This document shows positions 1 through 64,000 of a stretch of DNA of 64,000 bases, one piece after another. The stretch lies in assembly GCA_937889595.1 (NCBI GenBank), contig CALAOR010000090.1, positions 1-64,000 of the forward strand, read 5' to 3'. A program made the translations under genes and the position numbers. The notes beneath the pieces are model-generated. The model did no database searches. It was not told the DNA's origin and saw nothing but the letters and a program-made list of their open reading frames with translations. Each line of letters starts with the position of its first letter. Positions within the stretch are counted from its first letter, which is position 1. The stretch is from an uncultured bacterium (GTDB lineage Bacteria; Oederibacteriota; PGYV01; Palsa-1178).

Positions 1-74
1 AAGAGTTAAGGTTCGCCATCCGTGAGGGCGGCAGGACCGTAGGTTCGGGAATAATAACAGAGATCGTAGAATAA
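1..74 (+). CDS. tuf: Elongation factor Tu, C-terminal end (partial)
   Basis: Only the last 23 codons are present; the gene enters from the left edge and is read from base 3 to the TAA at 72-74. The residues [19 protein letters not shown] are the near-invariant C-terminal strand of EF-Tu domain 3, the GTPase that delivers aminoacyl-tRNA to the ribosome. It lies 17 bases before rpsJ on the same strand, the usual str-S10 junction, so it is probably co-transcribed with the ribosomal block. Truncation is due to the window edge, not gene decay. Confidence 0.95.
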
Positions 75-91
75 CGGAAGGGAGACTTATA

Positions 92-406
92 ATGCAGTTG
101 GAAACACAGAAAATCAGGATAAGGCTTAAAGCCTATGACCACAAGCTTCTGGATAAATCCGTAGCCGATATCATTAAAAAGGTTAAGGAAACAGGGGCGC
201 GTGTGTGCGGGCCGATTCCGCTTCCCACGAAGATGCACAAGTACACGATTCAGAGGTCTGTTCACGCCGACAAAAAGGCCAGGGAACAGTTCGAAATGAG
301 GATTCACAAGAGGCTTATCGATATACTCGATCCGAACCATGAGACAGTAGAGAAGCTAAAAACTCTCGACCTGCCCGCCGGCATCGATGTAGAGATAAAG
401 CTGTAA
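92..406 (+). CDS. rpsJ: 30S ribosomal protein S10
   Basis: A 104-residue protein, against about 103 in E. coli, that sits in the head of the small subunit and also serves as NusE in antitermination. The N-terminal [13 protein letters not shown] segment and the central PIPLPTK loop are S10 hallmarks. An AGGGAG ribosome-binding site lies 7 bases before the ATG. It is the first gene of the S10 section, 17 bases after tuf and 14 before rplC. Confidence 0.98.
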
Positions 407-420
407 ACGGAGGCTAAAAA

Positions 421-1095
421 GTGGTATCTAAACTTGTAGGAAAAAAGTTGGGAATGACTCAGGTTTTTAACGCTAAGGGCGAAGTAGTGCCCGTCACGAT
501 AGTCCAGGTTGACGATACTATTGTTGTCGACAAAAAGACTGTTGAACGCGACGGCTATGTAGCGCTTAAGCTCGGCGCGTTTGACGTAAAAAAGCCGAAG
601 AAGATGCCCAAGGCATTAAAGGGCATATTCAAGAATGAAAAGAATAAGCTCGACATGCCTTTTAAAAGCGTGTTGTGCGAAGTAAGGATGACGCAGGCTG
701 AAGCCGACAAATTCAACGTGGGCGACGTAATAAAAGTTGACTCGGTTTTTAAGGAAGGCGACTTGATCGACGTGGCCGGAGTTTCAAAAGGCAAGGGAAC
801 GCAGGGCGTTATGAAAAGACACGGCTTCTCGGGCGGTCCCGCGTCGCACGGATCCATGATGCACAGGGCCCCGGGTTCCATAGGTTCATCCACATATCCG
901 GCGAGGGTTTTTAAGAACATGAAGATGGCCGGAAGGATGGGCGTTGAAAATGTAACGATCATGAATCTGTATGTGGAAAAGATAGACTCGGAGAACAACT
1001 ATATGCTCATCAAAGGCGCGGTTCCGGGCGCCAGGAACGGCTATATAGAGATCAAGAAATGCGCTAAAAATAAGAAAATAGCGGTAAAGAAGTAA
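421..1095 (+). CDS. rplC: 50S ribosomal protein L3
   Basis: A 224-residue protein that binds 23S rRNA near the peptidyl transferase centre and starts large-subunit assembly. The conserved loop GGPASHGSMMHRAPGSIG (about residues 138-155) is the L3 signature, followed by RVFKNMKMAGRMG. The start is GTG at 421, with GGAGG at 409-413. It is about 15 residues longer than the E. coli protein, mostly in the N-terminal half and C-terminal tail. Confidence 0.98.
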   Translation: MVSKLVGKKLGMTQVFNAKGEVVPVTIVQVDDTIVVDKKTVERDGYVALKLGAFDVKKPKKMPKALKGIFKNEKNKLDMPFKSVLCEVRMTQAEADKFNVGDVIKVDSVFKEGDLIDVAGVSKGKGTQGVMKRHGFSGGPASHGSMMHRAPGSIGSSTYPARVFKNMKMAGRMGVENVTIMNLYVEKIDSENNYMLIKGAVPGARNGYIEIKKCAKNKKIAVKK

Positions 1096-1116
1096 ACATA
1101 AAAGGAGAAATCCAAA

Positions 1117-1740
1117 ATGAAACTGGAAGTTTTAGACAAAGAAAATAAAAAAGTGTCGGAGTACGAGATAGACGACAGCTTTCTTGTGGTAAACGTAAAA
1201 GATGATATGATACACGATGTTCTGCTCGCGTACGAGCAGAACCAGCATACCGGTTCTTCCAACACGCTTGGAAGAGGACAGGTGCGCGGCGGCGGTAAAA
1301 AACCGTGGAAACAGAAAGGCACGGGCCAGGCCAGGCACGGTTCCATCCGCTCCCCGATCTGGAAAGGCGGCGGCGTAACATTCGGGCCGAAACCTTTTAA
1401 GTCCAGGATACTTGTGAATAAGGCCGTTAAGAAACAGGCTTTTTACGCGATTCTTGCCGGTAAGTTAAAGGACGGCGAGATAAAAGTTGTGAATGATTTC
1501 ACGGTGTCGGCCCCGAAGACAAAAGAAGTCATCGCGAATTTAAAGGCCTTAAACCTCAGGGATAAAAAGGTTCTGCTTGTCATGGACGCTGTAAGCGATA
1601 ATTTCATCAAGGCATCCAGGAATGTTGCAAAACTGACTGTGGTAAACCAGGACAATGTCAATGCTTTTGAGCTTATCTCGCACAAAAATATTCTGATGAC
1701 CCAAAAGGCATTGGATGAAATTATCAAGAGAAAGGGATAA
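1117..1740 (+). CDS. rplD: 50S ribosomal protein L4
   Basis: A 207-residue protein that lines the nascent-peptide exit tunnel with L22. The tunnel-loop sequence GRGQVRGGGKKPWKQKGTGQ followed by ARHGSIRSPIWKGGG is diagnostic. In enterobacteria L4 also autoregulates the S10 operon; whether it does here is unknown. AAAGGAGA at 1101-1108 precedes the ATG. It sits 21 bases after rplC and 5 before rplW. Confidence 0.98.
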   Translation: MKLEVLDKENKKVSEYEIDDSFLVVNVKDDMIHDVLLAYEQNQHTGSSNTLGRGQVRGGGKKPWKQKGTGQARHGSIRSPIWKGGGVTFGPKPFKSRILVNKAVKKQAFYAILAGKLKDGEIKVVNDFTVSAPKTKEVIANLKALNLRDKKVLLVMDAVSDNFIKASRNVAKLTVVNQDNVNAFELISHKNILMTQKALDEIIKRKG

Positions 1741-1745
1741 AAAGA

Positions 1746-2033
1746 ATGGATATCTATCAGATCATTAAAAGACCGCTGCTAACAGAAAAAAGCGGGTTTG
1801 TCCGCGAGCACGGCAATTTTTACACCTTTGAAGTGGACAAAACAGCCACTAAAGAGCAGATACGCCAGGCAGTAGAAGCGCTTTTTAAAGTCCACGTGAT
1901 TAAAGTCAACACGTGCACCATGCCGGGTAAGATGAAGCGTTTTGGAAAGAACACTTCCGAGGCAAAGCGCATGAAAAAGGCTATTGTTAAGCTCAAAAAA
2001 GATGAAAAAATTGATATCTTAGAAGGAGTTTAA
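1746..2033 (+). CDS. rplW: 50S ribosomal protein L23
   Basis: A 95-residue protein at the tunnel exit, where it docks signal recognition particle and trigger factor. The N-terminal [11 protein letters not shown] motif and the later [16 protein letters not shown] segment identify it. The ATG is 5 bases after the rplD stop, so its ribosome-binding site lies inside the end of rplD (AGAAAGGGA). The length matches the family. Confidence 0.97.
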
Positions 2034-2038
2034 AAGTC

Positions 2039-2887
2039 ATGGCAATGAAAACATTCAGGCCTATAACACCAAGCAGAAGGCATATGACCGTCGACCCGAA
2101 AGACGACGTCACGCAAAATACGCCGGAAAAATCGCTTACAAAGGGTCTCCACCGCAAGACCGGACGCAACAGCTACGGCAGGATAACATCGAGATTCAGG
2201 GGCGGCGGATCCAAGAAATCCTACAGGACCATAGATTTCAAAAGGGACAAAGTGAATGTCCCGGGAACTGTTGAAACGATAGAGTATGATCCGAACAGGA
2301 CGTGCAGGATCGCGCTCGTGGTTTATAAAGACGGCGAGAGAAGGTACATACTCGCGCCCGTTGGACTGGTAGTGGGCGACACAATAGTGTCTGGGCCTGA
2401 AGCTGAAATAAAAGTAGGCAACGCGCTTCCGCTGCAGCAGATACCGGTCGGAACCGTGATACATAATATTGAGATGAACCCCGGACAGGGCGGGTCCATA
2501 GCCCGCGGCGCAGGAGCTTTTGCCCAGATCATGGGTAAGGAAGCCGGGCAGGCGGTTTTAAAAATGCCTTCAGGCGAATTAAGGATGATACGCTCGGTCT
2601 GTTACGCGACAGTGGGCCAGGTAGGAAATCTTGAGCATGAGAATACGGTTATAGGAAAAGCCGGAAGATACCGCTGGATGGGATTTAAGCCGAGAAACAG
2701 GGCGGTTGCCATGAACCCTGTGGACCACCCGATGGGCGGAGGAGAAGGGCGTTCCAAATCAGGCGCGCATCCCCAGTCCCCGACAGGAGTCAAAGCCAAG
2801 GGCTTTAAGACCAGAAATAAAAAGAAATTGTCAAGCAAATATATAATAAGAAGAAAGAAAGAAAAAGGCTCAGGAGGAATACAATAA
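2039..2887 (+). CDS. rplB: 50S ribosomal protein L2
   Basis: A 282-residue protein (E. coli 273), essential for subunit association and peptidyl transfer. The C-terminal [20 protein letters not shown] block (about residues 227-246) contains the conserved histidine region. The N-terminal [16 protein letters not shown] stretch is also typical. The AAGGAG ribosome-binding site overlaps the end of rplW. The TAA stop directly abuts the rpsS ATG with no spacer, which suggests translational coupling. Confidence 0.98.
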
Positions 2888-3172
2888 ATGACCAGGTCAC
2901 TTAAGAAAGGCGCTTTTGTAGAACCAAAACTGCTTGATAAAGTGCTGGCGATGCAGGGCAGCGGCGATAAGAAAGTAATAAAGACCTGGGCGAGAAGGTC
3001 GGCAATATCGCCTGAGATGGTCGGATTCACATTTGCGGTGCATAACGGCAGAAAATTCATACCGGTATATGTGAATGAAAATATGGTAGGACACAAACTT
3101 GGCGAGTTTTCGCCCACGAGAATATTTAAAGGACACGGCGAGGCCAAGAAAGAATCATTGGCTAAAACGTAA
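2888..3172 (+). CDS. rpsS: 30S ribosomal protein S19
   Basis: A 94-residue protein of the 30S head that contacts S13 and the A-site finger. [15 protein letters not shown] at the N-terminus and [23 protein letters not shown] are family signatures. The ATG follows the rplB stop immediately, and the AGGAGG-like ribosome-binding site is in the last codons of rplB. Length is normal. Confidence 0.98.
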
Positions 3173-3194
3173 TAAACGGGAAGGAGCCGGAAAA

Positions 3195-3542
3195 ATGGAA
3201 GCTATATCAATAATCAGGCATCTCAGGATGCCCGCAAGAAAAGTCAGGGTTGTGGCCAAGGCAGTGGAGAAAAAGAGCGTTGCTGACGCTATGGATCGTT
3301 TGAGGTTCATTCCAAAAAATGCCTCACAGCATCTTATCAAGGCCTTAAAATCGGCCGTAGCGAACGCTACAAAGAATTATGGAGCCGACGCTGACAGCCT
3401 TTTTGTAAAAGGCATCAGGGTTGACCATGGACCCACCTTGAAATACGCGAGGCGTTTCATGCCGCGCGCCATGGGCAGGGCCGCCAAGATAAACAAAAGG
3501 TCATGCCATATCGAAATAACAGTGACCGATAACAAAAAATAA
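3195..3542 (+). CDS. rplV: 50S ribosomal protein L22
   Basis: A 115-residue protein whose long beta-hairpin lines the exit tunnel. The open frame extends upstream to 3099, but that part overlaps rpsS. The ATG at 3195 follows AAGGAGCCGG (3181-3190) and gives the standard start EAISIIRHLRMPARKVR. The SAVANATKNYGAD and MPRAMGRAAKINKR segments are conserved. Confidence 0.97.
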   Translation: MEAISIIRHLRMPARKVRVVAKAVEKKSVADAMDRLRFIPKNASQHLIKALKSAVANATKNYGADADSLFVKGIRVDHGPTLKYARRFMPRAMGRAAKINKRSCHIEITVTDNKK

Positions 3543-3560
3543 AAGGAGCGTCAATAGTTT

Positions 3561-4208
3561 ATGGGACAGAAAGTTCATCCTGAAGGCGTTAGAATAGGTA
3601 TTGTAAAGGGCTGGAAATCAAAATGGGTCGCGAAGAAAAATTTTAAAGACCTCGTTTTAGAGGATTTCAAAATAAGGAAATTCATTAAAACAAAATTATA
3701 CAGCGCGGGCATTGCCAAAGTAGAGATAGAGAGAGCCGGAAACAAGGCGATCCTGAAAATCTACGCAGCCAAGCCGGGGATGATCATAGGAAGAAAAGGC
3801 GCGGAAGTTGACGTCTTAAAGAAGGAACTTGAAAAGTTGACCGGGAAACAGATCCTGATAGACCCGAAGGAAGTCGGCAAGCCAGAAATAGAAGCAATTT
3901 TGATCGCCGAGAATATAGCACAGCAGCTTGAAAAACGCATCTCATACAGGCGCGCGATGAAAAAAGCAATGCAGACCGCCATGTCGCCGGACTCGGGCGC
4001 GTTCGGAATAAAAGTGGCGTGTTCGGGCAGGCTTGCGGGCGCGGAAATTGCCAGGCGGGAATGGTACGTGGAAGGCAGGGTACCGCTCCAGACTTTAAGG
4101 GCCGATATTGATTACGGCACGGCTACAGCCTTCACGACTTACGGGACAATAGGCGTAAAAGTATGGGTCTTCAAGGGAGAAATTCTTCCCGGAGACAATA
4201 AAATTTAG
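3561..4208 (+). CDS. rpsC: 30S ribosomal protein S3
   Basis: A 215-residue protein (E. coli 233) at the mRNA entry channel. It carries a type II KH domain with the GXXG loop IGRKGAEVD around residues 76-84, and the C-terminal [21 protein letters not shown] block. The N-terminus [14 protein letters not shown] is standard. It lacks the longer basic tail of some S3 proteins. AAAGGAG precedes it. Confidence 0.98.
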
Positions 4209-4223
4209 CGGAGGATTATATAA

Positions 4224-4637
4224 ATGTTAATGCCGGCAAGGGTAAAATTCAGGAAACAGATGAGAGGCAGAATGAAAGGAAAAGCGACCAGCGGAAATTA
4301 CGTCAGCTTTGGACAATACGGGTTAAAAGCGCTGGAGCCGTCGTGGGTAACAGGCAGGCAGATTGAGGCGGCAAGGGTCGCCATCAACCGCAACCTGAAA
4401 AAAGGCGGAAAACTCTGGATCAGGATATTCCCCGACAAACCGGTCACAAAAAAACCGGCTGAAACCCGCATGGGTAAGGGAAAAGGCGCGCCCGAATTCT
4501 GGGTAGCCGTGGTAAAACCGGGAAGGGTAATCTTTGAACTTGACGGCGTAACGGAAGATATAGCACGCCTGGCTTTCAGAAAAGCCAGGGGTAAAATGCC
4601 TATAGCAATGCAGTTCGTATACAGGCACGAGATTTAA
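4224..4637 (+). CDS. rplP: 50S ribosomal protein L16
   Basis: A 137-residue protein at the A-site tRNA elbow. It has the start [19 protein letters not shown] and the conserved [20 protein letters not shown] and [15 protein letters not shown] segments. CGGAGGA (4209-4215) is the ribosome-binding site. Length and order (rpsC-rplP-rpmC) are canonical. Confidence 0.98.
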
Positions 4638-4656
4638 TTAATTTTCGGAGGATTCA

Positions 4657-4863
4657 ATGAAAGCACAGGAAATCAGGGATTTAAACGTCGAAGAAATAGA
4701 CAGGAAAGTAAGGGAACTACAGGAGAATCTTTTTAAGATAAAGATGAAGCTCTCGACCAAACAGGTTGAGAACACTTCGCAGATTTCGGGCATAAAAAAG
4801 GACATAGCCAGACTGCTTACGATAGCCAAAGAGAAAAAGGCAGTTACAGGAGCCGTAAAATGA
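4657..4863 (+). CDS. rpmC: 50S ribosomal protein L29
   Basis: A 68-residue all-helical protein near the tunnel exit. The pattern [25 protein letters not shown] and the later [14 protein letters not shown] helix are typical of L29. GGAGG lies 7 bases before the ATG. Its stop TGA overlaps the rpsQ start in an ATGA arrangement. Confidence 0.96.
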
Positions 4864-5177
4864 GCGAGAAAAATAACAGGCGCACGATCGAGGGCGAAGT
4901 CATCGGCAACAAGATGGACAAGACCGTCACCGTAGCAGTGGTAACAAAGGTCAAGCACCCGGCGTACAAGAAGTACATAAAAAGAACGACAAAACTCATG
5001 GCTCATGACGAAAAAAATGAGTGCAAAGTGGGCGATATAGTTTCCATAAAAGAAGTCAGGCCGCTTTCAAAGAATAAAAACTGGCTTGTCGTTGAGATCC
5101 TGAAAAAGGGCCTCGAGAAGATAGATCTTATTGATGACGGGGGCGAAAAAAATGATTCAACAGATGACAAGGCTTGA
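4860..5177 (+). CDS. rpsQ: 30S ribosomal protein S17 with C-terminal extension
   Basis: A 105-residue early assembly protein binding 16S rRNA, compared with about 84 in E. coli. The core [20 protein letters not shown] and [15 protein letters not shown] is clear. The last 20 or so residues ([19 protein letters not shown]) are an acidic tail whose codons overlap the first 26 bases of rplN in another frame. The ATG overlaps the rpmC stop by 4 bases. Confidence 0.96.
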
Positions 5178-5520
5178 AGTAGCCGATAATTCCGGCGCAA
5201 AGAGCATAATGTGCATTAAAGTCCTGGGCGGAACACGGGCAAGATACGCCGGCTTGGGCGATATCATAGTCGCTTCAGTTAAAGACGCCATACCGGGAGC
5301 ACAGGTAAAAAGAAAAGAAGTGGTAAAAGCCGTCATAGTCAGGTTAAGGAAAGAAACCAGGAGAAAAGACGGATCTTACATAAGGTTTGACACAAATTCG
5401 GCGGTTATTATAAATGATCAGAACCTTCCGCGAGGCACCAGAATATTCGGGCCGGTCGCAAGGGAACTCAGGGAAAGAAACTTTCTCAAGATCATATCAC
5501 TAGCGCCAGAAGTGGTATAG
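5152..5520 (+). CDS. rplN: 50S ribosomal protein L14
   Basis: A 122-residue protein at the intersubunit bridge. I chose the ATG at 5152 because it yields the universal start [18 protein letters not shown]; an upstream ATG at 5131 would add seven unrelated residues. The [19 protein letters not shown] and [15 protein letters not shown] segments are conserved. The gene starts inside the rpsQ tail, a 26-base overlap. Confidence 0.97.
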
Positions 5521-5532
5521 GAGAAGAAAATC

Positions 5533-5856
5533 ATGAAAATAAAAATTAAAAAAGATGATGTTGTCACGGTCATAACCGGAAAGTACGCGGGAAAATCGGG
5601 AAAGGTCCTTAAGGTATTCCCCGACACAAAAAAACTCATAGTTGAAAAGATTAATTTCGTTAAAAGACACACAAAGCCTTCGCAGAAAGTGCAGCAGGGC
5701 GGAATACTGGAAAAGGAAGCGCCTATCGCGGTATCCAAAGTAATGCTCATCTGCAACAAGTGCGGAAAAACAACCCGTGTAAAGATCGGGTCGCTTCCGG
5801 ACGGCAAGCATGTGCGAATTTGCAAAAAATGCAGCGAAATGATCGACGAAAAATAG
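5533..5856 (+). CDS. rplX: 50S ribosomal protein L24
   Basis: A 107-residue assembly initiator with an N-terminal KOW motif (DDVVTVITGKYAGKSGKVLKV). The C-terminal part has two cysteine pairs, C74-x2-C77 and C97-x2-C100, which form the zinc-ribbon seen in many bacterial L24 proteins. A GGAGAAGAAAA ribosome-binding region follows the rplN stop. Order and length are canonical. Confidence 0.97.
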   Translation: MKIKIKKDDVVTVITGKYAGKSGKVLKVFPDTKKLIVEKINFVKRHTKPSQKVQQGGILEKEAPIAVSKVMLICNKCGKTTRVKIGSLPDGKHVRICKKCSEMIDEK

Positions 5857-5870
5857 GAGGAAAAATTTAA

Positions 5871-6413
5871 ATGGCAAGGCTTAAGGAAAAATTTGACAAA
5901 GAATTAGTGCCCGCGCTGATGCAGTCAACCGGATATAAAAATAAATATCAGGTGCCAAGGCTGCAGAAAATAGTGATAAATATGGGCGTAGGGGAAGCAA
6001 CCCAGAATGTCAAGGCGCTTGACGAGGCTATCGAGGAATTGACCGCCATCACCGGCCAGAAACCGCTGACCACAAAGTCAAAGGTGGCGATTTCCAACTT
6101 CAAGCTCAGGGAAAATATTCCCATAGGCGCCAAAGTAACGCTGCGCGGGAACAGGATGTTTGAGTTCCTCGACAGGTTCATATCGCTCGCCCTTCCCAGG
6201 GTAAGGGATTTTAACGGTGTGCCGCGCACTTCTTTTGACGGCCGCGGCAACTACACCATGGGCATCAAGGAACAGATAATATTCCCGGAGGTTAAATTTG
6301 AAAAAGTGCTCGTGGTAATGGGCATGGACATAACTTTTGTAACATCGGCAAAAAACAACGAGGACGCGTTCCTGCTTTTAGAAAGCCTCGGCATGCCGTT
6401 CCGTAAGAAATAA
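5871..6413 (+). CDS. rplE: 50S ribosomal protein L5
   Basis: A 180-residue 5S rRNA-binding protein of the central protuberance. Signatures are [20 protein letters not shown], the [13 protein letters not shown] stretch and [22 protein letters not shown]. The TAGGAGGAAAA ribosome-binding site precedes the ATG by 7 bases. Length is as in E. coli (179). Confidence 0.98.
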
Positions 6414-6425
6414 GGAGGAATATAA

Positions 6426-6611
6426 GTGGCGACAACAGCGATAATCAACAAGTCAAAGAAAAAACAGAAATTTAAAGTAAGACAGTACAACAGATGTTCC
6501 ATATGCGGCAGGCCAAGGGCCTACATGAGGAAGTTTGGGGTATGCAGGATATGCTTCAGGACGCTCGCGCACAAAGGCGAAATACCGGGCGTCAAGAAGT
6601 CAAGCTGGTAA
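6426..6611 (+). CDS. rpsN: 30S ribosomal protein S14, zinc-binding type
   Basis: A 61-residue short (type Z) S14 with zinc ligands C24, C27, C40 and C43 around [22 protein letters not shown]. The start is GTG with AAGGAGG directly upstream. This form replaces the long zinc-free S14 of enterobacteria. No zinc-free paralogue is in the window. Confidence 0.97.
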
Positions 6612-6621
6612 AGGAGGAATA

Positions 6622-7011
6622 ATGGATACTATCGCGGATTTATTGACAAGGATCAGGAACGCAAACCTTAAAAAGAAGGATTATGTGGATGTGCCTTCTT
6701 CAAAGATGAAACAGAACATCGTAAAGCTCCTGAAAGAAGAGGGCTTTATAAAAGGATACAGGTATATCGAAGATAACAAGCAGGGTAATATCAGGGTTTA
6801 CTTAAAGTACGGCGACAATAAAGACAAGGCAATTCATTCAATCAGAAGAATAAGCAAATCGTCCCGCAGAGTCTACACCGGAACCGGTGAGATCCCCAAG
6901 GTAAAAAGCGGCATAGGCGTGCTCTTAATCTCCACTTCAAAAGGGATTATGACAGGCTCGAAAGCCAGGGAAGAAAAAATCGGCGGCGAGATAATTTGCG
7001 AGATCTGGTAA
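6622..7011 (+). CDS. rpsH: 30S ribosomal protein S8
   Basis: A 129-residue 16S rRNA-binding protein; in E. coli it represses the spc operon. The ATG at 6622 sits 5 bases after AAGGAGG and gives the standard MDTIADLLTRIRNAN. An in-frame extension back to 6535 overlaps rpsN and is not used. The C-terminal STSKGIMTGSKARE-x-KIGGE block is typical. Confidence 0.97.
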   Translation: MDTIADLLTRIRNANLKKKDYVDVPSSKMKQNIVKLLKEEGFIKGYRYIEDNKQGNIRVYLKYGDNKDKAIHSIRRISKSSRRVYTGTGEIPKVKSGIGVLLISTSKGIMTGSKAREEKIGGEIICEIW

Positions 7012-7024
7012 AAGGAGAACAGGG

Positions 7025-7582
7025 ATGTCAAGAATAGGAAAAAAGCCGGTTGTAATTCCGGATAAAGTCAAAGTAACCAAAGAAGGAAACGCCATTAATA
7101 TAGAAGGCGCGAAGGGCAAGGCACAGCATAATATGAACCCCGGATTTGAATATAAGATCGAGGGAAATACCATAACGGTTATCCCGAGGCCCGGTGTCGA
7201 AGCAAACAAAAAGTGGAACGCTATGTTTGGAATGGAAAGAGCCATTATCAATAATAAGGTCATCGGAGTATTGGAAGGGTATTCGAAGGTCCTTGTTTTA
7301 AAGGGAGTCGGATACAGGGCCACGCTTGCGGGAACAACCTTGAATTTTACACTCGGCTTTTCGCACCCGTCGGAATATAAACTGCCGGCAGGCATCACCG
7401 CACTTGTGGAAAACCAGACCAGGATAACAATTTCCGGTATAGACAAACACATGGTGGGAAAAGTAGCGGCTGAGATAAAGCGCCTGAAACCGCCCGAACC
7501 GTACCAGGGCAAAGGCGTTATGTATGAAAATGAAAAGATCAGAAGAAAAGCCGGAAAGAGCGCCGCTGGCGCCAAGAAATAA
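7025..7582 (+). CDS. rplF: 50S ribosomal protein L6
   Basis: A 185-residue protein near the sarcin-ricin loop, made of two similar domains. The N-terminus is MSRIGKKPVVIPDKVKV; the C-terminal KRLKPPEPYQGKGVMYENEKIRRKAGKS is diagnostic. An AAAGGAGAA ribosome-binding site precedes the ATG. Residues 38-41 read NMNP where many L6 proteins have a more basic loop, a minor difference. Confidence 0.97.
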   Translation: MSRIGKKPVVIPDKVKVTKEGNAINIEGAKGKAQHNMNPGFEYKIEGNTITVIPRPGVEANKKWNAMFGMERAIINNKVIGVLEGYSKVLVLKGVGYRATLAGTTLNFTLGFSHPSEYKLPAGITALVENQTRITISGIDKHMVGKVAAEIKRLKPPEPYQGKGVMYENEKIRRKAGKSAAGAKK

Positions 7583-7613
7583 GAAATAATCTTAACGGAG
7601 GATATTATTTAAT

Positions 7614-7988
7614 ATGCGTATAACCATAAAGAAAAGGACAAACAAGGTAAGGGTAGGCAGGATATTAAGGCACGAAAGAGGAAGAAAAAAGATCATTGGC
7701 ACCGCGGAAAAACCCAGGCTTTCATTATTCAGGGGAAGCAGCACGCTTGTAGCCCAGGTAGTTGACGATTTTTCTAAAAAGACAATAGTCGGGCTTGCCA
7801 CCAACTCGAAAGAAGCCGGCATAAAAGGCAAAAATAAGCAGTCAGCCGTGGCTTTAGGAAAAAAGATAGCTGACAAATGCAAGGAAAAGGGCATCTCAGC
7901 CGTTGTTTTTGACAGGGGCGGATACCAGTTTCATGGTGTTGTAAAAGCATTCGCGGATTCAGCACGCGAAGCCGGCTTAAAATTTTAA
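7614..7988 (+). CDS. rplR: 50S ribosomal protein L18
   Basis: A 124-residue 5S rRNA-binding protein. It shows RPRLSLFRGSS-like (KPRLSLFRGSSTLVAQVVDD), AVALGKKIADKCKEKGI and the C-terminal FDRGGYQFHGVVKAFADSAREAGL. ACGGAGGA precedes the ATG. It follows rplF after 31 bases. Confidence 0.97.
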   Translation: MRITIKKRTNKVRVGRILRHERGRKKIIGTAEKPRLSLFRGSSTLVAQVVDDFSKKTIVGLATNSKEAGIKGKNKQSAVALGKKIADKCKEKGISAVVFDRGGYQFHGVVKAFADSAREAGLKF

Positions 7989-8003
7989 TAGGAGGTAATC
8001 TTT

Positions 8004-8492
8004 TTGAGACCCAGGGAAGATAGGACGAAATCGGATTTTAAAGAAAGAATTGTCAGCATAAACAGGGTAGCCAAAGTGGTAAAAGGCGGCAAAAGATTTA
8101 AATTTGCATGCCTGGCCATAGTCGGCGACGGTCATGGTTCGGTGGGTTACGGGCTTGGAAAGGCCAGAGAAGTGCCGGAAGCCATAAAAAAAGCGGTCTT
8201 ACGCGGCAGAAAAAGCCTTAAGAAAATCCCTACAAAAGGCACAACAATCCCTTTTGAGGTAACCGGTAAATTCGGTGCGGCTGAAGTGCTGTTAAAGCCT
8301 GCATGTCCCGGCACCGGTGTTATCGCCGGAGCGGCGGTACGCGCCATAGTAGAGTCGGCTGGAATTCATGATATTCTGACAAAATGCGTAGGCAGGACAA
8401 CCAATTCCTATAACGTGGTTTACGCGACATTTGATGCATTGGCACAGTTAAAGGACCCGGAAACAATCTACGCGCTAAGGAAGGGCAAATAA
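8004..8492 (+). CDS. rpsE: 30S ribosomal protein S5
   Basis: A 162-residue protein guarding decoding fidelity. It has the double-stranded RNA-binding-like N-domain ([19 protein letters not shown]) and the C-terminal [19 protein letters not shown] block. The start is TTG at 8004 with AGGAGG 8-9 bases upstream; no ATG is suitably placed. Length is near the usual 160-167. Confidence 0.97.
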
Positions 8493-8493
8493 A

Positions 8494-8673
8494 ATGGCAA
8501 AAGTCAAGGTTACACTAAAGAAAAGCACGGCCGGGCATATGCCGTCAAACAGAAGAACCATAGCTGCGCTTGGTTTGAAGAAAATCGGCGATTCGAAGAT
8601 TTTTGAAAAAACAAAAGAACTCGACGGAGCGCTAAAAAAGATACATTTTCTTATTACAGTAAAAGAGCAATAA
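8494..8673 (+). CDS. rpmD: 50S ribosomal protein L30
   Basis: A 59-residue protein, exactly the family length, found by reading the gap between rpsE and rplO. It reads MAKVKVTLKKSTAGHMPSN, then RRTIAALGLKKIGDS, which is the L30 pattern. The ATG starts one base after the rpsE stop, so translation is probably coupled. Many lineages lack L30; here it is retained. Confidence 0.95.
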   Translation: MAKVKVTLKKSTAGHMPSNRRTIAALGLKKIGDSKIFEKTKELDGALKKIHFLITVKEQ

Positions 8674-8694
8674 ATACGCGGAGGATAACAAACA

Positions 8695-9141
8695 ATGGAT
8701 TTCAAGGATTTAAAGGTAAATAAAGCAAAAAGGACAAAAAAAGTAAGGAAAGGCCGCGGAACAGGAAGCGGCATCGGAAAGACTTCCGGAAAAGGCAATA
8801 AGGGTCAGCGCGCGCGTTCAGGCGGGGCAAAAGCGCCGTGGTTTGAAGGCGGACAGCAGAGGCTCGTACAGCGCCTGCCAAAAGTCGGGTTCAACAATTT
8901 CTTTAAAGTGGATTACGAAATAGTGAACCTGGAAATTTTAAATGAAAAATTCGAATCCGGCGCCGCCGTGAACAGGGAAACCATGCTCGCGATCGGCCTG
9001 ATCAAGACAAAAAAGAAAAAAATCAAGATACTCGCGAACGGCGAAGTTACAAAAGCCCTGAACGTTACCGCAGATAAGTTCTCGGCCAAGGCGGCGGAAA
9101 AGATCAAAAACGCCGGTGGAAAGGCGGAAGTCACAAAATGA
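8695..9141 (+). CDS. rplO: 50S ribosomal protein L15
   Basis: A 148-residue late-assembly protein. The glycine/arginine-rich N-terminus GRGTGSGIGKTSGKGNKGQ and ARSGG-x-APWFEGGQ is diagnostic. GCGGAGGA precedes the ATG. Its TGA stop overlaps the secY ATG by 4 bases (ATGA), so secY translation is likely coupled to L15. Confidence 0.97.
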   Translation: MDFKDLKVNKAKRTKKVRKGRGTGSGIGKTSGKGNKGQRARSGGAKAPWFEGGQQRLVQRLPKVGFNNFFKVDYEIVNLEILNEKFESGAAVNRETMLAIGLIKTKKKKIKILANGEVTKALNVTADKFSAKAAEKIKNAGGKAEVTK

Positions 9142-10469
9142 TGGATTCAGTAGGGAATATATTCAGGATACCGGAGTTGAGAAAAAGGGTTTTATTCATG
9201 CTCGGAATGCTTTTTGTTTTCAGGGTAGGCACGCACGTGCCCACGCCCGGGATAAACACGCATGTTATGGAAATGCTCATATCCTCCCAGGCGGGCGGAT
9301 TTTTGGGGTTTCTTGACGTATTTTCGGGCGGCGCTTTAAGGCAGTTCACAATATTCTCGCTTGGTATCATGCCGTATATTTCAGCTTCCATCATACTGCA
9401 GCTTCTGACTTCCGTGGTGCCGGCGCTTGAAGCGCTTTCAAAAGAAGGCGATGCCGGAAGAAAAAAAATCACCCAGTATACAAGGTTCCTGACGGTCGCG
9501 ATCTGCATTTTTCAGTCCACTGCTGTTACGTTCTGGCTCAAGACCGTAGTGGTCGGCGGCGCGAAACTCGTGCCCGCATATGGAATGGGATTTGTAATAA
9601 CGACTGTCTTGACCCTGACGGGCGGCACTATATTTTTAATGTGGCTCGGGGAGCAGATGACCGAACACGGCATAGGGAACGGAATGTCCCTGATAATCAT
9701 GGCAGGCATAGTTTCGAACATCCCGGCGCAGATAGGCCGTACCATCGCGCTGATGCAGGCGGGAACCACAAGTCTTTTATCAGCGATCATATTCCTTATA
9801 GTCATGATAGCCCTGACCGCCCTGGCGGTTGTATCACAGCAGTCATTCAGGAAAATACCAGTGCAATACGCACAGAGGATAGTGGGCCGAAAGATTTACC
9901 GCGGCCAGTCAACGAACCTTCCTCTGAAGATCGATTATTCCGGCGTTATTGCTGTAATATTCTCGTCATCAGTCATGATCATACCTTCCATGGTGGCGAA
10001 GCTTATGGAAAGGCCGGGACAGTCAAATACTTTCCAGGCGATACTGACATTCATAAACACTAACTTTTCAGTCGGTCATCCGCTTTATGTCATATGTTAC
10101 GTGGCCCTGATAGTATTTTTCTGCTATTTTTACACTGCTATAACTTTTAATCCCAATGACGTGGCGGAAAATATGAAAAAATACGGGGGTTTTGTCCCGG
10201 GTATCAGGCCGGGGCAGCCTACAGCGGACTACATAAATAACATACTTACGCATATTACACTCGGCGGATCCGCCATGATAGTTGTGATAGCGGTTATACC
10301 CGACATAATGAGCCGGTGGCTTGAAGTCGGTTCGTATTTCGGGGGCACAACACTTTTGATCATGGTTGGCGTCGCGATAGACCTCGTGCAGCAGATGGAA
10401 TCACACCTGCTTATGAGGCATTATGAAGGATTTATGAAGACCGGGCATATAAGAGGCCGCCGCGGATAG
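9138..10469 (+). CDS. secY: Protein translocase subunit SecY
   Basis: A 443-residue inner-membrane channel protein with ten predicted membrane helices. It forms the Sec pore with SecE and SecG and exports the many signal-peptide proteins seen in this window. Key stretches are PELRKRVLFMLGMLFVFRVG, the plug-region GGALRQFTIFSLGIMPYISASI, and the cytosolic loop QYAQRIVGRKIYRGQSTNLP. It overlaps rplO by 4 bases and has the standard spc position. A 75-base gap with GC-rich imperfect palindromes separates it from adk. Confidence 0.98.
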   Translation: MMDSVGNIFRIPELRKRVLFMLGMLFVFRVGTHVPTPGINTHVMEMLISSQAGGFLGFLDVFSGGALRQFTIFSLGIMPYISASIILQLLTSVVPALEALSKEGDAGRKKITQYTRFLTVAICIFQSTAVTFWLKTVVVGGAKLVPAYGMGFVITTVLTLTGGTIFLMWLGEQMTEHGIGNGMSLIIMAGIVSNIPAQIGRTIALMQAGTTSLLSAIIFLIVMIALTALAVVSQQSFRKIPVQYAQRIVGRKIYRGQSTNLPLKIDYSGVIAVIFSSSVMIIPSMVAKLMERPGQSNTFQAILTFINTNFSVGHPLYVICYVALIVFFCYFYTAITFNPNDVAENMKKYGGFVPGIRPGQPTADYINNILTHITLGGSAMIVVIAVIPDIMSRWLEVGSYFGGTTLLIMVGVAIDLVQQMESHLLMRHYEGFMKTGHIRGRRG

Positions 10470-10544
10470 TAATTTAGCCGGCCCAAGGCTCCCGGCTCAA
10501 GCTATGGCGGGGTTAAAGCCTGGAAAAATTTATGGAGGTAGAAT

Positions 10545-11195
10545 ATGATATTCATACTGTTAGGCCCTCCGGGCGCAGGAAAAGGAACTTATTCATCGAA
10601 GTTGATAGATATATATAAGATACCGCAGATATCAACCGGCGATATTTTAAGGGCGAACGTAAAAGAAGGGACCGACCTTGGGCGGCAGGCAAAGGATTAT
10701 ATGGACAAGGGCCTGCTGGTTCCGGATGAATTGATAGTGGCCCTTATTGAAGACAGGATCCAGGAGAAAGACTGCAAACCCGGATTCCTGCTTGACGGAT
10801 TTCCGAGGACAGTTGAACAGGCGGATGCGCTGGAATTCATATTTAAGAAGAACAAACTGACGCTGGACAAAGTTGTCAATATAATAGTTGAAAAGGACGT
10901 ATTGTTTAAGCGGCTCATCGGCAGGAGAATGTGCAAAAACTGCGGTGGAAATTACAATGTAAATACGCTTCCGCCAAAGGTCGAGGGAAAGTGCGATAAA
11001 TGCGGGGGCGAGCTGTACCAGAGGACGGATGACCAGCCTGCTACCATAGAAAACAGGCTCAGCGTATATGATAAGCAGACTTCGCCGCTGATCGCGTATT
11101 ACAGGAAGAAAAATATGCTCGCGGACATACAGGCTTCAAGCGGTTCTATAGACGATATTGTCAAGAACATTTCAGAGGCCGTGGGAAAGAAGTAA
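10545..11195 (+). CDS. adk: Adenylate kinase, zinc-lid type
   Basis: A 216-residue cytosolic enzyme interconverting ATP, AMP and ADP. It has the P-loop GPPGAGKGTYS at residues 7-17, the AMP site STGDILR, and the LDGFPRT motif. The lid carries four cysteines (C130, C133, C150, C153), the zinc-binding long form typical of Gram-positives and many thermophiles. TATGGAGGTAG precedes the ATG. The position between secY and map is common across bacteria. Confidence 0.98.
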   Translation: MIFILLGPPGAGKGTYSSKLIDIYKIPQISTGDILRANVKEGTDLGRQAKDYMDKGLLVPDELIVALIEDRIQEKDCKPGFLLDGFPRTVEQADALEFIFKKNKLTLDKVVNIIVEKDVLFKRLIGRRMCKNCGGNYNVNTLPPKVEGKCDKCGGELYQRTDDQPATIENRLSVYDKQTSPLIAYYRKKNMLADIQASSGSIDDIVKNISEAVGKK

Positions 11196-11201
11196 TTTTT
11201 T

Positions 11202-11951
11202 ATGGTTGAATTAAAAAGCAAGGCTGAAATACAAAAAATAGCGGAGAGCGGCAGGATGGTCGCCGCAGTTCTTAACAAGCTAAAGAGCATGGTAAAACCG
11301 GGATTAATAACCCAGGATCTTGATGATACGGCAAGAAAGATGACCAGGGATTTCGGCGCAAGGCCGGCGTTCCTGGGTTATCGCGGCTACACAGCCGCCG
11401 TATGCGTTTCTATCAATGAGGAAGTTGTCCATGGTTTTCCGTCAAAGAAAAGGGTGCTCAAAGAAGGCGACATAGTGTCCCTGGATTTCGGGGTGGAGTA
11501 CGGTGGTTACTACGCAGACGCCGCGCTTACTGCCGGGGTGGGCCAGATATCGATAAAAGCCAAAAAATTGATGGATGTCACCGAGCAGTCTCTTTATAAA
11601 GGCATAGAAAAGGCCGCTGTAGGGTACAGGCTGCACGACATATCCTCCGCGGTACAGAAACATGCCGAGTCAAACGGTTTTTCCGTGGTCAGGGATTTTG
11701 TGGGGCACGGGGTAGGAAGGAAATTGCACGAGGAGCCTTTGGTGCCGAATTACGGCCGTGAAGGCACTGGGATCTTCCTTGAAGCGGGCACAGTGATCGC
11801 CATCGAGCCCATGGTAAATGAAAAGGGTTTTGATGTGGTGGTGCTCGCGGACGAATGGACAGTGGTTACAAAGGATAAAGGATTATCGGCGCATTTTGAG
11901 CATACAGTGGCAATAACAGAAGCAGGACCGGTTATATTGACGAAAGAGTAA
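11202..11951 (+). CDS. map: Methionine aminopeptidase type I
   Basis: A 249-residue cytosolic metalloprotease removing initiator methionine from new proteins. The metal ligands fall in SLDFGVEYGGYYADAALT (two Asp), the GHGVGRKLHEEP histidine motif, the AIEPMVNE glutamate and the HFEHTVAI region. The start at 11202 lies 6 bases after the adk stop, and the ribosome-binding site is weak, suggesting coupling with adk. Confidence 0.97.
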   Translation: MVELKSKAEIQKIAESGRMVAAVLNKLKSMVKPGLITQDLDDTARKMTRDFGARPAFLGYRGYTAAVCVSINEEVVHGFPSKKRVLKEGDIVSLDFGVEYGGYYADAALTAGVGQISIKAKKLMDVTEQSLYKGIEKAAVGYRLHDISSAVQKHAESNGFSVVRDFVGHGVGRKLHEEPLVPNYGREGTGIFLEAGTVIAIEPMVNEKGFDVVVLADEWTVVTKDKGLSAHFEHTVAITEAGPVILTKE

Positions 11952-11980
11952 AAAGAAATTCAATAACGAAAGAGGATTAA

Positions 11981-12220
11981 ATGTCAAAAGAAGATATGAT
12001 TGAGGCGGAAGGCTCCATAGTTGAGCCGCTGCCAAACGCGACGTTCAGAGTGGAGCTGGAAAACGGGCATAAAGTACTTGCGCATGTTTCAGGCAAGATG
12101 AGGATGAACTTCATCAAATTATTGCCGGGGGACAAAATAACGGTGCAGTTATCCCCGTATGATCTGACCAAAGGCAGGATAATATACAGGCACGGAAAAC
12201 AAAGAGGTGAACAGAAATGA
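11981..12220 (+). CDS. infA: Translation initiation factor IF-1
   Basis: A 79-residue OB-fold protein blocking the ribosomal A site during initiation. It has the usual core [23 protein letters not shown] and [20 protein letters not shown]. It is about seven residues longer than the 72-residue E. coli form at the C-terminus. Its TGA overlaps the rpmJ ATG by 4 bases. Confidence 0.96.
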
Positions 12221-12330
12221 AGGTAAGAGTATCGGTCAAAAAGATATGCGACAAATGCAAAGTTATAAAGAGAAAAGGTGTTGTCAGAGTAATCTGTGAA
12301 AACCCTAAGCACAAACAGAGACAGGGATAA
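12217..12330 (+). CDS. rpmJ: 50S ribosomal protein L36, zinc-binding type
   Basis: A 37-residue protein, the smallest of the ribosome, found by reading the gap between infA and rpsM. It begins [20 protein letters not shown] and has zinc ligands C11, C14, C27 and H32. Its ATG overlaps the infA stop (ATGA). Length is exactly typical. Confidence 0.95.
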
Positions 12331-12341
12331 GGAGGCATAAA

Positions 12342-12755
12342 TTGGCACGTATTTCAGGAACTGACTTACCAAAGAACAAAAGGATAGAGGTGGCGCTCAC
12401 CTATGTTTACGGCATCGGAACATCGCTGGCGAAGTTGATCCTAAAGGATGCCGGAGTAAACCCCGACACCAGGGTATTTAACCTGACTGAGCAGGAAGTT
12501 TACAAGATACAGGATACCATCCTCACAAAGCAGGTTAAAGTGGAAGGAGACCTGCGCAAAGAGGTATCACAAAATATCAAAAGGCTTATGGATATAGGAA
12601 GTTACAGGGGACTACGGCACAGAAAAGGACTCCCTGTGCGCGGCCAGAGGACACGTTCAAACGCGAGGACAAGAAAAGGTCCGAAAAAGACAGTAGGTGC
12701 AGGCAAGAAGACAGCGGCACCGGCAGCAGCGCCGGCAGCGGCAAAAAAAGCTTAA
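12342..12755 (+). CDS. rpsM: 30S ribosomal protein S13 with Ala/Lys tail
   Basis: A 137-residue head protein that contacts P-site tRNA, versus 118 in E. coli. The core [20 protein letters not shown] and [22 protein letters not shown] is clear. The extra C-terminal stretch is almost only Ala, Pro and Lys ([17 protein letters not shown]), a low-complexity basic tail. The start is TTG at 12342 with AAGGAGG 6-7 bases upstream. Confidence 0.97.
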
Positions 12756-12773
12756 TTTCAAGGAGGAAGTAAC

Positions 12774-13148
12774 TTGTCTACAAAGAAAAAAGGAAAAGTA
12801 GTACCGGAACTTGCGGTTGCGAGGATAAACTCGACATTTAACAATACCATAATCACTATCGCGACGAAAGAAGGCGATACGATATCATGGGCGTCCGGCG
12901 GAATGGTCGGCATGAAAGGCTCAAGGAAATCAACTCCTTTTGCGGCCCAGCTTGCGGCTGAAAAATGCGGCAAACTGGCTCTTGATATGGGCGTGAGAAA
13001 AGTTGAAGTTTATGTAAAGGGCCCAGGCGAAGGAAGGGAACCGGCCATCAGGTCATTGCAGGCCGTGGGACTGGAAATACTGTCGATCAAGGACGTAACA
13101 CCCATCCCCCACAACGGATGCAGGCCGCCGAAGAAACGGCGCGTTTAA
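12774..13148 (+). CDS. rpsK: 30S ribosomal protein S11
   Basis: A 124-residue platform protein. Signatures are [20 protein letters not shown], the [22 protein letters not shown] block and [19 protein letters not shown] at the C-terminus. The start is TTG with AAGGAGGAAG upstream. An unusual 86-base AT-rich gap separates it from rpsD. Confidence 0.97.
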
Positions 13149-13166
13149 GAATAATTACTGATTTCT

Positions 13167-13189
13167 AATTACTAATGACTAATTAAGGC
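13167..13189 (+). repeat. AT-rich dispersed repeat in the S11-S4 gap
   Basis: The 23-base string beginning AATTACTAATGACTAATTAA recurs at 22444-22466 with a single A-to-G change. The rpsK-rpsD spacer is otherwise AT-rich and is longer than other gaps in this block. It looks like a small insertion or dispersed repeat rather than a regulatory leader, although a role in S4 autoregulation cannot be excluded. Confidence 0.5.
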
Positions 13190-13234
13190 GGAAATAAAAA
13201 TACAAATTAAAAGAAATAATCAGGAGGTTGTGAA

Positions 13235-13870
13235 TTGGCTAGATATAGAGCGGCATTATGCAGGCAGTGCAGGAGAGAAGGCATAAAGCTTTACTTAAAA
13301 GGCGACAGGTGCATCACGCAAAAGTGCGCTTTTGAAAGAAGGCCTTATATCCCGGGCATGCACCATGACACGGCCAGGAGCAGAAAACTGTCCGAGTACG
13401 GAAAGCAGCTGAGGGAAAAACAAAAAGTAAAAAGAATTTACGGGGTCTTTGAAAGACAGTTCAGGAAGTATTTTGAAATAGCCAACCAGAGGCAGGGCGA
13501 GACCGGAGAAAACCTCCTTAAGATCCTTGAGAGAAGGCTTGATAACACGGTTCACAAGTGCGGATTTGCCGTATCGCGCAGGGAAGGCCGCCAGATCGTG
13601 CTTCACGGCATGATTAAGATCAACGGCAAAAGGGTAAACATACCTTCTTATGAAGTCAAACCGGGCGAGAAAATAACCGTTACGGAAAAAGGACTTGGTA
13701 TGAATTCGGTGAAAAAAGCCCTTCTGGAAGCCTCAAAGAAAAGAACGGTGCCTACATGGATCGAAATGAGCTTTGAAAAAAATGAAGCGGCCATCAAAAA
13801 TGAGCCGGTCAGGTCCGACATAGGGCTGCCGGTACAGGAACAGTTGATAGTCGAGTTATATTCAAAATAA
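13235..13870 (+). CDS. rpsD: 30S ribosomal protein S4, zinc-binding type
   Basis: A 211-residue primary 16S-binding protein. Four N-terminal cysteines (C9, C12, C26, C31) form the zinc site of the C+ form. The central S4 RNA-binding domain reads RLDNTVHKCGFAVSRREGRQIVLHG. The start is TTG with CAGGAGG about 8 bases upstream. In E. coli S4 represses the alpha operon. Length is near the usual 206. Confidence 0.97.
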   Translation: MARYRAALCRQCRREGIKLYLKGDRCITQKCAFERRPYIPGMHHDTARSRKLSEYGKQLREKQKVKRIYGVFERQFRKYFEIANQRQGETGENLLKILERRLDNTVHKCGFAVSRREGRQIVLHGMIKINGKRVNIPSYEVKPGEKITVTEKGLGMNSVKKALLEASKKRTVPTWIEMSFEKNEAAIKNEPVRSDIGLPVQEQLIVELYSK

Positions 13871-13891
13871 CAGGAAAGGGGTCACAAACGA

Positions 13892-14887
13892 ATGAAATGG
13901 AAAAACCTGCAGAAGCCTAAAAAACTTGAAAAAGAGGAATTGTCGGATACGTTTGGAAGGTTTGTTTCAGAGCCATTTGAGCGCGGTTACGCCATAGCCA
14001 TAGGAAATGCGATCAGGAGGATACTTCTTTCATCCATACCGGGAGCGGCGATCACATCGGTCAGGATCGAGGGTGTACAGCATGAGTTCGCGACTTTAAA
14101 CGGCGTGATGGAAGACGTTTCTGAAATAATCCTGAACTTAAAGCAGTTAAACCTGGTGCTTGAAGGCGACGCCCCGAAAAAGATATTCCTGGAAGTTTCC
14201 GGGGAAAAGGAAGTAACGGCGGCTGACATTAAAAAAGACGCGGACATAAAGATATTAAACCCGGACCTTCACATAGCGACCCTGACAAACAGGGAAGCCA
14301 AGATTTCCATGGAAATGGAAGTTGACGTTGGGCGCGGTTACGTGACGGCGGATAAGAATAAAAGGGCGGACATGTCAATCGGCACGCTGCCCACGGATTC
14401 CATATTTACGCCGGTCACCAACGTGAAGCTTGAAGTTGAAAATACCAGGGTCGGACAGATAACCGACTATGACAAGCTTATACTTGAGATAACAACTGAC
14501 GGAAGGATAAGCCCTGAAATAGCGCTTACCCAGTCAGCGCTTATTTTAAGGGAATACCTGAACATATTTATCAGCCAGGAAGGCGCGATAGACGATATCA
14601 AGGAAGAGAAGATCGACGAGGAGAAAGAGAAGCTCAAAAACATGCTTTCAAAGAGCGTGGAAGAGCTGGAACTGTCCGTGCGTTCATCTAACTGCCTGAA
14701 GAACGCGAACATCAAAACAATAGTCGACCTTGTCACCAAATCGGAAGTTGACATGCTCAAATACAGGAACTTTGGAAGAAAGTCGCTCAATGAGATCAAA
14801 GAAGTCCTGTCGGAAATGGGAATGGGACTGGGCATGAAGATCGATAAAGAAGTTATAAAAGACATCAAGAAAATCGCGAAAAAGTAA
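13892..14887 (+). CDS. rpoA: DNA-directed RNA polymerase subunit alpha
   Basis: A 331-residue subunit that nucleates polymerase assembly. The N-terminal dimerisation domain carries PFERGYAIAIGNAIRRILLSS; the C-terminal domain (from about residue 255) carries the helix-hairpin-helix elements SSNCLKNANIKTIVDLV and RNFGRKSLNEIKEVLSEMG that bind UP elements. A charged linker (KEEKIDEEKEKLKN) joins them. AAAGGGG precedes the ATG. Order rpsD-rpoA-rplQ is canonical. Confidence 0.98.
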   Translation: MKWKNLQKPKKLEKEELSDTFGRFVSEPFERGYAIAIGNAIRRILLSSIPGAAITSVRIEGVQHEFATLNGVMEDVSEIILNLKQLNLVLEGDAPKKIFLEVSGEKEVTAADIKKDADIKILNPDLHIATLTNREAKISMEMEVDVGRGYVTADKNKRADMSIGTLPTDSIFTPVTNVKLEVENTRVGQITDYDKLILEITTDGRISPEIALTQSALILREYLNIFISQEGAIDDIKEEKIDEEKEKLKNMLSKSVEELELSVRSSNCLKNANIKTIVDLVTKSEVDMLKYRNFGRKSLNEIKEVLSEMGMGLGMKIDKEVIKDIKKIAKK

Positions 14888-14928
14888 TAAGTAAATCCGG
14901 CAATCATTAAAAAATAAGGAGTCTTGAA

Positions 14929-15474
14929 ATGAGACACGGCAGGAAAGCTCAAAAATTCAGAAGGGAAAAAGGCCCGAGAAAGGCACTGTTCGTAACCCTT
15001 GCCACGCAGCTTTTGGAGCACGGCAGGATCAGGACAGGCCTTGAGAAGGCAAAATATCTGAGGGGAGTCGTGGAGCCCCTTATAACAAGGGCAAAATCAG
15101 GCACGATGAATGACAGGCGGGAAGTGGCAAGAATAATACACAATCCAGTAACATTAAAGAAGCTTTTTTCCGAAATAGCGCCGTTGTATAAGGACCGTAA
15201 AGGCGGATATACAAGGGTACTGCACATGGATGCAAGGCCCGGTGATAACGCTGAAATGGCTTTAATAGAGCTGATAGGCTCCGAGGCCCTGTACAAAAAA
15301 GAAGATCCTAAAGACGCAAAGGCAAAGAAAGAAAAAGAACCAAAGGCGCCGAAAAAAGAAAAGGTTGAAGTAAAAAAAGAAGAGAAAAAAGAAAAAAAGG
15401 AAGACAAAAAAGAAGTTAAAAAAGAAGAGAAGAAAGAAGTAAAAAAAGAGGCTGAAAAAAAGCATAAGAAATAG
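14929..15474 (+). CDS. rplQ: 50S ribosomal protein L17 with long Lys/Glu tail
   Basis: A 181-residue protein whose first 120 residues match L17 (MRHGRKAQKFRREKGPRKAL; ITRAKSGTMNDRREVARII). The last 60 or so residues are almost entirely Lys and Glu, likely a charged helix or disordered tail on the ribosome surface near the tunnel exit. E. coli L17 has 127 residues. AAGGAGTC precedes the ATG. No terminator follows, and fba starts 28 bases later. Confidence 0.96.
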   Translation: MRHGRKAQKFRREKGPRKALFVTLATQLLEHGRIRTGLEKAKYLRGVVEPLITRAKSGTMNDRREVARIIHNPVTLKKLFSEIAPLYKDRKGGYTRVLHMDARPGDNAEMALIELIGSEALYKKEDPKDAKAKKEKEPKAPKKEKVEVKKEEKKEKKEDKKEVKKEEKKEVKKEAEKKHKK

Positions 15475-15490
15475 GCTGAAAAATCTTTAA

Positions 15491-16435
<945 letters not shown>

Positions 16436-16456
16436 AGCAGCGGGTAATATATCAAA

Positions 16457-16490
16457 AAGGCGCGGATAATCTCCGCGCCTTTTTTGTTTA
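16457..16490 (+). terminator. Intrinsic terminator of the ribosomal-fba block
   Basis: A stem AAGGCGCGGA paired with TCCGCGCCTT, loop TAATC, is followed by a T-run. It lies 21 bases after the fba stop and is the first good intrinsic terminator of the 16 kb block. Confidence 0.9.
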
Positions 16491-16530
16491 TGTTGCATGT
16501 TATATGTTGTTGGTCTTTTTCCATTGTTTT

Positions 16531-16698
16531 GTAGTCGCACCCTCTGCGTCTCCTCGGGGTGCGTTCGGGGGCAGTTAATTGAACCGGTCTAAAGTTTTAT
16601 TGGCAAAGTAAAGAATATAGTAGCGTGAACTGTCGGGTTCTTGCGCCCATCAATTCCGCATCTAGGCGTACCCCGGTAGAACGCAGGGGTGCGACTAC
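16531..16698. repeat. REPIN-like inverted pair, GTAGTCGCACC type
   Basis: The segment opens with GTAGTCGCACCC and ends with the inverted GGGGTGCGACTAC. Each end can also fold on itself: CGCACCC pairs with GGGGTGCG at the left, and a matching palindrome stands at the right. A GTAG foot beside an imperfect palindrome in inverted pairs is the architecture of REPINs. It fills most of the 316-base gap between fba and the first toxin gene; nothing else is visible there. Confidence 0.6.
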
Positions 16699-16751
16699 AA
16701 ATTCGTAATGTAATAATTTACAACGTTCAGTTATCAATTAAAGAGGCAAAC

Positions 16752-17087
16752 ATGGGCACAACAAAGTTTTATCACATCGCTTACTACAGGTCAGGTAAAA
16801 ACAGCCCTATTACAGACTACATCGACTCAAAAAACGATGCTGAAAAGGCGAAAATCGCATTTTATATCGATTTGCTTGAGGAAAAAGGGTTAAAGCTAAA
16901 AAGGCCGTATTGCGCCTATATGAGGGATAAAATATGGGAATTAAGGCCTGAAGCCGGAATGGAAAAGAGCAGGTTGTTTTACTTTTTTAAAGGGAAACTC
17001 ATAGTTTTTGTACACGCTGTTGATAAAAAAGATTTCAAACAAAAAGACATATCCCTTGCTGTTAACAGGATGATGGAACTGATATGA
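16752..17087 (+). CDS. HigB/RelE-superfamily toxin (Gp49-like)
   Basis: A 111-residue basic protein resembling the phage Gp49-like (DUF891) branch of RelE/HigB mRNA interferases, which cleave mRNA on the ribosome. The pattern is DYIDSKNDAEKAKIAFYIDLLEEKG, then KIWELRPEAGMEKSRLFYFFKGKLIVFVHAVDKK. The ATG at 16752 follows AAAGAGGCAAAC. Only 21 bases separate it from an XRE-type gene, so toxin first and antitoxin second, as in HigBA systems. Cleavage activity is inferred from family. Confidence 0.8.
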   Translation: MGTTKFYHIAYYRSGKNSPITDYIDSKNDAEKAKIAFYIDLLEEKGLKLKRPYCAYMRDKIWELRPEAGMEKSRLFYFFKGKLIVFVHAVDKKDFKQKDISLAVNRMMELI

Positions 17088-17108
17088 TACTTTTGACGGA
17101 GGATGACA

Positions 17109-17414
17109 ATGATGAAAAATAAAACCAAAGCGTGTATAGATACGGAACTGCACAAAAAGCACAGGTGCAAATGCGAGAAAAGCCCGGAGTTCAGGAAAGC
17201 ATACGCCGCTGAAAAGCTCATGTATTCCATAGCCGGATCCCTGTGCCGGATGCGCCTTAAACAGAATTTAACCCCCCAAAAACTCGCGCAGCTGTCCGGC
17301 TTAACACATCGGGAAATTTCCATGCTGGAAAAAGGCGACCCAAACGCCACGATCAAAACCCTGCTAAAGGCGGCTGAAGGCATGGGTAAAAAATTGGTTA
17401 TAAAAATACGCTAA
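17109..17414 (+). CDS. HigA-like XRE-family antitoxin
   Basis: About 101 residues with a C-terminal helix-turn-helix (LCRMRLKQNLTPQKLAQLSG, then LTHREISMLEKGDPNATIKTL), the lambda-repressor-like fold that binds DNA and the partner toxin. The N-terminal 35 residues are basic with H, K and C (HKKHRCKCEKSPEF). GGAGG at 17098-17102 touches the ATG at 17103, so the ATG at 17109 or 17112 is the more likely start. Confidence 0.78.
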   Translation: MMKNKTKACIDTELHKKHRCKCEKSPEFRKAYAAEKLMYSIAGSLCRMRLKQNLTPQKLAQLSGLTHREISMLEKGDPNATIKTLLKAAEGMGKKLVIKIR

Positions 17415-17436
17415 ATCGTTCTTGTTGTCGTATCCA

Positions 17437-17466
17437 GTAGAGCGGCTGCTTGCTGCCGCTCACAGT
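17437..17466. repeat. GTAG-footed palindromic repeat, copy 1
   Basis: This 30-base sequence is identical to 22538-22567. It has a GTAG foot, the palindrome AGCGGC-N8-GCCGCT, and a CACAGT tail. Here it stands alone between two toxin-antitoxin operons, just upstream of the second operon's promoter. Confidence 0.7.
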
Positions 17467-17470
17467 CGGC

Positions 17471-17520
17471 TTGACAAACCGGCTTTAGATTTGTATAATT
17501 GTATTACATTGTATTACAAA
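17471..17520 (+). promoter_or_regulatory. Sigma-70 promoter and direct repeats before the RHH/RelE pair
   Basis: TTGACA (17471-17476) and TATAAT (17494-17499) are consensus hexamers with a 17-base spacer. Direct repeats related to TTGTATTACA run over and after the -10 region (17492-17518), placed as expected for an autoregulatory operator of a ribbon-helix-helix antitoxin. The operator role is inferred from position. Confidence 0.8.
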
Positions 17521-17540
17521 GCTTTACAGGAGGTTTTGAC

Positions 17541-17759
17541 ATGAGCAAAATGTATAATGTAAGGATACCTGACGAACTGGCCGATAAGGTTGAAGAAATC
17601 GCCGAGGAACTGGACAGGTCAAAATCGTATATAGTTAAAAAGGCTCTCGAAGAGTACGCGAGTGAGTATGCAGATGGTTTGATCGCATTAAAAAGGTCTA
17701 AAGATAAGAATGATAAAATAATTACGTTAAAAGAAATGAGGAAAAAGTTTGGCATATGA
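17541..17759 (+). CDS. Ribbon-helix-helix antitoxin (RelB/ParD-like)
   Basis: A 72-residue protein beginning MSKMYNVRIPDELADKVEEI, a beta strand followed by helices typical of MetJ/Arc-type DNA-binding antitoxins; DRSKSYIVKKALEEY forms the second helix. The ATG at 17541 follows CAGGAGG; an upstream in-frame ATG at 17499 lies in the -10 region and is unlikely. Its end overlaps the next gene by 11 bases. It probably neutralises the RelE-like partner and represses its own promoter. Confidence 0.85.
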   Translation: MSKMYNVRIPDELADKVEEIAEELDRSKSYIVKKALEEYASEYADGLIALKRSKDKNDKIITLKEMRKKFGI

Positions 17760-18000
17760 AGTATTCATCAAGGTTTCTGCAAAAATGGATCTTGAAAAGA
17801 TTGATAAACATATTGCTGGGCGAATCGTAGATAAGTTGATTAAAGATCTTTCTAAAATCCCGCCTGATGGCAAGCCGTTATCCGGGGATTTGTATGGTTA
17901 TTATAGTTATAGAGTCGGTGATTATAGGGTGATATATGAGAAAATACATGAAGGTGTGTTGGTTTTGCGGATAGGACATAGAAGGGAAGTATACAAATAA
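17749..18000 (+). CDS. RelE/ParE-family toxin
   Basis: An 83-residue protein with the RelE pattern AYEVFIKVSAKMDLEKIDK, then KPLSGDLYGYYSYRVGDYRVIYEKIHEGVLVLRIGHRREVYK. The conserved RVGDYRVIY and the terminal histidine/arginine residues are those used in mRNA cleavage by RelE homologues. The start is TTG at 17749 inside the antitoxin gene. Together they form a complete second toxin-antitoxin module within about 1 kb of the first. Confidence 0.87.
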   Translation: MAYEVFIKVSAKMDLEKIDKHIAGRIVDKLIKDLSKIPPDGKPLSGDLYGYYSYRVGDYRVIYEKIHEGVLVLRIGHRREVYK

Positions 18001-18022
18001 ATATAAGTAAAAGGGGGAAGAT

Positions 18023-18436
18023 ATGAAATCACACACAGCGTACATGTGGTTTAATACAAAAAAACATCGCGAATTTATCCGCCTCACCGGTGACGTCGAA
18101 AAGGAACTTGCCAAATCCGGCATCAAGGAAGGCTTCTGTCTCGTCTCAGCCATGCACATAACCGCTGGCGTTTTCATCAATGACAACGAATCCGGCCTTC
18201 ACCAGGACATCGAGGAATGGCTGCAGAAGCTGGCGCCCGAAGGCCCTCCTTACCACCACCATAACACGGGCGAGTCAAACGGCGACTCGCACCTAAAGAA
18301 CCTGCTTATCGGGCACCAGGTGACCGTGCCTGTGACAGCTGGAAAACTTGACCTGGGGCCGTGGCAGGAGATATTTTACGCGGAGTTTGACGGGCAGCGC
18401 AGGAAAAGGCTTGTAATAAAGATAATCGGGGAGTAA
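18023..18436 (+). CDS. YjbQ/UPF0047 family protein
   Basis: A 137-residue protein of the YjbQ (UPF0047) family; some members have been linked to thiamine-phosphate synthase-like activity, but the physiological role is unsettled. Conserved motifs are [18 protein letters not shown], then [19 protein letters not shown] and [18 protein letters not shown]. Histidines in HIT and GDSH line the active pocket in known structures. AAAGGGGGA precedes the ATG. Confidence 0.9.
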
Positions 18437-18514
18437 TATAAATAAAGAGGTAAAAGTTTCAGATATTAGAGACTGGAGCCGTTTGGCATAAAAGATCAAA
18501 AAGTGGGGGATTAA

Positions 18515-19198
18515 TTGAGAAAAACGATAAGTATTATTATTGTTATGATGTTTGCGGGCGTTATGAATGCGGAATATAAAGTTGGGGATATTTATTGCCC
18601 CATACTCCAAAATGCCCGCTGGGTATACACCGTACACCATAAAAAAAACCTGGATCCGCCTTATGACCGCACCGCTGAAATCACCGGAAATGAATTGTAT
18701 GACGGGCTGGATTATTTTTCTTATTACTCGCCTGATTCCGACGCGAAATACCTGATAAGAAAAGATGACAGCGGGCTTTACATAAAAGCAGCCAGGTACG
18801 CTGTGCCGTTCCTAAGTTTCTTTCATTTTGACATTATATTTGACCCGCCGGTTTATGCCATCAAATTTCCCATGACCAAAGGCGATACGTGGCACTATGA
18901 GGGTATTGCTTCTATAAAAGCCCTGGGTATCTTTAATTTCCCTACAAAGGTATGGGCGAAGTGCACCCATATGGGTATTGAAGTGATAGAGGCGGCCGGC
19001 AGGACCATGCCGGCATACAAGCTTTATGCGGAGTTAAACAGGGATGGAATGGATAAAACGTTTAAGGCAAGTTTTTGGTTTGGCGAGGGAGTCGGCCTTG
19101 CCGGATATGAATCGGAAAACAACTTACTTACCCTGAAATCTTTTGAGATCAAACCCGACGCCGCGCCTAACACGGTAAACGCTGTTGAAAAAAAGTAA
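18515..19198 (+). CDS. Predicted exported protein of unknown function
   Basis: A 227-residue protein starting at TTG 18515 with a short signal peptide (RKTISIIIVMMFAGVMNA). The mature part is rich in aromatic beta strands (YFSYYSPDSDAKYLIRKDDSGLYI; KFPMTKGDTWHYEG). I do not recognise a family with certainty; the layout resembles small periplasmic or outer-membrane-associated beta proteins. Only 14 bases separate it from the tocopherol-cyclase-like gene, so they probably form an operon. Confidence 0.7.
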   Translation: MRKTISIIIVMMFAGVMNAEYKVGDIYCPILQNARWVYTVHHKKNLDPPYDRTAEITGNELYDGLDYFSYYSPDSDAKYLIRKDDSGLYIKAARYAVPFLSFFHFDIIFDPPVYAIKFPMTKGDTWHYEGIASIKALGIFNFPTKVWAKCTHMGIEVIEAAGRTMPAYKLYAELNRDGMDKTFKASFWFGEGVGLAGYESENNLLTLKSFEIKPDAAPNTVNAVEKK

Positions 19199-19212
19199 AA
19201 ACCGGAGGCAAT

Positions 19213-20202
19213 ATGTCGAATATCTTAAGGCCCGAAGCGTTTCAGGGGAGGGGCAGGAAAGAAAACTATTTTGAAGGCTGGTATTTTAAGTCCGTTGACA
19301 GGGATGAGAAAACAGCCTATGCCGTTATACCCGGCATATCCATATCAAAGGACGCGTCCAAATCACACGCCTTTATCATACTCGTGGACGCCCGGAACCA
19401 AAAGATGTATTATTTCAAGTATTCGTGCGCTGATTTTTGGGTGGATAAAAAGAGATTTGAAATGAAGATCGGCAGGAGCTATTTTTCCCTTAACCGCGTC
19501 CAGCTGGACATGGAAGACGGGATAAACAGGATCAGAGCGGAACTTAAATTCAAGAACATACATCCCTGGCCCGTTACGCTCTTTTCGCCGGGAACTATGG
19601 GGTGGTATGCATATGTACCCATGATGGAGTGTTATCATGCGACGGTAAGTTTTGACCATGATATAGAAGGGTACTTTGAGGTTAACGGAGCCAAAACGGA
19701 TTTTACTCTCGGTAAAGGTTATATTGAAAAGGATTGGGGCAGGTCCATGCCTTCCTCGTGGATATGGATGCAGACAAATCATTTTGACGAGGATGAGGCC
19801 TCTTTGTTCGGCTCAGTTGCCAAAATACCCTGGCTCGGGAGTTATTTTACGGGTTATATCTTCGGATTTTATTACAAAAAGAAAATTTACAGGTTTGCGA
19901 CATACACGGGAGCGCGTGTTGACAGGCTCTCGGTGTCGGATGACAGGATAGATATACTGATAGAAGATAAAAGACACTATCTTGAAATATCGGCGGACAG
20001 GGCTTCAGGTATAGACCTGCCTGCCCCGAAACTTGGCGAAATGACAGCCAAAGTCAATGAATCGTTAAAATCAAAAATAAGGGTAAGTTTCTATAAAAAG
20101 ACCAAGCAGGGGCGTGATATTATATTCTCCGGTGAAGGCAGGAACGCCGGGCTGGAGTTTGTAGGGAATATTAAGGAACTTTTAAGGGGTTTCAATAAAT
20201 AG
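19213..20202 (+). CDS. Tocopherol cyclase-like (lipocalin-type) protein
   Basis: A 329-residue protein with the N-terminal block RKENYFEGWYFKSVDRDEK and the central GYIEKDWGRSMPSSWIWMQTNHF, both typical of the tocopherol cyclase family (PF14249), whose plant members form the chromanol ring of vitamin E. Bacterial members outside cyanobacteria have no settled substrate. There is no signal peptide, so it should be cytoplasmic. CGGAGGCAAT precedes the ATG. No prenylquinone-pathway neighbours are visible. Confidence 0.8.
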   Translation: MSNILRPEAFQGRGRKENYFEGWYFKSVDRDEKTAYAVIPGISISKDASKSHAFIILVDARNQKMYYFKYSCADFWVDKKRFEMKIGRSYFSLNRVQLDMEDGINRIRAELKFKNIHPWPVTLFSPGTMGWYAYVPMMECYHATVSFDHDIEGYFEVNGAKTDFTLGKGYIEKDWGRSMPSSWIWMQTNHFDEDEASLFGSVAKIPWLGSYFTGYIFGFYYKKKIYRFATYTGARVDRLSVSDDRIDILIEDKRHYLEISADRASGIDLPAPKLGEMTAKVNESLKSKIRVSFYKKTKQGRDIIFSGEGRNAGLEFVGNIKELLRGFNK

Positions 20203-20221
20203 AAAAGTGACTAGCATTAGC

Positions 20222-20303
20222 TTGTCATTGCTTCGCCGCTGAAAAGCGAGCTCTGGTTCGACTGGCTCACCACCCTGAACTTGTCGAAGGGCTCGTAATG
20301 ACA
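20222..20303. repeat. Extragenic inverted repeat between convergent genes
   Basis: Outer arms TTGTCATT and AATGACAA bracket an inner stem TTCGAC/GTCGAA around GGCTCACCACCCTGAA. Both cores resemble extragenic palindromes common in many genomes. Lying between two convergent genes, it may act as a bidirectional transcription stop, although no T-run is present. Confidence 0.5.
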
Positions 20304-20349
20304 ATTAAAATAAAATCAAATTAACGCTAAAGGCAATTATGCCGGAATC

Positions 20350-20958
20350 TTACATCAGGTCTTTTATATCCTGCTCGAATAATTCCTCGGGTCTGAAACC
20401 CACATATTCCCTGACAATATAGCCTTCTTTATCGATCACAAAAGTAGTCGGTATGCCGCGTATGCCGCCGTAATTACCGGTTGTGGCCTGGTCTGCGATA
20501 CAGACAAGATAGTCAACGTTATTCCTTTTTACAAAACTTTTTACCTTGTCGACGTCGTCAATCGCCGCGCCGATCATTACCACTCCGTCTTTGGCGTGTT
20601 TGTCGTGAAGGGCGATAAAACCCGGAACCTCGGCCTTGCATGGAGGGCACCATGTGGCCCAAAAATCAAGTATTATGACCTTCCCCTTGTAATCGGCGAG
20701 ATTTATTTTTCCGCCCTTTAAGTCAGGCAGGGAAAAATCAGGGGCCTTGGCCGCGTTGGCCGGCCTTTTGGTTCTTGCGGCATAATCTGATGAAACAGCC
20801 GCAATTGCCTGGCCAACCGAGATAGCGGGGGTTTCCGCGCTTATTGCGGCTGCAGCGGGAGCCGGTGTTTCATTGGATTTTTTTTCAGGGCATGCCATGA
20901 AAAACACCGCGATTAATAAAGCCAGACCGATTAAAATAATCTTTTTCAACTTATTCAC
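20350..20958 (-). CDS. TlpA/ResA-like thioredoxin lipoprotein
   Basis: About 202 residues. A lipoprotein signal (LALLIAVFFMAC) is followed by an Ala/Pro-rich linker and a thioredoxin fold with the catalytic pair in WATWCPPCKAEVPG. The conserved GGIRGIPTTFVIDKEG contains the cis-proline. It likely reduces or isomerises disulfides in the periplasm, with electrons from CcdA. The GTG start overlaps the ccdA stop (GTGA); a TTG at 20949 is an alternative. Confidence 0.88.
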   Translation of the reverse strand: MNKLKKIILIGLALLIAVFFMACPEKKSNETPAPAAAAISAETPAISVGQAIAAVSSDYAARTKRPANAAKAPDFSLPDLKGGKINLADYKGKVIILDFWATWCPPCKAEVPGFIALHDKHAKDGVVMIGAAIDDVDKVKSFVKRNNVDYLVCIADQATTGNYGGIRGIPTTFVIDKEGYIVREYVGFRPEELFEQDIKDLM

Positions 20959-21695
20959 CTCGCAAATTTGTTTAAAGACTCTAATGCGCCGGCTATGACG
21001 CCTAACCCGCCGGTTATCATCAGGATGCCGATAATCACAAGCAGCAGCCCTGCGATCCATTCTATTATATTAAGGTATTTTTTGATTTTGTCAAATAATT
21101 TCAGGAACAATGTTATGGAATACGCTGTGATCATGAAAGGGATGCCCAGGCCCAGGGAGTATACTGCCAGCAGCCTTATGCCTTTCCATACTGTATTCTG
21201 GGCCGCGGCCACCGCGAGTATGCCGGCGAGTATCGGGCCTATGCAAGGCGTCCAGCCGAAAGCAAAAGCAAGCCCGATCACAAAGGAACCAAGCATATTC
21301 ACAGGCCGGGTATTTATCTGAAAACGTTTTTCGCTGTAAAGCGCCGCGATCTTGAATATGCCCATGGTGTGAAGCCCTATTATTATGATGAAGGAACCCG
21401 CGACTATGGAAATAGGCCTGAGATACCTCAGCATGATTTTGCTGATGGCAGTGGCGGACGCGCCGAGCAGGATGAAAACCACGGAAAAACCAAGGACAAA
21501 GGCAAATGAATTATAGATTACTTTTCTTCTGACTTTGCTTATGTCATCGGTTCCCGTGAGTTCCTGCAGTGAAGCGCCTGAAATAAACGAGATATAACCG
21601 GGAATGAGCGGAAGAACGCAGGGAGACAGGAATGAAAGCAGTCCGGCAACAAAAGCGGTTATAAGTGAAACATTGGTGGTGAAATTACCTTCCAT
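20955..21695 (-). CDS. ccdA: CcdA/DsbD-type thiol-disulfide membrane transporter
   Basis: A 246-residue inner-membrane protein with about six helices. The motif LLSFLSPCVLPLIPGYISF near the N-terminus and FAFGWTPCIGPILAGIL in the middle hold the two redox cysteines that carry electrons from cytosolic thioredoxin to the periplasm. GGAGGTTTGGC precedes the ATG. It overlaps the TlpA-like gene downstream, forming a two-gene redox operon; cytochrome c maturation genes are not in view. Confidence 0.92.
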   Translation of the reverse strand: MEGNFTTNVSLITAFVAGLLSFLSPCVLPLIPGYISFISGASLQELTGTDDISKVRRKVIYNSFAFVLGFSVVFILLGASATAISKIMLRYLRPISIVAGSFIIIIGLHTMGIFKIAALYSEKRFQINTRPVNMLGSFVIGLAFAFGWTPCIGPILAGILAVAAAQNTVWKGIRLLAVYSLGLGIPFMITAYSITLFLKLFDKIKKYLNIIEWIAGLLLVIIGILMITGGLGVIAGALESLNKFAR

Positions 21696-21844
21696 GCCAA
21701 ACCTCCTTTATTAAACTTTCAAACATTTTAAGCGTTATTTGAACATGTGTCAATCAATCTTTACAAGTGATTTTTATACCTGCCAATGCACCTACATATT
21801 TACCTGCCTGACTACCGTACAACTAAACGTACAGCCAAACAATA

Positions 21845-21873
21845 TTGACAAATTTCATCCAAGTGTGTATAAT
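21845..21873 (+). promoter_or_regulatory. Consensus sigma-70 promoter
   Basis: TTGACA (21845-21850) and TATAAT (21868-21873) with a 17-base spacer. The next gene starts at 21963, implying a leader of roughly 80-85 bases containing the short palindrome GACGCATTGCGCGTC. Confidence 0.85.
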
Positions 21874-21962
21874 GACAGTAATAACGTTCAATATGGGCAA
21901 AAAGGTTGACAAGTTTAAAGAATCGGACGCATTGCGCGTCATTTTGAGTAAAGGGGTGCAAA

Positions 21963-22418
21963 ATGAAAGTAGGCGACAGAGTAAGGGTAAAAAATCTAGA
22001 TTTTTGGAAAACAAACCAGGGAGAGACCTTAAAAAGACCAAAAAAACTGCTGGATCAGGTAGGCAAGATAATCGACATTAATCTCGGTATTTTCAAGATT
22101 GAATTCCCGGACCTGGATAACGCATTTGATTATTTTGACGGCCGTGAACTTGGGCTTTTTGATACTTACTGTGAGCAGACAGTTGACCTTATTTTTGTAT
22201 CGTGGCAGCAGAAGGGCAAGTCTGTATATGACAAGGAAGGCTTTGACTGGCTTTTCACAGGCGATCTGCACAGGGGAGTGATATTCAAAGCGGTTATGGA
22301 ACTGGGAAATGAAGAAGTTGAGAGAATTAAAAGGGCGGAAAAAGAAGGCATAAAACCGGTATTTGACCTGATAATCAGGCCGGAAGACGACAGGCGCAAA
22401 AACCGCAGGGAATGCTAG
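21963..22418 (+). CDS. Hypothetical protein with SH3/KOW-like start
   Basis: A 151-residue soluble protein I do not recognise. It begins MKVGDRVRVKNLDFWKTNQG, which resembles small SH3-like or KOW-type beta barrels, followed by DQVGKIIDINLGIFKIEFPD. The C-terminus is basic (EDDRRKNRREC). It has its own strong promoter and the ribosome-binding site AAGGGG. It stands alone, with no operon context to suggest a function. Confidence 0.75.
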   Translation: MKVGDRVRVKNLDFWKTNQGETLKRPKKLLDQVGKIIDINLGIFKIEFPDLDNAFDYFDGRELGLFDTYCEQTVDLIFVSWQQKGKSVYDKEGFDWLFTGDLHRGVIFKAVMELGNEEVERIKRAEKEGIKPVFDLIIRPEDDRRKNRREC

Positions 22419-22443
22419 ATATAAAACAAAATTACTAATTACC

Positions 22444-22466
22444 AATTACTAATGGCTAATTAAGGC
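22444..22466 (+). repeat. Second copy of the AT-rich S11-S4 gap repeat
   Basis: Identical to 13167-13189 at 22 of 23 positions, including AATTACTAAT and CTAATTAAGGC. It lies 25 bases after the stop of the preceding gene. Confidence 0.5.
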
Positions 22467-22537
22467 AAGCAGTCGTTGGCAGTTGGTATTTTTTTTATGT
22501 GAAAATATTATGTACATACAAACACCAAACCGACTTT

Positions 22538-22639
22538 GTAGAGCGGCTGCTTGCTGCCGCTCACAGTGGGTCTATTTGATTTTGCAGGCGGCTTAGCCTG
22601 CGTTTCATCGGCTAAGCGACTGCATGCGGAATTGACTAC
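22538..22639. repeat. REPIN-like element, GTAGAGCGGC type
   Basis: It opens with the 30-base repeat also seen at 17437-17466 (GTAG foot, AGCGGC/GCCGCT palindrome). It ends in an inverted CTAC foot next to a second palindrome, GCTTAGCC paired with GGCTAAGC at 22590-22616. The two palindromes differ in sequence. It occupies most of the gap before the HAD gene. Confidence 0.6.
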
Positions 22640-22674
22640 ACGCACTTATGTTTGAGGAACAAGGGAGGGTATGA

Positions 22675-23394
22675 TTGTCAATTATTGATTTGGATCCCGA
22701 AACAACGTCAAACAAGGGCGGCAAGAACCTTGTTGTTTTCGATATTGACGGGACATTGGTGAGATATCACAGAAAGAGGAACGACCTTGCTTACGTGCAC
22801 GCTGTAAAGGAAACTTTTGGGATAACGGTCCGGGATTCCTGGTCCGATTACTTAAGTTCCACTGATTCGGGCATACTTTGCGAGATAATCGAAAAAAACC
22901 TGCGGCGCCCGTGTTCGCCTGCGGACATATCCGGGTTTAAGAAAAACATGGCTGCCTGGCTTGATATAGATTATGGCGGAGAACCGTTTGAAAGCATGCC
23001 GGGTGCGAAGGAATGCCTGACGCAACTGGCCGACAGCCCCCTTTGGTGCGCTGCTATAGCCACTGGAAACTGGGAATTTTCCGGATGTTACAAACTCAGG
23101 AGCGCGGGGTTTGATTTTAAGGATATCCCGTTTGCTTCCGCTGATGACGGGTCATCGCGCGAAATAATCCTGAAGTCCGCGTTTTTGAAAGCCGGGCAGA
23201 AGTCCGGGATAACCGGGTTTAAAAAGGCCGTATATGTCGGTGACTGGACCTGGGACGTAAAGGCAGCAGCCGCCCTTGGATGGGATTTTATAGGGATAGC
23301 GTCAGGCGATGAAAAAAAGGCCATTATGGATGCCGGCGCCAGGCATGTGCTGCCCGATTTTAACGGGCTTATACAGTTGCTCGACAGGGTTTGA
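22675..23394 (+). CDS. HAD-superfamily hydrolase (phosphatase-like)
   Basis: A 239-residue cytosolic protein with HAD motif I VVFDIDGTLV (nucleophile D23, acid/base D25), motif II around AAIATGNWEF, motif III lysine in KKAVYVG and motif IV VGDWTWDVKAAAALGWD. The cap domain lies between motifs I and II, as in phosphoglycolate-phosphatase-like members. The start is TTG with AAGGGAGGG upstream. The substrate cannot be told from sequence. No partner gene is adjacent. Confidence 0.88.
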   Translation: MSIIDLDPETTSNKGGKNLVVFDIDGTLVRYHRKRNDLAYVHAVKETFGITVRDSWSDYLSSTDSGILCEIIEKNLRRPCSPADISGFKKNMAAWLDIDYGGEPFESMPGAKECLTQLADSPLWCAAIATGNWEFSGCYKLRSAGFDFKDIPFASADDGSSREIILKSAFLKAGQKSGITGFKKAVYVGDWTWDVKAAAALGWDFIGIASGDEKKAIMDAGARHVLPDFNGLIQLLDRV

Positions 23395-23478
23395 TAATAA
23401 CGGGAACAAATGCAATAAAGCCCCCCGGAAGTCGTCTATAATATCAAGGAAGCTCCCAAAAACAGGAGGTGGCATCAA

Positions 23479-23571
23479 TTGAGTCTTTGTACGTACCCGG
23501 CAACAGGGATATATTTTGAAAGAGAAAAAAATGGCACGGTCATTATTGCCAGGGTGGCAGCAAAAAATTAA
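23479..23571 (+). CDS. Possible 30-residue small protein
   Basis: A TTG-started frame with ACAGGAGG upstream encodes MSLCTYPATGIYFEREK followed by NGTVIIARVAAKN. The ribosome-binding site is good but the start codon is weak and nothing supports conservation. It lies in the 266-base gap between convergent genes, which holds no other visible feature. Confidence 0.2.
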   Translation: MSLCTYPATGIYFEREKNGTVIIARVAAKN

Positions 23572-23660
23572 AGGCTCAAGTCGAGTGCTGACCACTGCAC
23601 CCTTTTGTTCCATAAACAACATTTGATAAAAATTACGCGCCACGGATTAAATATGAATTA

Positions 23661-24806
23661 TCAGTTGACTGTTATCTTCTTTATCACCATGTTTGTCCAA
23701 CTTGTATCGTTGCCTGCGATCACAAACTCCCCGCTGTTCTTACCCGCGATTATGGAATCGACTTCAACCATGCCACTCAGGATTATTTCCTTTACAAAAT
23801 TTCCCGCAGAATCCAGGAGTATGATATACGGTACGGCTGACGCCGCGTTTATATTGCACGGTATCAGTATCCATTTGCCGTCCGTTGCAACGCCCGCGAC
23901 GAACTCATCATCCGCGGTCCTGCCGTAAATATGCGACGCGGTGATCGTCCCGGCCGCGTTTGATGACAGCAATATTACGTCGTTTGTCGTCGTTGTAGAA
24001 ACCGCCTTATAAGACCTGGCAGTCAAAAATCCTCCGCCCGGTACCGCGCATGACGGCGAATCATACGGCCCGGTCTGGCCGAACGTTCCAGGCAGAGTGT
24101 AATTCATCGCTCCAGCCCCTGTTCCTGCTGCGGAGATCATATCGGTAAAAGCGCCTGTGCCGTTTGTATTGGAATAAAAGAAACCGGAACCCGTCCACAA
24201 AAGGGACGGCATTGTGTAATTCACCATAGGCGCCGTATATGACCATACAGTGTCGCCCGATGCGTCACCTTTGTATTTTATGATCATGCTCTGGCCGCCT
24301 CCTATATAGGTAAAAACTCCGCCGTCATTGTCGGCCGTAACATCCGATCCAAAACTTCCCTTATCGTCTATGGTATGCCTCCATATTTCATTTCCACTGA
24401 GGTCTGTCTTTATGGCTATAAAGTCGTGATAATCGTTGTTTGAGACGCCGCCGAAAGGGTGCGAATCGCCTGTAACATAATATCCGTCGGATGCGGCCGC
24501 CACGCCGTAAGGCTGGTCCACATAATCCAAAAATGCAGCTCCCCTGTAATAGTTCCTCGCCCAGACGCAGTCGCCGGATGCGTCGGCTTTCATGAGCCAC
24601 ATATCCCCATAGTAATAATAGGATATAATATAACCGTTCGAGTCGTTCCTGATCGTGGGCATGTTGCCTGCCGGGTAGGACGCCATCAGCGAAATGCTAA
24701 CGCCGGTAGCCGGAACCGGCGCAGTCAGGGTTTTAGCGCTTTTGCAGGAAGATAAAACAAGTACCACAACAGCGAGTAAAACTACAGTTTTGGAATACAA
24801 TTTCAT
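23661..24806 (-). CDS. Lipoprotein with beta-propeller-like repeats
   Basis: A 381-residue protein with a lipoprotein signal (VVLVLSSC, cysteine 21). The mature part has repeated blocks of the form GD-x-WL-KADASGD-VWARNYY, IAIKTDLSGNEIWRHTI and MIIKYKGDASGDTVWSYT. Such blocks fold as blades of PQQ- or delta-60-like propellers. The ribosome-binding site AAGGAGG precedes the ATG. Function is unknown; surface or periplasmic location is expected. Confidence 0.78.
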   Translation of the reverse strand: MKLYSKTVVLLAVVVLVLSSCKSAKTLTAPVPATGVSISLMASYPAGNMPTIRNDSNGYIISYYYYGDMWLMKADASGDCVWARNYYRGAAFLDYVDQPYGVAAASDGYYVTGDSHPFGGVSNNDYHDFIAIKTDLSGNEIWRHTIDDKGSFGSDVTADNDGGVFTYIGGGQSMIIKYKGDASGDTVWSYTAPMVNYTMPSLLWTGSGFFYSNTNGTGAFTDMISAAGTGAGAMNYTLPGTFGQTGPYDSPSCAVPGGGFLTARSYKAVSTTTTNDVILLSSNAAGTITASHIYGRTADDEFVAGVATDGKWILIPCNINAASAVPYIILLDSAGNFVKEIILSGMVEVDSIIAGKNSGEFVIAGNDTSWTNMVIKKITVN

Positions 24807-24994
24807 GTTAGCCTCCTTGAGTTTTTCTTTCTACTTATATGACAGGAAATGGCGTTAAAAAGTTCCAAAAAGTATCCGTCATATCAAAACCAACCAGCCT
24901 GTTTTGCGGCAGTCAGTATTTGAGTTGACAGCCGGCCTGTCCCCCGCAACAGGAAATAAATGATATAGAGCAGGGCAAAAGAAACCTAAAAAAG

Positions 24995-25078
24995 GGGGTC
25001 AGGGCTTGAAATGATACCTGATAAAAAATGAGTTTGAGAATGGGGGATTTGTCAGGTGTCAGTTCAAGCCCTGGCCCC
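24995..25078. repeat. GGGGTCAGG-type inverted repeat
   Basis: Arms GGGGTCAGGGCTTGAA (24995-25010) and TTCAAGCCCTGGCCCC (25063-25078) are inverted with one mismatch, and the inner TACCTGA and TCAGGTG also pair. Related pieces occur at 25181-25200 and 25999-26026. The 546-base gap 24807-25352 holds this element, possible coding debris near 25085-25174, and no intact gene that I can support. Confidence 0.6.
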
Positions 25079-25352
25079 AGTTTTAACAGGAAAACGCGCA
25101 AAAAGAGAAGTTAAGAAAATATCAGAATTATATGTCGCTCTTAATCAGGAAAAAGAAAAGATTATCAACTATTAACTCGAGGTTTGACCCCTGCCATTTC
25201 TTTAATCAAAAAACGCTCATCTGGATTCTGGAAAAGACAGCGGAGGGGGAGTAGCAAATAGACCTTGATAATAATTTTGCTAAATCATATAATATAGAAA
25301 TAAAGTATACTAACCTATGAAATAGGAACTAAATTGAAAAATAAGAATCCCT

Positions 25353-25553
25353 TTGCTGAAGAATTGGGCCACAAAATACGGCAGTGACCCCGCAATTCTT
25401 TCACGGATGCTGTTTGGCAGTGATTTTGACGTGCTGTATTTTACTGCTGGTGGGATCACTTTACAGCAGTATAACGAGCATTTTGTTTTCCAATTTTCGA
25501 AGCCGATCCTTGACCAGATGATGAGGGAAAATTCGAACAAGTTTTTGGGGTAG
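25353..25553 (+). pseudogene. Amidohydrolase-like C-terminal fragment
   Basis: A 66-residue frame reads RMLFGSDFDVLYFTAGGITL and ends QMMRENSNKFLG. The GSD motif followed by a terminal N-x-x-K/RLLG is the typical end of metal-dependent amidohydrolase-2 family proteins. The rest of such a gene (about 250 residues) is absent. A short alternative frame just upstream suggests frameshifting. I read this as a gene remnant, though a real small protein is possible. Confidence 0.4.
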
Positions 25554-25590
25554 AAATTTATTTTAAAAATATAATTGAAGGAGGCATTTT

Positions 25591-25971
25591 TTGGATACTT
25601 ATAACGTAGGTCCGGGTACTAATCAAATTACAATTGAAGCAAAAGTAACCACAGTAGCCAGCGCACATACGCACGTAGTAATGGTTAAAAGCGATAAAAG
25701 CATAGAGTTTATAGAAGATTCTTCGTATTTAGACGGCTACATCCCGCCTGCATCAATCGGCAAGCAGAACGATATCAAAGGGAACAGCCTTCGTATCACA
25801 ACAAGCATACATTACGCCGAAACTTCAGATCAGAATGCCGACACTTTTACAATCAGTTACATTCTTAATGGCGGTCCTGATCAATCAACTTTCAATTTAA
25901 CAGATGCTGTTGTGAGTAAAATTAGTGCAGCAGCAATCACAGTGGTTGTTAAAACAATCGGACTTGCATAG
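25591..25971 (+). CDS. Hypothetical 126-residue protein
   Basis: It starts at TTG 25591 with GAAGGAGG 6 bases upstream. The sequence is rich in Thr, Ser and beta-type residues (NQITIEAKVTTVASAHTHVVMVKSDKS; TFTISYILNGGPDQSTFNL) and has no signal peptide. I do not recognise the family. Its last codons are part of an 18-base tandem duplication, so the present C-terminus may be recent. It lies among palindromic repeats and debris. Confidence 0.5.
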   Translation: MDTYNVGPGTNQITIEAKVTTVASAHTHVVMVKSDKSIEFIEDSSYLDGYIPPASIGKQNDIKGNSLRITTSIHYAETSDQNADTFTISYILNGGPDQSTFNLTDAVVSKISAAAITVVVKTIGLA

Positions 25972-26061
25972 GTAATCGGACTTGCATAGGTAGAAAACGG
26001 GGTCAGGCCTTTACCTGATACTTGACAAACCTACGACGGAACGCATATATGCGTTCCCTAC
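25956..26061. repeat. Tandem duplication followed by two palindromic elements
   Basis: An 18-base unit (AATCGGACTTGCATAGGT) occurs twice back to back at 25956-25973 and 25974-25991. It is followed by a half-element beginning GGGGTCAGGCC at 25999. Next is the palindrome GGAACGCATATATGCGTTCC (26038-26057), with a CCTAC foot; on the other strand this is GTAGG plus palindrome. The gap 25972-26465 also contains the tRNA and no protein gene. Confidence 0.65.
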
Positions 26062-26263
26062 GGGATCGGTAGATGATGCCCTTAAACAGACTGGTCTTTG
26101 TGTGAATGGACGGGCTGGCTTAAAGTTTAAATGATAGTTTAGCATGTATTAATATACGTTTATTACTCGTAAAAATACCTCCAAAAACCCTCAATTCCTC
26201 CTTTACAAAACGCCCCCTTTCCTTTAAAATATGACCTTGTAGCAACCACTGTTTCAGCAGCGT

Positions 26264-26339
26264 GCCCTCGTAGCTCAGTGGATAGAGCAGAGGTTTCCTA
26301 AACCTTTGGCCGGACGTTCGATTCGTCTCGAGGGCACCA
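26264..26339 (+). tRNA. tRNA-Arg (anticodon CCU)
   Basis: A 76-base cloverleaf: acceptor GCCCTCG pairs with CGAGGGC, discriminator A, and an encoded CCA. The D-arm is GCTC-AGTGGATA-GAGC, the anticodon loop TTCCTAA gives CCU (reads AGG), and the T-loop is TTCGATT. Right at its 3' end, CCAGATTTTGC and GCAAAATCTGG form an 11-base stem that begins in the CCA, possibly a terminator or processing signal, although the T-run is missing. Confidence 0.95.
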
Positions 26340-26465
26340 GATTTTGCTTTGCAAAATCTGGAGAGCAGGTGAGAAGTTGAACAGGTGAGCAGGTGACAGA
26401 CGGAAACGTAAGACTTTAGACTACTTAGATTACCAGACTTCTTAGAAAAAACCTAAGGCGGGAAC

Positions 26466-27143
26466 ATGATTGACCTTCATACTCACAGCTTGTTTTCTGA
26501 CGGGGAGTTGTTGCCTTCGGAACTTATACAGCGGGCGCGGAAAAAAGGGTATGAGGCTATCGCGATAACCGACCATGTGGATATTTCAAATATAGATTTT
26601 GTGATAAAACGTATCGCACGAGTATGCAAGGACACTAACCGCGCTTATGCGGATATCAAGTGCTTGTGCGGGGTGGAGATAACGCATGTGGCTCCTGTGC
26701 TGGTGGCGGGACTGGTCAAGATGAGCCGTTTGCTTGGGGCTCAGGTTGTGGTGTTTCATGGGGAGACTGTTGTGGAACCTGTGGAGCCTGGGTCAAATAA
26801 GGCCGCCATACTGGCTTGCGTGGATATACTTGCGCACCCGGGGCGGATAACTGATGAAGACGCGGCGCTTGCGGCAAAGCTCGGAGTTTGCCTTGAAATT
26901 ACTGCGCGCGCAGGGCATAATATAACGAACGGACATGTGGCTGTAGCGGCGAAAAAGGCCGGGGCAAAGCTTGTTTTTGATACTGACGCGCACGCGCCGG
27001 AAAACTTAACCGATGACCAGGGGCGGGAAAAAATACTGCTCGCAGCCGGCTTGAATATGGATGAAATTAAAACTGTAATTGATAATTCCAGGGAACTGGT
27101 AAAGAAAGCCATGGCAGATAAAAGAAAAAGGAGAAAAAAATGA
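26466..27143 (+). CDS. PHP-domain phosphoesterase
   Basis: A 225-residue cytosolic protein with the PHP metal motifs: MIDLHTHSLFSDGELLPSEL, AITDHVDIS, GVEITHV, DILAHPGRI and DTDAHAPENL. These bind a di- or trinuclear metal centre. The closest described types are histidinol-phosphatase-like and nucleotide or nucleoside phosphate phosphatases; the substrate is not determined. The C-terminus is Lys/Arg-rich. It overlaps the next gene by 4 bases (ATGA), so the two are coupled. Confidence 0.88.
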   Translation: MIDLHTHSLFSDGELLPSELIQRARKKGYEAIAITDHVDISNIDFVIKRIARVCKDTNRAYADIKCLCGVEITHVAPVLVAGLVKMSRLLGAQVVVFHGETVVEPVEPGSNKAAILACVDILAHPGRITDEDAALAAKLGVCLEITARAGHNITNGHVAVAAKKAGAKLVFDTDAHAPENLTDDQGREKILLAAGLNMDEIKTVIDNSRELVKKAMADKRKRRKK

Positions 27144-27712
27144 AAAAAATGTTCCTGTTGCTTTTGATCATGTTTGCCTTTATAACTACCGTATCAGCCT
27201 ATAAGTTCAATGTCGATTATTGGGTGCTGCAGGCAAGGGGTGGCGTGGGATACCCCATCCTGGAGTCGGGCAATCATTTAAATCTCGGCTTTTCGGGCGG
27301 CTTATCCGTGAGAAAGGGTTTTGACACTGAATTATCAGCCGGCGGCGGGGTATCATACGTGAATATGCCGTATAAAATGGCAGGCGTACCCGGGCCCTTT
27401 ACGGCGACTATCATGCAGCTTGAAGGCGTTTACGCGCCATACCTTCCGGATTTTTTCATATGGCCGTATTTAAAAGCGGGTCTCGGCATGTGGATGGTAA
27501 AATACGCCAATCTGTCATCCGCTGAAACATCGCAGTTGTCGGACCAGACAACTTTTGGGTTCCAGTTTGGGATCGGGGCCAGCTATCCGATAAATAATTT
27601 GTTTGCGGCTAATGCGGAGGTTATGTTTAACCAGGCATCTATAAGCGGCGGAACAGGCGACTTGTATAATTTTCTCACGTTCTGCGCGGGAGTTACGATG
27701 CTGCTGAAGTAA
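27140..27712 (+). CDS. Small outer-membrane beta-barrel-like protein
   Basis: A 190-residue protein with a signal peptide (MFLLLLIMFAFITTVSA) and alternating hydrophobic strands ending in a typical barrel C-terminus (NFLTFCAGVTMLLK). Glycine-rich turns (GFSGGLSVRKGFDTELSAGGG) and FQFGIGASYPINN fit an eight-stranded OmpA/OmpX-like barrel. A tandem GGAGTTC/GGAATTC-type simple repeat follows at 27717-27750. Confidence 0.75.
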   Translation: MKKMFLLLLIMFAFITTVSAYKFNVDYWVLQARGGVGYPILESGNHLNLGFSGGLSVRKGFDTELSAGGGVSYVNMPYKMAGVPGPFTATIMQLEGVYAPYLPDFFIWPYLKAGLGMWMVKYANLSSAETSQLSDQTTFGFQFGIGASYPINNLFAANAEVMFNQASISGGTGDLYNFLTFCAGVTMLLK

Positions 27713-27830
27713 GGCGAGTTCGGAATTCGGAGTTCGGAGTTCGGAATTCAAAAGTGCCGATGTTGGAGTGGAACGACAGGTTTATGAATTTAATGCAACA
27801 ACAAACATATGAAAAAGGAGCACCACAGTA

Positions 27831-28571
27831 ATGGAAAATAAAGCGAAACATCACAAGATGAAGCACAGGGATATTATTAAAATGGTAAAACGGAATGAGA
27901 CCCAGGAATTCGTGAACGGCGCGGAACATTTTTTTAAGAAAAATATGGAAGGCATGGTAATAGGCGCAATAACGGTTTTGATAGTTGTAATTGCGGTGCC
28001 GCTTTTCCTGAATTTCAGGGCAGGCAATAACTTAAAGGCCGAGCAGGCGCTTTCAGAAGCGAATTACTACATAAACAGGCCGGTTTTGGACGATGCGCAG
28101 GCTGCTATGTACGGTTTTTTCAGGACAAACAAGGAAAAATATGAAAAGGCGCAGGCTTCTTACATGTCGGTCCTTCAGGATTATAAAGGAACGGACGCTG
28201 TCCCGGCTGCGTACCTCGGCCTGGCAAACTCATTTTATAATAACGGACAGTATAAAGAGTCGCTTGAGTATTATGCATCATTCATAACAAAGTACCCGAA
28301 CGACCCACTTGTATCCGAGGCATACTCGGGAAAAGCATATACGCTTTTTCAGACCGGCCAATACGGGGACGCTGTGAAAGAATGGGAAATAGTGCAGAAA
28401 AAATACAACGGCGGCAATAATCCCGATGATATAAAGCTCAGGATCGCTGAAAGCTACCTAAAGGCGGGAAACAAACCTGCGGCAAAGGCCATATGCGATG
28501 AAATGATAAAAAGCGGCAAGGATAACTACTGGATGAGCGCCGCGAAAGACATGGCTTCAAGAGCACAATAA
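27831..28571 (+). CDS. Membrane-anchored TPR protein
   Basis: A 246-residue protein. A basic N-terminus (residues 1-40) precedes one membrane helix (about 43-62, GMVIGAITVLIVVIAVPLFL), then tetratricopeptide-type helices with AAYLGLANSFYNNGQYKESL and AYSGKAYTLFQTGQYGDAV. The layout is that of YfgM/CpoB-like periplasmic adaptors. It ends 3 bases before the sugar-binding protein gene, so it may be part of the transporter operon or simply precede it. Confidence 0.82.
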   Translation: MENKAKHHKMKHRDIIKMVKRNETQEFVNGAEHFFKKNMEGMVIGAITVLIVVIAVPLFLNFRAGNNLKAEQALSEANYYINRPVLDDAQAAMYGFFRTNKEKYEKAQASYMSVLQDYKGTDAVPAAYLGLANSFYNNGQYKESLEYYASFITKYPNDPLVSEAYSGKAYTLFQTGQYGDAVKEWEIVQKKYNGGNNPDDIKLRIAESYLKAGNKPAAKAICDEMIKSGKDNYWMSAAKDMASRAQ

Positions 28572-28574
28572 AAG

Positions 28575-29846
28575 GTGGATAAATATTTGAAAAAAACAAT
28601 AATTTTTCTTGCGGGGCTGGCAGTAATGCTTGTATTTCCAGTTATTGCCCTGCGGGCAGCGGAAACAGACACGGTCCTTACCGTATGGAACATGCCGTCT
28701 TCCGCGGACGAAAAACAACTGCAGGTCTGGAATGAGGAAAAAGCGGCATTTGAAAAAATGTTTCCCGGAGTCAAAGTTAACGGGATATCCCGTGAGTACA
28801 AACCCCAGGAGTTTGTCAGCGTGATGGCTTCCGGAAAAGGCCCCGATGTGGTTCACGTGCCCATATCCGCAATACCTTCCATGGCCAAATTCGGGTTCCT
28901 TGCCGTTTTAAATGAAGAAACAGACACCTGGACGCAGAAAGACTACATGCCCTCGATAATGTGGGACGCGGTAAAAATGGACAATAAAATATACGGCATA
29001 CCGTATGATTCATATTTTACCACCTTGTTTTACAGAAAAGATATTTTTGAAAAGTGCGGCATCAGGCAGGCCCCGCAGACGTGGCAGGACATTATCATTT
29101 ACAGCGAGGCGATAAATAAAAAGATGCCCGGCACATGGGGCATGGCGCTGTCCCCGGACATGTCAACCTTCATTGATTTCATATGGCAGGCAGGTGGGGA
29201 TATTTATGCGCGGGGAGAGGTTAACTTAAATAACAACGGCGTTGTGAAGGCGCTGCAGTTCTGGCACTCCCTGAAGTGGAAGTATAATGTAATGCCGCCG
29301 CAGAATATATTTTATGAAAGCGACGTGGAGCAGCTCTTTGCCGCGGGCAAGATAGCGATGATGCCCGGGGTCGCCAAAAGGCTCCCTGTAATGTCCAGAC
29401 GGTACGGGCTTGACATGGCAAATGTGGAAATAGTGCCGCTGCCCCAGGGCGATACGGGGATCAAGGCATGGCACGCTGGAGGCGAAGCATTTATAATAAA
29501 CGCAGGCATAACCGCTGAAAAGAAAAAGCTGGCATGGGAGTATGTCAAGAACACCATTTCGCCGCTTACGCAGCTGTCGCGTTTTATGAGGATGAAGGAA
29601 CTGAACATGATAATATTCCCGGGGGATTTTTCATGCGCGACAAACCTCGTGAACAGGCCCGAGTTCGCGAACATAAAAGGGCTGATAACTTTCGCCCATG
29701 CGGAACCGACCTATCATAAATGGCCGATGATCAAGGAAGATTTTAACAGATATGTGCTTGAAAAAATATTCATAAACGCCGATGTCGATTACGGGCAGGT
29801 GTTGAATGATTTCATGGAAAGGGTGAAAAAAGAATACAATGAGTGA
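28575..29846 (+). CDS. ABC sugar transporter, solute-binding protein
   Basis: A 423-residue periplasmic binding protein of the family-1 (oligosaccharide) type. A signal peptide (LAGLAVMLVFPVIALRA) lacks a lipobox cysteine. The mature start TVLTVWNMPSSADEKQLQVW, the GKGPDVVHVPISAIPSMAKFG block and GIPYDSYFTTLFYRKDIFEKCGI are typical. The start is GTG at 28575 after AAAAGGTG. It overlaps the first permease by 8 bases. Substrate unknown; an oligosaccharide is likely. Confidence 0.9.
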   Translation: MDKYLKKTIIFLAGLAVMLVFPVIALRAAETDTVLTVWNMPSSADEKQLQVWNEEKAAFEKMFPGVKVNGISREYKPQEFVSVMASGKGPDVVHVPISAIPSMAKFGFLAVLNEETDTWTQKDYMPSIMWDAVKMDNKIYGIPYDSYFTTLFYRKDIFEKCGIRQAPQTWQDIIIYSEAINKKMPGTWGMALSPDMSTFIDFIWQAGGDIYARGEVNLNNNGVVKALQFWHSLKWKYNVMPPQNIFYESDVEQLFAAGKIAMMPGVAKRLPVMSRRYGLDMANVEIVPLPQGDTGIKAWHAGGEAFIINAGITAEKKKLAWEYVKNTISPLTQLSRFMRMKELNMIIFPGDFSCATNLVNRPEFANIKGLITFAHAEPTYHKWPMIKEDFNRYVLEKIFINADVDYGQVLNDFMERVKKEYNE

Positions 29847-31119
29847 TGATATATTCGGGAGAGTAGGGAACGACCTGTCAGAGAATGCCATAAAAGGCAT
29901 GGTGGATGACGAACTCAAAAGCCATAAAAAGGAGGATGTTTCCCTCCCGATTATAAAGCTTAAGCTCGCGCCTACCGTTGATAATGTCGTTGACATAAAG
30001 AAAAAAGAGAAAAAAGAAAAGCCGAAGGAAAGCGTTTTCCAGGTGCCTGGCGCGCCGGGTCTTATAAGCGTTAAAATGGAAAGCACGGTCAGGCTTCCCG
30101 ATACCCTGACGCCGTCACAAAAACTCAAAAAAGCTTTCCGCTACAGGCGGTATGGAAGACCTGCCAGGCAGACGCTGCCCAGTACAGTGATTGTAAAACC
30201 GCTGCCTGAATACAAGAAACAGGACATGATGAAACTTAAGGGATACAAATTGAAAAAATCCCTTTTGGGGGCCCAGATGGTGCTGCCGGCCCTGCTTGTA
30301 TTCCTGCTTTTTTCCTGGCTGCCCATCCTGAAAACATTCACGATAGCGTTCCAGAAGTTTGAAACAATAAATAAGCCGGTATATGTCGGGCTTGCCAACT
30401 TCACGAAGATCCTTTACGATCCGAAATTCTGGGAAGCCTGCGCGCACTCGGGGATATTGTCGGCAATCGTAATAGCCATAGGCACATGGATACCGCTTTT
30501 TCTAGCACTGTACGTTTATGAAGTGAGGCGCGGGTCCAGCCTGCTTAAGATACTCTATTTCATCCCCTTTTTGACCCCGGCAGTGCCCGCGGCCATACTG
30601 TGGAAGTGGATTTACAGCCAGGGTTTTGGCCTCATAAATGGGTGCCTTTCATTTATCCTGGGCCACCCGGTTGCCATAGGATGGCTGACGGATTCAAAGC
30701 TTGTGCTTTTATCGATCGCGATAGTTTTTATATGGAAAAACACGGGCTGGGCCATGCTTATATACATGGCGGGCCTCCAGAATATACCCAAAAATCTTTT
30801 CGAGGATGCGTCCCTTAACGGCGCGAGCGTCTGGTCCAAGATAAAAAATATCATAGTGCCATCCCTGATCCCGGTGATCATGGCGGTGGTTTTCATACAG
30901 ATCATAAACGGCATGCAGGTCTTTACCGAAGTATATATAATGACGAACGGGGGCCCGGAAGGCTCCTCCGAGGTCATAGCCACATATATGTATAAGAAGG
31001 CTTTCCTGTACATGGATATCGGGTACGCGTCGGGAGTAGCGGTATTCTTCCTGTTCCTGCTCGTATCCATCACGCTGCTCAGGATGAACCTCTCCGGCGG
31101 AAAAAGGAGCAACAGGTAA
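29839..31119 (+). CDS. ABC sugar transporter permease (MalF-like) with long N-terminal extension
   Basis: A 426-residue inner-membrane protein. The permease part (about 141-426) has six helices and the EAA loop EDASLNGASVWSKIKNIIVP that docks the ATPase. The first 140 residues form a charged Lys/Glu/Pro-rich cytoplasmic region (KKKEKKEKPKE), not part of ordinary MalF- or UgpA-type permeases of about 290 residues. It overlaps both the binding-protein gene and, by one base, the next permease. Confidence 0.9.
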   Translation: MSDDIFGRVGNDLSENAIKGMVDDELKSHKKEDVSLPIIKLKLAPTVDNVVDIKKKEKKEKPKESVFQVPGAPGLISVKMESTVRLPDTLTPSQKLKKAFRYRRYGRPARQTLPSTVIVKPLPEYKKQDMMKLKGYKLKKSLLGAQMVLPALLVFLLFSWLPILKTFTIAFQKFETINKPVYVGLANFTKILYDPKFWEACAHSGILSAIVIAIGTWIPLFLALYVYEVRRGSSLLKILYFIPFLTPAVPAAILWKWIYSQGFGLINGCLSFILGHPVAIGWLTDSKLVLLSIAIVFIWKNTGWAMLIYMAGLQNIPKNLFEDASLNGASVWSKIKNIIVPSLIPVIMAVVFIQIINGMQVFTEVYIMTNGGPEGSSEVIATYMYKKAFLYMDIGYASGVAVFFLFLLVSITLLRMNLSGGKRSNR

Positions 31120-32033
31120 TGGCGAAGAAAAAACGGAATATTCCCGACGACGGAACGTATATTTTTCCGGCATATGAATTAAAGGACCGGAATAACATGC
31201 TCATATACAGGATATGGGGGGCGGTTGTTTTTGCCGGAGCCTTCCTGACGGCCTTACCCTTTTTATGGATGCTCATTACGGCGGTCATGCCGACGGAACT
31301 CATATTTGCGCCTATTACAAAAATAGCCGCGGGCTTTAAGGTTGATTTCAGCCATTTTGCCAGGGCGTGGGAGATAACGCCATTTTTGGGGTACTTCTTA
31401 AACAGCATACTTGTCGCCGGCTCGGTAGTCGCCGGGCAGATATTGATATCGGCCATGGCCGCCTATTCGCTCTCAAAATTAAGGCCGCCCATGTACCAGG
31501 TTATCATGGCGCTTCTGTTATCCACCATACTCATCCCTTTTGAGACCATCGCCATACCTTTGTACCTTTTCATGAGGGATTTTTCAATTGCCGGTTTTTT
31601 CAAGCTGAACCTCATCAATACTTACTGGGCCCTGATCTTACCCGGGCTGGCGAACGCTTTTAACATATTTATTTTTAAAAGCTTCTTTGACAAGCTGCCG
31701 AATGATTTCATAGAGGCGGCGAGGGTTGACGGGTATTCCGAGATATCGATATTTTTCAAGATCATAATACCCATATCGCGTTCCATCATAACGGTGATCG
31801 CGATACTTAACTTTGTGACTATCTGGAATTCCTTTTTCTGGCCGTTGATCGTGACAAATGAACCGAATATTTACACACTCATGCTCGGCATATATAAGAT
31901 AATAGAAGAGGGCCAGCCATGGAACGTGGTAATGGCGGCGGTGACAATATCCATGGTGCCGACCATAGTGGGATTTGCAATATTCCAGAAGCAGGTAATG
32001 AGAGGGATACTGTTTACGACGCTGCAGGAATAA
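31119..32033 (+). CDS. ABC sugar transporter permease (MalG-like)
   Basis: A 304-residue inner-membrane protein with six helices. The EAA loop reads EAARVDGYSEISIFFKIIIP, and SLSKLR-like AYSLSKLRPPMYQVIMALLLST is typical. It is the second subunit of the import channel. The ATG shares one base with the preceding stop (TAATG). No ATPase gene follows, so the transporter must use an ATPase from elsewhere. Confidence 0.92.
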   Translation: MAKKKRNIPDDGTYIFPAYELKDRNNMLIYRIWGAVVFAGAFLTALPFLWMLITAVMPTELIFAPITKIAAGFKVDFSHFARAWEITPFLGYFLNSILVAGSVVAGQILISAMAAYSLSKLRPPMYQVIMALLLSTILIPFETIAIPLYLFMRDFSIAGFFKLNLINTYWALILPGLANAFNIFIFKSFFDKLPNDFIEAARVDGYSEISIFFKIIIPISRSIITVIAILNFVTIWNSFFWPLIVTNEPNIYTLMLGIYKIIEEGQPWNVVMAAVTISMVPTIVGFAIFQKQVMRGILFTTLQE

Positions 32034-32046
32034 AGGCAGGCACGGG

Positions 32047-32203
32047 AAATTAAAAATTCAAAATTTAAAATGTAAAATTAAGGTGTCGCTTTGCGACCTT
32101 ATTATAATATTGCAAGGGCGATAGCCCGCAGCAATAGACGACAATTTTTAATTTTTAATTTTTAATTTTTAATTTTTAATTTTGAATTTTTAATTTTTAA
32201 TTA
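32047..32203. repeat. AT-rich inverted repeat with AATTTTT tandem units
   Basis: The right half (32142-32203) is a run of about eight AATTTTT-like heptamers. The left half (32047-32080) is the A-rich counterpart, so the two can pair. The centre contains two small hairpins, TCGCTTTGCGA and GGGCGATAGCCC. It sits between the permease gene and a small membrane protein gene. Confidence 0.6.
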
Positions 32204-32216
32204 AAGGGAGGTATTT

Positions 32217-32387
32217 ATGGCAAAGGCAAAAACGAAAAAAATATCCCGCAACATAAACATGGTCGAGCATGAGTTGAGGCTGAAGTCGATCGGCTTGTCC
32301 GAGCGGGTAAAAAAACTTATTTTAAGGGCTGTTTTAATACTCATACCTGTCATGCTGGTTATTTATTGGTTTGCAAAGACAAAATAG
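32217..32387 (+). CDS. Small single-pass membrane protein
   Basis: A 56-residue protein found by reading the gap: a basic N-terminus (MAKAKTKKISRNINMVEHE), then one C-terminal hydrophobic helix (ILRAVLILIPVMLVIYWFA) and a TK end. AAAGGGAGG lies 6 bases before the ATG. It ends 2 bases before the YqeK-like gene, so both are likely one transcript. I do not recognise a family. Confidence 0.7.
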   Translation: MAKAKTKKISRNINMVEHELRLKSIGLSERVKKLILRAVLILIPVMLVIYWFAKTK

Positions 32388-32389
32388 GC

Positions 32390-32980
32390 ATGAAAAAAAA
32401 CCTGAAGTCCACGGCCCTTTGTGATGCGGAAAATAAGATAAAGGGTATGCTGGATGAAAAGCGTTTTATCCACAGCATAGCCGTCGCACAAACCGCTGTT
32501 ATTATCGCGGAAAAGTACGGGCTGGATAAAAAAAAGGCGGAACTGGCCGGATTATTACATGATTGCGCCAGGGATCTAAGCGGTTTAAAGCAGCAATATT
32601 TCATAAAAAAATATAAGATAAGGTTTGATTCTGTTTCAAAAAAAATCCCGGGTTTAAGGCACAGTTTCCTCGGCGCATACGTTGCCATGGAGGAATTTAA
32701 TGTAAAAGACAGGGAAGTGCTTGAGGCAATTAAATATCATACCGCGGGAAACGCCTCAATGGGGCCCATAGCAAAGGCGGTGTACATCGCGGATTATACG
32801 GAAATCAACAGAAAATACCGGTCTTCGGAAAAAATAAGGGCAAAAATAAAGACAAATATTTCGCTTGACGAAATGGCCGGACTTGTGTTAAAAGATAAGT
32901 TAGGTTACCTTGTAGAGGAAGGTAAACTGATACATAAAGACTCGGTCGATATGTGGAACCAATATAACCATAACATCTGA
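32390..32980 (+). CDS. YqeK-family HD-domain phosphohydrolase
   Basis: A 196-residue cytosolic protein. HD motifs are visible: RFIHSIAVAQTAV (H28), LAGLLHDCARDL (H57, D58), GLRHSFLGAYVA, AIKYHTAGNASMGPIAKAVYIADYTE. This order matches YqeK, a symmetrical Ap4A hydrolase in characterised bacteria. In many genomes yqeK stands next to nadD and rsfS, which is not the case here. I start at ATG 32390; an upstream in-frame start overlaps the small membrane protein. Confidence 0.87.
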   Translation: MKKNLKSTALCDAENKIKGMLDEKRFIHSIAVAQTAVIIAEKYGLDKKKAELAGLLHDCARDLSGLKQQYFIKKYKIRFDSVSKKIPGLRHSFLGAYVAMEEFNVKDREVLEAIKYHTAGNASMGPIAKAVYIADYTEINRKYRSSEKIRAKIKTNISLDEMAGLVLKDKLGYLVEEGKLIHKDSVDMWNQYNHNI

Positions 32981-33103
32981 AATATGACCCTCTAATACTC
33001 AAAATCCGACTTTAATTTATTTGTGAATAATTTTATTGAACTTAAGCGTCTGTGTAGGTATTTTGTAAGAATTTAATAAACTTATAAAAAACTTGCAAAA
33101 AAC

Positions 33104-33131
33104 TTGACACGGGCGCTCTGTGTGTTATAAT
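33104..33131 (+). promoter_or_regulatory. Sigma-70 promoter
   Basis: TTGACA (33104-33109) and TATAAT (33126-33131) with a 16-base spacer, about 40 bases before the next ATG. The preceding stretch contains direct repeats of AACTTG (AACTTGCAAAAAACTTGACA). Confidence 0.83.
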
Positions 33132-33171
33132 TTGTATGTCGGAAAATTGATACAAAAAGGCGGCAGTTTAT

Positions 33172-33531
33172 ATGGATATGGATCCGAGGCACGTTCAGTT
33201 AAAAGAGCTGTTAACCACAAAAGAAGCCCTGGGTATCATATGCTATGGCAAGCATCATAACCAAAAACAGGTCAGTTGCACAAGGCTTTCGGAACTCCTC
33301 AAGGTTCCCATAAATAAAATAAAGGAAATATGCTCCAAACTTGAGGAACTCAATGTGGTCACTGTAATTAAATTGGGTGTTGATCTTGAGCTTGAGTTCA
33401 TTGAACATGAAAATGACGATGTAAAGCATATCATAGACGAGGCCATCTGGGAAAACAAGCAGGAATACGGCAAAATATACAAAAGGCTGATAACTTCGGA
33501 ACTGATGGATTTCATGGACGGCGACAAGTAA
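33172..33531 (+). CDS. Predicted winged-helix-like regulator
   Basis: A 119-residue soluble protein. VSCTRLSELLKVPINKIKEI followed by CSKLEELNVVTVIKLGVDLELEF has the look of a helix-turn-helix with a beta wing, as in Rrf2- or MarR-like small regulators, but I cannot assign the family. The second half is acidic (HENDDVKHIIDEAIWENKQE). It has its own consensus promoter and stands alone. Confidence 0.6.
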   Translation: MDMDPRHVQLKELLTTKEALGIICYGKHHNQKQVSCTRLSELLKVPINKIKEICSKLEELNVVTVIKLGVDLELEFIEHENDDVKHIIDEAIWENKQEYGKIYKRLITSELMDFMDGDK

Positions 33532-33578
33532 GACAGGTGTGTTTAAATCACCGGATATTCGGATATAATACGCATCCT

Positions 33579-33651
33579 GTAGTGGCGGAATATAATTCCG
33601 CCATTGGAAGGCCCGCTAACCACATTTGGCCGAATAATATTTGGCCACTAC
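33579..33651. repeat. REPIN-like pair, GTAGTGGC type, copy 1
   Basis: Left unit: GTAG foot plus TGGCGGAATATAATTCCGCCA. Right unit: TGGCCGAATAATATTTGGCCA plus CTAC foot, in inverted orientation. The whole is 73 bases and ends in GTAG and CTAC. A second copy with diverged stems is at 42150-42242. Confidence 0.72.
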
Positions 33652-33692
33652 AATAATAATCCCATCCAGTACCCATGTTTTTGCCTTAACCC

Positions 33693-33720
33693 TTGACTTT
33701 GTCTTTCTATACGGTATAAT
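33693..33720 (+). promoter_or_regulatory. Sigma-70 promoter of the outer-membrane module
   Basis: TTGACT (33693-33698) and TATAAT (33715-33720) with a 16-base spacer, 44 bases before the ATG at 33765. It probably drives the next three genes, whose gaps are 8-18 bases. Confidence 0.78.
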
Positions 33721-33764
33721 CTTGTATATGTAACAGGGATAAAACCTAATTACGTGGAGGAAAA

Positions 33765-35228
33765 ATGAAAAATAAGTTTTTAATAATTCCGATTCTATTG
33801 TCCCTTTTTGCCCATCCTTTATTATCCAAAACCACGATCACGCTCAATGAGTTCAACGGCGGGTCATTTTCCTTTAACCTGGGTTTTAATGCCGACTGGA
33901 TGTACGGCTCCCGCGGAGACGCGCTCAGGATGGGAGGGGCCATGTCCACGCTTGATAATACGCCGAGTTTTACCTCCTATAATCCGGCGGTACTGTGCTA
34001 TCTTAAATCAGGCACGGCATCTATGGGATTCGTGCCGGTGAGCATAATATCCAGTGATGTGTTTTACGGCATGGCAAAATCTTTTGCGGGCAACCAGCTC
34101 AAAGGCAATACTTTTAATGATTTTTTAAAAGGCACTGTAAATGACGCGTTAAACGGGAGCAATGGCCCTTTGAAGGATATCACCATAGCCCCGGGAGTGA
34201 CCACAAACGTGGACAATGTGGATGCGTCGTTCGGCCAGACAACGGGTCTTATGGGGTTTGAAATAATGGCGCCTTTTGCCAAAGGGCAGGCGGCTTTTGC
34301 TTTTGCCAGGGAAAACAAGGCTTCGGTGGACCTTTCCATGATGCTCACAGGGCTCGATGCCCTTGTAAATGTTAAAGACCCGTCGCAGCCTTTATTAAAT
34401 ATAGACATGAGGGCAAAGCTGAACGCAGTTTTAAATTTTCGCGCCGATAACATCGTGACTTCATTCGGAGTGGGCAGAAAACTCACGCCCGAGTGGGGAG
34501 TAGGCTGTGTGGCCGAACATTATGACTCGCAATTCCTGCTTGACGGCAAGGCTGAAGCCGACGGCACAGCGACATACAGCGGCACCACCATGTCGTTTAA
34601 CACAAACCCGGGCAACTCCCTGGAGCAGAGCGCGAACGCGGATATCAACGGCGAGGCATGGGGCTTAAGGTTCGGCACAAGTTATCATTTCCTGAAAGAT
34701 TCAATTGAACTCGGCGCTGATGTGTCTGTGCAGCCGCAGATAAACTATAGAGGCACTCCCGAAGTCATGATGCATACCATACCGGACACCATAGACCTTT
34801 CGGATTTCACAAAAACCCAGTTGCAGCCAATTACCATTACCAGCGGCTCTTTACAATTAAAGCTCCCGTCCTTTATCAGGTTGACCGCGGCATTTAAGGG
34901 CAGCGCCGTAATAAACTACACCCATTATTTTGACAGCTACAGACTGAAGTACAATAACGGCACCGACAACATGGAATTTGACCTGCAGATGATGGACTCG
35001 GCCAACCTTGGTTTTAACTTTGGAGTATTCCAGATCGGAGCGGGCGCCATATATACGAGGGTGTATGAAAAAACAAACGGGGTCCAGAAAAACATAGCCT
35101 GGCTGGCCATACCCATGTTTTCAACGGGCGCGGTCATACCCATAGGAGATTACCTGAAATGGGAGATCGACCTTTTTGTTTTCCCGATGTCCGTCCTGAA
35201 AACCGCGATAACGTACACGTTCTTATAA
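33765..35228 (+). CDS. Outer-membrane barrel protein, PorV/FadL-like
   Basis: A 487-residue protein with a signal peptide (KFLIIPILLSLFAHPLLS). Near the mature N-terminus, GSRGDALRMGGAMSTLDNTPSFTSYNPAVL resembles the aligned block of PorV/UPF0164 and FadL-like proteins (R-x-x-GMGGA-x-TA...NPA). Amphipathic strands fill the rest, and it ends in a terminal aromatic strand (AITYTFL). It is first in a three-gene set with the large surface protein and a second PorV-like barrel. Its cargo or function is inferred only. Confidence 0.78.
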   Translation: MKNKFLIIPILLSLFAHPLLSKTTITLNEFNGGSFSFNLGFNADWMYGSRGDALRMGGAMSTLDNTPSFTSYNPAVLCYLKSGTASMGFVPVSIISSDVFYGMAKSFAGNQLKGNTFNDFLKGTVNDALNGSNGPLKDITIAPGVTTNVDNVDASFGQTTGLMGFEIMAPFAKGQAAFAFARENKASVDLSMMLTGLDALVNVKDPSQPLLNIDMRAKLNAVLNFRADNIVTSFGVGRKLTPEWGVGCVAEHYDSQFLLDGKAEADGTATYSGTTMSFNTNPGNSLEQSANADINGEAWGLRFGTSYHFLKDSIELGADVSVQPQINYRGTPEVMMHTIPDTIDLSDFTKTQLQPITITSGSLQLKLPSFIRLTAAFKGSAVINYTHYFDSYRLKYNNGTDNMEFDLQMMDSANLGFNFGVFQIGAGAIYTRVYEKTNGVQKNIAWLAIPMFSTGAVIPIGDYLKWEIDLFVFPMSVLKTAITYTFL

Positions 35229-35246
35229 AATATTCCGGGAGGAAAC

Positions 35247-38200
35247 ATGAAAAAAAGTATTTTACTTTCCTTATTAATAGCAGCCTTTATGGCGTCCGCC
35301 TTGATAGCGGCGCCGAGGGTGACAGTGTACCCCAAGACGCTGGTACAAAATACCGCGTCCATAACCGTCAACTGGGATGCCAACGGCTCCCCGTATCCCG
35401 CGACCGAAACAGCAAATCTCGTCTACGGGGTATCGCCGCTTAACTATTACGGCTCAATACCGCAGACCGGATCCGGCACCTCAACATTTACCCCGAACAC
35501 TTCTGGTATGCCGGGCGGCGTGTATTACTGCAGGATATCGGACACGGTAAGCAACGAGACCTCATATGAATTTAAGCTGTATATCCAGGGAAGCAATTCA
35601 GTGCAGATGACCTCGCCGGCTAATGCGGCGGCTTTGGATACGTTAGTACCGCAGTTCCAGTGGAACCCGGTAGCTGGAGTGCCTTTTTACACCATCATGG
35701 TGTTTGATACGAACGCTGTCATTAATTTTTCCAGCGGGTCGCTGAGCATCACCGCAAATATCATCTGGGGCGCGACGACGGACCAGACGTACCTGACTTA
35801 TGGAAGTCCCGACCCCAGCGGGTATTTTGACAAGCTCTCACCGCCGCCTTTAATGAATGGACTGACATACTCGTGGGTGGTCCTGAATAACTATGACGGA
35901 ACGCCCGCCATGATGGCCGATAATTTCGCGGGCACCAGGATGTTTACGGTAAATCCGGCTGCGGCATGTTCCGCTGCCACGCTTACGGCGCCTGCAAATA
36001 ATGTAACTATAACCGCCCAGCCCATTACGCTGGTCTGGTCCGCCGCGACAGGAGCGAATAATTATAAGGTAGTAATCATGAAAAACCTTACAGGCGAGAC
36101 CCAGGGCGCTTTTGGAAGCGCCACTGTGCCGCTCTGGAGTGGGTACACGAACGGAACGCAGATAACAATACCCCAGAACATCGCCATGAACGACGGCTGG
36201 TACCAGTGGTATGTTATCGCGCTTGACGCGACAGGCAAGGGCGTGAAAAGCCTGGTCCGGGATTTCCACTATAGCCCGACCCCGGGAGACTCATCCGTGA
36301 CCCTGCAGTTAAATGAAAACGGGCCGACCGGCGTTACTTCCGTTCCTAACGCAATTGTATTCATAGACACGACATTAGGCGGCAATGTAAATGTATACCC
36401 GCTTATAGCTTCCGACACGGGCGGATTTTTCTTCGACATGCAGCCGGCGCAATATACGTTCACGCTTCAAAAAGCCGGGTTCATAAATGCCTCATATACG
36501 CGTACTATAGGGGTTTCGGCTTTTGCAGATACTTTCATTATGACAAGATGCGCCTACGCGATACGCGGGGTTGTCAAAGACAACTTAAACAGCACAGTGG
36601 CGGGCGCTTTGGTCAGGGCGGGCCAGGCAGGAAATACTTATTCGACCAATACCATAGCGGACGGTTCGTTTGTGATATACATACCGGCAAGCGGCAATTG
36701 GGCAATTAATGTCACAAACGCGGGCTATCAGCCCCTGGATACGGTTGCGGTTGTGCCTGCGGGCGCGCTTTCGCTTAACGAATATATATTGCCGTCCACG
36801 CTGGTGATAACCAAAAATGTGAATACGCTTACAGGCAGGGTCACCAACGGCACAGGACAGGGGGTTTTTGACGCGCAAGTCCTGGTTAGCGAAAGCGGGA
36901 ACCCTTCCAATTCATATCCGGTGAGCACTGATTCAAGCGGGAATTATGTGGTGGACCTTCCGGACGGCACATGGGTTGTCAATGTCACAAAACCCGGTTT
37001 TGTTTCTCCGCCAACAGCCGGAGTTTCCATATCAGGCGGCGGAGCTGCTGTGCGTGATTTCACCATGCAGCCCCAGGCAAATACAATATCAGGAAATGTG
37101 AAGGATAATCTCGGTAATGCCATGCAGGGGGTAACTGTCACAGCCGTATCAACAGGGAACCCCACGGTGCTGGTCCTCACTGACGTATCGGGAAATTACA
37201 GCTTAAGCGTAGGTACTGGAAGTTATAACGTAAATGCGGTGTTAAGCAGCTGGCAATATTTCGCGCCAAGCACACAGATAGTTGTAATTTTCGCCAATCC
37301 GGGATTGCCTCCGAGTTTAAATAATAATTTTGTGCTTATTAACAGCGCACCGTCCGCCAATGCTTCGGCTTTGGTATCCGTAAAATCAGGCGCATTACCC
37401 ATAGCCGGCGCGAACGTTACACTTTCAGGAAATCAGCCCGCGACCCTTGGCTTCCTCGGCAGCGGCATCACGGACGCGCAGGGTTCGATCACGATAACCG
37501 CTCTTGCCGCGGGCCAGTACGCGCTGACCGTTGTTAAGACGGGATATGCCACGTTTACAAATAATGCAGTCGTGCTTGTGAACAATACTGTAACCACTGT
37601 TAACGCGGCTATGACGGCAAATCCGGCGGTGGGAACAATATCAGGCACAACAGGAGTCGGCGCTTCAACAGTGCAAATATTTGACCAGGCAAATCCGGGG
37701 ACGGCGCTTTATACCCTGACCACGGACGGAACCGGAGGCTATACAAGCGCTTCAATATCTTACGGAAATTACATTGTAAACGCTTATAAGTCGGGGTATT
37801 CATCATCCCCCCAGCAGCTGTACGTAGCGCTCGCGAGCGCCGCTTCCGCAGGAAATAACTTCACACTTACAGCTGCATCAGGCGGAGGCATATTAATCAC
37901 GGCCCCGTCAGTGCCTATATATAATGAGAACATAGGCGGGCCGTATCAGTTCACAGCCGCCTATATCGACGGCCTTGGCAACAATGTTTACGCGGTATTC
38001 GTATGGAGCGTGGCGCCTGCAGCCGGCGGCGTCATCAGCGCGACAGGCGTATTTACTCCGACATCCGATTATATAGGGCCGATCACCATTAATGCAGCGG
38101 CGCTTAATACCATAGGCTACTCGACAGTGCCGGTTTACCAGAAGATAAACCCGTCATACGCGGCAGTGACAGTAAAAGATTACGCGGGCATGATCCTATC

Positions 38201-38843
38201 CATACCCGCCAACGCAGCGTCCGCGTCCAATTCCATTGACAGGTTTACCGTGGCAAAAACCGATGTGGACAGGTCAAGAAGCAATACGACAACAAAAAGG
38301 GTTGTCGGGAAAGTATATAACCTGACTTCAGGTTTTACTTTTAACAGCAATCTTACGCTCACCCTGCCGATCACGGCAGGACAGGGCATAGGCACGGAAA
38401 AGGTCGGGTTATGGGACGTCCCGAACAATACCTGGGACGACATAGGCGGGACCGTAACAGGCGGCTCAGTGTACACAACTATCACACACTTCTCGGAATA
38501 TACGGTGCTTGCGGCACTGGGTTCCATAGGATTGGCATACAATGACAATACGCCCAATCCGTTCTCCCCGGACAAAGGGCCGATATTGATAAAGTATGTA
38601 ACTGATTCAAAAGTCGCATCGAGTGTCAAGACGACCATCAAGGTGTTTAACATGGCGGGCAAGTTTATCCGCACAATACTTGACAAAGGCTTAAGGCCGG
38701 TCGGGGTCCTGTACACGGATAGCTGGGACGGCAAAGACGAGCGCGGCAGGGTCTGCTTAAACGGCAGGTACTTCCTGCAGATAGAAGTTGAGGACTCTTC
38801 CGGCAAGAAGCAAAAAATCTACAGCATAGCGCTGGTTAAATAG
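35247..38843 (+). CDS. Large multidomain surface protein with carboxypeptidase-regulatory-like repeats and FlgD-like C-terminus
   Basis: A 1198-residue exported protein (signal MKKSILLSLLIAAFMASALI). Domains in order: Ig-like strands (about 25-115), fibronectin-like sandwich (115-345), then at least five carboxypeptidase-regulatory-like modules starting near 350, 440, 528 (TGRVTNGTGQGVFDAQVLVS), 613 (ISGNVKDNLGNAMQGVTV) and 705. A further Ig-like region (about 880-955) and a ZU5-like stretch follow. The last 100 residues (NPFSPDKGPILIKY, VFNMAGKFIRTIL, WDGKDERGRVCLNGRYFLQIE) match FlgD-Ig / type IX sorting-like domains. It probably is a surface adhesin or scaffold. Confidence 0.8.
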   Translation: MKKSILLSLLIAAFMASALIAAPRVTVYPKTLVQNTASITVNWDANGSPYPATETANLVYGVSPLNYYGSIPQTGSGTSTFTPNTSGMPGGVYYCRISDTVSNETSYEFKLYIQGSNSVQMTSPANAAALDTLVPQFQWNPVAGVPFYTIMVFDTNAVINFSSGSLSITANIIWGATTDQTYLTYGSPDPSGYFDKLSPPPLMNGLTYSWVVLNNYDGTPAMMADNFAGTRMFTVNPAAACSAATLTAPANNVTITAQPITLVWSAATGANNYKVVIMKNLTGETQGAFGSATVPLWSGYTNGTQITIPQNIAMNDGWYQWYVIALDATGKGVKSLVRDFHYSPTPGDSSVTLQLNENGPTGVTSVPNAIVFIDTTLGGNVNVYPLIASDTGGFFFDMQPAQYTFTLQKAGFINASYTRTIGVSAFADTFIMTRCAYAIRGVVKDNLNSTVAGALVRAGQAGNTYSTNTIADGSFVIYIPASGNWAINVTNAGYQPLDTVAVVPAGALSLNEYILPSTLVITKNVNTLTGRVTNGTGQGVFDAQVLVSESGNPSNSYPVSTDSSGNYVVDLPDGTWVVNVTKPGFVSPPTAGVSISGGGAAVRDFTMQPQANTISGNVKDNLGNAMQGVTVTAVSTGNPTVLVLTDVSGNYSLSVGTGSYNVNAVLSSWQYFAPSTQIVVIFANPGLPPSLNNNFVLINSAPSANASALVSVKSGALPIAGANVTLSGNQPATLGFLGSGITDAQGSITITALAAGQYALTVVKTGYATFTNNAVVLVNNTVTTVNAAMTANPAVGTISGTTGVGASTVQIFDQANPGTALYTLTTDGTGGYTSASISYGNYIVNAYKSGYSSSPQQLYVALASAASAGNNFTLTAASGGGILITAPSVPIYNENIGGPYQFTAAYIDGLGNNVYAVFVWSVAPAAGGVISATGVFTPTSDYIGPITINAAALNTIGYSTVPVYQKINPSYAAVTVKDYAGMILSIPANAASASNSIDRFTVAKTDVDRSRSNTTTKRVVGKVYNLTSGFTFNSNLTLTLPITAGQGIGTEKVGLWDVPNNTWDDIGGTVTGGSVYTTITHFSEYTVLAALGSIGLAYNDNTPNPFSPDKGPILIKYVTDSKVASSVKTTIKVFNMAGKFIRTILDKGLRPVGVLYTDSWDGKDERGRVCLNGRYFLQIEVEDSSGKKQKIYSIALVK

Positions 38844-38851
38844 GAGGCACC

Positions 38852-39781
38852 ATGAAAAAAACATCCCTTTTCGCGGCAGTGTTAATATTCTCGGGAAGCA
38901 TGATTTTCGCGGGGCAGCCCATGACTCCCGGCGCTTTCATAGACATAGGCCTTGCCAGGCCGTCTGCCATGGCCGGCGCTTTTACGGCGGTCGCGGACGA
39001 CGCGTCCGCGGTATTTTACAACCCGGCGGGAATTGTAAATTCACAGTACAAGGATTTTACCTTTATGTACACCAAATACAAAGGCATTGTCCCGTATAAC
39101 ATATCATCGGTTATCTGGCCGATAAACGAGAACAGGGGAGTCGGCCTGGGCGTTATAGTATCAGGGGATTCTTTGTTCGATGAAAAAACACTGCTCTTTT
39201 CATACAGCGAAAAACTGGACTGGCTGATAGGCAGGTTCGGGGTGAAAGGATTGTGCATCGGCGCAAGTTTTAAACTGCAATTCGCGGGCTTTGGAAATAA
39301 TACAGACGGCTCCCCCGACAGGGTGCAGGGAAGCGCGGGCGGCTTCGGTTTGGACCTCGGAGTGCTTTATGCAGTCAGCCCCGAGATACAGGTCGGCGCT
39401 TTTGTCAGGGACGCGCTGTCCGCGATCTGGTGGGGTTCAAAACTGGACGGCACAACGAATAATTATCTGCAGGGCGTGGGATTGACCACTGATCTGGGCC
39501 TGAGATACAAGATAAAGGACTTCCTGGTTTCCATGACCCTGTCCGATCTGGACAAACTGAAGATAGGGTTTGAAAAGACATTCTTTGATTATGTGGATAT
39601 AAGAGGCGGCTTCAGCCAGACCATGGATATTGAATCATATCAGGAATTTATGGTGGGTTTAGGGATTGGCCATTTTGTTTTCGGCCAGAGAAAAGAATTC
39701 TCCATGAACCTGGACTTCGCGTACCTCTTTGAAAGGCTGGATAATACGTTCAAGGTGCAGTGGAGCCTCAAGTATAAGTAA
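38852..39781 (+). CDS. PorV/PorQ-like outer-membrane protein
   Basis: A 309-residue protein with a signal peptide and the clear motif IGLARPSAMAGAFTAVADDASAVFYNPAGI near residues 31-60, the PorV/UPF0164 signature. Strands alternate through to a terminal VQWSLKYK. In Bacteroidetes PorV carries type IX cargo on the cell surface. Here it lies 8 bases after a gene whose product has a FlgD/sorting-like end, suggesting a related surface-display function. That link is inference. Confidence 0.82.
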   Translation: MKKTSLFAAVLIFSGSMIFAGQPMTPGAFIDIGLARPSAMAGAFTAVADDASAVFYNPAGIVNSQYKDFTFMYTKYKGIVPYNISSVIWPINENRGVGLGVIVSGDSLFDEKTLLFSYSEKLDWLIGRFGVKGLCIGASFKLQFAGFGNNTDGSPDRVQGSAGGFGLDLGVLYAVSPEIQVGAFVRDALSAIWWGSKLDGTTNNYLQGVGLTTDLGLRYKIKDFLVSMTLSDLDKLKIGFEKTFFDYVDIRGGFSQTMDIESYQEFMVGLGIGHFVFGQRKEFSMNLDFAYLFERLDNTFKVQWSLKYK

Positions 39782-39899
39782 GGCTTTTAAAGACGGAATT
39801 ACCGGTTATGGATCAAGGTAGGAATGAATTTTTATTGAATTGTTTGAGGAAAACGAACCAAAGTTGTGTTATTTTGCGGTTCGTATGGGTTTTTCTATC

Positions 39900-39928
39900 T
39901 TGACAAAACCATTTTCGTGATGTAAAAT
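39900..39928 (+). promoter_or_regulatory. Sigma-70-type promoter
   Basis: TTGACA (39900-39905) and TAAAAT (39923-39928) with a 17-base spacer, 35 bases before the lipoprotein ATG at 39963. Confidence 0.75.
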
Positions 39929-39962
39929 CATGAAAAGTAAAAAATCTTCTCAGGAGGTTATT

Positions 39963-40664
39963 ATGAAAGGAAAATTTTTTGGGGTAGTAGTAGTTCTTGC
40001 TTTGGTAATGGGTTTAATGCTGTCAATCTCAGGCTGTAAGTCGACGTCGCCAACAACGGCAGCAACGGCAACAACGGTTCCTACGGCAACAAACACAGCG
40101 ACGCCGATTGTGTCTAATGCTTTTGCGGCAGGAGTTCAATCATGGTCCATACCGGCTCCGGCATCGTACAACCAGGAAAACGCATTAACAAACCTTGTTT
40201 GGGATTCAGTTAACGGTAATACCAATACAGCAAGCAGCGCTGGGTGCCTGTCAATGACAGGAACATTCGACGCAAGCGGCAACACGTTACACGCAAAGGG
40301 TAATATTGAGCTTTCATTCTCGGCTGCAACGGACGTAACAGGTAAAACCTATACAGCATGGATAAAAGTGCCTGCAGGGATGGCCAATGGCGCATATCAT
40401 GCCATGATCTATTTAAAGACAGGCGCACCTGGCTATCATTATTGCAGCGCCTCGGATATCGTCATAGGTTCCACAAACTGGATTAAGCTTCAGGCTACCA
40501 CTGCTGCTATGGCCGTGAATACAGGAACCACTTTTGCAGCAGGGGAACTCGCTATCGTAAGCGTAGTTGGCGTGAATTTCTACAGGGATCCAACAACAGC
40601 TACAGACTCTACAAAAGATGTGACCGCCCAGACAATACTTGTAGACGATATATCCATAAAGTAA
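39963..40664 (+). CDS. Lipoprotein with Thr/Pro linker and carbohydrate-binding-like domain
   Basis: A 233-residue protein with a lipobox (LMLSISGC), a Thr/Ala/Pro-rich linker (TVPTATNTATPIV) and a beta-sandwich of about 170 residues. SFSAATDVTGKTYTAWIKVPAG and the final TILVDDISIK resemble carbohydrate-binding jelly rolls of the CBM4/11/30 kind. CAGGAGG precedes ATG 39963; an earlier ATG at 39930 lacks a site. Layout is shared with the protein at 61506-62144. A terminator follows, so it is monocistronic. Confidence 0.72.
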   Translation: MKGKFFGVVVVLALVMGLMLSISGCKSTSPTTAATATTVPTATNTATPIVSNAFAAGVQSWSIPAPASYNQENALTNLVWDSVNGNTNTASSAGCLSMTGTFDASGNTLHAKGNIELSFSAATDVTGKTYTAWIKVPAGMANGAYHAMIYLKTGAPGYHYCSASDIVIGSTNWIKLQATTAAMAVNTGTTFAAGELAIVSVVGVNFYRDPTTATDSTKDVTAQTILVDDISIK

Positions 40665-40674
40665 AATATTTTTC

Positions 40675-40710
40675 AAAAAAGGACGGGCGAAAAGCCCGTC
40701 CTTTTTTTTT
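40675..40710 (+). terminator. Intrinsic terminator
   Basis: Stem GGACGGGC / GCCCGTCC with a GAAAA loop, followed by nine Ts, 11-17 bases after the lipoprotein stop. Confidence 0.92.
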
Positions 40711-40795
40711 GTACAATTGGCTCGGCGCATTTGCCAAGGGATTAAAGTTTTCGGCTTAAATACTTAAACCACACGCTGCGGCAAAAAAGGATCCG

Positions 40796-42070
40796 ATGAC
40801 TAAATTATCCGATACATTCAGGGCCTTAAAATACAGGAACTACCGCCTTTTCTTTGCCGGGCAGGGATTGTCTGTTGTCGGGACCATGATGCAGCAGATG
40901 GCACAGGGGTGGCTTGTTTACCGCATTACGAACTCGCCTTTAATGCTCGGGCTTGTGGCTTTTGCAGGGCAGGTGCCGGCGTTCTTTCTGACGCCTATCG
41001 CGGGGCTTTTAAGCGACAGGCATGACCGCAGGACGATCATCTTAATCGCGGATATTGTCCAGATGGTACAGGCTTTCATACTTGCGCTGTTCATTCTCAC
41101 CAAAACCGTACAGCCGTGGCATATACTTGTTTTGAGCATTATATTGGGCACAGCCGGGGCCTTTGAAATGACCACGAGGCATGCTTTTGTACCGGAAATG
41201 GTGGATAATAAGGAAGACCTTGGAAATGCCATTGCCCTTAATTCCGTATTGTTCAACATGGCGCGGCTCATAGGGCCGGCGCTTGCGGGAGGGATAATCG
41301 CGCTGACCGGCGAGGGGATCTGTTTTATATTGAACGGGGTGAGTTTCATAGCCGTGATCGCGGCGCTGCTGATGATGGACGTGAAAAAGCGGGCCCAGGT
41401 CGAACACAAGCGCCCGATGAAAGAACTCATAGAGGGCTTTAAATATGTTATTGGATCCGTACCCCTGCGTGATATCATAATGCTCATGGCATTTACAAGC
41501 TTAACCGGGTCGGCTGTGCTTGTGCTTTTGCCTGTTTTCGCAAGGGATATTTTGCATGGTGGCCCGCAGACATACGGGTTCTTAACCGGCGCAGTCGGGA
41601 TGGGCGCCATGCTGGCTGCGTTTTATATAGCATCAAGAAAGACGGTAAGGGGCCTGGGCACGGTGATACTTGCCGGTATTTTTCTTTTTGGCGCCGCGCT
41701 TGTCGGTTCGGCTTTTTCCGGGAACTTATATACCGCGGTTGTGCTCCTCATGACCGCGGGCATAGGCACCATGCTCCATATGGCCTCTTCCAATACGATC
41801 ATCCAAACAATAACTGACGACGATAAACGCGGGAGGGTGATGAGTTTTTATCTTCTTTCTTTTTCAGGCTTTGGGCCGATCGGGAACCTCGCCGCCGGAT
41901 GGATGGCAAAGGAATTCGGTGTAAGGCCGGTCATCGCGTTTGGCGGTATTCTGACGCTTGCGGCAGGCGTTGTTTTTATATTCATGCTGCCGAAAATACG
42001 CGAACATTTAAGGCCGGTGTACATAAAGCAGGGCATAATCCCGCCGGAGATGGGGGCGGGAATTAAGTAA
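40796..42070 (+). CDS. MFS transporter (EntS-like exporter family)
   Basis: A 424-residue inner-membrane protein with about 12 helices. The start FRALKYRNYRLFFAGQGLSVVGTMMQQMAQGWLVYRIT and the loop GLLSDRHDRRTIILIADIVQ (MFS motif A) are typical of the MFS_3/EntS branch, which mostly exports siderophores or drugs. It stands alone between a terminator and a REPIN; substrate unknown. The ribosome-binding site is weak (AAAAAGG). Confidence 0.88.
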   Translation: MTKLSDTFRALKYRNYRLFFAGQGLSVVGTMMQQMAQGWLVYRITNSPLMLGLVAFAGQVPAFFLTPIAGLLSDRHDRRTIILIADIVQMVQAFILALFILTKTVQPWHILVLSIILGTAGAFEMTTRHAFVPEMVDNKEDLGNAIALNSVLFNMARLIGPALAGGIIALTGEGICFILNGVSFIAVIAALLMMDVKKRAQVEHKRPMKELIEGFKYVIGSVPLRDIIMLMAFTSLTGSAVLVLLPVFARDILHGGPQTYGFLTGAVGMGAMLAAFYIASRKTVRGLGTVILAGIFLFGAALVGSAFSGNLYTAVVLLMTAGIGTMLHMASSNTIIQTITDDDKRGRVMSFYLLSFSGFGPIGNLAAGWMAKEFGVRPVIAFGGILTLAAGVVFIFMLPKIREHLRPVYIKQGIIPPEMGAGIK

Positions 42071-42149
42071 TATATTTAAAAAAAGCACATTGCAGAAGCG
42101 CTGCCTGCTGCCGTTTTGAGGGAACAAATTAAACCATCCAACGGAATAT

Positions 42150-42242
42150 GTAGTGGCGGCATATTATGCCGCCACCTGCCGGCTTTTTGTTTTACAGAAG
42201 CGATGCGGGCCTGCGGGTGGCCGAATGATATTCGGCCACTAC
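42150..42242. repeat. REPIN-like pair, GTAGTGGC type, copy 2
   Basis: Left unit: GTAG plus TGGCGGCATATTATGCCGCCA. Right unit: TGGCCGAATGATATTCGGCCA plus CTAC. Compared with copy 1 at 33579, both stems carry paired (compensatory) changes: AATATAATT versus CATATTATG in the left stem. The 347-base gap 42071-42417 holds this element and the xylB control region. Confidence 0.72.
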
Positions 42243-42313
42243 GAAAACCTAAACTAAAGGATTAACCGCGTTCCCGCATCGCTTCAACGCAAAAATCCTA
42301 CCCCCTGTTTTTA

Positions 42314-42385
42314 TGCAAACGTTTGGCAAACCCGTTTTTTCTGCTTTTATTAGCCGTTGACATCGCGGGTGATTTTTACTACCAT
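42314..42385 (+). promoter_or_regulatory. xylB control region: LacI-type operator-like palindrome and promoter
   Basis: TGCAAACGTTTGGCA (42314-42328) holds the perfect palindrome CAAACGTTTG with a central CG, the form bound by LacI/GalR-family regulators. Downstream, TTGACA (42357-42362) and TACCAT (42380-42385), spacer 17, give a plausible promoter 33 bases before the xylB ATG. No LacI-type regulator gene is in the window, so regulation is inferred from the site alone. Confidence 0.55.
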
Positions 42386-42417
42386 TAAGCAGTTAAATCC
42401 AAATACCCGGAGGCCTT

Positions 42418-43911
42418 ATGTACCTGTTGGGATATGATATAGGCAGTTCGTCGATCAAAGCCGCCCTCATAGACGCTGAAACCGGAAAAACAGCGGCGTC
42501 AGCCTCGTCCCCGTCAAAAGAAATGGAAATAATCGCCAAAAAAGCCGGATGGGCCGAACAGGACCCGGAAATGTGGTGGGAAAACCTGAAATCCGCCACA
42601 AACCTCATAAAAAAATCTGCAGGTTCAAAAGTTAATGATATTAAAGCCATCGGCATATCATACCAGATGCACGGCCTTGTATGCGTGGACGCCGCGCAAA
42701 AGCCGCTCAGGCCCGCCATAATCTGGTGCGACAGCAGGGCAGTAAAGCTCGGTGAAAAAGCCGCGGGAAAAATAGGGATTAAAAAATCACTTGAACACCT
42801 CCTGAATCTTCCTGGAAATTTTACCGCAGCCAAGCTTGCATGGGTAAAACAGAACGAACCATCCATTTATAAAAAAATATATAAAATAATGCTGCCGGGC
42901 GATTATATTGCCATGAAATTAACCGGCGGGATTGCCACGAGTTATTCGGGTTTGTCCGAAGGTATATTCTGGGATTTTAAAAAGGGCTGGATATCCGGGA
43001 TGCTCCTTGACGCTTTTGGCCTGGATAGGAACCTTCTTGCAGACGCGGGGCCGTCTTTTTCCGTGCGCGGCGTTGTGTCGCAAAAGGCCGCGTCCGAGCT
43101 GGGTATAAATGCGGGTATAAAAGTTTCATACAGGGCCGGGGACCAGCCGAATAACGCGCTGTCCTTAAATGTGCTTGAGCCCGGCGAACTCGCGGCAACA
43201 GCCGGCACTTCGGGAGTCGTGTACGGCGTCTCTGACAGGCCCTCCTATGACATCAAGTCCAGGGTCAATACTTTTGTCCACGTGAACCATACCAAAGACA
43301 ATCCAAGATACGGAACCCTGATGTGCTTAAACGGCACGGGGATATTGAACAGCTGGCTGAGAAAAAACATAACGGACGGCCTTGACTATGCGGATATAAA
43401 CGCGATAGCGGCGGGAGTCGCGCCCGGAGCTGACGGGGTCTTCATACATCCGTACGGCAACGGCAGCGAAAGGACGCTTGAGAATAAGCCTTCCTGCGCC
43501 ATTATTTCAGGCTTGAGCCTTACAACGCATACAAAGGCGCATTTATTGAGGGCGGGCCAGGAAGGCATAGTTTTTGCCCTGAATTACGGCATTGAAATAA
43601 TGAAAGAGATGGGCATAAAAGTAAAGAAAGTAAGGGCCGGACATGCCAATATGTTCTTAAGTCCGGTATTCCGCGAAGTATTCGCGGCTGTAACAGGCGC
43701 GGAAGTGGAATTATATGACACTGACGGATCGCAGGGAGCGGCAAGAGGCGCGGGGATCGGCGCGGGAATATTTAAAAATAACAGGGACGCGTTCAAAGGG
43801 CTGAACATACTCAGCACCACCGCGCCTGATAAAAAACTGGTGAAGTCCTACGTGGGTTTTTATAAGGAATGGAAACAGATATTAAACAATATTTTATTGT
43901 CAAAAGTATAA
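42418..43911 (+). CDS. xylB: Xylulokinase (FGGY family)
   Basis: A 497-residue cytosolic kinase phosphorylating D-xylulose to xylulose 5-phosphate. The N-terminal ATPase strand LLGYDIGSSSIKAALIDAETG, substrate motifs GISYQMHGLVCVD and PAIIWCDSRA, the catalytic Asp in RAGDQPNNALS (D242) and the C-terminal RAGHANMFLSPVFREV agree with FGGY sugar kinases. CCGGAGG precedes the ATG. The neighbouring isomerase supports the xylose assignment over other pentuloses. Confidence 0.9.
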   Translation: MYLLGYDIGSSSIKAALIDAETGKTAASASSPSKEMEIIAKKAGWAEQDPEMWWENLKSATNLIKKSAGSKVNDIKAIGISYQMHGLVCVDAAQKPLRPAIIWCDSRAVKLGEKAAGKIGIKKSLEHLLNLPGNFTAAKLAWVKQNEPSIYKKIYKIMLPGDYIAMKLTGGIATSYSGLSEGIFWDFKKGWISGMLLDAFGLDRNLLADAGPSFSVRGVVSQKAASELGINAGIKVSYRAGDQPNNALSLNVLEPGELAATAGTSGVVYGVSDRPSYDIKSRVNTFVHVNHTKDNPRYGTLMCLNGTGILNSWLRKNITDGLDYADINAIAAGVAPGADGVFIHPYGNGSERTLENKPSCAIISGLSLTTHTKAHLLRAGQEGIVFALNYGIEIMKEMGIKVKKVRAGHANMFLSPVFREVFAAVTGAEVELYDTDGSQGAARGAGIGAGIFKNNRDAFKGLNILSTTAPDKKLVKSYVGFYKEWKQILNNILLSKV

Positions 43912-43945
43912 AGCATTCACCAACATGCCGCGTAAGAACAAAGTC

Positions 43946-44056
43946 CGCAACCTGAAGGTTGCGCCTACACGGGCAAGAAAGCTATAAGCAAAATGATGAA
44001 CTGAGACAGGCGGGTTGGTTAATATTTGATTATGTAGGCGCAACCTTCAGGTTGCG
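43946..44056. repeat. Perfect inverted REP pair between xylB and xylA
   Basis: A 23-base unit (CGCAACCTGAAGGTTGCG plus CCTAC, 43946-43968) recurs in perfect inverted form at 44034-44056 (GTAGG plus the palindrome). The GTAG feet face inward here, the reverse of the usual REPIN. A further perfect 14-base palindrome CGGCTTTAAAGCCG (44086-44099) lies just before the xylA ribosome-binding site. Confidence 0.75.
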
Positions 44057-44120
44057 GCTCTTGTACGAAATGCTGGAATTAATCCCGGCTTTAAAGCCGT
44101 ACTTTATCAGGAGGAATAAC

Positions 44121-45245
44121 ATGGAAAAGAGTTTTCACTCTATCTGTAAATGGACCTTTAACTCGGGCAAGGGCGGTTTTGTGCCGTCAATGATAAGGCC
44201 TGCATGGTCTTCGGAGAATCTGGACACTGTCGGTATAATCGGGATAATAAAGGACAAGGTCGCGCCGCGGCTGCCAAAGAACATAACGCTCGGTTTTGAG
44301 GCGCATTACAACGGCGAATATAACGAAGATAACGCGGCTTATATAGCCGACGCGCTTGTGGACGCGGGCATGTATCTTGCCATGGCGACCCCGGGAGCGC
44401 ACACGCAGTTCGCGTATGGGGGAATTTCGTCGCTCGACCCGGATGAACGCGCAAAGGCCTGTGAGTTCGGCGCGAGAGCGCTGGAACTTGCCTATGGACC
44501 GCTCAAGAAAGCGTGGCACCCGAAAAAGCAGCCTACGTTTGTCCTGTGGAACGGTTCATTCGGGTATGACGTGGCCACGGTGGGCATAGCAAAGATGTAC
44601 GGGTATTTAAAGAAGAACGTGGCGGACCTGTGCAAGCTGGAAAAAAAGCTAGGCGGTAAAATGATGATAGCGATCGAACCCAAACCCAACGAAGGCCATC
44701 CTGCCATGCTGCTGCCCACTGTTGCAAGCGCCATAATATTCTGGAAAAAACTCGGGGAGGAATACGGCATAGACGTGAAACGCACCGGCGTGAACAAGGA
44801 ATTCGGCCACTCCGAGATGATAGGGCTTGACCACGTGTACGACACGGTGGAAGAGATCGATAACGGAATGCTCGTGCATATGCACTTAAACAGCCAGGGC
44901 TACAATGACGGCATAATCATGGGCGGCCCGGGGAAATACGATATAGACAACGGCTGCAGGGTGAACGGCATGAACATCGCGATTGCCGGTCTCATACAGC
45001 AGGCAGGATACTCAAGGTGGAAGGGCCACGACATGCAGGCGCGCGCGTATGACAACGAGGAACAGGCCATAGACAGGGTGGTGCGTTCCGTGCTTTCGTG
45101 GGAAGCATGCGCTATCGCGGCGGAGAACATAGATTATAAGAACTTAAATAAAGTGCTTGAGAACAGGGAAACGGCAAAGGCTGAAGACGTCATGAGGAAC
45201 GCCGTGGTAGAGGCGCAGAAGACGTTTAATAAGCTGTATAAATAA
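44121..45245 (+). CDS. xylA: Xylose isomerase-family protein
   Basis: A 374-residue TIM-barrel sugar isomerase, predicted to convert D-xylose to D-xylulose in the cytosol with divalent metals. Metal and active-site stretches are FVLWNGSFGYD, MIAIEPKPNEGHPAM, GVNKEFGHSEMIGLD and the MHLNSQGYNDGI region. The ATG at 44121 follows CAGGAGGA; an upstream frame reaches into the repeat and is not used. It diverges from classical XylA motifs, so another aldose substrate is possible. xylB just upstream supports xylose. Confidence 0.82.
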   Translation: MEKSFHSICKWTFNSGKGGFVPSMIRPAWSSENLDTVGIIGIIKDKVAPRLPKNITLGFEAHYNGEYNEDNAAYIADALVDAGMYLAMATPGAHTQFAYGGISSLDPDERAKACEFGARALELAYGPLKKAWHPKKQPTFVLWNGSFGYDVATVGIAKMYGYLKKNVADLCKLEKKLGGKMMIAIEPKPNEGHPAMLLPTVASAIIFWKKLGEEYGIDVKRTGVNKEFGHSEMIGLDHVYDTVEEIDNGMLVHMHLNSQGYNDGIIMGGPGKYDIDNGCRVNGMNIAIAGLIQQAGYSRWKGHDMQARAYDNEEQAIDRVVRSVLSWEACAIAAENIDYKNLNKVLENRETAKAEDVMRNAVVEAQKTFNKLYK

Positions 45246-45312
45246 AAAATATACAGAGAGTAGATAGTAGAGAGTAGACAAGGCAAGGTCAAAAATATCC
45301 CGGGGGATGATA

Positions 45313-46764
45313 GTGAAAAAATTATTGATGTTAATATTGGCGGCTGCAATATCCGCAGGCTGTGCTGCTCCGGCAGTGATAAATACGCAGGATAAAAAGG
45401 AAGCTGTAATGACGGAACCGGTTAAAGACCTGGAAACCATCCAGCGGGATTTTGTGGAACTGCGATACGGCATGTTCATACACTTCGGTATCCTTACATA
45501 CACCGGAGTCTGGTCGCAGGCCAACCTTGACATCACAAAATTTAACCCTGAAGAGCTCAACCCCGGCCAGTGGGCGGATACGGCCAAGGCCGCGGGTATG
45601 AAGTTCGGCGTATTGACAACAAGGCACCATGACGGGTTCGCGCTCTGGCCGACCAATGAGGGCGATTTTTCCGTGAAAAATATCCCGTGGCGCGGCGGCA
45701 AGGGCGATGTGGTGCGCGAATACGTGGACTCTTTCAGGTCGCGCGGATTACTGCCGGGACTGTATTATTCGGTTTGGGACAATACCCAGGGTGTGGGCAA
45801 CCATCCTATAAAGCCCGGCGAGATAGAATATGTGAAAGCCCAGCTCAAAGAACTCCTTACGAATTACGGCCCCATTCCCATACTTGTTCTTGACGGTTAC
45901 TCGTGGAAGATGGGGCATAAAACAATACCCTATGATGACCTGCGCGCTTTTGTAAAATCAATTCAACCGAACTGCCTTGTAGTTGACCACACGCACCTAC
46001 AGTGCCTGTATGATAACGATCTTCTGGTATTTGAGGAACCTAAAGGCGTATTTGCGCCAAAGGGCAATATATTAGCGGCCGCCCAGGACAACAAGATAAT
46101 AGGCGGCAATGACTGGTTCTGGGGCGAGCAGACCGAAAAAGAAAACCCCATGAGCGTGGATGATATAGTGGAAAAACATTTAAAACCGCTTGAGGAGCGC
46201 TATACGGTATTCATTCTGAACTGTCCTCCGAACAGGAAGGGCCTGCTGGACGATAAAATTGTTAAGGTGCTCACCGAAGCCGGCAAAAAGTGGAAACCAA
46301 ATATGAAAAGGCCGCTTTTGCCAAAACAGCCGCCGCAAAATGAATATCCCGTGACAGCAGTATCAGCCGGGGCCACAAGCGGCAAAGCTGCCTTTGCCAT
46401 AGACGGACAGAACGACTCATATTATTACTCCGTATGGGAAACATCGAAGGATTTACCGCAGTCGATAACGCTTGACCTTGGCAAAGATTATGACGATATA
46501 GGGATACTGTGCTATGTTCCGAAATATAAAACAGTTGAAACTCCGACAGACGAGGGCGCGGTCACATCATATGCGGTTTATGTAAGTGAAGACAATGACA
46601 AGTTCATAAAGGCATGCGAAGGAAAGTGGAAGGCCGACAGTTCTATGAAAACCGTTGTTTTTAACCCTGCAAAAGCAAGATACGTGAAGTTCGAGGTGCT
46701 GGAGGCGAAAGACGGTTTCGGAGCCGCCACGGAGGTTAGCGTGGGAAGGGTTTTGAAAAAATAA
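45313..46764 (+). CDS. GH29 alpha-L-fucosidase, lipoprotein, with C-terminal F5/8C-type domain
   Basis: A 483-residue exported lipoprotein (lipobox AAAISAGC). The GH29 barrel begins ELRYGMFIHFGILTYTGVWS and holds TRHHDGFALWPT and the probable nucleophile Asp (D194) in PILVLDGYSW. Residues from about 345 form a discoidin-like sandwich (ATSGKAAFAIDGQNDSYYYSVWE; ITLDLGKDYDDIGILCYVPK). It should release alpha-fucose, as found on xyloglucan side chains. The GTG at 45313 is spaced better from GGGGG than the ATG at 45307. Confidence 0.9.
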   Translation: MKKLLMLILAAAISAGCAAPAVINTQDKKEAVMTEPVKDLETIQRDFVELRYGMFIHFGILTYTGVWSQANLDITKFNPEELNPGQWADTAKAAGMKFGVLTTRHHDGFALWPTNEGDFSVKNIPWRGGKGDVVREYVDSFRSRGLLPGLYYSVWDNTQGVGNHPIKPGEIEYVKAQLKELLTNYGPIPILVLDGYSWKMGHKTIPYDDLRAFVKSIQPNCLVVDHTHLQCLYDNDLLVFEEPKGVFAPKGNILAAAQDNKIIGGNDWFWGEQTEKENPMSVDDIVEKHLKPLEERYTVFILNCPPNRKGLLDDKIVKVLTEAGKKWKPNMKRPLLPKQPPQNEYPVTAVSAGATSGKAAFAIDGQNDSYYYSVWETSKDLPQSITLDLGKDYDDIGILCYVPKYKTVETPTDEGAVTSYAVYVSEDNDKFIKACEGKWKADSSMKTVVFNPAKARYVKFEVLEAKDGFGAATEVSVGRVLKK

Positions 46765-46790
46765 TTCGTTGTATATATTTTTTTGCACGC

Positions 46791-46895
46791 GTAGGGGCGG
46801 ACCTATGTGTCCGCCCCTACGCGGGCTTTGGATGTGCTGTTGCAATGCTGTAGTTCAAAAACCAACAGCGGGCGGACACATAGGTCCGCCCCTAC
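46791..46895. repeat. GTAGGGGCGG-type inverted REP pair
   Basis: Left unit 46791-46820 reads GTAGGGGCGGACCTATGTGT then CCGCCCCTAC, a palindrome with GTAG/CTAC ends. The right unit (46871-46895) is the inverted copy, GGCGGACACATAGGTCCGCC plus CCTAC. It lies between the fucosidase and the GH2 gene. Confidence 0.75.
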
Positions 46896-46938
46896 GGTGA
46901 ATGTAAATATTTAAGGACAAACTATCAGGGAGCACAAC

Positions 46939-49614
46939 ATGTCAAAATCAAAGAACATAAACACCGCGCGCGAGCGCGTCCTTTTCGATGCCGGCTGGAA
47001 ATTCCAGAAGCACGACCCTGCCGCGCATCCACAGATGATCCCGATAACCAGGTGGAAGGTAAAGAACATTGGCAAAGACAGACCCTTGAACGACTCAATG
47101 GCCGCCTCTGACGTTTCAACCGGCGGCTGGCTCACCCTCAAACCCGGCGAGGATGCCTTTGACAAGACGCCGGGTTTTGCCTGGTTCAAAGCAGACCTTC
47201 CGGCACTCAAAGGGCCCGACCGCATACTTCATTTCACTTCAGTCAGCGACGCCGCGGCTGTATATCTTAACGGCGTCAAACTTTATTACCATGAGATATG
47301 GACCGAACCTTTTGAAGTGGACCTTAAAGCCGCCTGGAATGAGAAAGGCTTAAACCATCTGGCAGTGCTGGTGGAGAACTGGTACGGCATCGGTTACATA
47401 GATGAAGCAAACCTGGAACTGCATATCCCGGAAACGGTTTTAAGCGGCCCTGCGGCTATGAAATACGACGACACCGCATGGAGGAGCGTCAATCTCCCAC
47501 ATGATTTTGTAGTGGAAGAAAAGTTTGACGGAACGCTAAAGGAAGCAAGCCATGGATACCTTCCGAAGCATGTGGGCTGGTACAGGAAAACATTCGCGGT
47601 GCCATTATCCGACAAAGGCAAAGCCATATGGGTCGATTTTGACGGCTCGTTCAGGAATACGCGGGTTTGGATAAACGGGCATTACCTAGGCAGGCATTGG
47701 AGCGGATACACCGGTTTCAGGTTTGACATATCAAAGTATATAAATTACGGCAATTCAAATACCATAGCCGTCCGCGTGGACGCGCGCGGGCATGAAGGAT
47801 GGTTTTACGAAGGCGGCGGCATATACCGCCATGTATGGCTCAATAAAGCAAGCACTGTTCGTGTGGAACCATGTGGCGTATATATAGTATCCAAACCGCA
47901 TGGCAAAACCGCTTTGATAGACGTTGCTACAACAGTTATAAATGATACTGAAAAGCCCGTTGAAGTTTTTGTAACTCACGAGATAAAAGACGCGAAAAAT
48001 AAGATTGTGGCAATTTTTTCGGCCAAGGGCAAAGTCAAGGCAAAAGCCGTGATAAAAGCAAAAAGGAAATTATCAAAACCGGCTTTATGGTCGGTGGACG
48101 CCACGAATTTATATAAACTCATAACCACCATCAGGTGCGGCGGCAAGATCATAGATAAAGTGGAAAACACTTTCGGCATACGCTCGATAAAATACGACCC
48201 TGACAAAGGGTTCCTTTTAAACGGCAAACAGGTATTTTTAAAAGGAACCTGCAACCATCAGGACCACGCGGGCATAGGCGCGGCAATAACTGATTCAGTC
48301 TTTAAATTTCGCATAGAAAAGCTCAAGGAAATGGGTTCAAACGCCTACCGCTGCGCTCATAACCCGCCTGCAACGGAACTTCTGGATGAGTGCGACTCAC
48401 AGGGGATGCTCGTGATAGACGAGAACAGGAGATTAGGGGACGCGCCTGAGAATGTTTTCCAGGTTGAATCCATGGTAAAGCGCGACCGCAACCATCCTTC
48501 CATAATAATGTGGTCCATATGCAATGAGGAAAAAGAACAGGGAACGGGCCTTGGCAAAAAAAGGGCCTTAGTGCTGAAAAAAGTAATAAACAAACTCGAC
48601 CCATCCAGGCCTATAACCGCGGCCATGAACGGCGGGTGGGGCGGCGGCATATCGGATGTAATAGATTTGCAGGGATTTAATTACAATATAGTCCAGTACG
48701 ACCCGTTCCGCAAAAAATTTCCCAAAATGCCCATGTACGGCAGCGAGACCGGAAGCACGGTTTCCACAAGGGGAGAGTATGTAAATGATCTGGAAAAAGG
48801 TTATGTGAGCGCGTATGACGTCAATCAGACCGAGTGGTCGCATACGGCGGAAGAGGCATTGGGGCCAATAATGAAAAGGCCACACATATTCGGGACATTC
48901 ATATGGACAGGTTTTGACTACCGCGGGGAACCAACGCCGTATGGCTGGCCGTGTATAAGCTCGCATTTCGGTATAATTGATACGTGCGGCTTTCCAAAGG
49001 ATAATTTCTACTATTACCAGGCGAGGTGGGGTAATAAAGACGTGCTGCATATATTCCCGCACTGGAACTGGCCGGGAAAAGAAGGACAGGAAATAGACGT
49101 GTGGTGCCATTCAAACTATGACCAGCTTGAACTTTTTGTGAACAATAAGCCAAAAGGCTTAAAAGAAATGCCGGAAAACGGACATATTTCATGGAAGGTA
49201 AGGTATGAGCCGGGCGAGCTAAAAGTAAAAGCGTACAAAAAAGGCGTTTTTGCCGTGGAAAAAATAATTGCAACCACGGGAGCGCCTGCTTCGTTAAGGT
49301 TAAGGGCATGGAAGATAAAAATGAAACCCGACGGCCAGGATACTGTACCTGTGACGGTAGAGATCCTGGACGCGCAGGGAAGGATAGTGCCTATAGCGGA
49401 TAACCTTGTGAAGTTCACAATCACGGGCCCCGCAATCATATCCGGCGTAGGCAACGGCAACCCGTCAAGCCACGAGCCTGACAAGGCGGAACAAAGGCAG
49501 GGATTTAACGGGTTGTGCATGGTTTTTGTGAGGGCGGGGTTTAAGGAAGGAAAGGTCGTTTTGAAGGCGGAGTCCGTTGGGCTGAAGGGCTGTGAAATGG
49601 AACTGATGATTTAA
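46939..49614 (+). CDS. GH2 beta-galactosidase-type glycoside hydrolase
   Basis: An 891-residue protein with no signal peptide, hence probably cytoplasmic. Two successive N-terminal jelly-roll parts (about 60-150 and 155-300) precede an Ig-like domain, the TIM barrel (about 395-670) and Ig-like C-terminal domains. The acid/base Glu is E530 in IIMWSICNEE; the probable nucleophile is E603 in MYGSETGS. GH2 includes beta-galactosidases, mannosidases and glucuronidases; galactosidase fits the xyloglucan context. The first jelly roll is an extra module. Confidence 0.88.
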   Translation: MSKSKNINTARERVLFDAGWKFQKHDPAAHPQMIPITRWKVKNIGKDRPLNDSMAASDVSTGGWLTLKPGEDAFDKTPGFAWFKADLPALKGPDRILHFTSVSDAAAVYLNGVKLYYHEIWTEPFEVDLKAAWNEKGLNHLAVLVENWYGIGYIDEANLELHIPETVLSGPAAMKYDDTAWRSVNLPHDFVVEEKFDGTLKEASHGYLPKHVGWYRKTFAVPLSDKGKAIWVDFDGSFRNTRVWINGHYLGRHWSGYTGFRFDISKYINYGNSNTIAVRVDARGHEGWFYEGGGIYRHVWLNKASTVRVEPCGVYIVSKPHGKTALIDVATTVINDTEKPVEVFVTHEIKDAKNKIVAIFSAKGKVKAKAVIKAKRKLSKPALWSVDATNLYKLITTIRCGGKIIDKVENTFGIRSIKYDPDKGFLLNGKQVFLKGTCNHQDHAGIGAAITDSVFKFRIEKLKEMGSNAYRCAHNPPATELLDECDSQGMLVIDENRRLGDAPENVFQVESMVKRDRNHPSIIMWSICNEEKEQGTGLGKKRALVLKKVINKLDPSRPITAAMNGGWGGGISDVIDLQGFNYNIVQYDPFRKKFPKMPMYGSETGSTVSTRGEYVNDLEKGYVSAYDVNQTEWSHTAEEALGPIMKRPHIFGTFIWTGFDYRGEPTPYGWPCISSHFGIIDTCGFPKDNFYYYQARWGNKDVLHIFPHWNWPGKEGQEIDVWCHSNYDQLELFVNNKPKGLKEMPENGHISWKVRYEPGELKVKAYKKGVFAVEKIIATTGAPASLRLRAWKIKMKPDGQDTVPVTVEILDAQGRIVPIADNLVKFTITGPAIISGVGNGNPSSHEPDKAEQRQGFNGLCMVFVRAGFKEGKVVLKAESVGLKGCEMELMI

Positions 49615-49659
49615 TATTGGATCACGTTCGTTTTATAACGCGGCGTTTAAACAACGTGC

Positions 49660-49684
49660 GGGTCGCCCACCGGGCGACCCCTAC
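49660..49684. repeat. Single REP, GGGTCGCCC type
   Basis: GGGTCGCCCACCGGGCGACC followed by CCTAC: a palindrome with a GTAG foot on the minus strand. It lies between GH2 and the arabinofuranosidase gene. Confidence 0.65.
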
Positions 49685-49707
49685 GAAGTCAAATAAAAGG
49701 AGATCAC

Positions 49708-51693
49708 ATGCGTTTAAAATCTGTTTTGGTCCTGTTTTTGTTACTGCTCACTTCCATCTGCCTCGCCGACGCGGTTGAAACCACCATCGACATCAATGCC
49801 GCGGTTACGGTCAACACTTTCAGGCCTTTCAACATTTTCGGCAACAATGTCAACGGCTGGTCCAACCCTGTCCCGCTCAAGGACAAGATCCAGGGAGCGG
49901 GCAACTTTATCCTTCGCTATCCCGGAGGCTCCTGGGGTGACTCTTTTTTTTGGAACGGAAACGGGGATTATGACGCCTCCGGCAACTGGGTGGCGAGCGA
50001 AACCGAGTACACCAACAGCAAAACAATGAAGGATAACGGCATGCTTTACGACGCCGCGAAAATAATCGACGGCAAGGATGAGACAGCCTGGCGCTCGAAC
50101 GCGGACACTGATTTCCCGAAGGCACAGTGGGTTTACGTGGACCTGAACAACAAGAGGATGCCCGACAAAGTAGTCATAACATGGGGTGACAAAACAAACA
50201 AGGAATATCCATATGCGAAGAGGTTCTCGGTGCAGTATTGGGACACTAAGGAACCGAGGCAGTGGATGCCATACGGCGCGCCGAATAATGCGTGGCTCGA
50301 CACTTCGGCGAAAAATCTCACAAGCACCGGCGGGACCCAGGAAATTTCTTTTGAACCGGTGGAAGCGCATTATGTGCGTATTTTGATGACGGAGAGTTCT
50401 GCTGGAAAGAATGGGACATATTCCATGGCTTCGATCAAGGTTTACGAAGACGGCAAGGAACTTGAGATAAAGGATAATAATGCCATAGTGGCCTCGTCAT
50501 GCAACAGCGCCTGTGAGCTCGGTGACAGGCAGATATTCGGGTTTGATGATTACATGAAATTCATGAAATCCTTCGAGCCAAAAGCGGAGCCGCTTATTAT
50601 AGTAAATGTCGGCAGCGGCACGCCGCAGCTTGCCTCCTCATGGGTCAAGTACGCCAATATCACAAAAAAGTACGGCATCAAGTATTGGGAAATAGGCAAT
50701 GAGAACGGCGGCCAGTGGGAAGTGGGCGGCCCTATGAACTATTATGATTACACGAGGAAGTTCATAAAATTATACGAGGCCATGAAAGCCGCTGATCCTT
50801 CCATCACGATAATAGCGCAGGGGCAGTTTGACGGCAACTCGCAGAACTTTGATGGAGTGCCGCTCATAAAGGCCATCGCCGACAGGCTGGCAAAAGAGAA
50901 AAAGGTCAAGTACCTTTCCGGCGGGATTGTAACGCACCAGTATCCCTCATGGGGCTCGACAGTCGAGGCCGTCCTCGCGTCGCCGGAAAAGAATTTTGAC
51001 GACATGGACAAAGCCATAAAGGAACAGCTTAAGGGATATCCGGAGCTTGCCAATATACCCGTATGGATAACCGAGTTCAATTCTGAAGGCAATTTAAAAC
51101 CCAGGAATATATCGACCCGCCTTGACAACGCGCTCTTTATCGCGAACTATATCGCCGAGTTTATAAAACATTTCGGGAGCCGCGGGCACACCAACATGTG
51201 GGACACGATAAACGGCGGCGATGCCCTGACCAACGTGAACGGCGGCGACCACGGTTATTTGCAGGCTGACGACGGCCCGTACAAAAACCAGGAAAGGGCC
51301 ACATACTGGGCCATGAAAATGCTTACGAATTACTGGTCCAAGAGCGGCGACACGGAAGTACATAAGCTTGTGGATACAAAGTCATCGGAGAAATTCCTCG
51401 CGGCGTACACGGACCTAAAACCGGATGGAAGCCTGTCGTTAATTGTTGTCAATAAGGATCCCAAGGCCCCGTATAAAACAACAGTCAGCGTCGCGGGTTA
51501 TAAAGCCGCGTCCGAAGCGAAAGTATACAGTTTTGACAAGTCAAACTACGACTGGAAAACAGACAATGCCCCATACCATGCTGACCCGGACAACGCGCCG
51601 TCGGAGTCGACGATAGGCAACGCCGGGGCAAAATTCGAGTACACATTCCAGCCGTATTCGATAACGGTGATAAGCATGAAGAAGGCGGAGTAG
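49708..51693 (+). CDS. Alpha-L-arabinofuranosidase-like enzyme with inserted F5/8C-type domain
   Basis: A 661-residue exported enzyme (signal SVLVLFLLLLTSICLADA). The barrel begins FILRYPGGSWGDSFFWNGNG (residues 68-87), as in GH51-like enzymes. It is then interrupted by a discoidin/F5/8C-like domain (about 112-250; AAKIIDGKDETAWRSNAD, VEAHYVRILMTES) before resuming at FGFDDYMKFMKSF. The acid/base is E332 in WEIGNENGG and the nucleophile E456 in VWITEFNSEG. A C-terminal beta sandwich follows. It probably removes arabinose from hemicellulose. Confidence 0.85.
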   Translation: MRLKSVLVLFLLLLTSICLADAVETTIDINAAVTVNTFRPFNIFGNNVNGWSNPVPLKDKIQGAGNFILRYPGGSWGDSFFWNGNGDYDASGNWVASETEYTNSKTMKDNGMLYDAAKIIDGKDETAWRSNADTDFPKAQWVYVDLNNKRMPDKVVITWGDKTNKEYPYAKRFSVQYWDTKEPRQWMPYGAPNNAWLDTSAKNLTSTGGTQEISFEPVEAHYVRILMTESSAGKNGTYSMASIKVYEDGKELEIKDNNAIVASSCNSACELGDRQIFGFDDYMKFMKSFEPKAEPLIIVNVGSGTPQLASSWVKYANITKKYGIKYWEIGNENGGQWEVGGPMNYYDYTRKFIKLYEAMKAADPSITIIAQGQFDGNSQNFDGVPLIKAIADRLAKEKKVKYLSGGIVTHQYPSWGSTVEAVLASPEKNFDDMDKAIKEQLKGYPELANIPVWITEFNSEGNLKPRNISTRLDNALFIANYIAEFIKHFGSRGHTNMWDTINGGDALTNVNGGDHGYLQADDGPYKNQERATYWAMKMLTNYWSKSGDTEVHKLVDTKSSEKFLAAYTDLKPDGSLSLIVVNKDPKAPYKTTVSVAGYKAASEAKVYSFDKSNYDWKTDNAPYHADPDNAPSESTIGNAGAKFEYTFQPYSITVISMKKAE

Positions 51694-51954
51694 CAGGGGA
51701 TTTGGCCCATGCCGCATGGCCCATGGTTTTGTATCTCAGATACGATGAAAGGTTTATCAGGAGGAAGTACGGATTTCGTAGAGAGGGGGCTTGTTCCCTA
51801 TCTCAGTTGGATCTTACCGCATTGCTGCGCATGGATCATGAGGTGAGAGGGAGCATCCGCTTCCGCTAAAGCTTTCCGCCTCCGCAAATACGCTATGGCG
51901 GACGAGCCAGCGTACAAAATGCCCACTATATACATGTTCAAATGAGACTGTCGG

Positions 51955-52075
51955 AAAAGCCCGCAAGGTGCGGGCAGCATGATATGATGCCCCTGCAAAT
52001 GCAGGCAGCTTTTGAATTTTTTTAACGTGACCGCTGAGATATCGCAAATACAGGGCCTGGCCCTATATTTGCGAT
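51955..52075. other. Structured intergenic segment: cloverleaf-like fold and strong hairpin
   Basis: AAAAGC (51955-51960) can pair with GCTTTT (52008-52013), enclosing three hairpins: CCCGCA/TGCGGG, GCAT/ATGC and CCTGC/GCAGG. Then ATCGCAAATA-N15-TATTTGCGAT (52041-52075), with inner AGGG/CCCT, forms a long stem. There is no coding frame I would support in the 461-base gap 51694-52154. It may be an extragenic repeat, an attenuator or a small RNA; the sequence alone cannot decide. Confidence 0.35.
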
Positions 52076-52154
52076 AAAACGACAGTTTAATATAAACAGG
52101 TTAAAAAACACATTGGGCAAGCTTGTCCATGAATCTGCATTAAGGAGGCAAAAA

Positions 52155-53108
52155 ATGAAAAGAACGACAATGTCCGTCATTTTAATGTTTATTGCGGTGT
52201 TTGGCGCTATGGCGGACAGTTCAGAGGTCTCTTCACCGGCCTCTGATTATTCAGCTCTTGCAATAGTCCCCGGCGGCACATATACCCAGACCGATGAAAC
52301 CGGGATAAATAGTTTCCGCACTACGGTCTCCGCATTCAGGATGGGAAAGTATGAAGTGACGTATGAACTGTGGAACACGGTGTATCAGTGGGCAGTTGCC
52401 AACGGGTATGTTTTTCAAAATGCGGGCGTGGAGAGCCCCGGAAGAAAAGCCGGAGCCGCGCCTACGGACGCAAAGTATGAGCCTGTAGAGGCGGTAAATT
52501 GGCGCGACGCCATAGTGTGGTGCAATGCTTATAGCAGAAAATCCGGGTTGAAACCCGTGTATTATTTGGACCCGGGTTTTGCCGCGCTGATTAGAGATTC
52601 TACAAGCGGGGCTTATGCAGGCAGGACCTGCACGGCAGCCGGCTGTTATGATGATCCATATGTTAACTGGAACGCAAACGGTTACAGGCTGCCTACGGAA
52701 GCCGAATATCAGTATGCGGCAAGCTATAAAGACGGGTCAAACTGGACGCCGTATAATTACGCCAGCGGCGCAGCATCGGGCTATGCTGATGAGCCAGCAA
52801 CAGGACTTGTCGCGTGGTATCACGCAAATTCCGGGCGCGTTCCGCATGATGTCGGCGGCAAAAAAGCAAATGCGCTTGGCATATACGATATGTCGGGTAA
52901 TATGTGGGAATGGTGCTGGGACTGGTATGGGCCGTATCCAAGTGCGGCAACTGTGAATTACAGGGGACCTGCAAACGGTTCGAGCCGCGTGATGCGGGGC
53001 GGTTGTTTCAGCAATTACGCGGGCGGCATGCAGGTGGGCGAACGCGGCGTGAATCTTCCGTTCTTCCTGTTTGGCAGTGTAGGATTCCGCGTGGCGAGGA
53101 TTAAATGA
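52155..53108 (+). CDS. Exported formylglycine-generating-enzyme-like (SUMF1) domain protein
   Basis: A 317-residue protein with a signal peptide (SVILMFIAVFGAMA). The fold markers are MGKYEVTYELWNTVYQWA, PVEAVNWRDAIVWCNAYSRK, GYRLPTEAEYQYAAS, MSGNMWEWCWDWYG and SRVMRGGCFSNYA. The family holds sulfatase-activating enzymes but also many non-catalytic surface proteins. No sulfatase is nearby, so a structural or other role is as likely. TTAAGGAGG precedes ATG 52155. Confidence 0.88.
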   Translation: MKRTTMSVILMFIAVFGAMADSSEVSSPASDYSALAIVPGGTYTQTDETGINSFRTTVSAFRMGKYEVTYELWNTVYQWAVANGYVFQNAGVESPGRKAGAAPTDAKYEPVEAVNWRDAIVWCNAYSRKSGLKPVYYLDPGFAALIRDSTSGAYAGRTCTAAGCYDDPYVNWNANGYRLPTEAEYQYAASYKDGSNWTPYNYASGAASGYADEPATGLVAWYHANSGRVPHDVGGKKANALGIYDMSGNMWEWCWDWYGPYPSAATVNYRGPANGSSRVMRGGCFSNYAGGMQVGERGVNLPFFLFGSVGFRVARIK

Positions 53109-53231
53109 TGGTGGCGGAAAATAATTTCATGGTTTTATAGGGTTCTCCTACAGTATATAAATAATATTTAGGAAGGCAAACACACCCTAAATTGGACGAA
53201 ACTATCCTGCAAGAGATTTAAGGAGAATGAG

Positions 53232-53474
53232 GTGAGATTGAAATTGTTTATTTTGGCATATTATTCAGGTAATTTCTTAAGGATTATGGTTTTACCAAAG
53301 AAAATAAAGCACTGGTCTTTAAAAACGATACAGTTAAAGTTGATAAAGATAGGCGGCAGATTAATCAAATATGTTCGGTATTACTGGATGTTATTAGCCG
53401 AGGTTTCTATTACTGCGAAGATATGTTTCGGCTTAATGAATAATATCAGGAAATTACGCGCAACAAGCGGTTAG
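53232..53474 (+). pseudogene. Remnant of an IS1380-type transposase (C-terminal end)
   Basis: An 80-residue frame reading RLKLFILAYYSGNFLRIMVL, then IKHWSLKTIQLKLIKIGGRL and IKYVRYYWMLLAEVSI. This resembles the C-terminal segment of IS1380-family DDE transposases (LP-x-x-IKHWSLTTLQ-x-KLIKIG). The catalytic part, about 350 residues, is missing and I see no terminal inverted repeats. A decayed insertion sequence. Confidence 0.6.
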
Positions 53475-53516
53475 CAGAATTGACCCGGCAACATATTTAT
53501 AGAGGAGCAAACAAAA

Positions 53517-53714
53517 ATGATTGGACAAGTTTGTTTAAAAATAGGAAATTTAGGGATACTAGACCAAAAACTGGGCTATACGCACAGTTTGGAAGAAAAT
53601 ATTTCGTTAAAACCACGAAACAAAAATATTTTTCTTGATTTAAACATCATTTGGAGTAAAATTAGTGATGAAAACAGTCTGGTTGGTTTTGATGTGACGG
53701 ATGCCCGTTTATAG
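53517..53714 (+). CDS. Small hypothetical frame, 65 residues
   Basis: The ATG at 53517 follows AGAGGAGCAAAC. The product (MIGQVCLKIGNLGILDQKLG, later FLDLNIIWSKISDENSLVGF) has no signal or domain that I recognise. Lying between a transposase remnant and a promoter, it may be debris of a larger gene. Confidence 0.3.
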   Translation: MIGQVCLKIGNLGILDQKLGYTHSLEENISLKPRNKNIFLDLNIIWSKISDENSLVGFDVTDARL

Positions 53715-53751
53715 TTGGATGAAAAGGAACCCCGGAACTTCGCGTGTTTAA

Positions 53752-53780
53752 TTGACAAATTTTAATTTTATAAGTATTAT
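53752..53780 (+). promoter_or_regulatory. Sigma-70-type promoter
   Basis: TTGACA (53752-53757) and TATTAT (53775-53780), spacer 17, 25 bases before the lipoprotein ATG at 53806. Confidence 0.75.
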
Positions 53781-53805
53781 TAGTCAAGGTAAATGAGGAG
53801 GGCAA

Positions 53806-54987
53806 ATGAAAAAATTAGTAATATTTGTTATTTTTATATCATTACTTGTGGTAGCAATCGGATGCAGCAAAAGAAAGGGTATTCCAACCTCGTTCGATGA
53901 AAACAATTCACCGACCCTGACAATAACAAAGACTCAGGATGCAACGCCCACGCTGACAAGAACGCCTGCAAATACTTCAACGGCATCTGCTCAAATTACT
54001 GCAACGGCAACGCAAATAAATTCGGTTACATTTACGGTTACAATTACATACACTCCAACCGATGTTCTTGTACCTACAGGTACAATGACAGCAACAATTA
54101 CATTTACTGCGGTCAGTGGTTCGGTTTGGGTACAGGCAACCGGCTCGGCGGCTTTCAGTACCAGGAGCGCTCATGCAAGTCTGGTATTTAATAATTTGAT
54201 GTGGGTAATAGGAGGTTTTGGACTCTCCTCCTGGAAAAATGATGTGTGGAAAAGTAGTGATGGAACGTCATGGGCGCAGGTAACACCTGTGTCCGTCTTT
54301 ACCCGCAGAGGCAATTTTGCGAGTTTGACATTTAACAATATGATGTGGGTCATGGGCGGAAACACACCGGCAAGTATTAATGACGTATGGAACAGCGTCG
54401 ACGGAGCAACATGGACATGCGTGACAGGCACGGCGAATTTCAGCGGCAGACAGGGGCTTTCAGGCGTTGTTTATAATAATCAAATGTGGGTTATCGGAGG
54501 AGAGGATATGGGCGCAAATTGCCTGAATGACGTTTGGAACAGCAGCGACGGTATTACATGGACTTCTGTCACCGGAACAGCCGAATTCGGCGGAAGGCTA
54601 GATCATTCGAGTCTGGTATATAACAATAAACTTTGGGTAATAGGCGGGAATGAATGGGGCGTATTGAAAAATGATGTATGGAATAGTTCTGACGGGGTAA
54701 CATGGACACAGGTGACAGGCGCAGCTGGTTTTAGGCCGAGATATGCGCATACCAGTCTGGTATACAATAACCAGATGTGGGTAATAGGGGGCTCTGATTA
54801 TAATCCCAACGCATTCAATGATATATGGTACAGCAATGATGGCATAACATGGATAGAGGCAACTTCAATCGCGCCTTTTACAGCAAGAGGGTTTCATTCA
54901 AGTGTAGTATATAATAATTTCATGTGGGTAATCGCCGGATTTGATGGAAATGCCACGGATTTTAATGATGTGTGGCATTCCCAGTAA
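53806..54987 (+). CDS. Kelch-repeat lipoprotein with Thr/Pro linker
   Basis: A 393-residue lipoprotein (lipobox LVVAIGC, cysteine 20). A Thr-rich linker (about 35-105) leads to six similar units of about 47 residues, each with SLVYNNQMWVIGG, then LNDVWNSSDGITWTSVTG and a closing R-x-x-H. This is a kelch-type six-bladed propeller. It sits on the cell surface or outer-membrane inner leaflet; ligand unknown. GAGGAGG precedes the ATG, and a terminator follows. Confidence 0.85.
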   Translation: MKKLVIFVIFISLLVVAIGCSKRKGIPTSFDENNSPTLTITKTQDATPTLTRTPANTSTASAQITATATQINSVTFTVTITYTPTDVLVPTGTMTATITFTAVSGSVWVQATGSAAFSTRSAHASLVFNNLMWVIGGFGLSSWKNDVWKSSDGTSWAQVTPVSVFTRRGNFASLTFNNMMWVMGGNTPASINDVWNSVDGATWTCVTGTANFSGRQGLSGVVYNNQMWVIGGEDMGANCLNDVWNSSDGITWTSVTGTAEFGGRLDHSSLVYNNKLWVIGGNEWGVLKNDVWNSSDGVTWTQVTGAAGFRPRYAHTSLVYNNQMWVIGGSDYNPNAFNDIWYSNDGITWIEATSIAPFTARGFHSSVVYNNFMWVIAGFDGNATDFNDVWHSQ

Positions 54988-55140
54988 ATACGAGAAAATT
55001 TGTATAAAACTGTAATCTTCAGCCAAACGTCTTTAAATCATTTCAGTTGAAACTATAAACGATATAAATGTTAATGTGTTCCTTGGTATTTGGGACCTGC
55101 TATTTAATGACGGCAATATTAATAAATTTTACTGAATCAA

Positions 55141-55171
55141 AAGGCAGGCCTTTTAGGCCTGCCTTTTTTTA
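55141..55171. terminator. Bidirectional terminator between convergent genes
   Basis: AAGGCAGGCC / GGCCTGCCTT stem with a TTTTA loop and a following T-run. A run of As precedes it (CAAAAGGC), so it could stop transcription from both sides. Confidence 0.88.
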
Positions 55172-55192
55172 TGCTGACTTTTTGACAGATAT

Positions 55193-56824
55193 CTATTTAA
55201 CCGCCGGTATCTTCACAAGCATCATGGAACCCGCGGGCATTTTAACCGAGAACGTATTTCCCGTCACTACATCCATGCCGTCTCCAGGCAGGGAAGCAAT
55301 CGCCGGGTCTTCTACTCCGTTTATCTTTATGTGCATGCGCTGCATGAGCGGCTCGTCTTTGCCGTACCATGTGCTGCCTGAGGGTTCGAAGGTCCAGCTC
55401 TTACCTTTAATTCCAGCGGTGAAACCTGCTATTGCCAGGTCTGCCTGTGCGTTGTTTTTCCAGTCGTTGTTTACCAGGAATACTGTGAGGTTGCCTTCGG
55501 CGTCTTTTGATGCCCAGGCCCTGATCCTGTTGCCTGCTTTTTCACTTATAACCCAGTTTTCCGGATACTTTCCCGGGACCGCGTTTGGCGTGTATTCAGG
55601 GTAGTTGCATTCCACAAGTTGTTTGCCGAATATCCTTGACAGGTACGGGTAAATATAATATGTCGGCCTGGCTGAGTCTTTTGGGTTGTCGTCGGCCACG
55701 TCGGCGTTTACTCCTGTGCGCAGGAGGCCGAAGTCTTCCATTTTTTTCTTGTCATAGCCGTTCTTTAGGTCCCATATGTTTGCTCCCCCCCATCCCAGCC
55801 TTGCCATTTCCAGTATGAACTGTGAGCAGAAAAGCGCGTCCACGTAATCATCATATTTGTATTCCAAAACAGACCTGAACTCCGTGCACCAGTAGGGGAT
55901 CTTGCCCGCGTACTGCTTGCCCAGGTACTGGCCCAAAAGGCCGTCCTGTATCGTGGTGGCTGATACGGCCACATGCACATTATCCATTATCCTCGCGTCA
56001 AGTACCGGGCTTGCCCCGTATAATGTCTTGTCCCAGTTCGGCGCTTTTTCAACGGCGCGTTCGCCCATCCAAATGGGATAGATGTGCGTTATCATGAAAT
56101 CGGGGATGCATTTCTTTTTTGCGAACGCCCGCAGGGCTCCTATAGTGAACTTCACGTGGTCATACTGGCACTGCGCGCCTATCTGTATCTTTGGGTCGAC
56201 TTTTTTCATGGCATTGTAGAAATCCACAAAGTTCTTTCCGTATAAGTCGCCGCCTTCCTCGTCGTCGCTCCAGAAACCCTTTTCACCGCTCCCGAACTGC
56301 TCATTGCCTATTTCCCAATATTTAACATAATGCGCACCGCCATTGGTGACGTTCATGTACTTGACCCAATCGGCCGCTTTTTTGACCGCTGCTTCATGGC
56401 CCTGGTCCTTGTCGCACCAGTTGCCCGCGTAGTTCACTATTATCTGAAGCTGCGCGCCGCAGGCGTTAGCGAAATCTATCCCTTTTTGCATGGTGATCGG
56501 CACCCAGGAAAATTTGCAGGACGCCATATTTTCCCAGTCAACTATGTCGCTGTAGCTTCCCCCGGGGAAGCGGATGACGCCGGGCTGCATGGCGCGGACG
56601 GCTTCATTATAAGCCCCGTCCTTGCCGTCGGCTGTGCCTTCCCATACCGCGATGTTCTGGCCGAATATTTCCGGCGATATCGGGTGTACGGTTTTTGCCG
56701 CGTCAATACTGACGGCTACAGGCGCGCTTGTTGTTTTGATCGCGGCACCCGCGCATGACATGACGGCAAAAGACAGGACAGCAGCTAAAACAAAATAGAA
56801 AAATTTTCTGACGTTTTTTTTCAT
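55193..56824 (-). CDS. GH51-like alpha-L-arabinofuranosidase lipoprotein
   Basis: A 543-residue exported lipoprotein (lipobox FAVMSC, C24). The barrel has VIRFPGGSYSDIVDWENM (residues 83-100), acid/base E175 in KYWEIGNEQFG, THIYPIW near residue 246 and nucleophile E315 in IPYWCTEFRS. A C-terminal beta sandwich (about 430-543) completes the GH51-type layout. It is on the minus strand, divergent from the SLH porins, and has its own promoter with an operator-like palindrome. It is paralogous to the enzyme at 49708, without the inserted domain. Confidence 0.87.
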   Translation of the reverse strand: MKKNVRKFFYFVLAAVLSFAVMSCAGAAIKTTSAPVAVSIDAAKTVHPISPEIFGQNIAVWEGTADGKDGAYNEAVRAMQPGVIRFPGGSYSDIVDWENMASCKFSWVPITMQKGIDFANACGAQLQIIVNYAGNWCDKDQGHEAAVKKAADWVKYMNVTNGGAHYVKYWEIGNEQFGSGEKGFWSDDEEGGDLYGKNFVDFYNAMKKVDPKIQIGAQCQYDHVKFTIGALRAFAKKKCIPDFMITHIYPIWMGERAVEKAPNWDKTLYGASPVLDARIMDNVHVAVSATTIQDGLLGQYLGKQYAGKIPYWCTEFRSVLEYKYDDYVDALFCSQFILEMARLGWGGANIWDLKNGYDKKKMEDFGLLRTGVNADVADDNPKDSARPTYYIYPYLSRIFGKQLVECNYPEYTPNAVPGKYPENWVISEKAGNRIRAWASKDAEGNLTVFLVNNDWKNNAQADLAIAGFTAGIKGKSWTFEPSGSTWYGKDEPLMQRMHIKINGVEDPAIASLPGDGMDVVTGNTFSVKMPAGSMMLVKIPAVK

Positions 56825-56852
56825 GATAACCTCCGTTTTTGATTTACGTTAT

Positions 56853-56881
56853 AACTTATACTGAAACGGTTTTTCAGTCAA
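56853..56881 (-). promoter_or_regulatory. Promoter with LacI-type operator-like palindrome
   Basis: On the minus strand TTGACT (56881-56876) precedes TATAAG (56860-56855, spacer 15) or TAAGTT (spacer 17). The spacer is filled by CTGAAACGGTTTTTCAG (56861-56877, plus-strand reading), whose six-base arms CTGAAA and TTTCAG are perfectly inverted. A repressor bound there would block the promoter. The binding protein is unknown. Confidence 0.5.
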
Positions 56882-56972
56882 GATGTATTTGGGATTTATG
56901 GAAGATTTACTGAAAGAACCGCTTTTTAATGCACACGTATGCAACGCTTGTATGATTTTGTGCGCATTGCAA

Positions 56973-57000
56973 TTGACTAAAAAGCGCCCGGGTGTATAAT
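56973..57000 (+). promoter_or_regulatory. Sigma-70 promoter of the SLH-porin operon
   Basis: TTGACT (56973-56978) and TATAAT (56995-57000) with a 16-base spacer, 70 bases before the TTG start at 57070. A weak palindrome, TGCAACGCTTGTA (56940-56952), lies upstream of the -35 hexamer. Confidence 0.78.
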
Positions 57001-57069
57001 AATTTTAATATTTTATTGTGAAAAATGGCCGTGAAATTTTAACATAATAAAAATAGCGGGGCTTGCGAC

Positions 57070-59340
57070 TTGAAAAAAACGATCATTCCGGCTTTACTTT
57101 CGTTAGTGTTCGCGTCTTTTATCCTGGCGTCCGGTGCCGGAAACATAATCCCCCAAAGCGACGGAATATATAAGGCGCTTGCCAAAATGGCTTCTTTAAA
57201 CATCATAAAATCCGAAAAACCCGCTTACTTTGAAGTTAACGCCATGACAAACAGGGAAGCCGCTTCGTATATATATGAAGCCGGTGGAAATACCTTTGAG
57301 GCAAAGCTCTCTGCGGATCAATCAAAACAGTTTTCGGCCTGGATGAAGGAATATACAAAACGTTTCGCAACAGAACTGGCGGCAATAGCGGCCGGAACTG
57401 AAAAGGACGCGGCGCTGCCTGCTCCGGGGGAATCGTCAATAGAAAAGGCTGCGGCCGAAGTGGAAAATTTAAAAAAAGACCTGCCCGCATATGTGATGGG
57501 TGACGGCTCGCCTTTAAAGGTGACAGGCATTATAAACTTCAAATACCAGAACCTTTTCGCCGAAGGTATCACAAATTTTCATAACGATGCCTTAAGCGGA
57601 AGCCTGCTTCAGTTCACCATGGAGCGCGATTTTGGCGACGCAAAGATAGGCGCCGCGTTTGATCTTGAAATGAAAAAGAACGATCCGGCTGCGGGCACTT
57701 CAAACACCAGTTTCTACGGCACAGCCGGGCTCCTGGATTCATATGACCTTTACGCTACATTGTACGGGTTTAACATCACGGGCGGCATGTTCTGGGAGGA
57801 CCTGACGCCATTCACGGCTTCGCAGGGCCCGTCAGACAGGCCTTCGCTTTTTGACCGCGACAAGTACGCGGCCGAATCCACGTCCAGGGATTATTACGAG
57901 ACAATGTTCCGCAATTATTTCCAGTCGCTTGATTACAGATGGTCCATGCACCCCTGGATGGGGTTAAGCGTAAAAAACGACAAGCTTTTCGCATGGGGGG
58001 ACTCGGTTGAGGTTGAGGCTGGAAAAGTCGAGCGCTTCTACGCGGATCCGAGCTACCTGTATGAGTTTGGCGCCCAATACACGCACAGGCAGGACCTGGT
58101 TTTTTTATACAACGCCGAATGGTCCGTGACCTTTTATAACGCTTCAAACGAAAAGACTGAAATGATGAGCCTTGGCAAGACGGAAAGCGACGCTTACAAC
58201 TCGATGAAATCCGTGAATGTGGCGGGCGGGGGTTTAAAGACAAATATTTTCAGGCTTTTTAAGACCGATATCGAGTTTGACTCATCGCACACCAGCGCCA
58301 AATACGGCGCTTATCCCTATACGCTTTCAGGGAATGTAATTAACGTAATGACGTTCCCGACTTTCCTTCCCAAACAGGTCACGCTTGAACTTAAGTACAC
58401 AATGATTGACGCGGGTTATAAGGCTCCTGCTTCGGGCGTAATTGACACAAATTATATAGCCATGGACCCGGCAAACCCGGCAAAAGTCAAGGTCCAGAGT
58501 ATTTCCTATGCATCGGACCCGACCACGCTTTACAATAATATGAATAAAGTGGAGGCTTCGGCGAGGTTTGCCATACCCTTCGGCCTGCTGCGCGTGAATT
58601 ACGGAGTGTCAAGCCAGCCTCAGGCCACGGGCAATATGTTCTATTCAAGGCATTATATACTCGGCAATGACATATATTCGCAGGGATTTTTCAGCAACTA
58701 TGGCTATGTGGACACCACGACGAGCCAGTATTCGGCCATCATTAATTACGACAGGAACAGGTTCGGCTATACCGGGAACGGCATAGGGGATTATACGTAC
58801 GACTATTATTCCAGGAGCGCAATCCTGTCGTCGGGCAAGGGCGGACTTTATGCCGATAACAACGGCAATGCCGAGTATATGGTCTCAAACGCGGTTACCG
58901 GGGAGACGAATAAATCCCTGGCGAGCGCGGTTTTTGACCTGCGGTTTGAACTGAGCCGCCTTATAAACTTTAAGCGCGATCTGCTTTTGCACGTATACGG
59001 TGAACTGAACAACTTAAGCGCGGATTTTAACCCCGTGGTCAGTTATGACCCGGACAGGATGTTCAGTCAGAATATAATTACATCAACGTTGGTATACAAC
59101 GTGATAAACAGCGTAAATTTGTTGGGCTATTGGGGCATGGAAAGATGGGCTTCCAGGAGCGTCGAACCTTACGGCCTGGATTACCTTGAGAACATGTACG
59201 GTGTGGGCGCGGATTGGGATGTCGGGCCCAGGACAGGGCTTTACCTGAGGGTCAAGAATTACTTCCATAAGGATATGCAGGTGCCGGCGAATAATTTTCA
59301 CGGCTGGATGTTTTATCTCGAACTTAAAAGTTTCTTTTAA
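57070..59340 (+). CDS. SLH-type outer-membrane porin-like protein (first of two)
   Basis: A 756-residue protein starting at TTG 57070 with a signal peptide (KKTIIPALLSLVFASFILAS). An SLH-like segment (about 28-75; GIYKALAKMASLNIIKSEK, TNREAASYIYEAGG) is followed by a helical linker (about 75-145) and a long barrel of alternating strands ending LELKSFF, an aromatic terminus as in outer-membrane barrels. The SLH part probably binds the peptidoglycan layer. It likely admits oligosaccharides; substrate inferred from the locus. Confidence 0.78.
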   Translation: MKKTIIPALLSLVFASFILASGAGNIIPQSDGIYKALAKMASLNIIKSEKPAYFEVNAMTNREAASYIYEAGGNTFEAKLSADQSKQFSAWMKEYTKRFATELAAIAAGTEKDAALPAPGESSIEKAAAEVENLKKDLPAYVMGDGSPLKVTGIINFKYQNLFAEGITNFHNDALSGSLLQFTMERDFGDAKIGAAFDLEMKKNDPAAGTSNTSFYGTAGLLDSYDLYATLYGFNITGGMFWEDLTPFTASQGPSDRPSLFDRDKYAAESTSRDYYETMFRNYFQSLDYRWSMHPWMGLSVKNDKLFAWGDSVEVEAGKVERFYADPSYLYEFGAQYTHRQDLVFLYNAEWSVTFYNASNEKTEMMSLGKTESDAYNSMKSVNVAGGGLKTNIFRLFKTDIEFDSSHTSAKYGAYPYTLSGNVINVMTFPTFLPKQVTLELKYTMIDAGYKAPASGVIDTNYIAMDPANPAKVKVQSISYASDPTTLYNNMNKVEASARFAIPFGLLRVNYGVSSQPQATGNMFYSRHYILGNDIYSQGFFSNYGYVDTTTSQYSAIINYDRNRFGYTGNGIGDYTYDYYSRSAILSSGKGGLYADNNGNAEYMVSNAVTGETNKSLASAVFDLRFELSRLINFKRDLLLHVYGELNNLSADFNPVVSYDPDRMFSQNIITSTLVYNVINSVNLLGYWGMERWASRSVEPYGLDYLENMYGVGADWDVGPRTGLYLRVKNYFHKDMQVPANNFHGWMFYLELKSFF

Positions 59341-59361
59341 AATAGCGGAGGTTATTTACAC

Positions 59362-61482
59362 ATGAAGAAATTATTATTGGCAGTGGCAATAGTTGTTTTG
59401 CCGGCCCTTATACTCGCGGCTGAGGCCGGATTGACAAAGGATGACCGGGCTTATACGGATATTAAGGCGCTTGTTGACTCCGGTGTTTCCACAATGCCGC
59501 TGGCCAAGGACCGCCTTACAAGGGGCGAGGCTGTTGCTTACGTGGAGAACGCGGTGAGCGTGACGGCGCAAAGCGGCTTCTTCGCTTCAAAAGACGACCT
59601 TGAGAGGCTTTACAGCCTTGTGAAAAGTTTTCAGACCGACATGATGGATAAGGGGTACAAGCTGGGAGACATAGAGGACACGCTGGCTTCCATAAAGGTG
59701 AAGGAAGCGGCGCTTGAAATAGGCAAGATCGAGGAAAAAGAGAACAATATCCTGGAAACATTCGGATTCAAAATAAACGGGGACGGCTATTATTACATGA
59801 CCGACCTGCTTTTATACGGGAACAAATACGCGGGTAACGACTCAAGGTACAGGCCTATCACGTCGTACCTGGACCTGAAGTTTTCGGTAAAACCCGACCG
59901 CACCCTGTACGCGGAAGCGGTCTTCAGGGTAGAGGCGCTGGCCGGCGGAAGCTGGGGGCAGGACAATATTTACGGCGTGAGGAACTTTTTTGTGCGCGGC
60001 GATTACGGATATCCGCTGAGCTTTACGCTGGGCAGCTATCACGCGAAATTAACGCCCTTCACACTGTGGGCGGTCGATGATGACAGGCCTTTTGAATCGA
60101 ATATCTTTTCGGACAAAAGGGATATGAATAAAAGGGAACTTGATATAAAGGATAACGCATGGCCTCTTGTCGGCGGTACTGCCTCGACAAAGATAAAAAT
60201 AGCCGGAGACCTGGCGCTTGATGTCACTGCAATGGCGGCAAGAGTGGCCGCCGCGAACGGGACATATACTACGCCGTACTCAAGCTACATAACCGCTATA
60301 AATTACCTGACTTACACAGCCGATAACTTTGTCTACCCGCACGACAGGTACATGGCCGCAGGCAGGGTTTCATCGGATTTTACGCTCAAAGACATACTTA
60401 ATGTCGGCGGCAACTTTATAGAGATAAAGGATGCGCAGGACACCGGGATAGACCACGGCTCGCCCGTTATGGACAATTACGTCTCTTCAGCCGACGTGGA
60501 ACTGAAGCTTTTCGGTATAGCCAAACTTAAGGGTGAGTTTGCGGTCTCCAATTATTTTGTCTACACCACCCAATCGGCCCAGCAATGGAACAACCAGTAC
60601 ATCAGCGACAGCGCTTTCAAAGCGGTCCTGGAGGCCGAGTATTTTAATACGAAATTTGAAGGTACGTTCAGCGTTGTGGGCAACTCGTTTACGGCCTATG
60701 CGGCGCAGAGCAGGATATATGACGACTATGACAATTTTGATTACCTGACGCAGAACAATACCTGGAATGTTTCCACGGTGCCGGCAGGTTTTTTGCTTTA
60801 TAACATGAAGTACCCGCTGACAAGGTACAACCCGTCCATAATTGCGGATTACCTTGCTGTGGGCCGCAATCTCATGCCTTATGTCTTCTATGAAAATAAT
60901 GCTTCTCCGTACGGAGACTCCACGCCGAACAGGCAGGGGTTTACCGGGAAATTAAGCGGGAATTACCTTGACGGCATTATCGCACCGTCGTTTAAGTACA
61001 CATACCTGACAGAGATAGTATCCTACCTTCCGGGCATCCAGTTTACCTGCCCGCGGGAATTTAAAGTGGCGGAAGCCGGTGTAAAAATAACCCTCGGCGA
61101 CGTGAAGCTGACGGGCGGGTATAAGAATGAAATAACGGATAATACATACACCGGCGGTGGGGAGCACCTGGATTCCTCGGTGATAGACGCGGGAGCCTCC
61201 TGCACGTTCTTTAAAAAGCTCGGCGTCAGCATCGGGCTTAAGAACAACGCCTTTAAAGGCACCGAGTACCCCTACACATATTCCGGCGCAAGCTGGGGTT
61301 ACCAGGCAAAGACAAATTATGACACGAACATCCTGGTTTACGGCGCGTCGGCAAACTATGAACTCTTGAAAAACGCAAACCTCGGGATATCGTTTACAAA
61401 TACTTCGGTTGAAAACAAGCTTGCTGAAAGCACAAACTACAGCGCGCAGGAGATCGACGCGCGCGTGAATATGAGTTTTTAA
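59362..61482 (+). CDS. SLH-type outer-membrane porin-like protein (second of two)
   Basis: A 706-residue protein with a signal peptide (LLLAVAIVVLPALILAAEA). An SLH-like segment (DRAYTDIKALVDSGVSTMPL, then DRLTRGEAVAYVENAV) precedes a coiled-coil-like linker (about 75-132, DDLERLYSLVKSFQTDMMDK) and a beta barrel that ends in EIDARVNMSF. Its layout matches the preceding gene 21 bases upstream, but the barrels differ in sequence. GCGGAGG precedes the ATG. Confidence 0.8.
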   Translation: MKKLLLAVAIVVLPALILAAEAGLTKDDRAYTDIKALVDSGVSTMPLAKDRLTRGEAVAYVENAVSVTAQSGFFASKDDLERLYSLVKSFQTDMMDKGYKLGDIEDTLASIKVKEAALEIGKIEEKENNILETFGFKINGDGYYYMTDLLLYGNKYAGNDSRYRPITSYLDLKFSVKPDRTLYAEAVFRVEALAGGSWGQDNIYGVRNFFVRGDYGYPLSFTLGSYHAKLTPFTLWAVDDDRPFESNIFSDKRDMNKRELDIKDNAWPLVGGTASTKIKIAGDLALDVTAMAARVAAANGTYTTPYSSYITAINYLTYTADNFVYPHDRYMAAGRVSSDFTLKDILNVGGNFIEIKDAQDTGIDHGSPVMDNYVSSADVELKLFGIAKLKGEFAVSNYFVYTTQSAQQWNNQYISDSAFKAVLEAEYFNTKFEGTFSVVGNSFTAYAAQSRIYDDYDNFDYLTQNNTWNVSTVPAGFLLYNMKYPLTRYNPSIIADYLAVGRNLMPYVFYENNASPYGDSTPNRQGFTGKLSGNYLDGIIAPSFKYTYLTEIVSYLPGIQFTCPREFKVAEAGVKITLGDVKLTGGYKNEITDNTYTGGGEHLDSSVIDAGASCTFFKKLGVSIGLKNNAFKGTEYPYTYSGASWGYQAKTNYDTNILVYGASANYELLKNANLGISFTNTSVENKLAESTNYSAQEIDARVNMSF

Positions 61483-61505
61483 CAAATATAACCGGGAGGT
61501 TTCAA

Positions 61506-62144
61506 ATGAAAAAGATATTATTTACGGCATTTTGCGTATTTCTTGCCATCTGCATGATAAACATTGCCGGCTGTAGGACAAGGGTGGCGTCCGCCCCTGG
61601 TCCCGAAATAACCCCGACTTCAACAATATATGTAACACCCACAATAACTCCGACATCCGGCCCGATCAACTTAACCTACGATTTTGAAGGCGGACTGAAT
61701 GGATGGGTATTAGGCGGAGATCCGGGATTTACGGCGGCAAATGATGTTGCGGCAGCCTCGGTTCCCGGCGGAACCGTCATCTCTGGAAATTATTGCGCGG
61801 CTGTGACATGCAATTTTATCGGAACGAATGCGGGCGGGGAATTTGTCGTACATCCGTCCCCGATTGATTTTTCATCGGCTTCAAATATTACCGCGCATGT
61901 TTACGTCCCCGCCGACATCCCGGCTTCCTACAGCGCGCAGGTCTTTATACTGACAATGCCGGGTTACGGTTTTAAAGGGCAAAACAACGCCGCTTTGACA
62001 CCGGGTGCGTGGAATACGATTATTCTGAATGTTTCCGGGACCACCAATATCAATGACGTGGATACGGTAGCCGTTCAATTGCTTAAGAACGGCGGGGTCG
62101 ACTGGTCGGGTACCATTTATGTGGACGATGTCACGGTCAATTAA
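61506..62144 (+). CDS. Lipoprotein with Thr/Pro linker and carbohydrate-binding-like domain (second)
   Basis: A 212-residue protein with lipobox IAGC at about residue 23, a Thr/Pro linker (PEITPTSTIYVTPTITPTSG) and one jelly-roll-like domain (about 55-212). NLTYDFEGGLNGWVLGGDPG at its start and GTIYVDDVTVN at its end are typical of CBM4/11-type sugar-binding modules. It lies between the porins and a sugar-binding protein, where a surface glycan-binding protein would fit. Architecture matches 39963-40664. Confidence 0.76.
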   Translation: MKKILFTAFCVFLAICMINIAGCRTRVASAPGPEITPTSTIYVTPTITPTSGPINLTYDFEGGLNGWVLGGDPGFTAANDVAAASVPGGTVISGNYCAAVTCNFIGTNAGGEFVVHPSPIDFSSASNITAHVYVPADIPASYSAQVFILTMPGYGFKGQNNAALTPGAWNTIILNVSGTTNINDVDTVAVQLLKNGGVDWSGTIYVDDVTVN

Positions 62145-62154
62145 TGGAGGGCAA

Positions 62155-63459
62155 ATGAAAATAAAATTATTTTACCGTCTGTTTGCTGTTTTTGCGGCGG
62201 TTCTTTTACTGCTGAATGGCTGCGGAAACAACTCCGGCAGGATAAGGGTACTCCACTGGGGCGACCAGATTGAGATGCAGAACGTTAATAAAATAATCAA
62301 GGATTTGAAAGACACGAAAGGCATAACCGTGGTGCAGGAACGCGCGCCGGCCGGCAACGCCTATATGGAAAAACTTCTTACCGAAACCTCAGCTGGAATG
62401 GCCCCGGACATCGTGTTTGTGGAGGCCAGCAATTTCAAGGCAATGGTCGATAAAGGCATGCTGGTGGATCTTACGCCGTATATAGAGCGGGATAAAGGGA
62501 AGGGATTTGACATCAGCGAGTATTATCCGCAGATAGTGGATAGGTTCACCCTGGACAATAAACTTTACGTCATACCAAGGGACATAGCACCCATATGCAC
62601 CATATACTACAACAAGAAAATGTTCGATGAAGCCGGTATCAGGTATCCGAAAGACGACTGGAACTGGGATGAATTTCTGGCTACGGCAAAAAAACTTACC
62701 AAGGTTGGCAAGGACGGGAAAGTCACGCAATACGGATTCCTTGACGAATGGACCATATGGGATCCGTGGGTTTACTCCAACGGCGGGGCCATCTGTGACG
62801 ATATAAAGCATCCGACAAAGTGCGTGATGGATTCACCCGAGGCTATCGCGGGAATACAGTACAGGGCCGACCTTTCCCTGAAGTATAAGGTAGCGCCGTC
62901 TCCGGCTGTTATCGGGGCGACTTCGCTCGGCGAGGAAGGCACGGCATCGACGTTCATGAGCGGTTCGGTCGCCATGTTCTATACCGGGTACTGGAAAGCG
63001 GGTTTTTTCCGCTCCATATCGCAGTTTGACTGGGACGTGGTCATGTTCCCCAAGGGTCCCAAGGGCTTAAGGGCGTTCCCATCGGGCGGATCGGGTTATG
63101 CCATCACGTCGCAGTGCAAGGATAAGGATAAAGCATGGGAAGTGCTGAAAAGGTTTACAAATGAACAGGGACAGAGGGACCTGACAAGCCAGGGCGGCAT
63201 GCAGCCGGCCATAATGAAGCTGGCGGATTCCCCGCAGTTCCTGGATAAAGAAAGGCCCATGAACAAAAAAATGATGCTTGAGGCTGTGAAATACATTAAA
63301 TTCAACCCGCTCATTGAGCGCTGGGAAGAGATGAACTTAAGGTACATAGCTCCGGCGCTTGACAGGGTATGGAACGGCAAGTTGACTGCGGAGCAGGTGC
63401 TGAAAAAAGTGGTGCCTGAGATAAATAAGGAATTTTTTGGGAAGAAAACGGAAAAATAA
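62155..63459 (+). CDS. ABC sugar-binding lipoprotein without adjacent permeases
   Basis: A 434-residue family-1 solute-binding protein. It has a lipobox (LLLLNGC), the mature start RIRVLHWGDQIEMQNVNKII, and ETSAGMAPDIVFVEASNFKA, then YVIPRDIAPICTIYYNKKMF and GSVAMFYTGYWKAGFF. ATG 62155 follows ATGGAGGGC; upstream ATG 62119 lies within the previous gene. A terminator follows directly, so no permease is co-transcribed. It may share the importer at 29839-32033 or another set outside the window. Confidence 0.9.
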   Translation: MKIKLFYRLFAVFAAVLLLLNGCGNNSGRIRVLHWGDQIEMQNVNKIIKDLKDTKGITVVQERAPAGNAYMEKLLTETSAGMAPDIVFVEASNFKAMVDKGMLVDLTPYIERDKGKGFDISEYYPQIVDRFTLDNKLYVIPRDIAPICTIYYNKKMFDEAGIRYPKDDWNWDEFLATAKKLTKVGKDGKVTQYGFLDEWTIWDPWVYSNGGAICDDIKHPTKCVMDSPEAIAGIQYRADLSLKYKVAPSPAVIGATSLGEEGTASTFMSGSVAMFYTGYWKAGFFRSISQFDWDVVMFPKGPKGLRAFPSGGSGYAITSQCKDKDKAWEVLKRFTNEQGQRDLTSQGGMQPAIMKLADSPQFLDKERPMNKKMMLEAVKYIKFNPLIERWEEMNLRYIAPALDRVWNGKLTAEQVLKKVVPEINKEFFGKKTEK

Positions 63460-63485
63460 TAGGCAGGGTCGTACCCTGTAAATAC

Positions 63486-63519
63486 AAAAGGCCCGCGTTT
63501 TTTTATCGCGGGCTTTTTG
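63486..63519 (+). terminator. Intrinsic terminator
   Basis: Stem GCCCGCG / CGCGGGC with a T-rich loop and a T5 run. It ends the porin-lipoprotein-binding protein operon. Confidence 0.88.
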
Positions 63520-63534
63520 ATATAAAAGGATAAA

Positions 63535-64000
63535 ATGAAAACACTGAACTACTCATGGAAAAGCGTTGTTACAGGCGGAGGCGGGTTTGTGCCCGGCATA
63601 ATCTTCCACCCGAAAGAAAACGGGCTTGTATACCTTCGCACGGACATGGGCGGCGCTTACAGGCGGGATAAAAATTCAAAGGACTGGGTTTGCATAACCG
63701 ATATGTTCGGCAAGGATGAGGCGGGATACAACGGCGTGCTCAGTATGGCTGTTGACCCGGAAAATCCGGATACTGTTTACATGATGAACGGCAAATACAC
63801 AAATGAAGACGCGTGTTTGGGAGCTTTCCATGCTTCAAACGACAGGGGCCTTTCATGGAGGCGCACCATACTGCCTTTTAAGGTCGGCGGCAATGAAAAA
63901 GGCCGCGGCTGCGGCGAGAGGCTGGCAGTCAATCCGGACAACACCTCGGAAATACTGATGGGTTCCACGACGCACGGGATGTGGAAGTCGGCGGATAAGG
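63535..64000 (+). CDS. GH74 xyloglucanase-like glycoside hydrolase (partial)
   Basis: The first 155 codons of a gene running off the right edge. SWKSVVTGGGGFVPGIIFHP, then YLRTDMGGAYRRDKN, the VLSMAVDPENPDTVYMMNGKY blade and GNEKGRGCGERLAVNPDN match the first propeller of GH74 endo-xyloglucanases and related reducing-end-acting enzymes. There is no signal peptide from the ATG at 63535 (AAAAGGA upstream), so it may act in the cytoplasm on imported oligosaccharides. The catalytic Asp residues cannot all be checked in this fragment. Confidence 0.85.
   Translation, partial: MKTLNYSWKSVVTGGGGFVPGIIFHPKENGLVYLRTDMGGAYRRDKNSKDWVCITDMFGKDEAGYNGVLSMAVDPENPDTVYMMNGKYTNEDACLGAFHASNDRGLSWRRTILPFKVGGNEKGRGCGERLAVNPDNTSEILMGSTTHGMWKSADK

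Follow-up and report, generated by a model that had tools for sequence, protein, structure and literature searches.

A predicted cassette of cargo and shuttle genes for T9SS-related surface display in Goldbacteria, with no motor stalk detected

Three adjacent genes in a Goldbacteria genome probably form an operon-like cargo-shuttle cassette, part of a surface-display route that is related to the type IX secretion system (T9SS) and for which no motor stalk was detected. We place the probability of this reading, its proposed working included, at about 0.72. The cassette lies in the window, the 64,000-nucleotide stretch of DNA analysed here, on contig 90 of a 3.42 Mb genome that is 99% complete. 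The host phylum is called Candidatus Goldiibacteriota, or Goldbacteria, in this work.

The three-gene cassette

The three genes share one strand and are separated by gaps of 18 and 8 bases in the ORF list. They encode a 487-aa outer-membrane barrel (33765 to 35228, forward strand), a 1198-aa putative cargo (35247 to 38843, forward) and a 309-aa PorV-family barrel, the proposed dedicated shuttle or anchor for the cargo upstream (38852 to 39781, forward). Gene order and orientation were identical in all nine loci that have the three genes on one contig (L184, L185, L187 to L192 and the window; the contig of L192 starts within the first gene). Contig ends cut L186, L193 and L194, which were kept outside this count.

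The initial annotation had described the giant protein as bracketed by two PorV/UPF0164-type proteins, and the PorV likeness held clearly for one of them only. The 309-aa protein matched NF052325 (PorV2, E 1.1e-13) and the PorV/PorQ family NF033709 (E 3e-11), both under cut-off, with 43.5 bits in the latter case against a curated cut-off of 90. Its nine-member family nonetheless aligned over the full length with 27 PorV-family proteins from its own genome (hhalign E 9.4e-41). These profiles make it a distant relative within the PorV family. UPF0164 (PF03687) membership failed for both barrels, the 309-aa protein reaching 12.5 bits against a cut-off of 21.4 and the 487-aa protein giving no match.

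No Pfam or NCBIfam family matched the 487-aa protein alone. Similarity to FadL/OMPP1 appeared in four of the nine members of its family (best E 5.1e-5), and the family matched the PorV profile over 44 N-terminal columns around the NPA motif (E 8e-6). The protein is thus at best a distant FadL/PorV-superfamily barrel and not a second PorV. It is present as a single copy in 12 of the 41 phylum genomes, all 12 among the 14 genomes of the order and none among the 27 outside it. It is a fixed third member of this cassette and, at a guess, serves as a second anchor or an assembly partner. AlphaFold2 models predicted from single sequences were unusable for both barrels (mean pLDDT 31).

In the 1198-aa protein, a signal peptide (Sec-like N-terminus) is followed by an ectodomain of Ig-like/CarboxypepD_reg repeats; the Pfam match to CarboxypepD_reg (E 9.2e-39) covers five stretches, the best of which spans residues 527 to 608 (36825 to 37070, forward). 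Residues 1100 to 1198 (38544 to 38840, forward) form a C-terminal tail of the FlgD_ig/PorU sorting type. That the protein ends in a FlgD-Ig or type IX-like tail, as first proposed from the sequence, was borne out by profile matches: residues 1100 to 1189 matched the C-terminal part of PorU (NF033707, E 6.6e-5), with FlgD_ig (E 0.0055), CHU_C (0.022) and TIGR04183 (0.081) under cut-off. When the last 100 residues were searched alone, the matches were stronger for PorU (E 1.3e-6) and TIGR04183 (E 2.6e-4). A role as a FlgD hook-capping protein was rejected, since FlgD_ig scored 17.1 bits against a cut-off of 27 and the domain ends an exported protein of 1198 residues.

Orthologues of the cargo occupy the same position in nine other genomes. 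Identity was 48-91% in the tail and 44-76% in the ectodomain, and the tail was the better conserved part of each full-length orthologue, by 4 to 15 points. The middle gene of genome G003 encodes only 144 aa, a signal peptide plus the tail, with 55% identity across 99 tail residues; this natural minimal version of the cargo is known from that single MAG.

Elsewhere in the window, a glycan utilisation cluster (42418 to 51693) encodes an alpha-L-fucosidase, a GH2 glycosidase and F5/8 type C proteins, recognised by Pfam, beside a sugar-kinase-like ORF named from our own reading of its sequence.

Sorting-type tails and PorV-family proteins in the genome

The same tail recurred across the genome. 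There were 103 FlgD_ig matches, 85 of which fell into 59 ORFs in the stretches taken, whilst the other 18 lay outside those stretches or crossed their ends. The match ended within 30 residues of the C-terminus in 55 of the 59 tail ORFs. Tails on cytoplasmic proteins, which the initial annotation had named as evidence against a display route, were not seen. A crude rule assigned a Sec-like N-terminus to 49 of the 59. Of the remaining ten, six begin within low-complexity repeats or at or close to the edge of a contig or stretch, another is a fragment of 126 aa, and the start of one more is probably misassigned. This leaves two real exceptions, anti-sigma-like membrane proteins in which the tail is placed beyond the membrane segment. 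Altogether the genome encodes more than 50 exported proteins with tails.

Among 54 tails tested, PorU matched 47, TIGR04183 46 (E ≤ 0.01), FlgD models 38 and the type B model TIGR04131 four. A profile of the 54 tails ranked the PorU C-terminal domain (CTD) first in the PDB (6za2, E 5.7e-11), followed by FlgD (1.8e-10) and PorZ (5m11, 6.7e-7). This ranking indicates that the tail family is PorU/PorZ CTD-like and FlgD-Ig-like at the same time. The profile also matched, at about 0.002, the CTDs of 8glk and 8glj, entries that include SprA and PorV chains as well. Profiles were required for these comparisons, as phmmer with single proteins against the PDB returned FN3/titin or chance matches alone. 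FlgD_ig matches were found in 7 of 14 control genomes.

Several tail-bearing proteins deserve mention in their own right. At L083:2854-7344 (contig C10), a gingipain-like C25 peptidase carries a C25 propeptide, a CBM3 domain and a Por_Secre_tail match over cut-off; it is probably a cargo of the proposed route. Both anti-sigma-like proteins follow an ECF sigma factor and have PorV genes close by (L125:10868-12483 on C88 and L145:6638-8388 on C35). Each ends in a tail of the FlgD_ig/sorting type and has, as we read the sequence, one membrane segment. The sigma domains were verified by Pfam and the tails by profile match. In L125, a PorV gene and a gene for a 1325-aa tail cargo lie downstream of the anti-sigma-like gene.

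PorV-family proteins were likewise numerous. The family profile (PorV_fam) gave 41 matches in the window's genome, 31 of them above cut-off, which merged into about 38-39 loci; four other Goldbacteria had 29, 26, 31 and 10 matches, and six GldM-bearing Bacteroidota had 3, 4, 3, 4, 6 and 3. A profile built from 27 of the genome's own proteins recovered Flavobacterium johnsoniae PorV (6h3i_F, E 2e-39). By homology, a PorV shuttle of the T9SS kind is therefore predicted here. Three proteins of the genome (C76:9149-11224, C76:32071-34038 and C73:25959-28088) combine a PorV-type barrel, a FlgD_ig-like domain and a C-terminal, peptidoglycan-binding OmpA domain in one chain.

Tails and PorV genes were found side by side far more often than expected by chance. 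At 16 of 39 PorV loci a same-strand tail ended no more than 700 bases upstream, compared with a mean of 0.39 and a maximum of 3 over 1000 runs of uniform random placement; at 7 of 39 loci a tail lay downstream or in frame. At the level of ORFs, which covered 30 PorV ORFs (9 of the 39 loci falling outside this count), a tail ORF lay directly upstream of 18, with gaps of -4 to 162 bases, and 12 had no adjoining tail gene. A Mantel test found no significant correlation between the distances of the 18 tails and those of their PorV neighbours (r 0.153, P 0.09), and co-divergence thus does not support pair-specific matching.

An SprA relative and the search for a motor

The genome encodes a relative of SprA (Sov), the translocon for which the initial annotation had proposed looking. 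This 2131-aa protein matched TIGR04189 at 186.4 bits (E 5.5e-55), missing the equivalog cut-off of 200 bits, and its N-terminal part matched FN3 domains. An SprA match (E ≤ 0.01) was present in 37 of the 41 phylum genomes, three of them above the family cut-off; in this search G010 (99% complete), G023, G031 and G040 had none. All 19 full-length Goldbacteria relatives matched TIGR04189, and their profile recovered F. johnsoniae SprA (6h3i_A, E 4.9e-47), aligning profile positions 375-1363 with chain positions 150-1441 of 2403. Homology thus points to an SprA/Sov-type translocon in Goldbacteria. PF14349 (SprA_N) matched nowhere, controls included, and this uninformative probe was replaced by TIGR04189.

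In seven translated genomes of the order, a 220-aa protein, which we read as having a single transmembrane segment, is encoded upstream of SprA. On the downstream side, the window's genome has a gene for a tail-bearing FN3 protein of 1079 aa; in six other genomes of the order an ORF of 975-1076 aa, known by its length, lies there. SprA relatives also occur in records titled candidate division FCPU426, Candidatus Goldiibacteriota or Goldbacteria. Two records labelled Spirochaetia bacterium (L106) and Candidatus Methylomirabilis (L110) carry a Goldbacteria-type SprA and are probably mislabelled MAGs. Further relatives were found in Firestonebacteria (four loci) and Neomarinimicrobiota (two loci; L112, L113, L114, L117, L119 and L120 for both).

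PorM and PorN (GldM and GldN), which the initial annotation had listed alongside SprA as homologues to look for, did not turn up. GldM was found in none of the 11 Goldbacteria genomes searched by profile at E ≤ 1. As a control, the same model matched 15 of 61 genomes, 14 above cut-off, in the phylum of the Bacteroidetes MAG G041; this phylum-wide control was used in place of one on G041's own class, in which 0 of 31 genomes matched. GldN gave nothing significant in the 11 genomes, with one chance-level match (E 0.275), and was found in four of four controls. None of the GldL, GldM, GldK and GldN families appeared among the ORFs scanned around the SprA gene of the window's genome. Matches to GldK were FGE-domain paralogues, none above cut-off, and so say little about GldK itself; there are 13 such matches in the window's genome, one of which, an FGE-sulfatase domain protein (Pfam E 7.8e-35), lies in the window at 52113 to 53108. 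No PorU stood above cut-off among the matches listed for 21 genomes. The genome's own C25 protein was considered as PorU and ruled out by its CBM3 domain and tail, which make it more cargo-like.

These searches, which covered GldM, GldN and GldK among the motor and ring components, suggest that Goldbacteria may lack the PorL/PorM (GldL/GldM) motor, as judged from GldM, and the PorK/PorN (GldK/GldN) ring, as judged from GldN; a functional absence of the motor is a prediction. Because neither the motor stalk nor the ring protein was found, the route would have to be energised otherwise than the T9SS. With GldM and GldN not found, no PorU above cut-off and only one of the two barrels clearly PorV-like, the Goldbacteria route is, on sequence grounds, T9SS-related and not a bona fide T9SS. 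The initial suggestion of type IX-like or related surface display in the lineage was supported in its broader form, with SprA present and tails recurring on exported proteins.

We propose that Sec carries the 1198-aa cargo across the inner membrane, as the N-terminus of the cargo suggests, and that its C-terminal tail would then be recognised in the periplasm. The SprA relative, whose gene lies elsewhere in the genome, may provide the exit for the cargo, and the neighbouring 309-aa PorV-type barrel would capture the tail, so that the cargo remains displayed on the barrel. Anchorage would probably be non-covalent, on the barrel, and not via a PorU sortase. Many tail genes have a PorV-type gene directly downstream, and the encoded proteins may likewise act as pairs, each cargo having its own partner; transport, pairing specificity and anchorage are all predictions of this model, which is built on comparative evidence throughout.

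Could this be a complete but divergent T9SS, whose motor and ring fall below profile detection and whose many PorVs are ordinary paralogues? SprA is under cut-off in most genomes, so other parts could diverge further; the search left out GldL, SprE and PorD, and GldK-like FGE proteins exist. We nevertheless consider this unlikely, as the searches that found nothing significant for GldM and GldN in 11 Goldbacteria genomes succeeded in Bacteroidota, and no motor or ring family was seen near SprA.

The giant protein might instead be a periplasmic scaffold that aids barrel folding or tethers barrels to the cell wall, its tail docking from inside. Barrels fused to FlgD_ig and OmpA, together with the periplasmic tails of the anti-sigma-like proteins, suggest that tails may bind barrels in the periplasm. 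The family points outward, however, in that a C25 peptidase with a cellulose-binding domain bears such a tail, and SprA is present; we regard a scaffold as quite improbable. Still harder to sustain is the view that the tails are generic FlgD-like Ig folds with no sorting role and the PorV-type barrels unrelated transporters, neighbours by chance. FlgD models do match 38 of the 54 tails, and FlgD_ig is a broad Ig fold that is found in half of the control genomes. Against this stand the extreme C-terminal position of the tails, a pairing with PorV genes far in excess of chance, the larger number of tails matched by PorU and type A CTD models than by FlgD, and the persistence in G003 of the tail alone between both barrels. 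A T9SS-related cargo-shuttle cassette is thus our preferred reading.

Comparison with known secretion systems

The T9SS has been described as exclusive to Bacteroidota (PMC12618676) or to the Fibrobacteres-Bacteroidetes-Chlorobi group (PMC11205867), and a 2016 survey reported it in Bacteroidetes only (PMC4793230). Por sorting domains are also reported for Chitinispirillum, Melioribacter and Kryptonia (PMC4814513, PMC3534657, PMC4737851). A literature search for a secretion system or T9SS in Goldbacteria, with subscription papers and preprints outside its scope, found 'type IX secretion' in one reference list only. In PMC10994853 the T9SS is described as powered by the GldLM motor, and disruption of that motor in F. 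johnsoniae leaves cargo trapped on SprA. The presence of SprA, PorV and tails in a phylum where neither the motor stalk nor the ring protein is detected would reveal the core of the machine.

Tentatively, and with odds that we hold to be short of even, Goldbacteria (perhaps also Firestonebacteria and other SprA-bearing phyla) may possess a modular relative of the T9SS, ancestral or sister to it, that works without a motor. PorV-type shuttles would number in the dozens, each serving a type A-like cargo of its own, and would share a single SprA pore. Some of the shuttles would be fused to cell-wall-binding OmpA domains, and membrane anti-sigma factors that bear the tail themselves might signal to ECF sigma factors whether shuttles or the pore are occupied.

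Poribacteria, likewise outside Bacteroidota, resemble Goldbacteria in the large number of their exported proteins that carry TIGR04183-like tails, but PMC3909097 reports no structural Por genes for them, whereas Goldbacteria have SprA and PorV. How CTD proteins leave motorless cells, a gap stated for Poribacteria in that paper, would become testable in Goldbacteria.

With the type A branch of the T9SS (Porphyromonas, Flavobacterium), Goldbacteria share SprA, a PorV-family barrel and a CTD-like tail on Sec-exported proteins, all linked by profiles to solved chains. They differ from it in belonging to another phylum, in the lack of detected GldM and GldN in 11 genomes and of PorU above cut-off among the matches listed, in an SprA with N-terminal FN3 domains, and in tens of PorV-family proteins that are often paired with cargo. 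Whilst a single shared PorV is described for type A cargo of Bacteroidota, Goldbacteria cargoes appear to have PorV-type partners of their own.

In this respect the closer likeness is to type B cargo of F. johnsoniae, for which PMC12618676 and PMC9143113 describe a shuttle gene (PorP/SprF) directly downstream of the cargo and a barrel that is also proposed as surface anchor. By contrast, Goldbacteria tails are type A/FlgD_ig-like, with TIGR04131 in 4 of the 54, and the barrel is PorV-like. The link to the cell wall that F. johnsoniae PorP has through the OmpA domain of PorE, as described in PMC9143113, may be compared with the OmpA domains fused to PorV-type barrels in Goldbacteria. The cassette would carry the idea of a cognate shuttle, so far applied to type B cargo, over to PorV and to cargo of the type A-like kind.

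Follow-up and report, generated by a model that had tools for sequence, protein, structure and literature searches.

The window, a stretch of 64,000 nucleotides on contig CALAOR010000090.1 of an uncultured bacterium, encodes a protein that, as judged from sequence comparisons and a predicted structure, is a GH51-like (clan GH-A) retaining glycosidase with an F5/8 type C (F5/8C) module inside its catalytic domain. The reading that we favour, and hold to be probable, is of a secreted enzyme of the endo-beta-glucanase type in which the module is built into the beta2-alpha2 loop of the barrel and holds the polymer. The parts of the gene, its operon and a paralogue are listed in Table 1. The frame of 661 codons contains no internal stops, and full-length relatives at 92–59% identity show an unchanged domain order; a chance match or a misread frame is ruled out by the E-values, by the absence of stops and by the many genomes that carry the arrangement.

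Table 1. Features of the inserted enzyme, its operon partners and its paralogue (window positions; residue numbers are those of the inserted enzyme)
Feature	Position	Strand	Basis
Whole gene, predicted secreted GH51-like glycosidase with internal F5/8C module, 661 aa	49708..51693	+	Single open frame
Signal peptide, residues 1-21	49708..49770	+	By eye, MRLKSVLVLFLLLLTSICLADA
Catalytic domain part 1, residues 22-82	49771..49953	+	Model strands; alignment with paralogue and, via paralogue, with GH51 structures
Entry connector of beta2-alpha2 loop, residues 83-104	49954..50019	+	Conservation count
Inserted F5/8C (CBM32-like) module, residues 105-247	50020..50448	+	PF00754; family profile; model all-beta
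Exit connector, residues 248-278	50449..50541	+	Model; alignment
Remaining barrel, residues 279-545	50542..51342	+	phmmer to GH51 structures; model
Predicted acid/base E332 (IGNE motif)	50701..50703	+	Family conservation; aligns with GH51 GNE motif
Predicted nucleophile E456 (ITEFN motif)	51073..51075	+	Found in each row checked
C-terminal beta-sandwich, residues 546-661	51343..51690	+	Model strands 552-659; Foldseek to GH51 two-domain structures
Xylulokinase-like FGGY kinase, first of run	42418..43911	+	TIGR01312 E 2.8e-97, below curated cut-off; FGGY Pfam
Xylose isomerase-like	43959..45245	+	TIGR02631 E 8.6e-19, below cut-off
GH29 alpha-L-fucosidase, C-terminal F5/8C module	45307..46764	+	PF01120 E 3e-35; PF00754 at 349-476
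GH2 beta-galactosidase GalA	46939..49614	+	NF041462 1012.8 bits, over cut-off 900
Paralogue without insert (control)	55193..56824	-	Alignment; loop count

An AlphaFold2 model built from 29 relatives (mean pLDDT 88.7, pTM 0.88) places barrel elements on both sides of the insert, with strands at 23-38, 45-49 and 68-73 in the first part, where an R-Y-P-G-G motif closes strand beta2, and helix 279-287 and strand 294-299 after it. The N-terminal helix (2-17) is modelled at low confidence, and relatives have a similar kind of N-terminus. By Foldseek the whole model matches two-domain structures of GH51 (E 2e-23; TM 0.67 when normalized to target length), and the (beta/alpha)8 barrel, beta-sandwich, GNE acid/base and nucleophilic glutamate that characterize the GH51-like fold of clan GH-A are all present. 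At the sequence level, phmmer and profile searches matched the chain from residue 273 onward, up to its C-terminus, to GH51 arabinofuranosidases; Pfam gave no glycosidase family above cut-off, and no NCBIfam GH51 model passed its threshold, ArfA scoring 33.9 bits against a cut-off of 625.

The insert itself was recognized by PF00754 (residues 108-233, E 3.4e-15, 56.7 bits; curated cut-off 28.2) and PF22633 (residues 118-225, E 2.5e-13, 50.9 bits; curated cut-off 27.8), which at E 0.01 also matched 24 and 26, respectively, of the 29 relatives. In the whole-protein model, residues of about 105-247 form a compact, all-beta sandwich of some 140 residues and eight strands, with pLDDT by blocks mostly 84-97. 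A sequence-only reading had proposed that a discoidin-type domain of about 140 residues, at 112-250, interrupts the barrel, and had allowed that a predicted structure might instead assign those residues to the barrel or reveal no F5/8C fold. The model keeps the insert separate from the barrel and the F5/8C profile is matched, so that the proposal holds with somewhat shifted boundaries. The extra length between 83 and 278 thus consists of the F5/8C fold plus two family-specific connectors. In the model the module separates strand beta2 from helix alpha2, two elements of a catalytic domain on one chain, and because the profile of non-inserted paralogues aligns the PGG motif and the alpha2/beta3 segment with 3s2c, the site can be equated with the beta2-alpha2 loop of GH51. 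Residues N83, G86 and W94 of the entry connector are invariant in 35 inserted relatives, which suggests, as far as conservation can tell, that the lid part of this loop has been retained. Within the insert, the conserved residues D121, W128, W159, Y177, W196 and R224 may be structural. Its nearest solved relatives are the discoidin domains DD1 and DD2 of a Paenibacillus chitosanase (2rv9, 4zxe; E 5e-17 with the family profile), which belong to a family of sugar binders and are appended modules, unlike the internal insert described here.

A paralogue encoded from 55,193, which the sequence-only reading had offered as an internal control, is a valid, distant one: its product is 27% identical and aligns at residues 24-82 and 309-622, skipping the stretch between. 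When loop length was taken as the number of residues between the equivalents of W82 and F279, the inserted protein had 198 and the paralogue 16, and the 58 relatives fell into two non-overlapping classes, 36 with 190-239 residues and 22 with 6-66. The model of the paralogue is poor (pLDDT 66) but is nearest to GH51 structures. Four relatives (L077, L051, L052 and L029, from genomes G001 (two), G002 and G177) lack the module and have a loop of 54-66 residues whose WNG and related motifs recur in the connectors of inserted members. From these shared motifs, the module may have entered a loop that was already long, with the four as candidate pre-insertion forms.

The sequence-only reading implied that the arrangement is a rarity and suggested looking for it elsewhere; the search showed it to be an established feature of a large, old family, and binding modules within other glycosidase barrels have been published (PMC7848910). 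The 45 genomes covered in the host's phylum include many with full-length inserted copies, often several, giving 25 distinct full-length relatives; the host genome itself holds a second copy (G000:C75, 1010 aa). The closest named relatives come from FCPU426 and Goldiibacteriota MAGs, which makes the host a probable member of that phylum. The inserted form was also found in at least 85 of 168 Fibrobacterota genomes, counting rows with E below 1e-90. About 340 genomes from outside the host's phylum yielded it twice, in one genus, together with one degenerate copy. We take the genus to be Fibrobacter, as the F. succinogenes 1,3-1,4-beta-glucanase sequence is found at 100% in three of its genomes. 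The degenerate copy (L074:1492-3870), a lone and very divergent relative from another phylum, has GEEPDG in place of GNE and no PGG motif, and its activity has possibly been altered or lost. Elsewhere, of two adjacent copies (L038:1-5701; G030:C110:94200-99900), one has a TAG within it and the other is divided between two frames.

In a tree built from the barrel only, with the insert left out, a single branch separates the inserted rows from all others with support of 97/93; with two very long rows included, support is weak (45/97). The distribution is compatible with one origin, the tree not separating gain from loss. Insert and barrel show similar identities in pairwise comparisons (e.g., 43/45%, 60/60% and 17/25%), and such divergence in step is as expected if they were inherited together. 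An assembly chimera or fused gene pair, for which nothing speaks beyond the odd domain order, is hardly conceivable given a frame free of stops and an arrangement that recurs in so many relatives of both the host's phylum and the Fibrobacterota. The module type also occurs alone in other proteins, as seen from profile matches confined to positions 110-253.

Two F. succinogenes-like genomes (G486 and G512) have exactly two matches each to the family profile, one carrying CBM30 and CBM11 and equivalent to Cel51A, the other being the inserted protein. The genome paper of strain S85 lists two GH51 genes, Cel51A (Fisuc_3111) and Fisuc_2081 (FSU_2610), and tabulates the latter as an 'endoglucanase' with a signal peptide and no CBM, characterized as a cellulase with reference to Brumm et al. 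2010 (PMC3079729). In G486 the inserted gene has a GH3, a GH9 and a further GH3 gene at distances of 19.6, 64 and 117 kb, in agreement with Fisuc_2065, 2033 and 1985 at 16, 48 and 96 genes from Fisuc_2081. Since the other GH51 match is Cel51A and the gene order agrees, the inserted F. succinogenes protein corresponds to Fisuc_2081, an identification made by elimination and gene order and not from the sequence of Fisuc_2081 itself. A 2018 paper calls Cel51A the sole GH51 protein of S85, so Fisuc_2081 has apparently been reassigned, and its internal module seems to have gone unrecognized so far. Cel51A differs in having no insert and in carrying its CBM30 and CBM11 at the N-terminus. Fisuc_2081 differs from the window enzyme in its C-terminal extension, and the two inserted proteins are only about 25% identical, a level at which specificity can change, which weakens the endo-glucanase reading.

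With regard to activity, the predicted catalytic residues E332 and E456 are kept in essentially all family rows. The GH51 arabinofuranosidases compared in a structural study share Glu28, Asn175, Glu176, Tyr242 and Glu298 (TxGH51 numbers), and Glu28 of the T. xylanilyticus enzyme, described as absolutely conserved among the GH51 enzymes compared, contacts arabinose O3 (PMC7604909). The window protein has counterparts of the other four (Asn331, Glu332, Tyr412 and Glu456), but in the alignment neither it nor its family has a counterpart of this 'EHLG' glutamate, the EHLG stretch being an insertion in GH51 arabinofuranosidases relative to the inserted family. This rules out GH51 arabinofuranosidase as a default label; of the earlier description, 'arabinofuranosidase-like' is apt for the fold and not for the activity, also because cellulase is the listing given to the related genes of F. 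succinogenes. Together, the residue comparison and the F. succinogenes listing point, with moderate confidence for the window protein, to an endo-beta-glucanase-type activity as likelier. A true GH51 alpha-L-arabinofuranosidase, acting with its inserted module on the side chains of arabinoxylan or arabinan, would account for the best PDB sequence and fold matches, which are to such enzymes, and would suit the adjoining genes for xylose isomerase and xylulokinase. Set against the absent arabinose-contacting glutamate, an ArfA score far under its cut-off and fucosidase and beta-galactosidase partners that are ill-suited to arabinoxylan, it is distinctly unlikely.

The gene neighbourhood bears on the polymer. 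Five co-directional genes on the forward strand, separated by 48, 62, 175 and 94 bases, end with the inserted enzyme; the contig also carries a GH31 gene. The side chains of xyloglucan consist of fucose, galactose and xylose, and because the operon partners handle these three, xyloglucan is suggested, and no more than suggested, as the polymer. Neighbours are not shared by all relatives, the gene in G034 and G035 adjoining a GH36 alpha-galactosidase and a LacI regulator. The F5/8C module of the GH29 fucosidase occupies the usual C-terminal place and is weakly similar to the inserted one; it was considered as a local donor and rejected, the resemblance being weak (13 bits) and showing no sign of such an origin. 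An FGE-sulfatase-type protein (52113-53108) lies 419 bases beyond the operon. In a sister genome (L001:7099-9099), the gene following the inserted enzyme specifies an acetylesterase of the SASA type in which a CIA30/CBM11-like jelly roll (residues 316-418) precedes the second of two SASA stretches; this is apparently another enzyme with an internal module. One of the Goldbacteria has been obtained with cellulose as substrate, and release of cellobiose was seen with three of its GH9 enzymes (PMC7031533).

The beta2-alpha2 loop is mobile in the arabinofuranosidases TxAbf and THSAbf, where it adopts an open or a closed position and influences both the -1 subsite and endo/exo behaviour (PMC4939007). 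On the endo-beta-glucanase reading, the enzyme would cut beta-1,4-glucan chains internally while the module would keep the polymer on the lid or next to the cleft; binding would then be tied to cleavage by a fixed spatial arrangement, in place of the flexible linker of a tethered module. It could also be that the module has lost sugar binding and serves only as a structural part or steric gate, shaping the cleft or holding the lid. Such a role was suspected for the inserted beta-sandwich of the fungal MgGH51, for which binding to xylan or cellulose was not detected (PMC7604909), and many of the conserved residues of the insert could be core residues; but the nearest solved modules, those of the chitosanase, come from sugar binders, and the module type also stands alone in other proteins, and we regard a purely structural role as doubtful. 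A further extension of the favoured reading, in which the module rides on a moving lid and capture of the polymer opens or closes the active site, would make this a glycosidase whose own module acts as its gate, from a family not recognized as such and including a rumen cellulase with an overlooked internal CBM; we consider this unlikely.

Binding modules inserted in catalytic domains are known for GH10, in the beta3-alpha3 loop, and for SusG (PMC7848910). The GH10 xylanases Xyn10C and Pm25 are likewise secreted polysaccharide hydrolases with modules in a catalytic-face loop of a (beta/alpha)8 barrel, but have one to three of the CBM4/22 type in beta3-alpha3, whereas the window enzyme is GH51-like with a single F5/8C module in beta2-alpha2. 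The alpha-amylase SusG carries CBM58 in domain B, within the catalytic domain, but is a GH13 enzyme acting on alpha-glucan, with module and site both unrelated (PMC7848910). MgGH51 is a GH51 arabinofuranosidase with an extra beta-sandwich within the chain, but there the insertion follows the N-terminal strand of the sandwich domain, outside the barrel, was not reported as F5/8C, and leaves the arabinose site intact (PMC7604909). A literature search, incomplete for subscription papers, found other inserted CBMs and no F5/8C module in a GH51-like beta2-alpha2 loop, and relative to the known examples the module type, site and family appear to be new.

In nearly all cases binding modules are regarded as tails that can be detached, and the window enzyme has one fixed in the loop that in GH51 enzymes governs substrate entry, where it has persisted while at least two phyla diverged. 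The finding bears on cellulose digestion by Fibrobacter, which has few recognized CBMs, most of the F. succinogenes cellulases having none according to its 2011 genome paper. The natural relatives without the insert offer an internal control for whether an inserted module changes catalysis.
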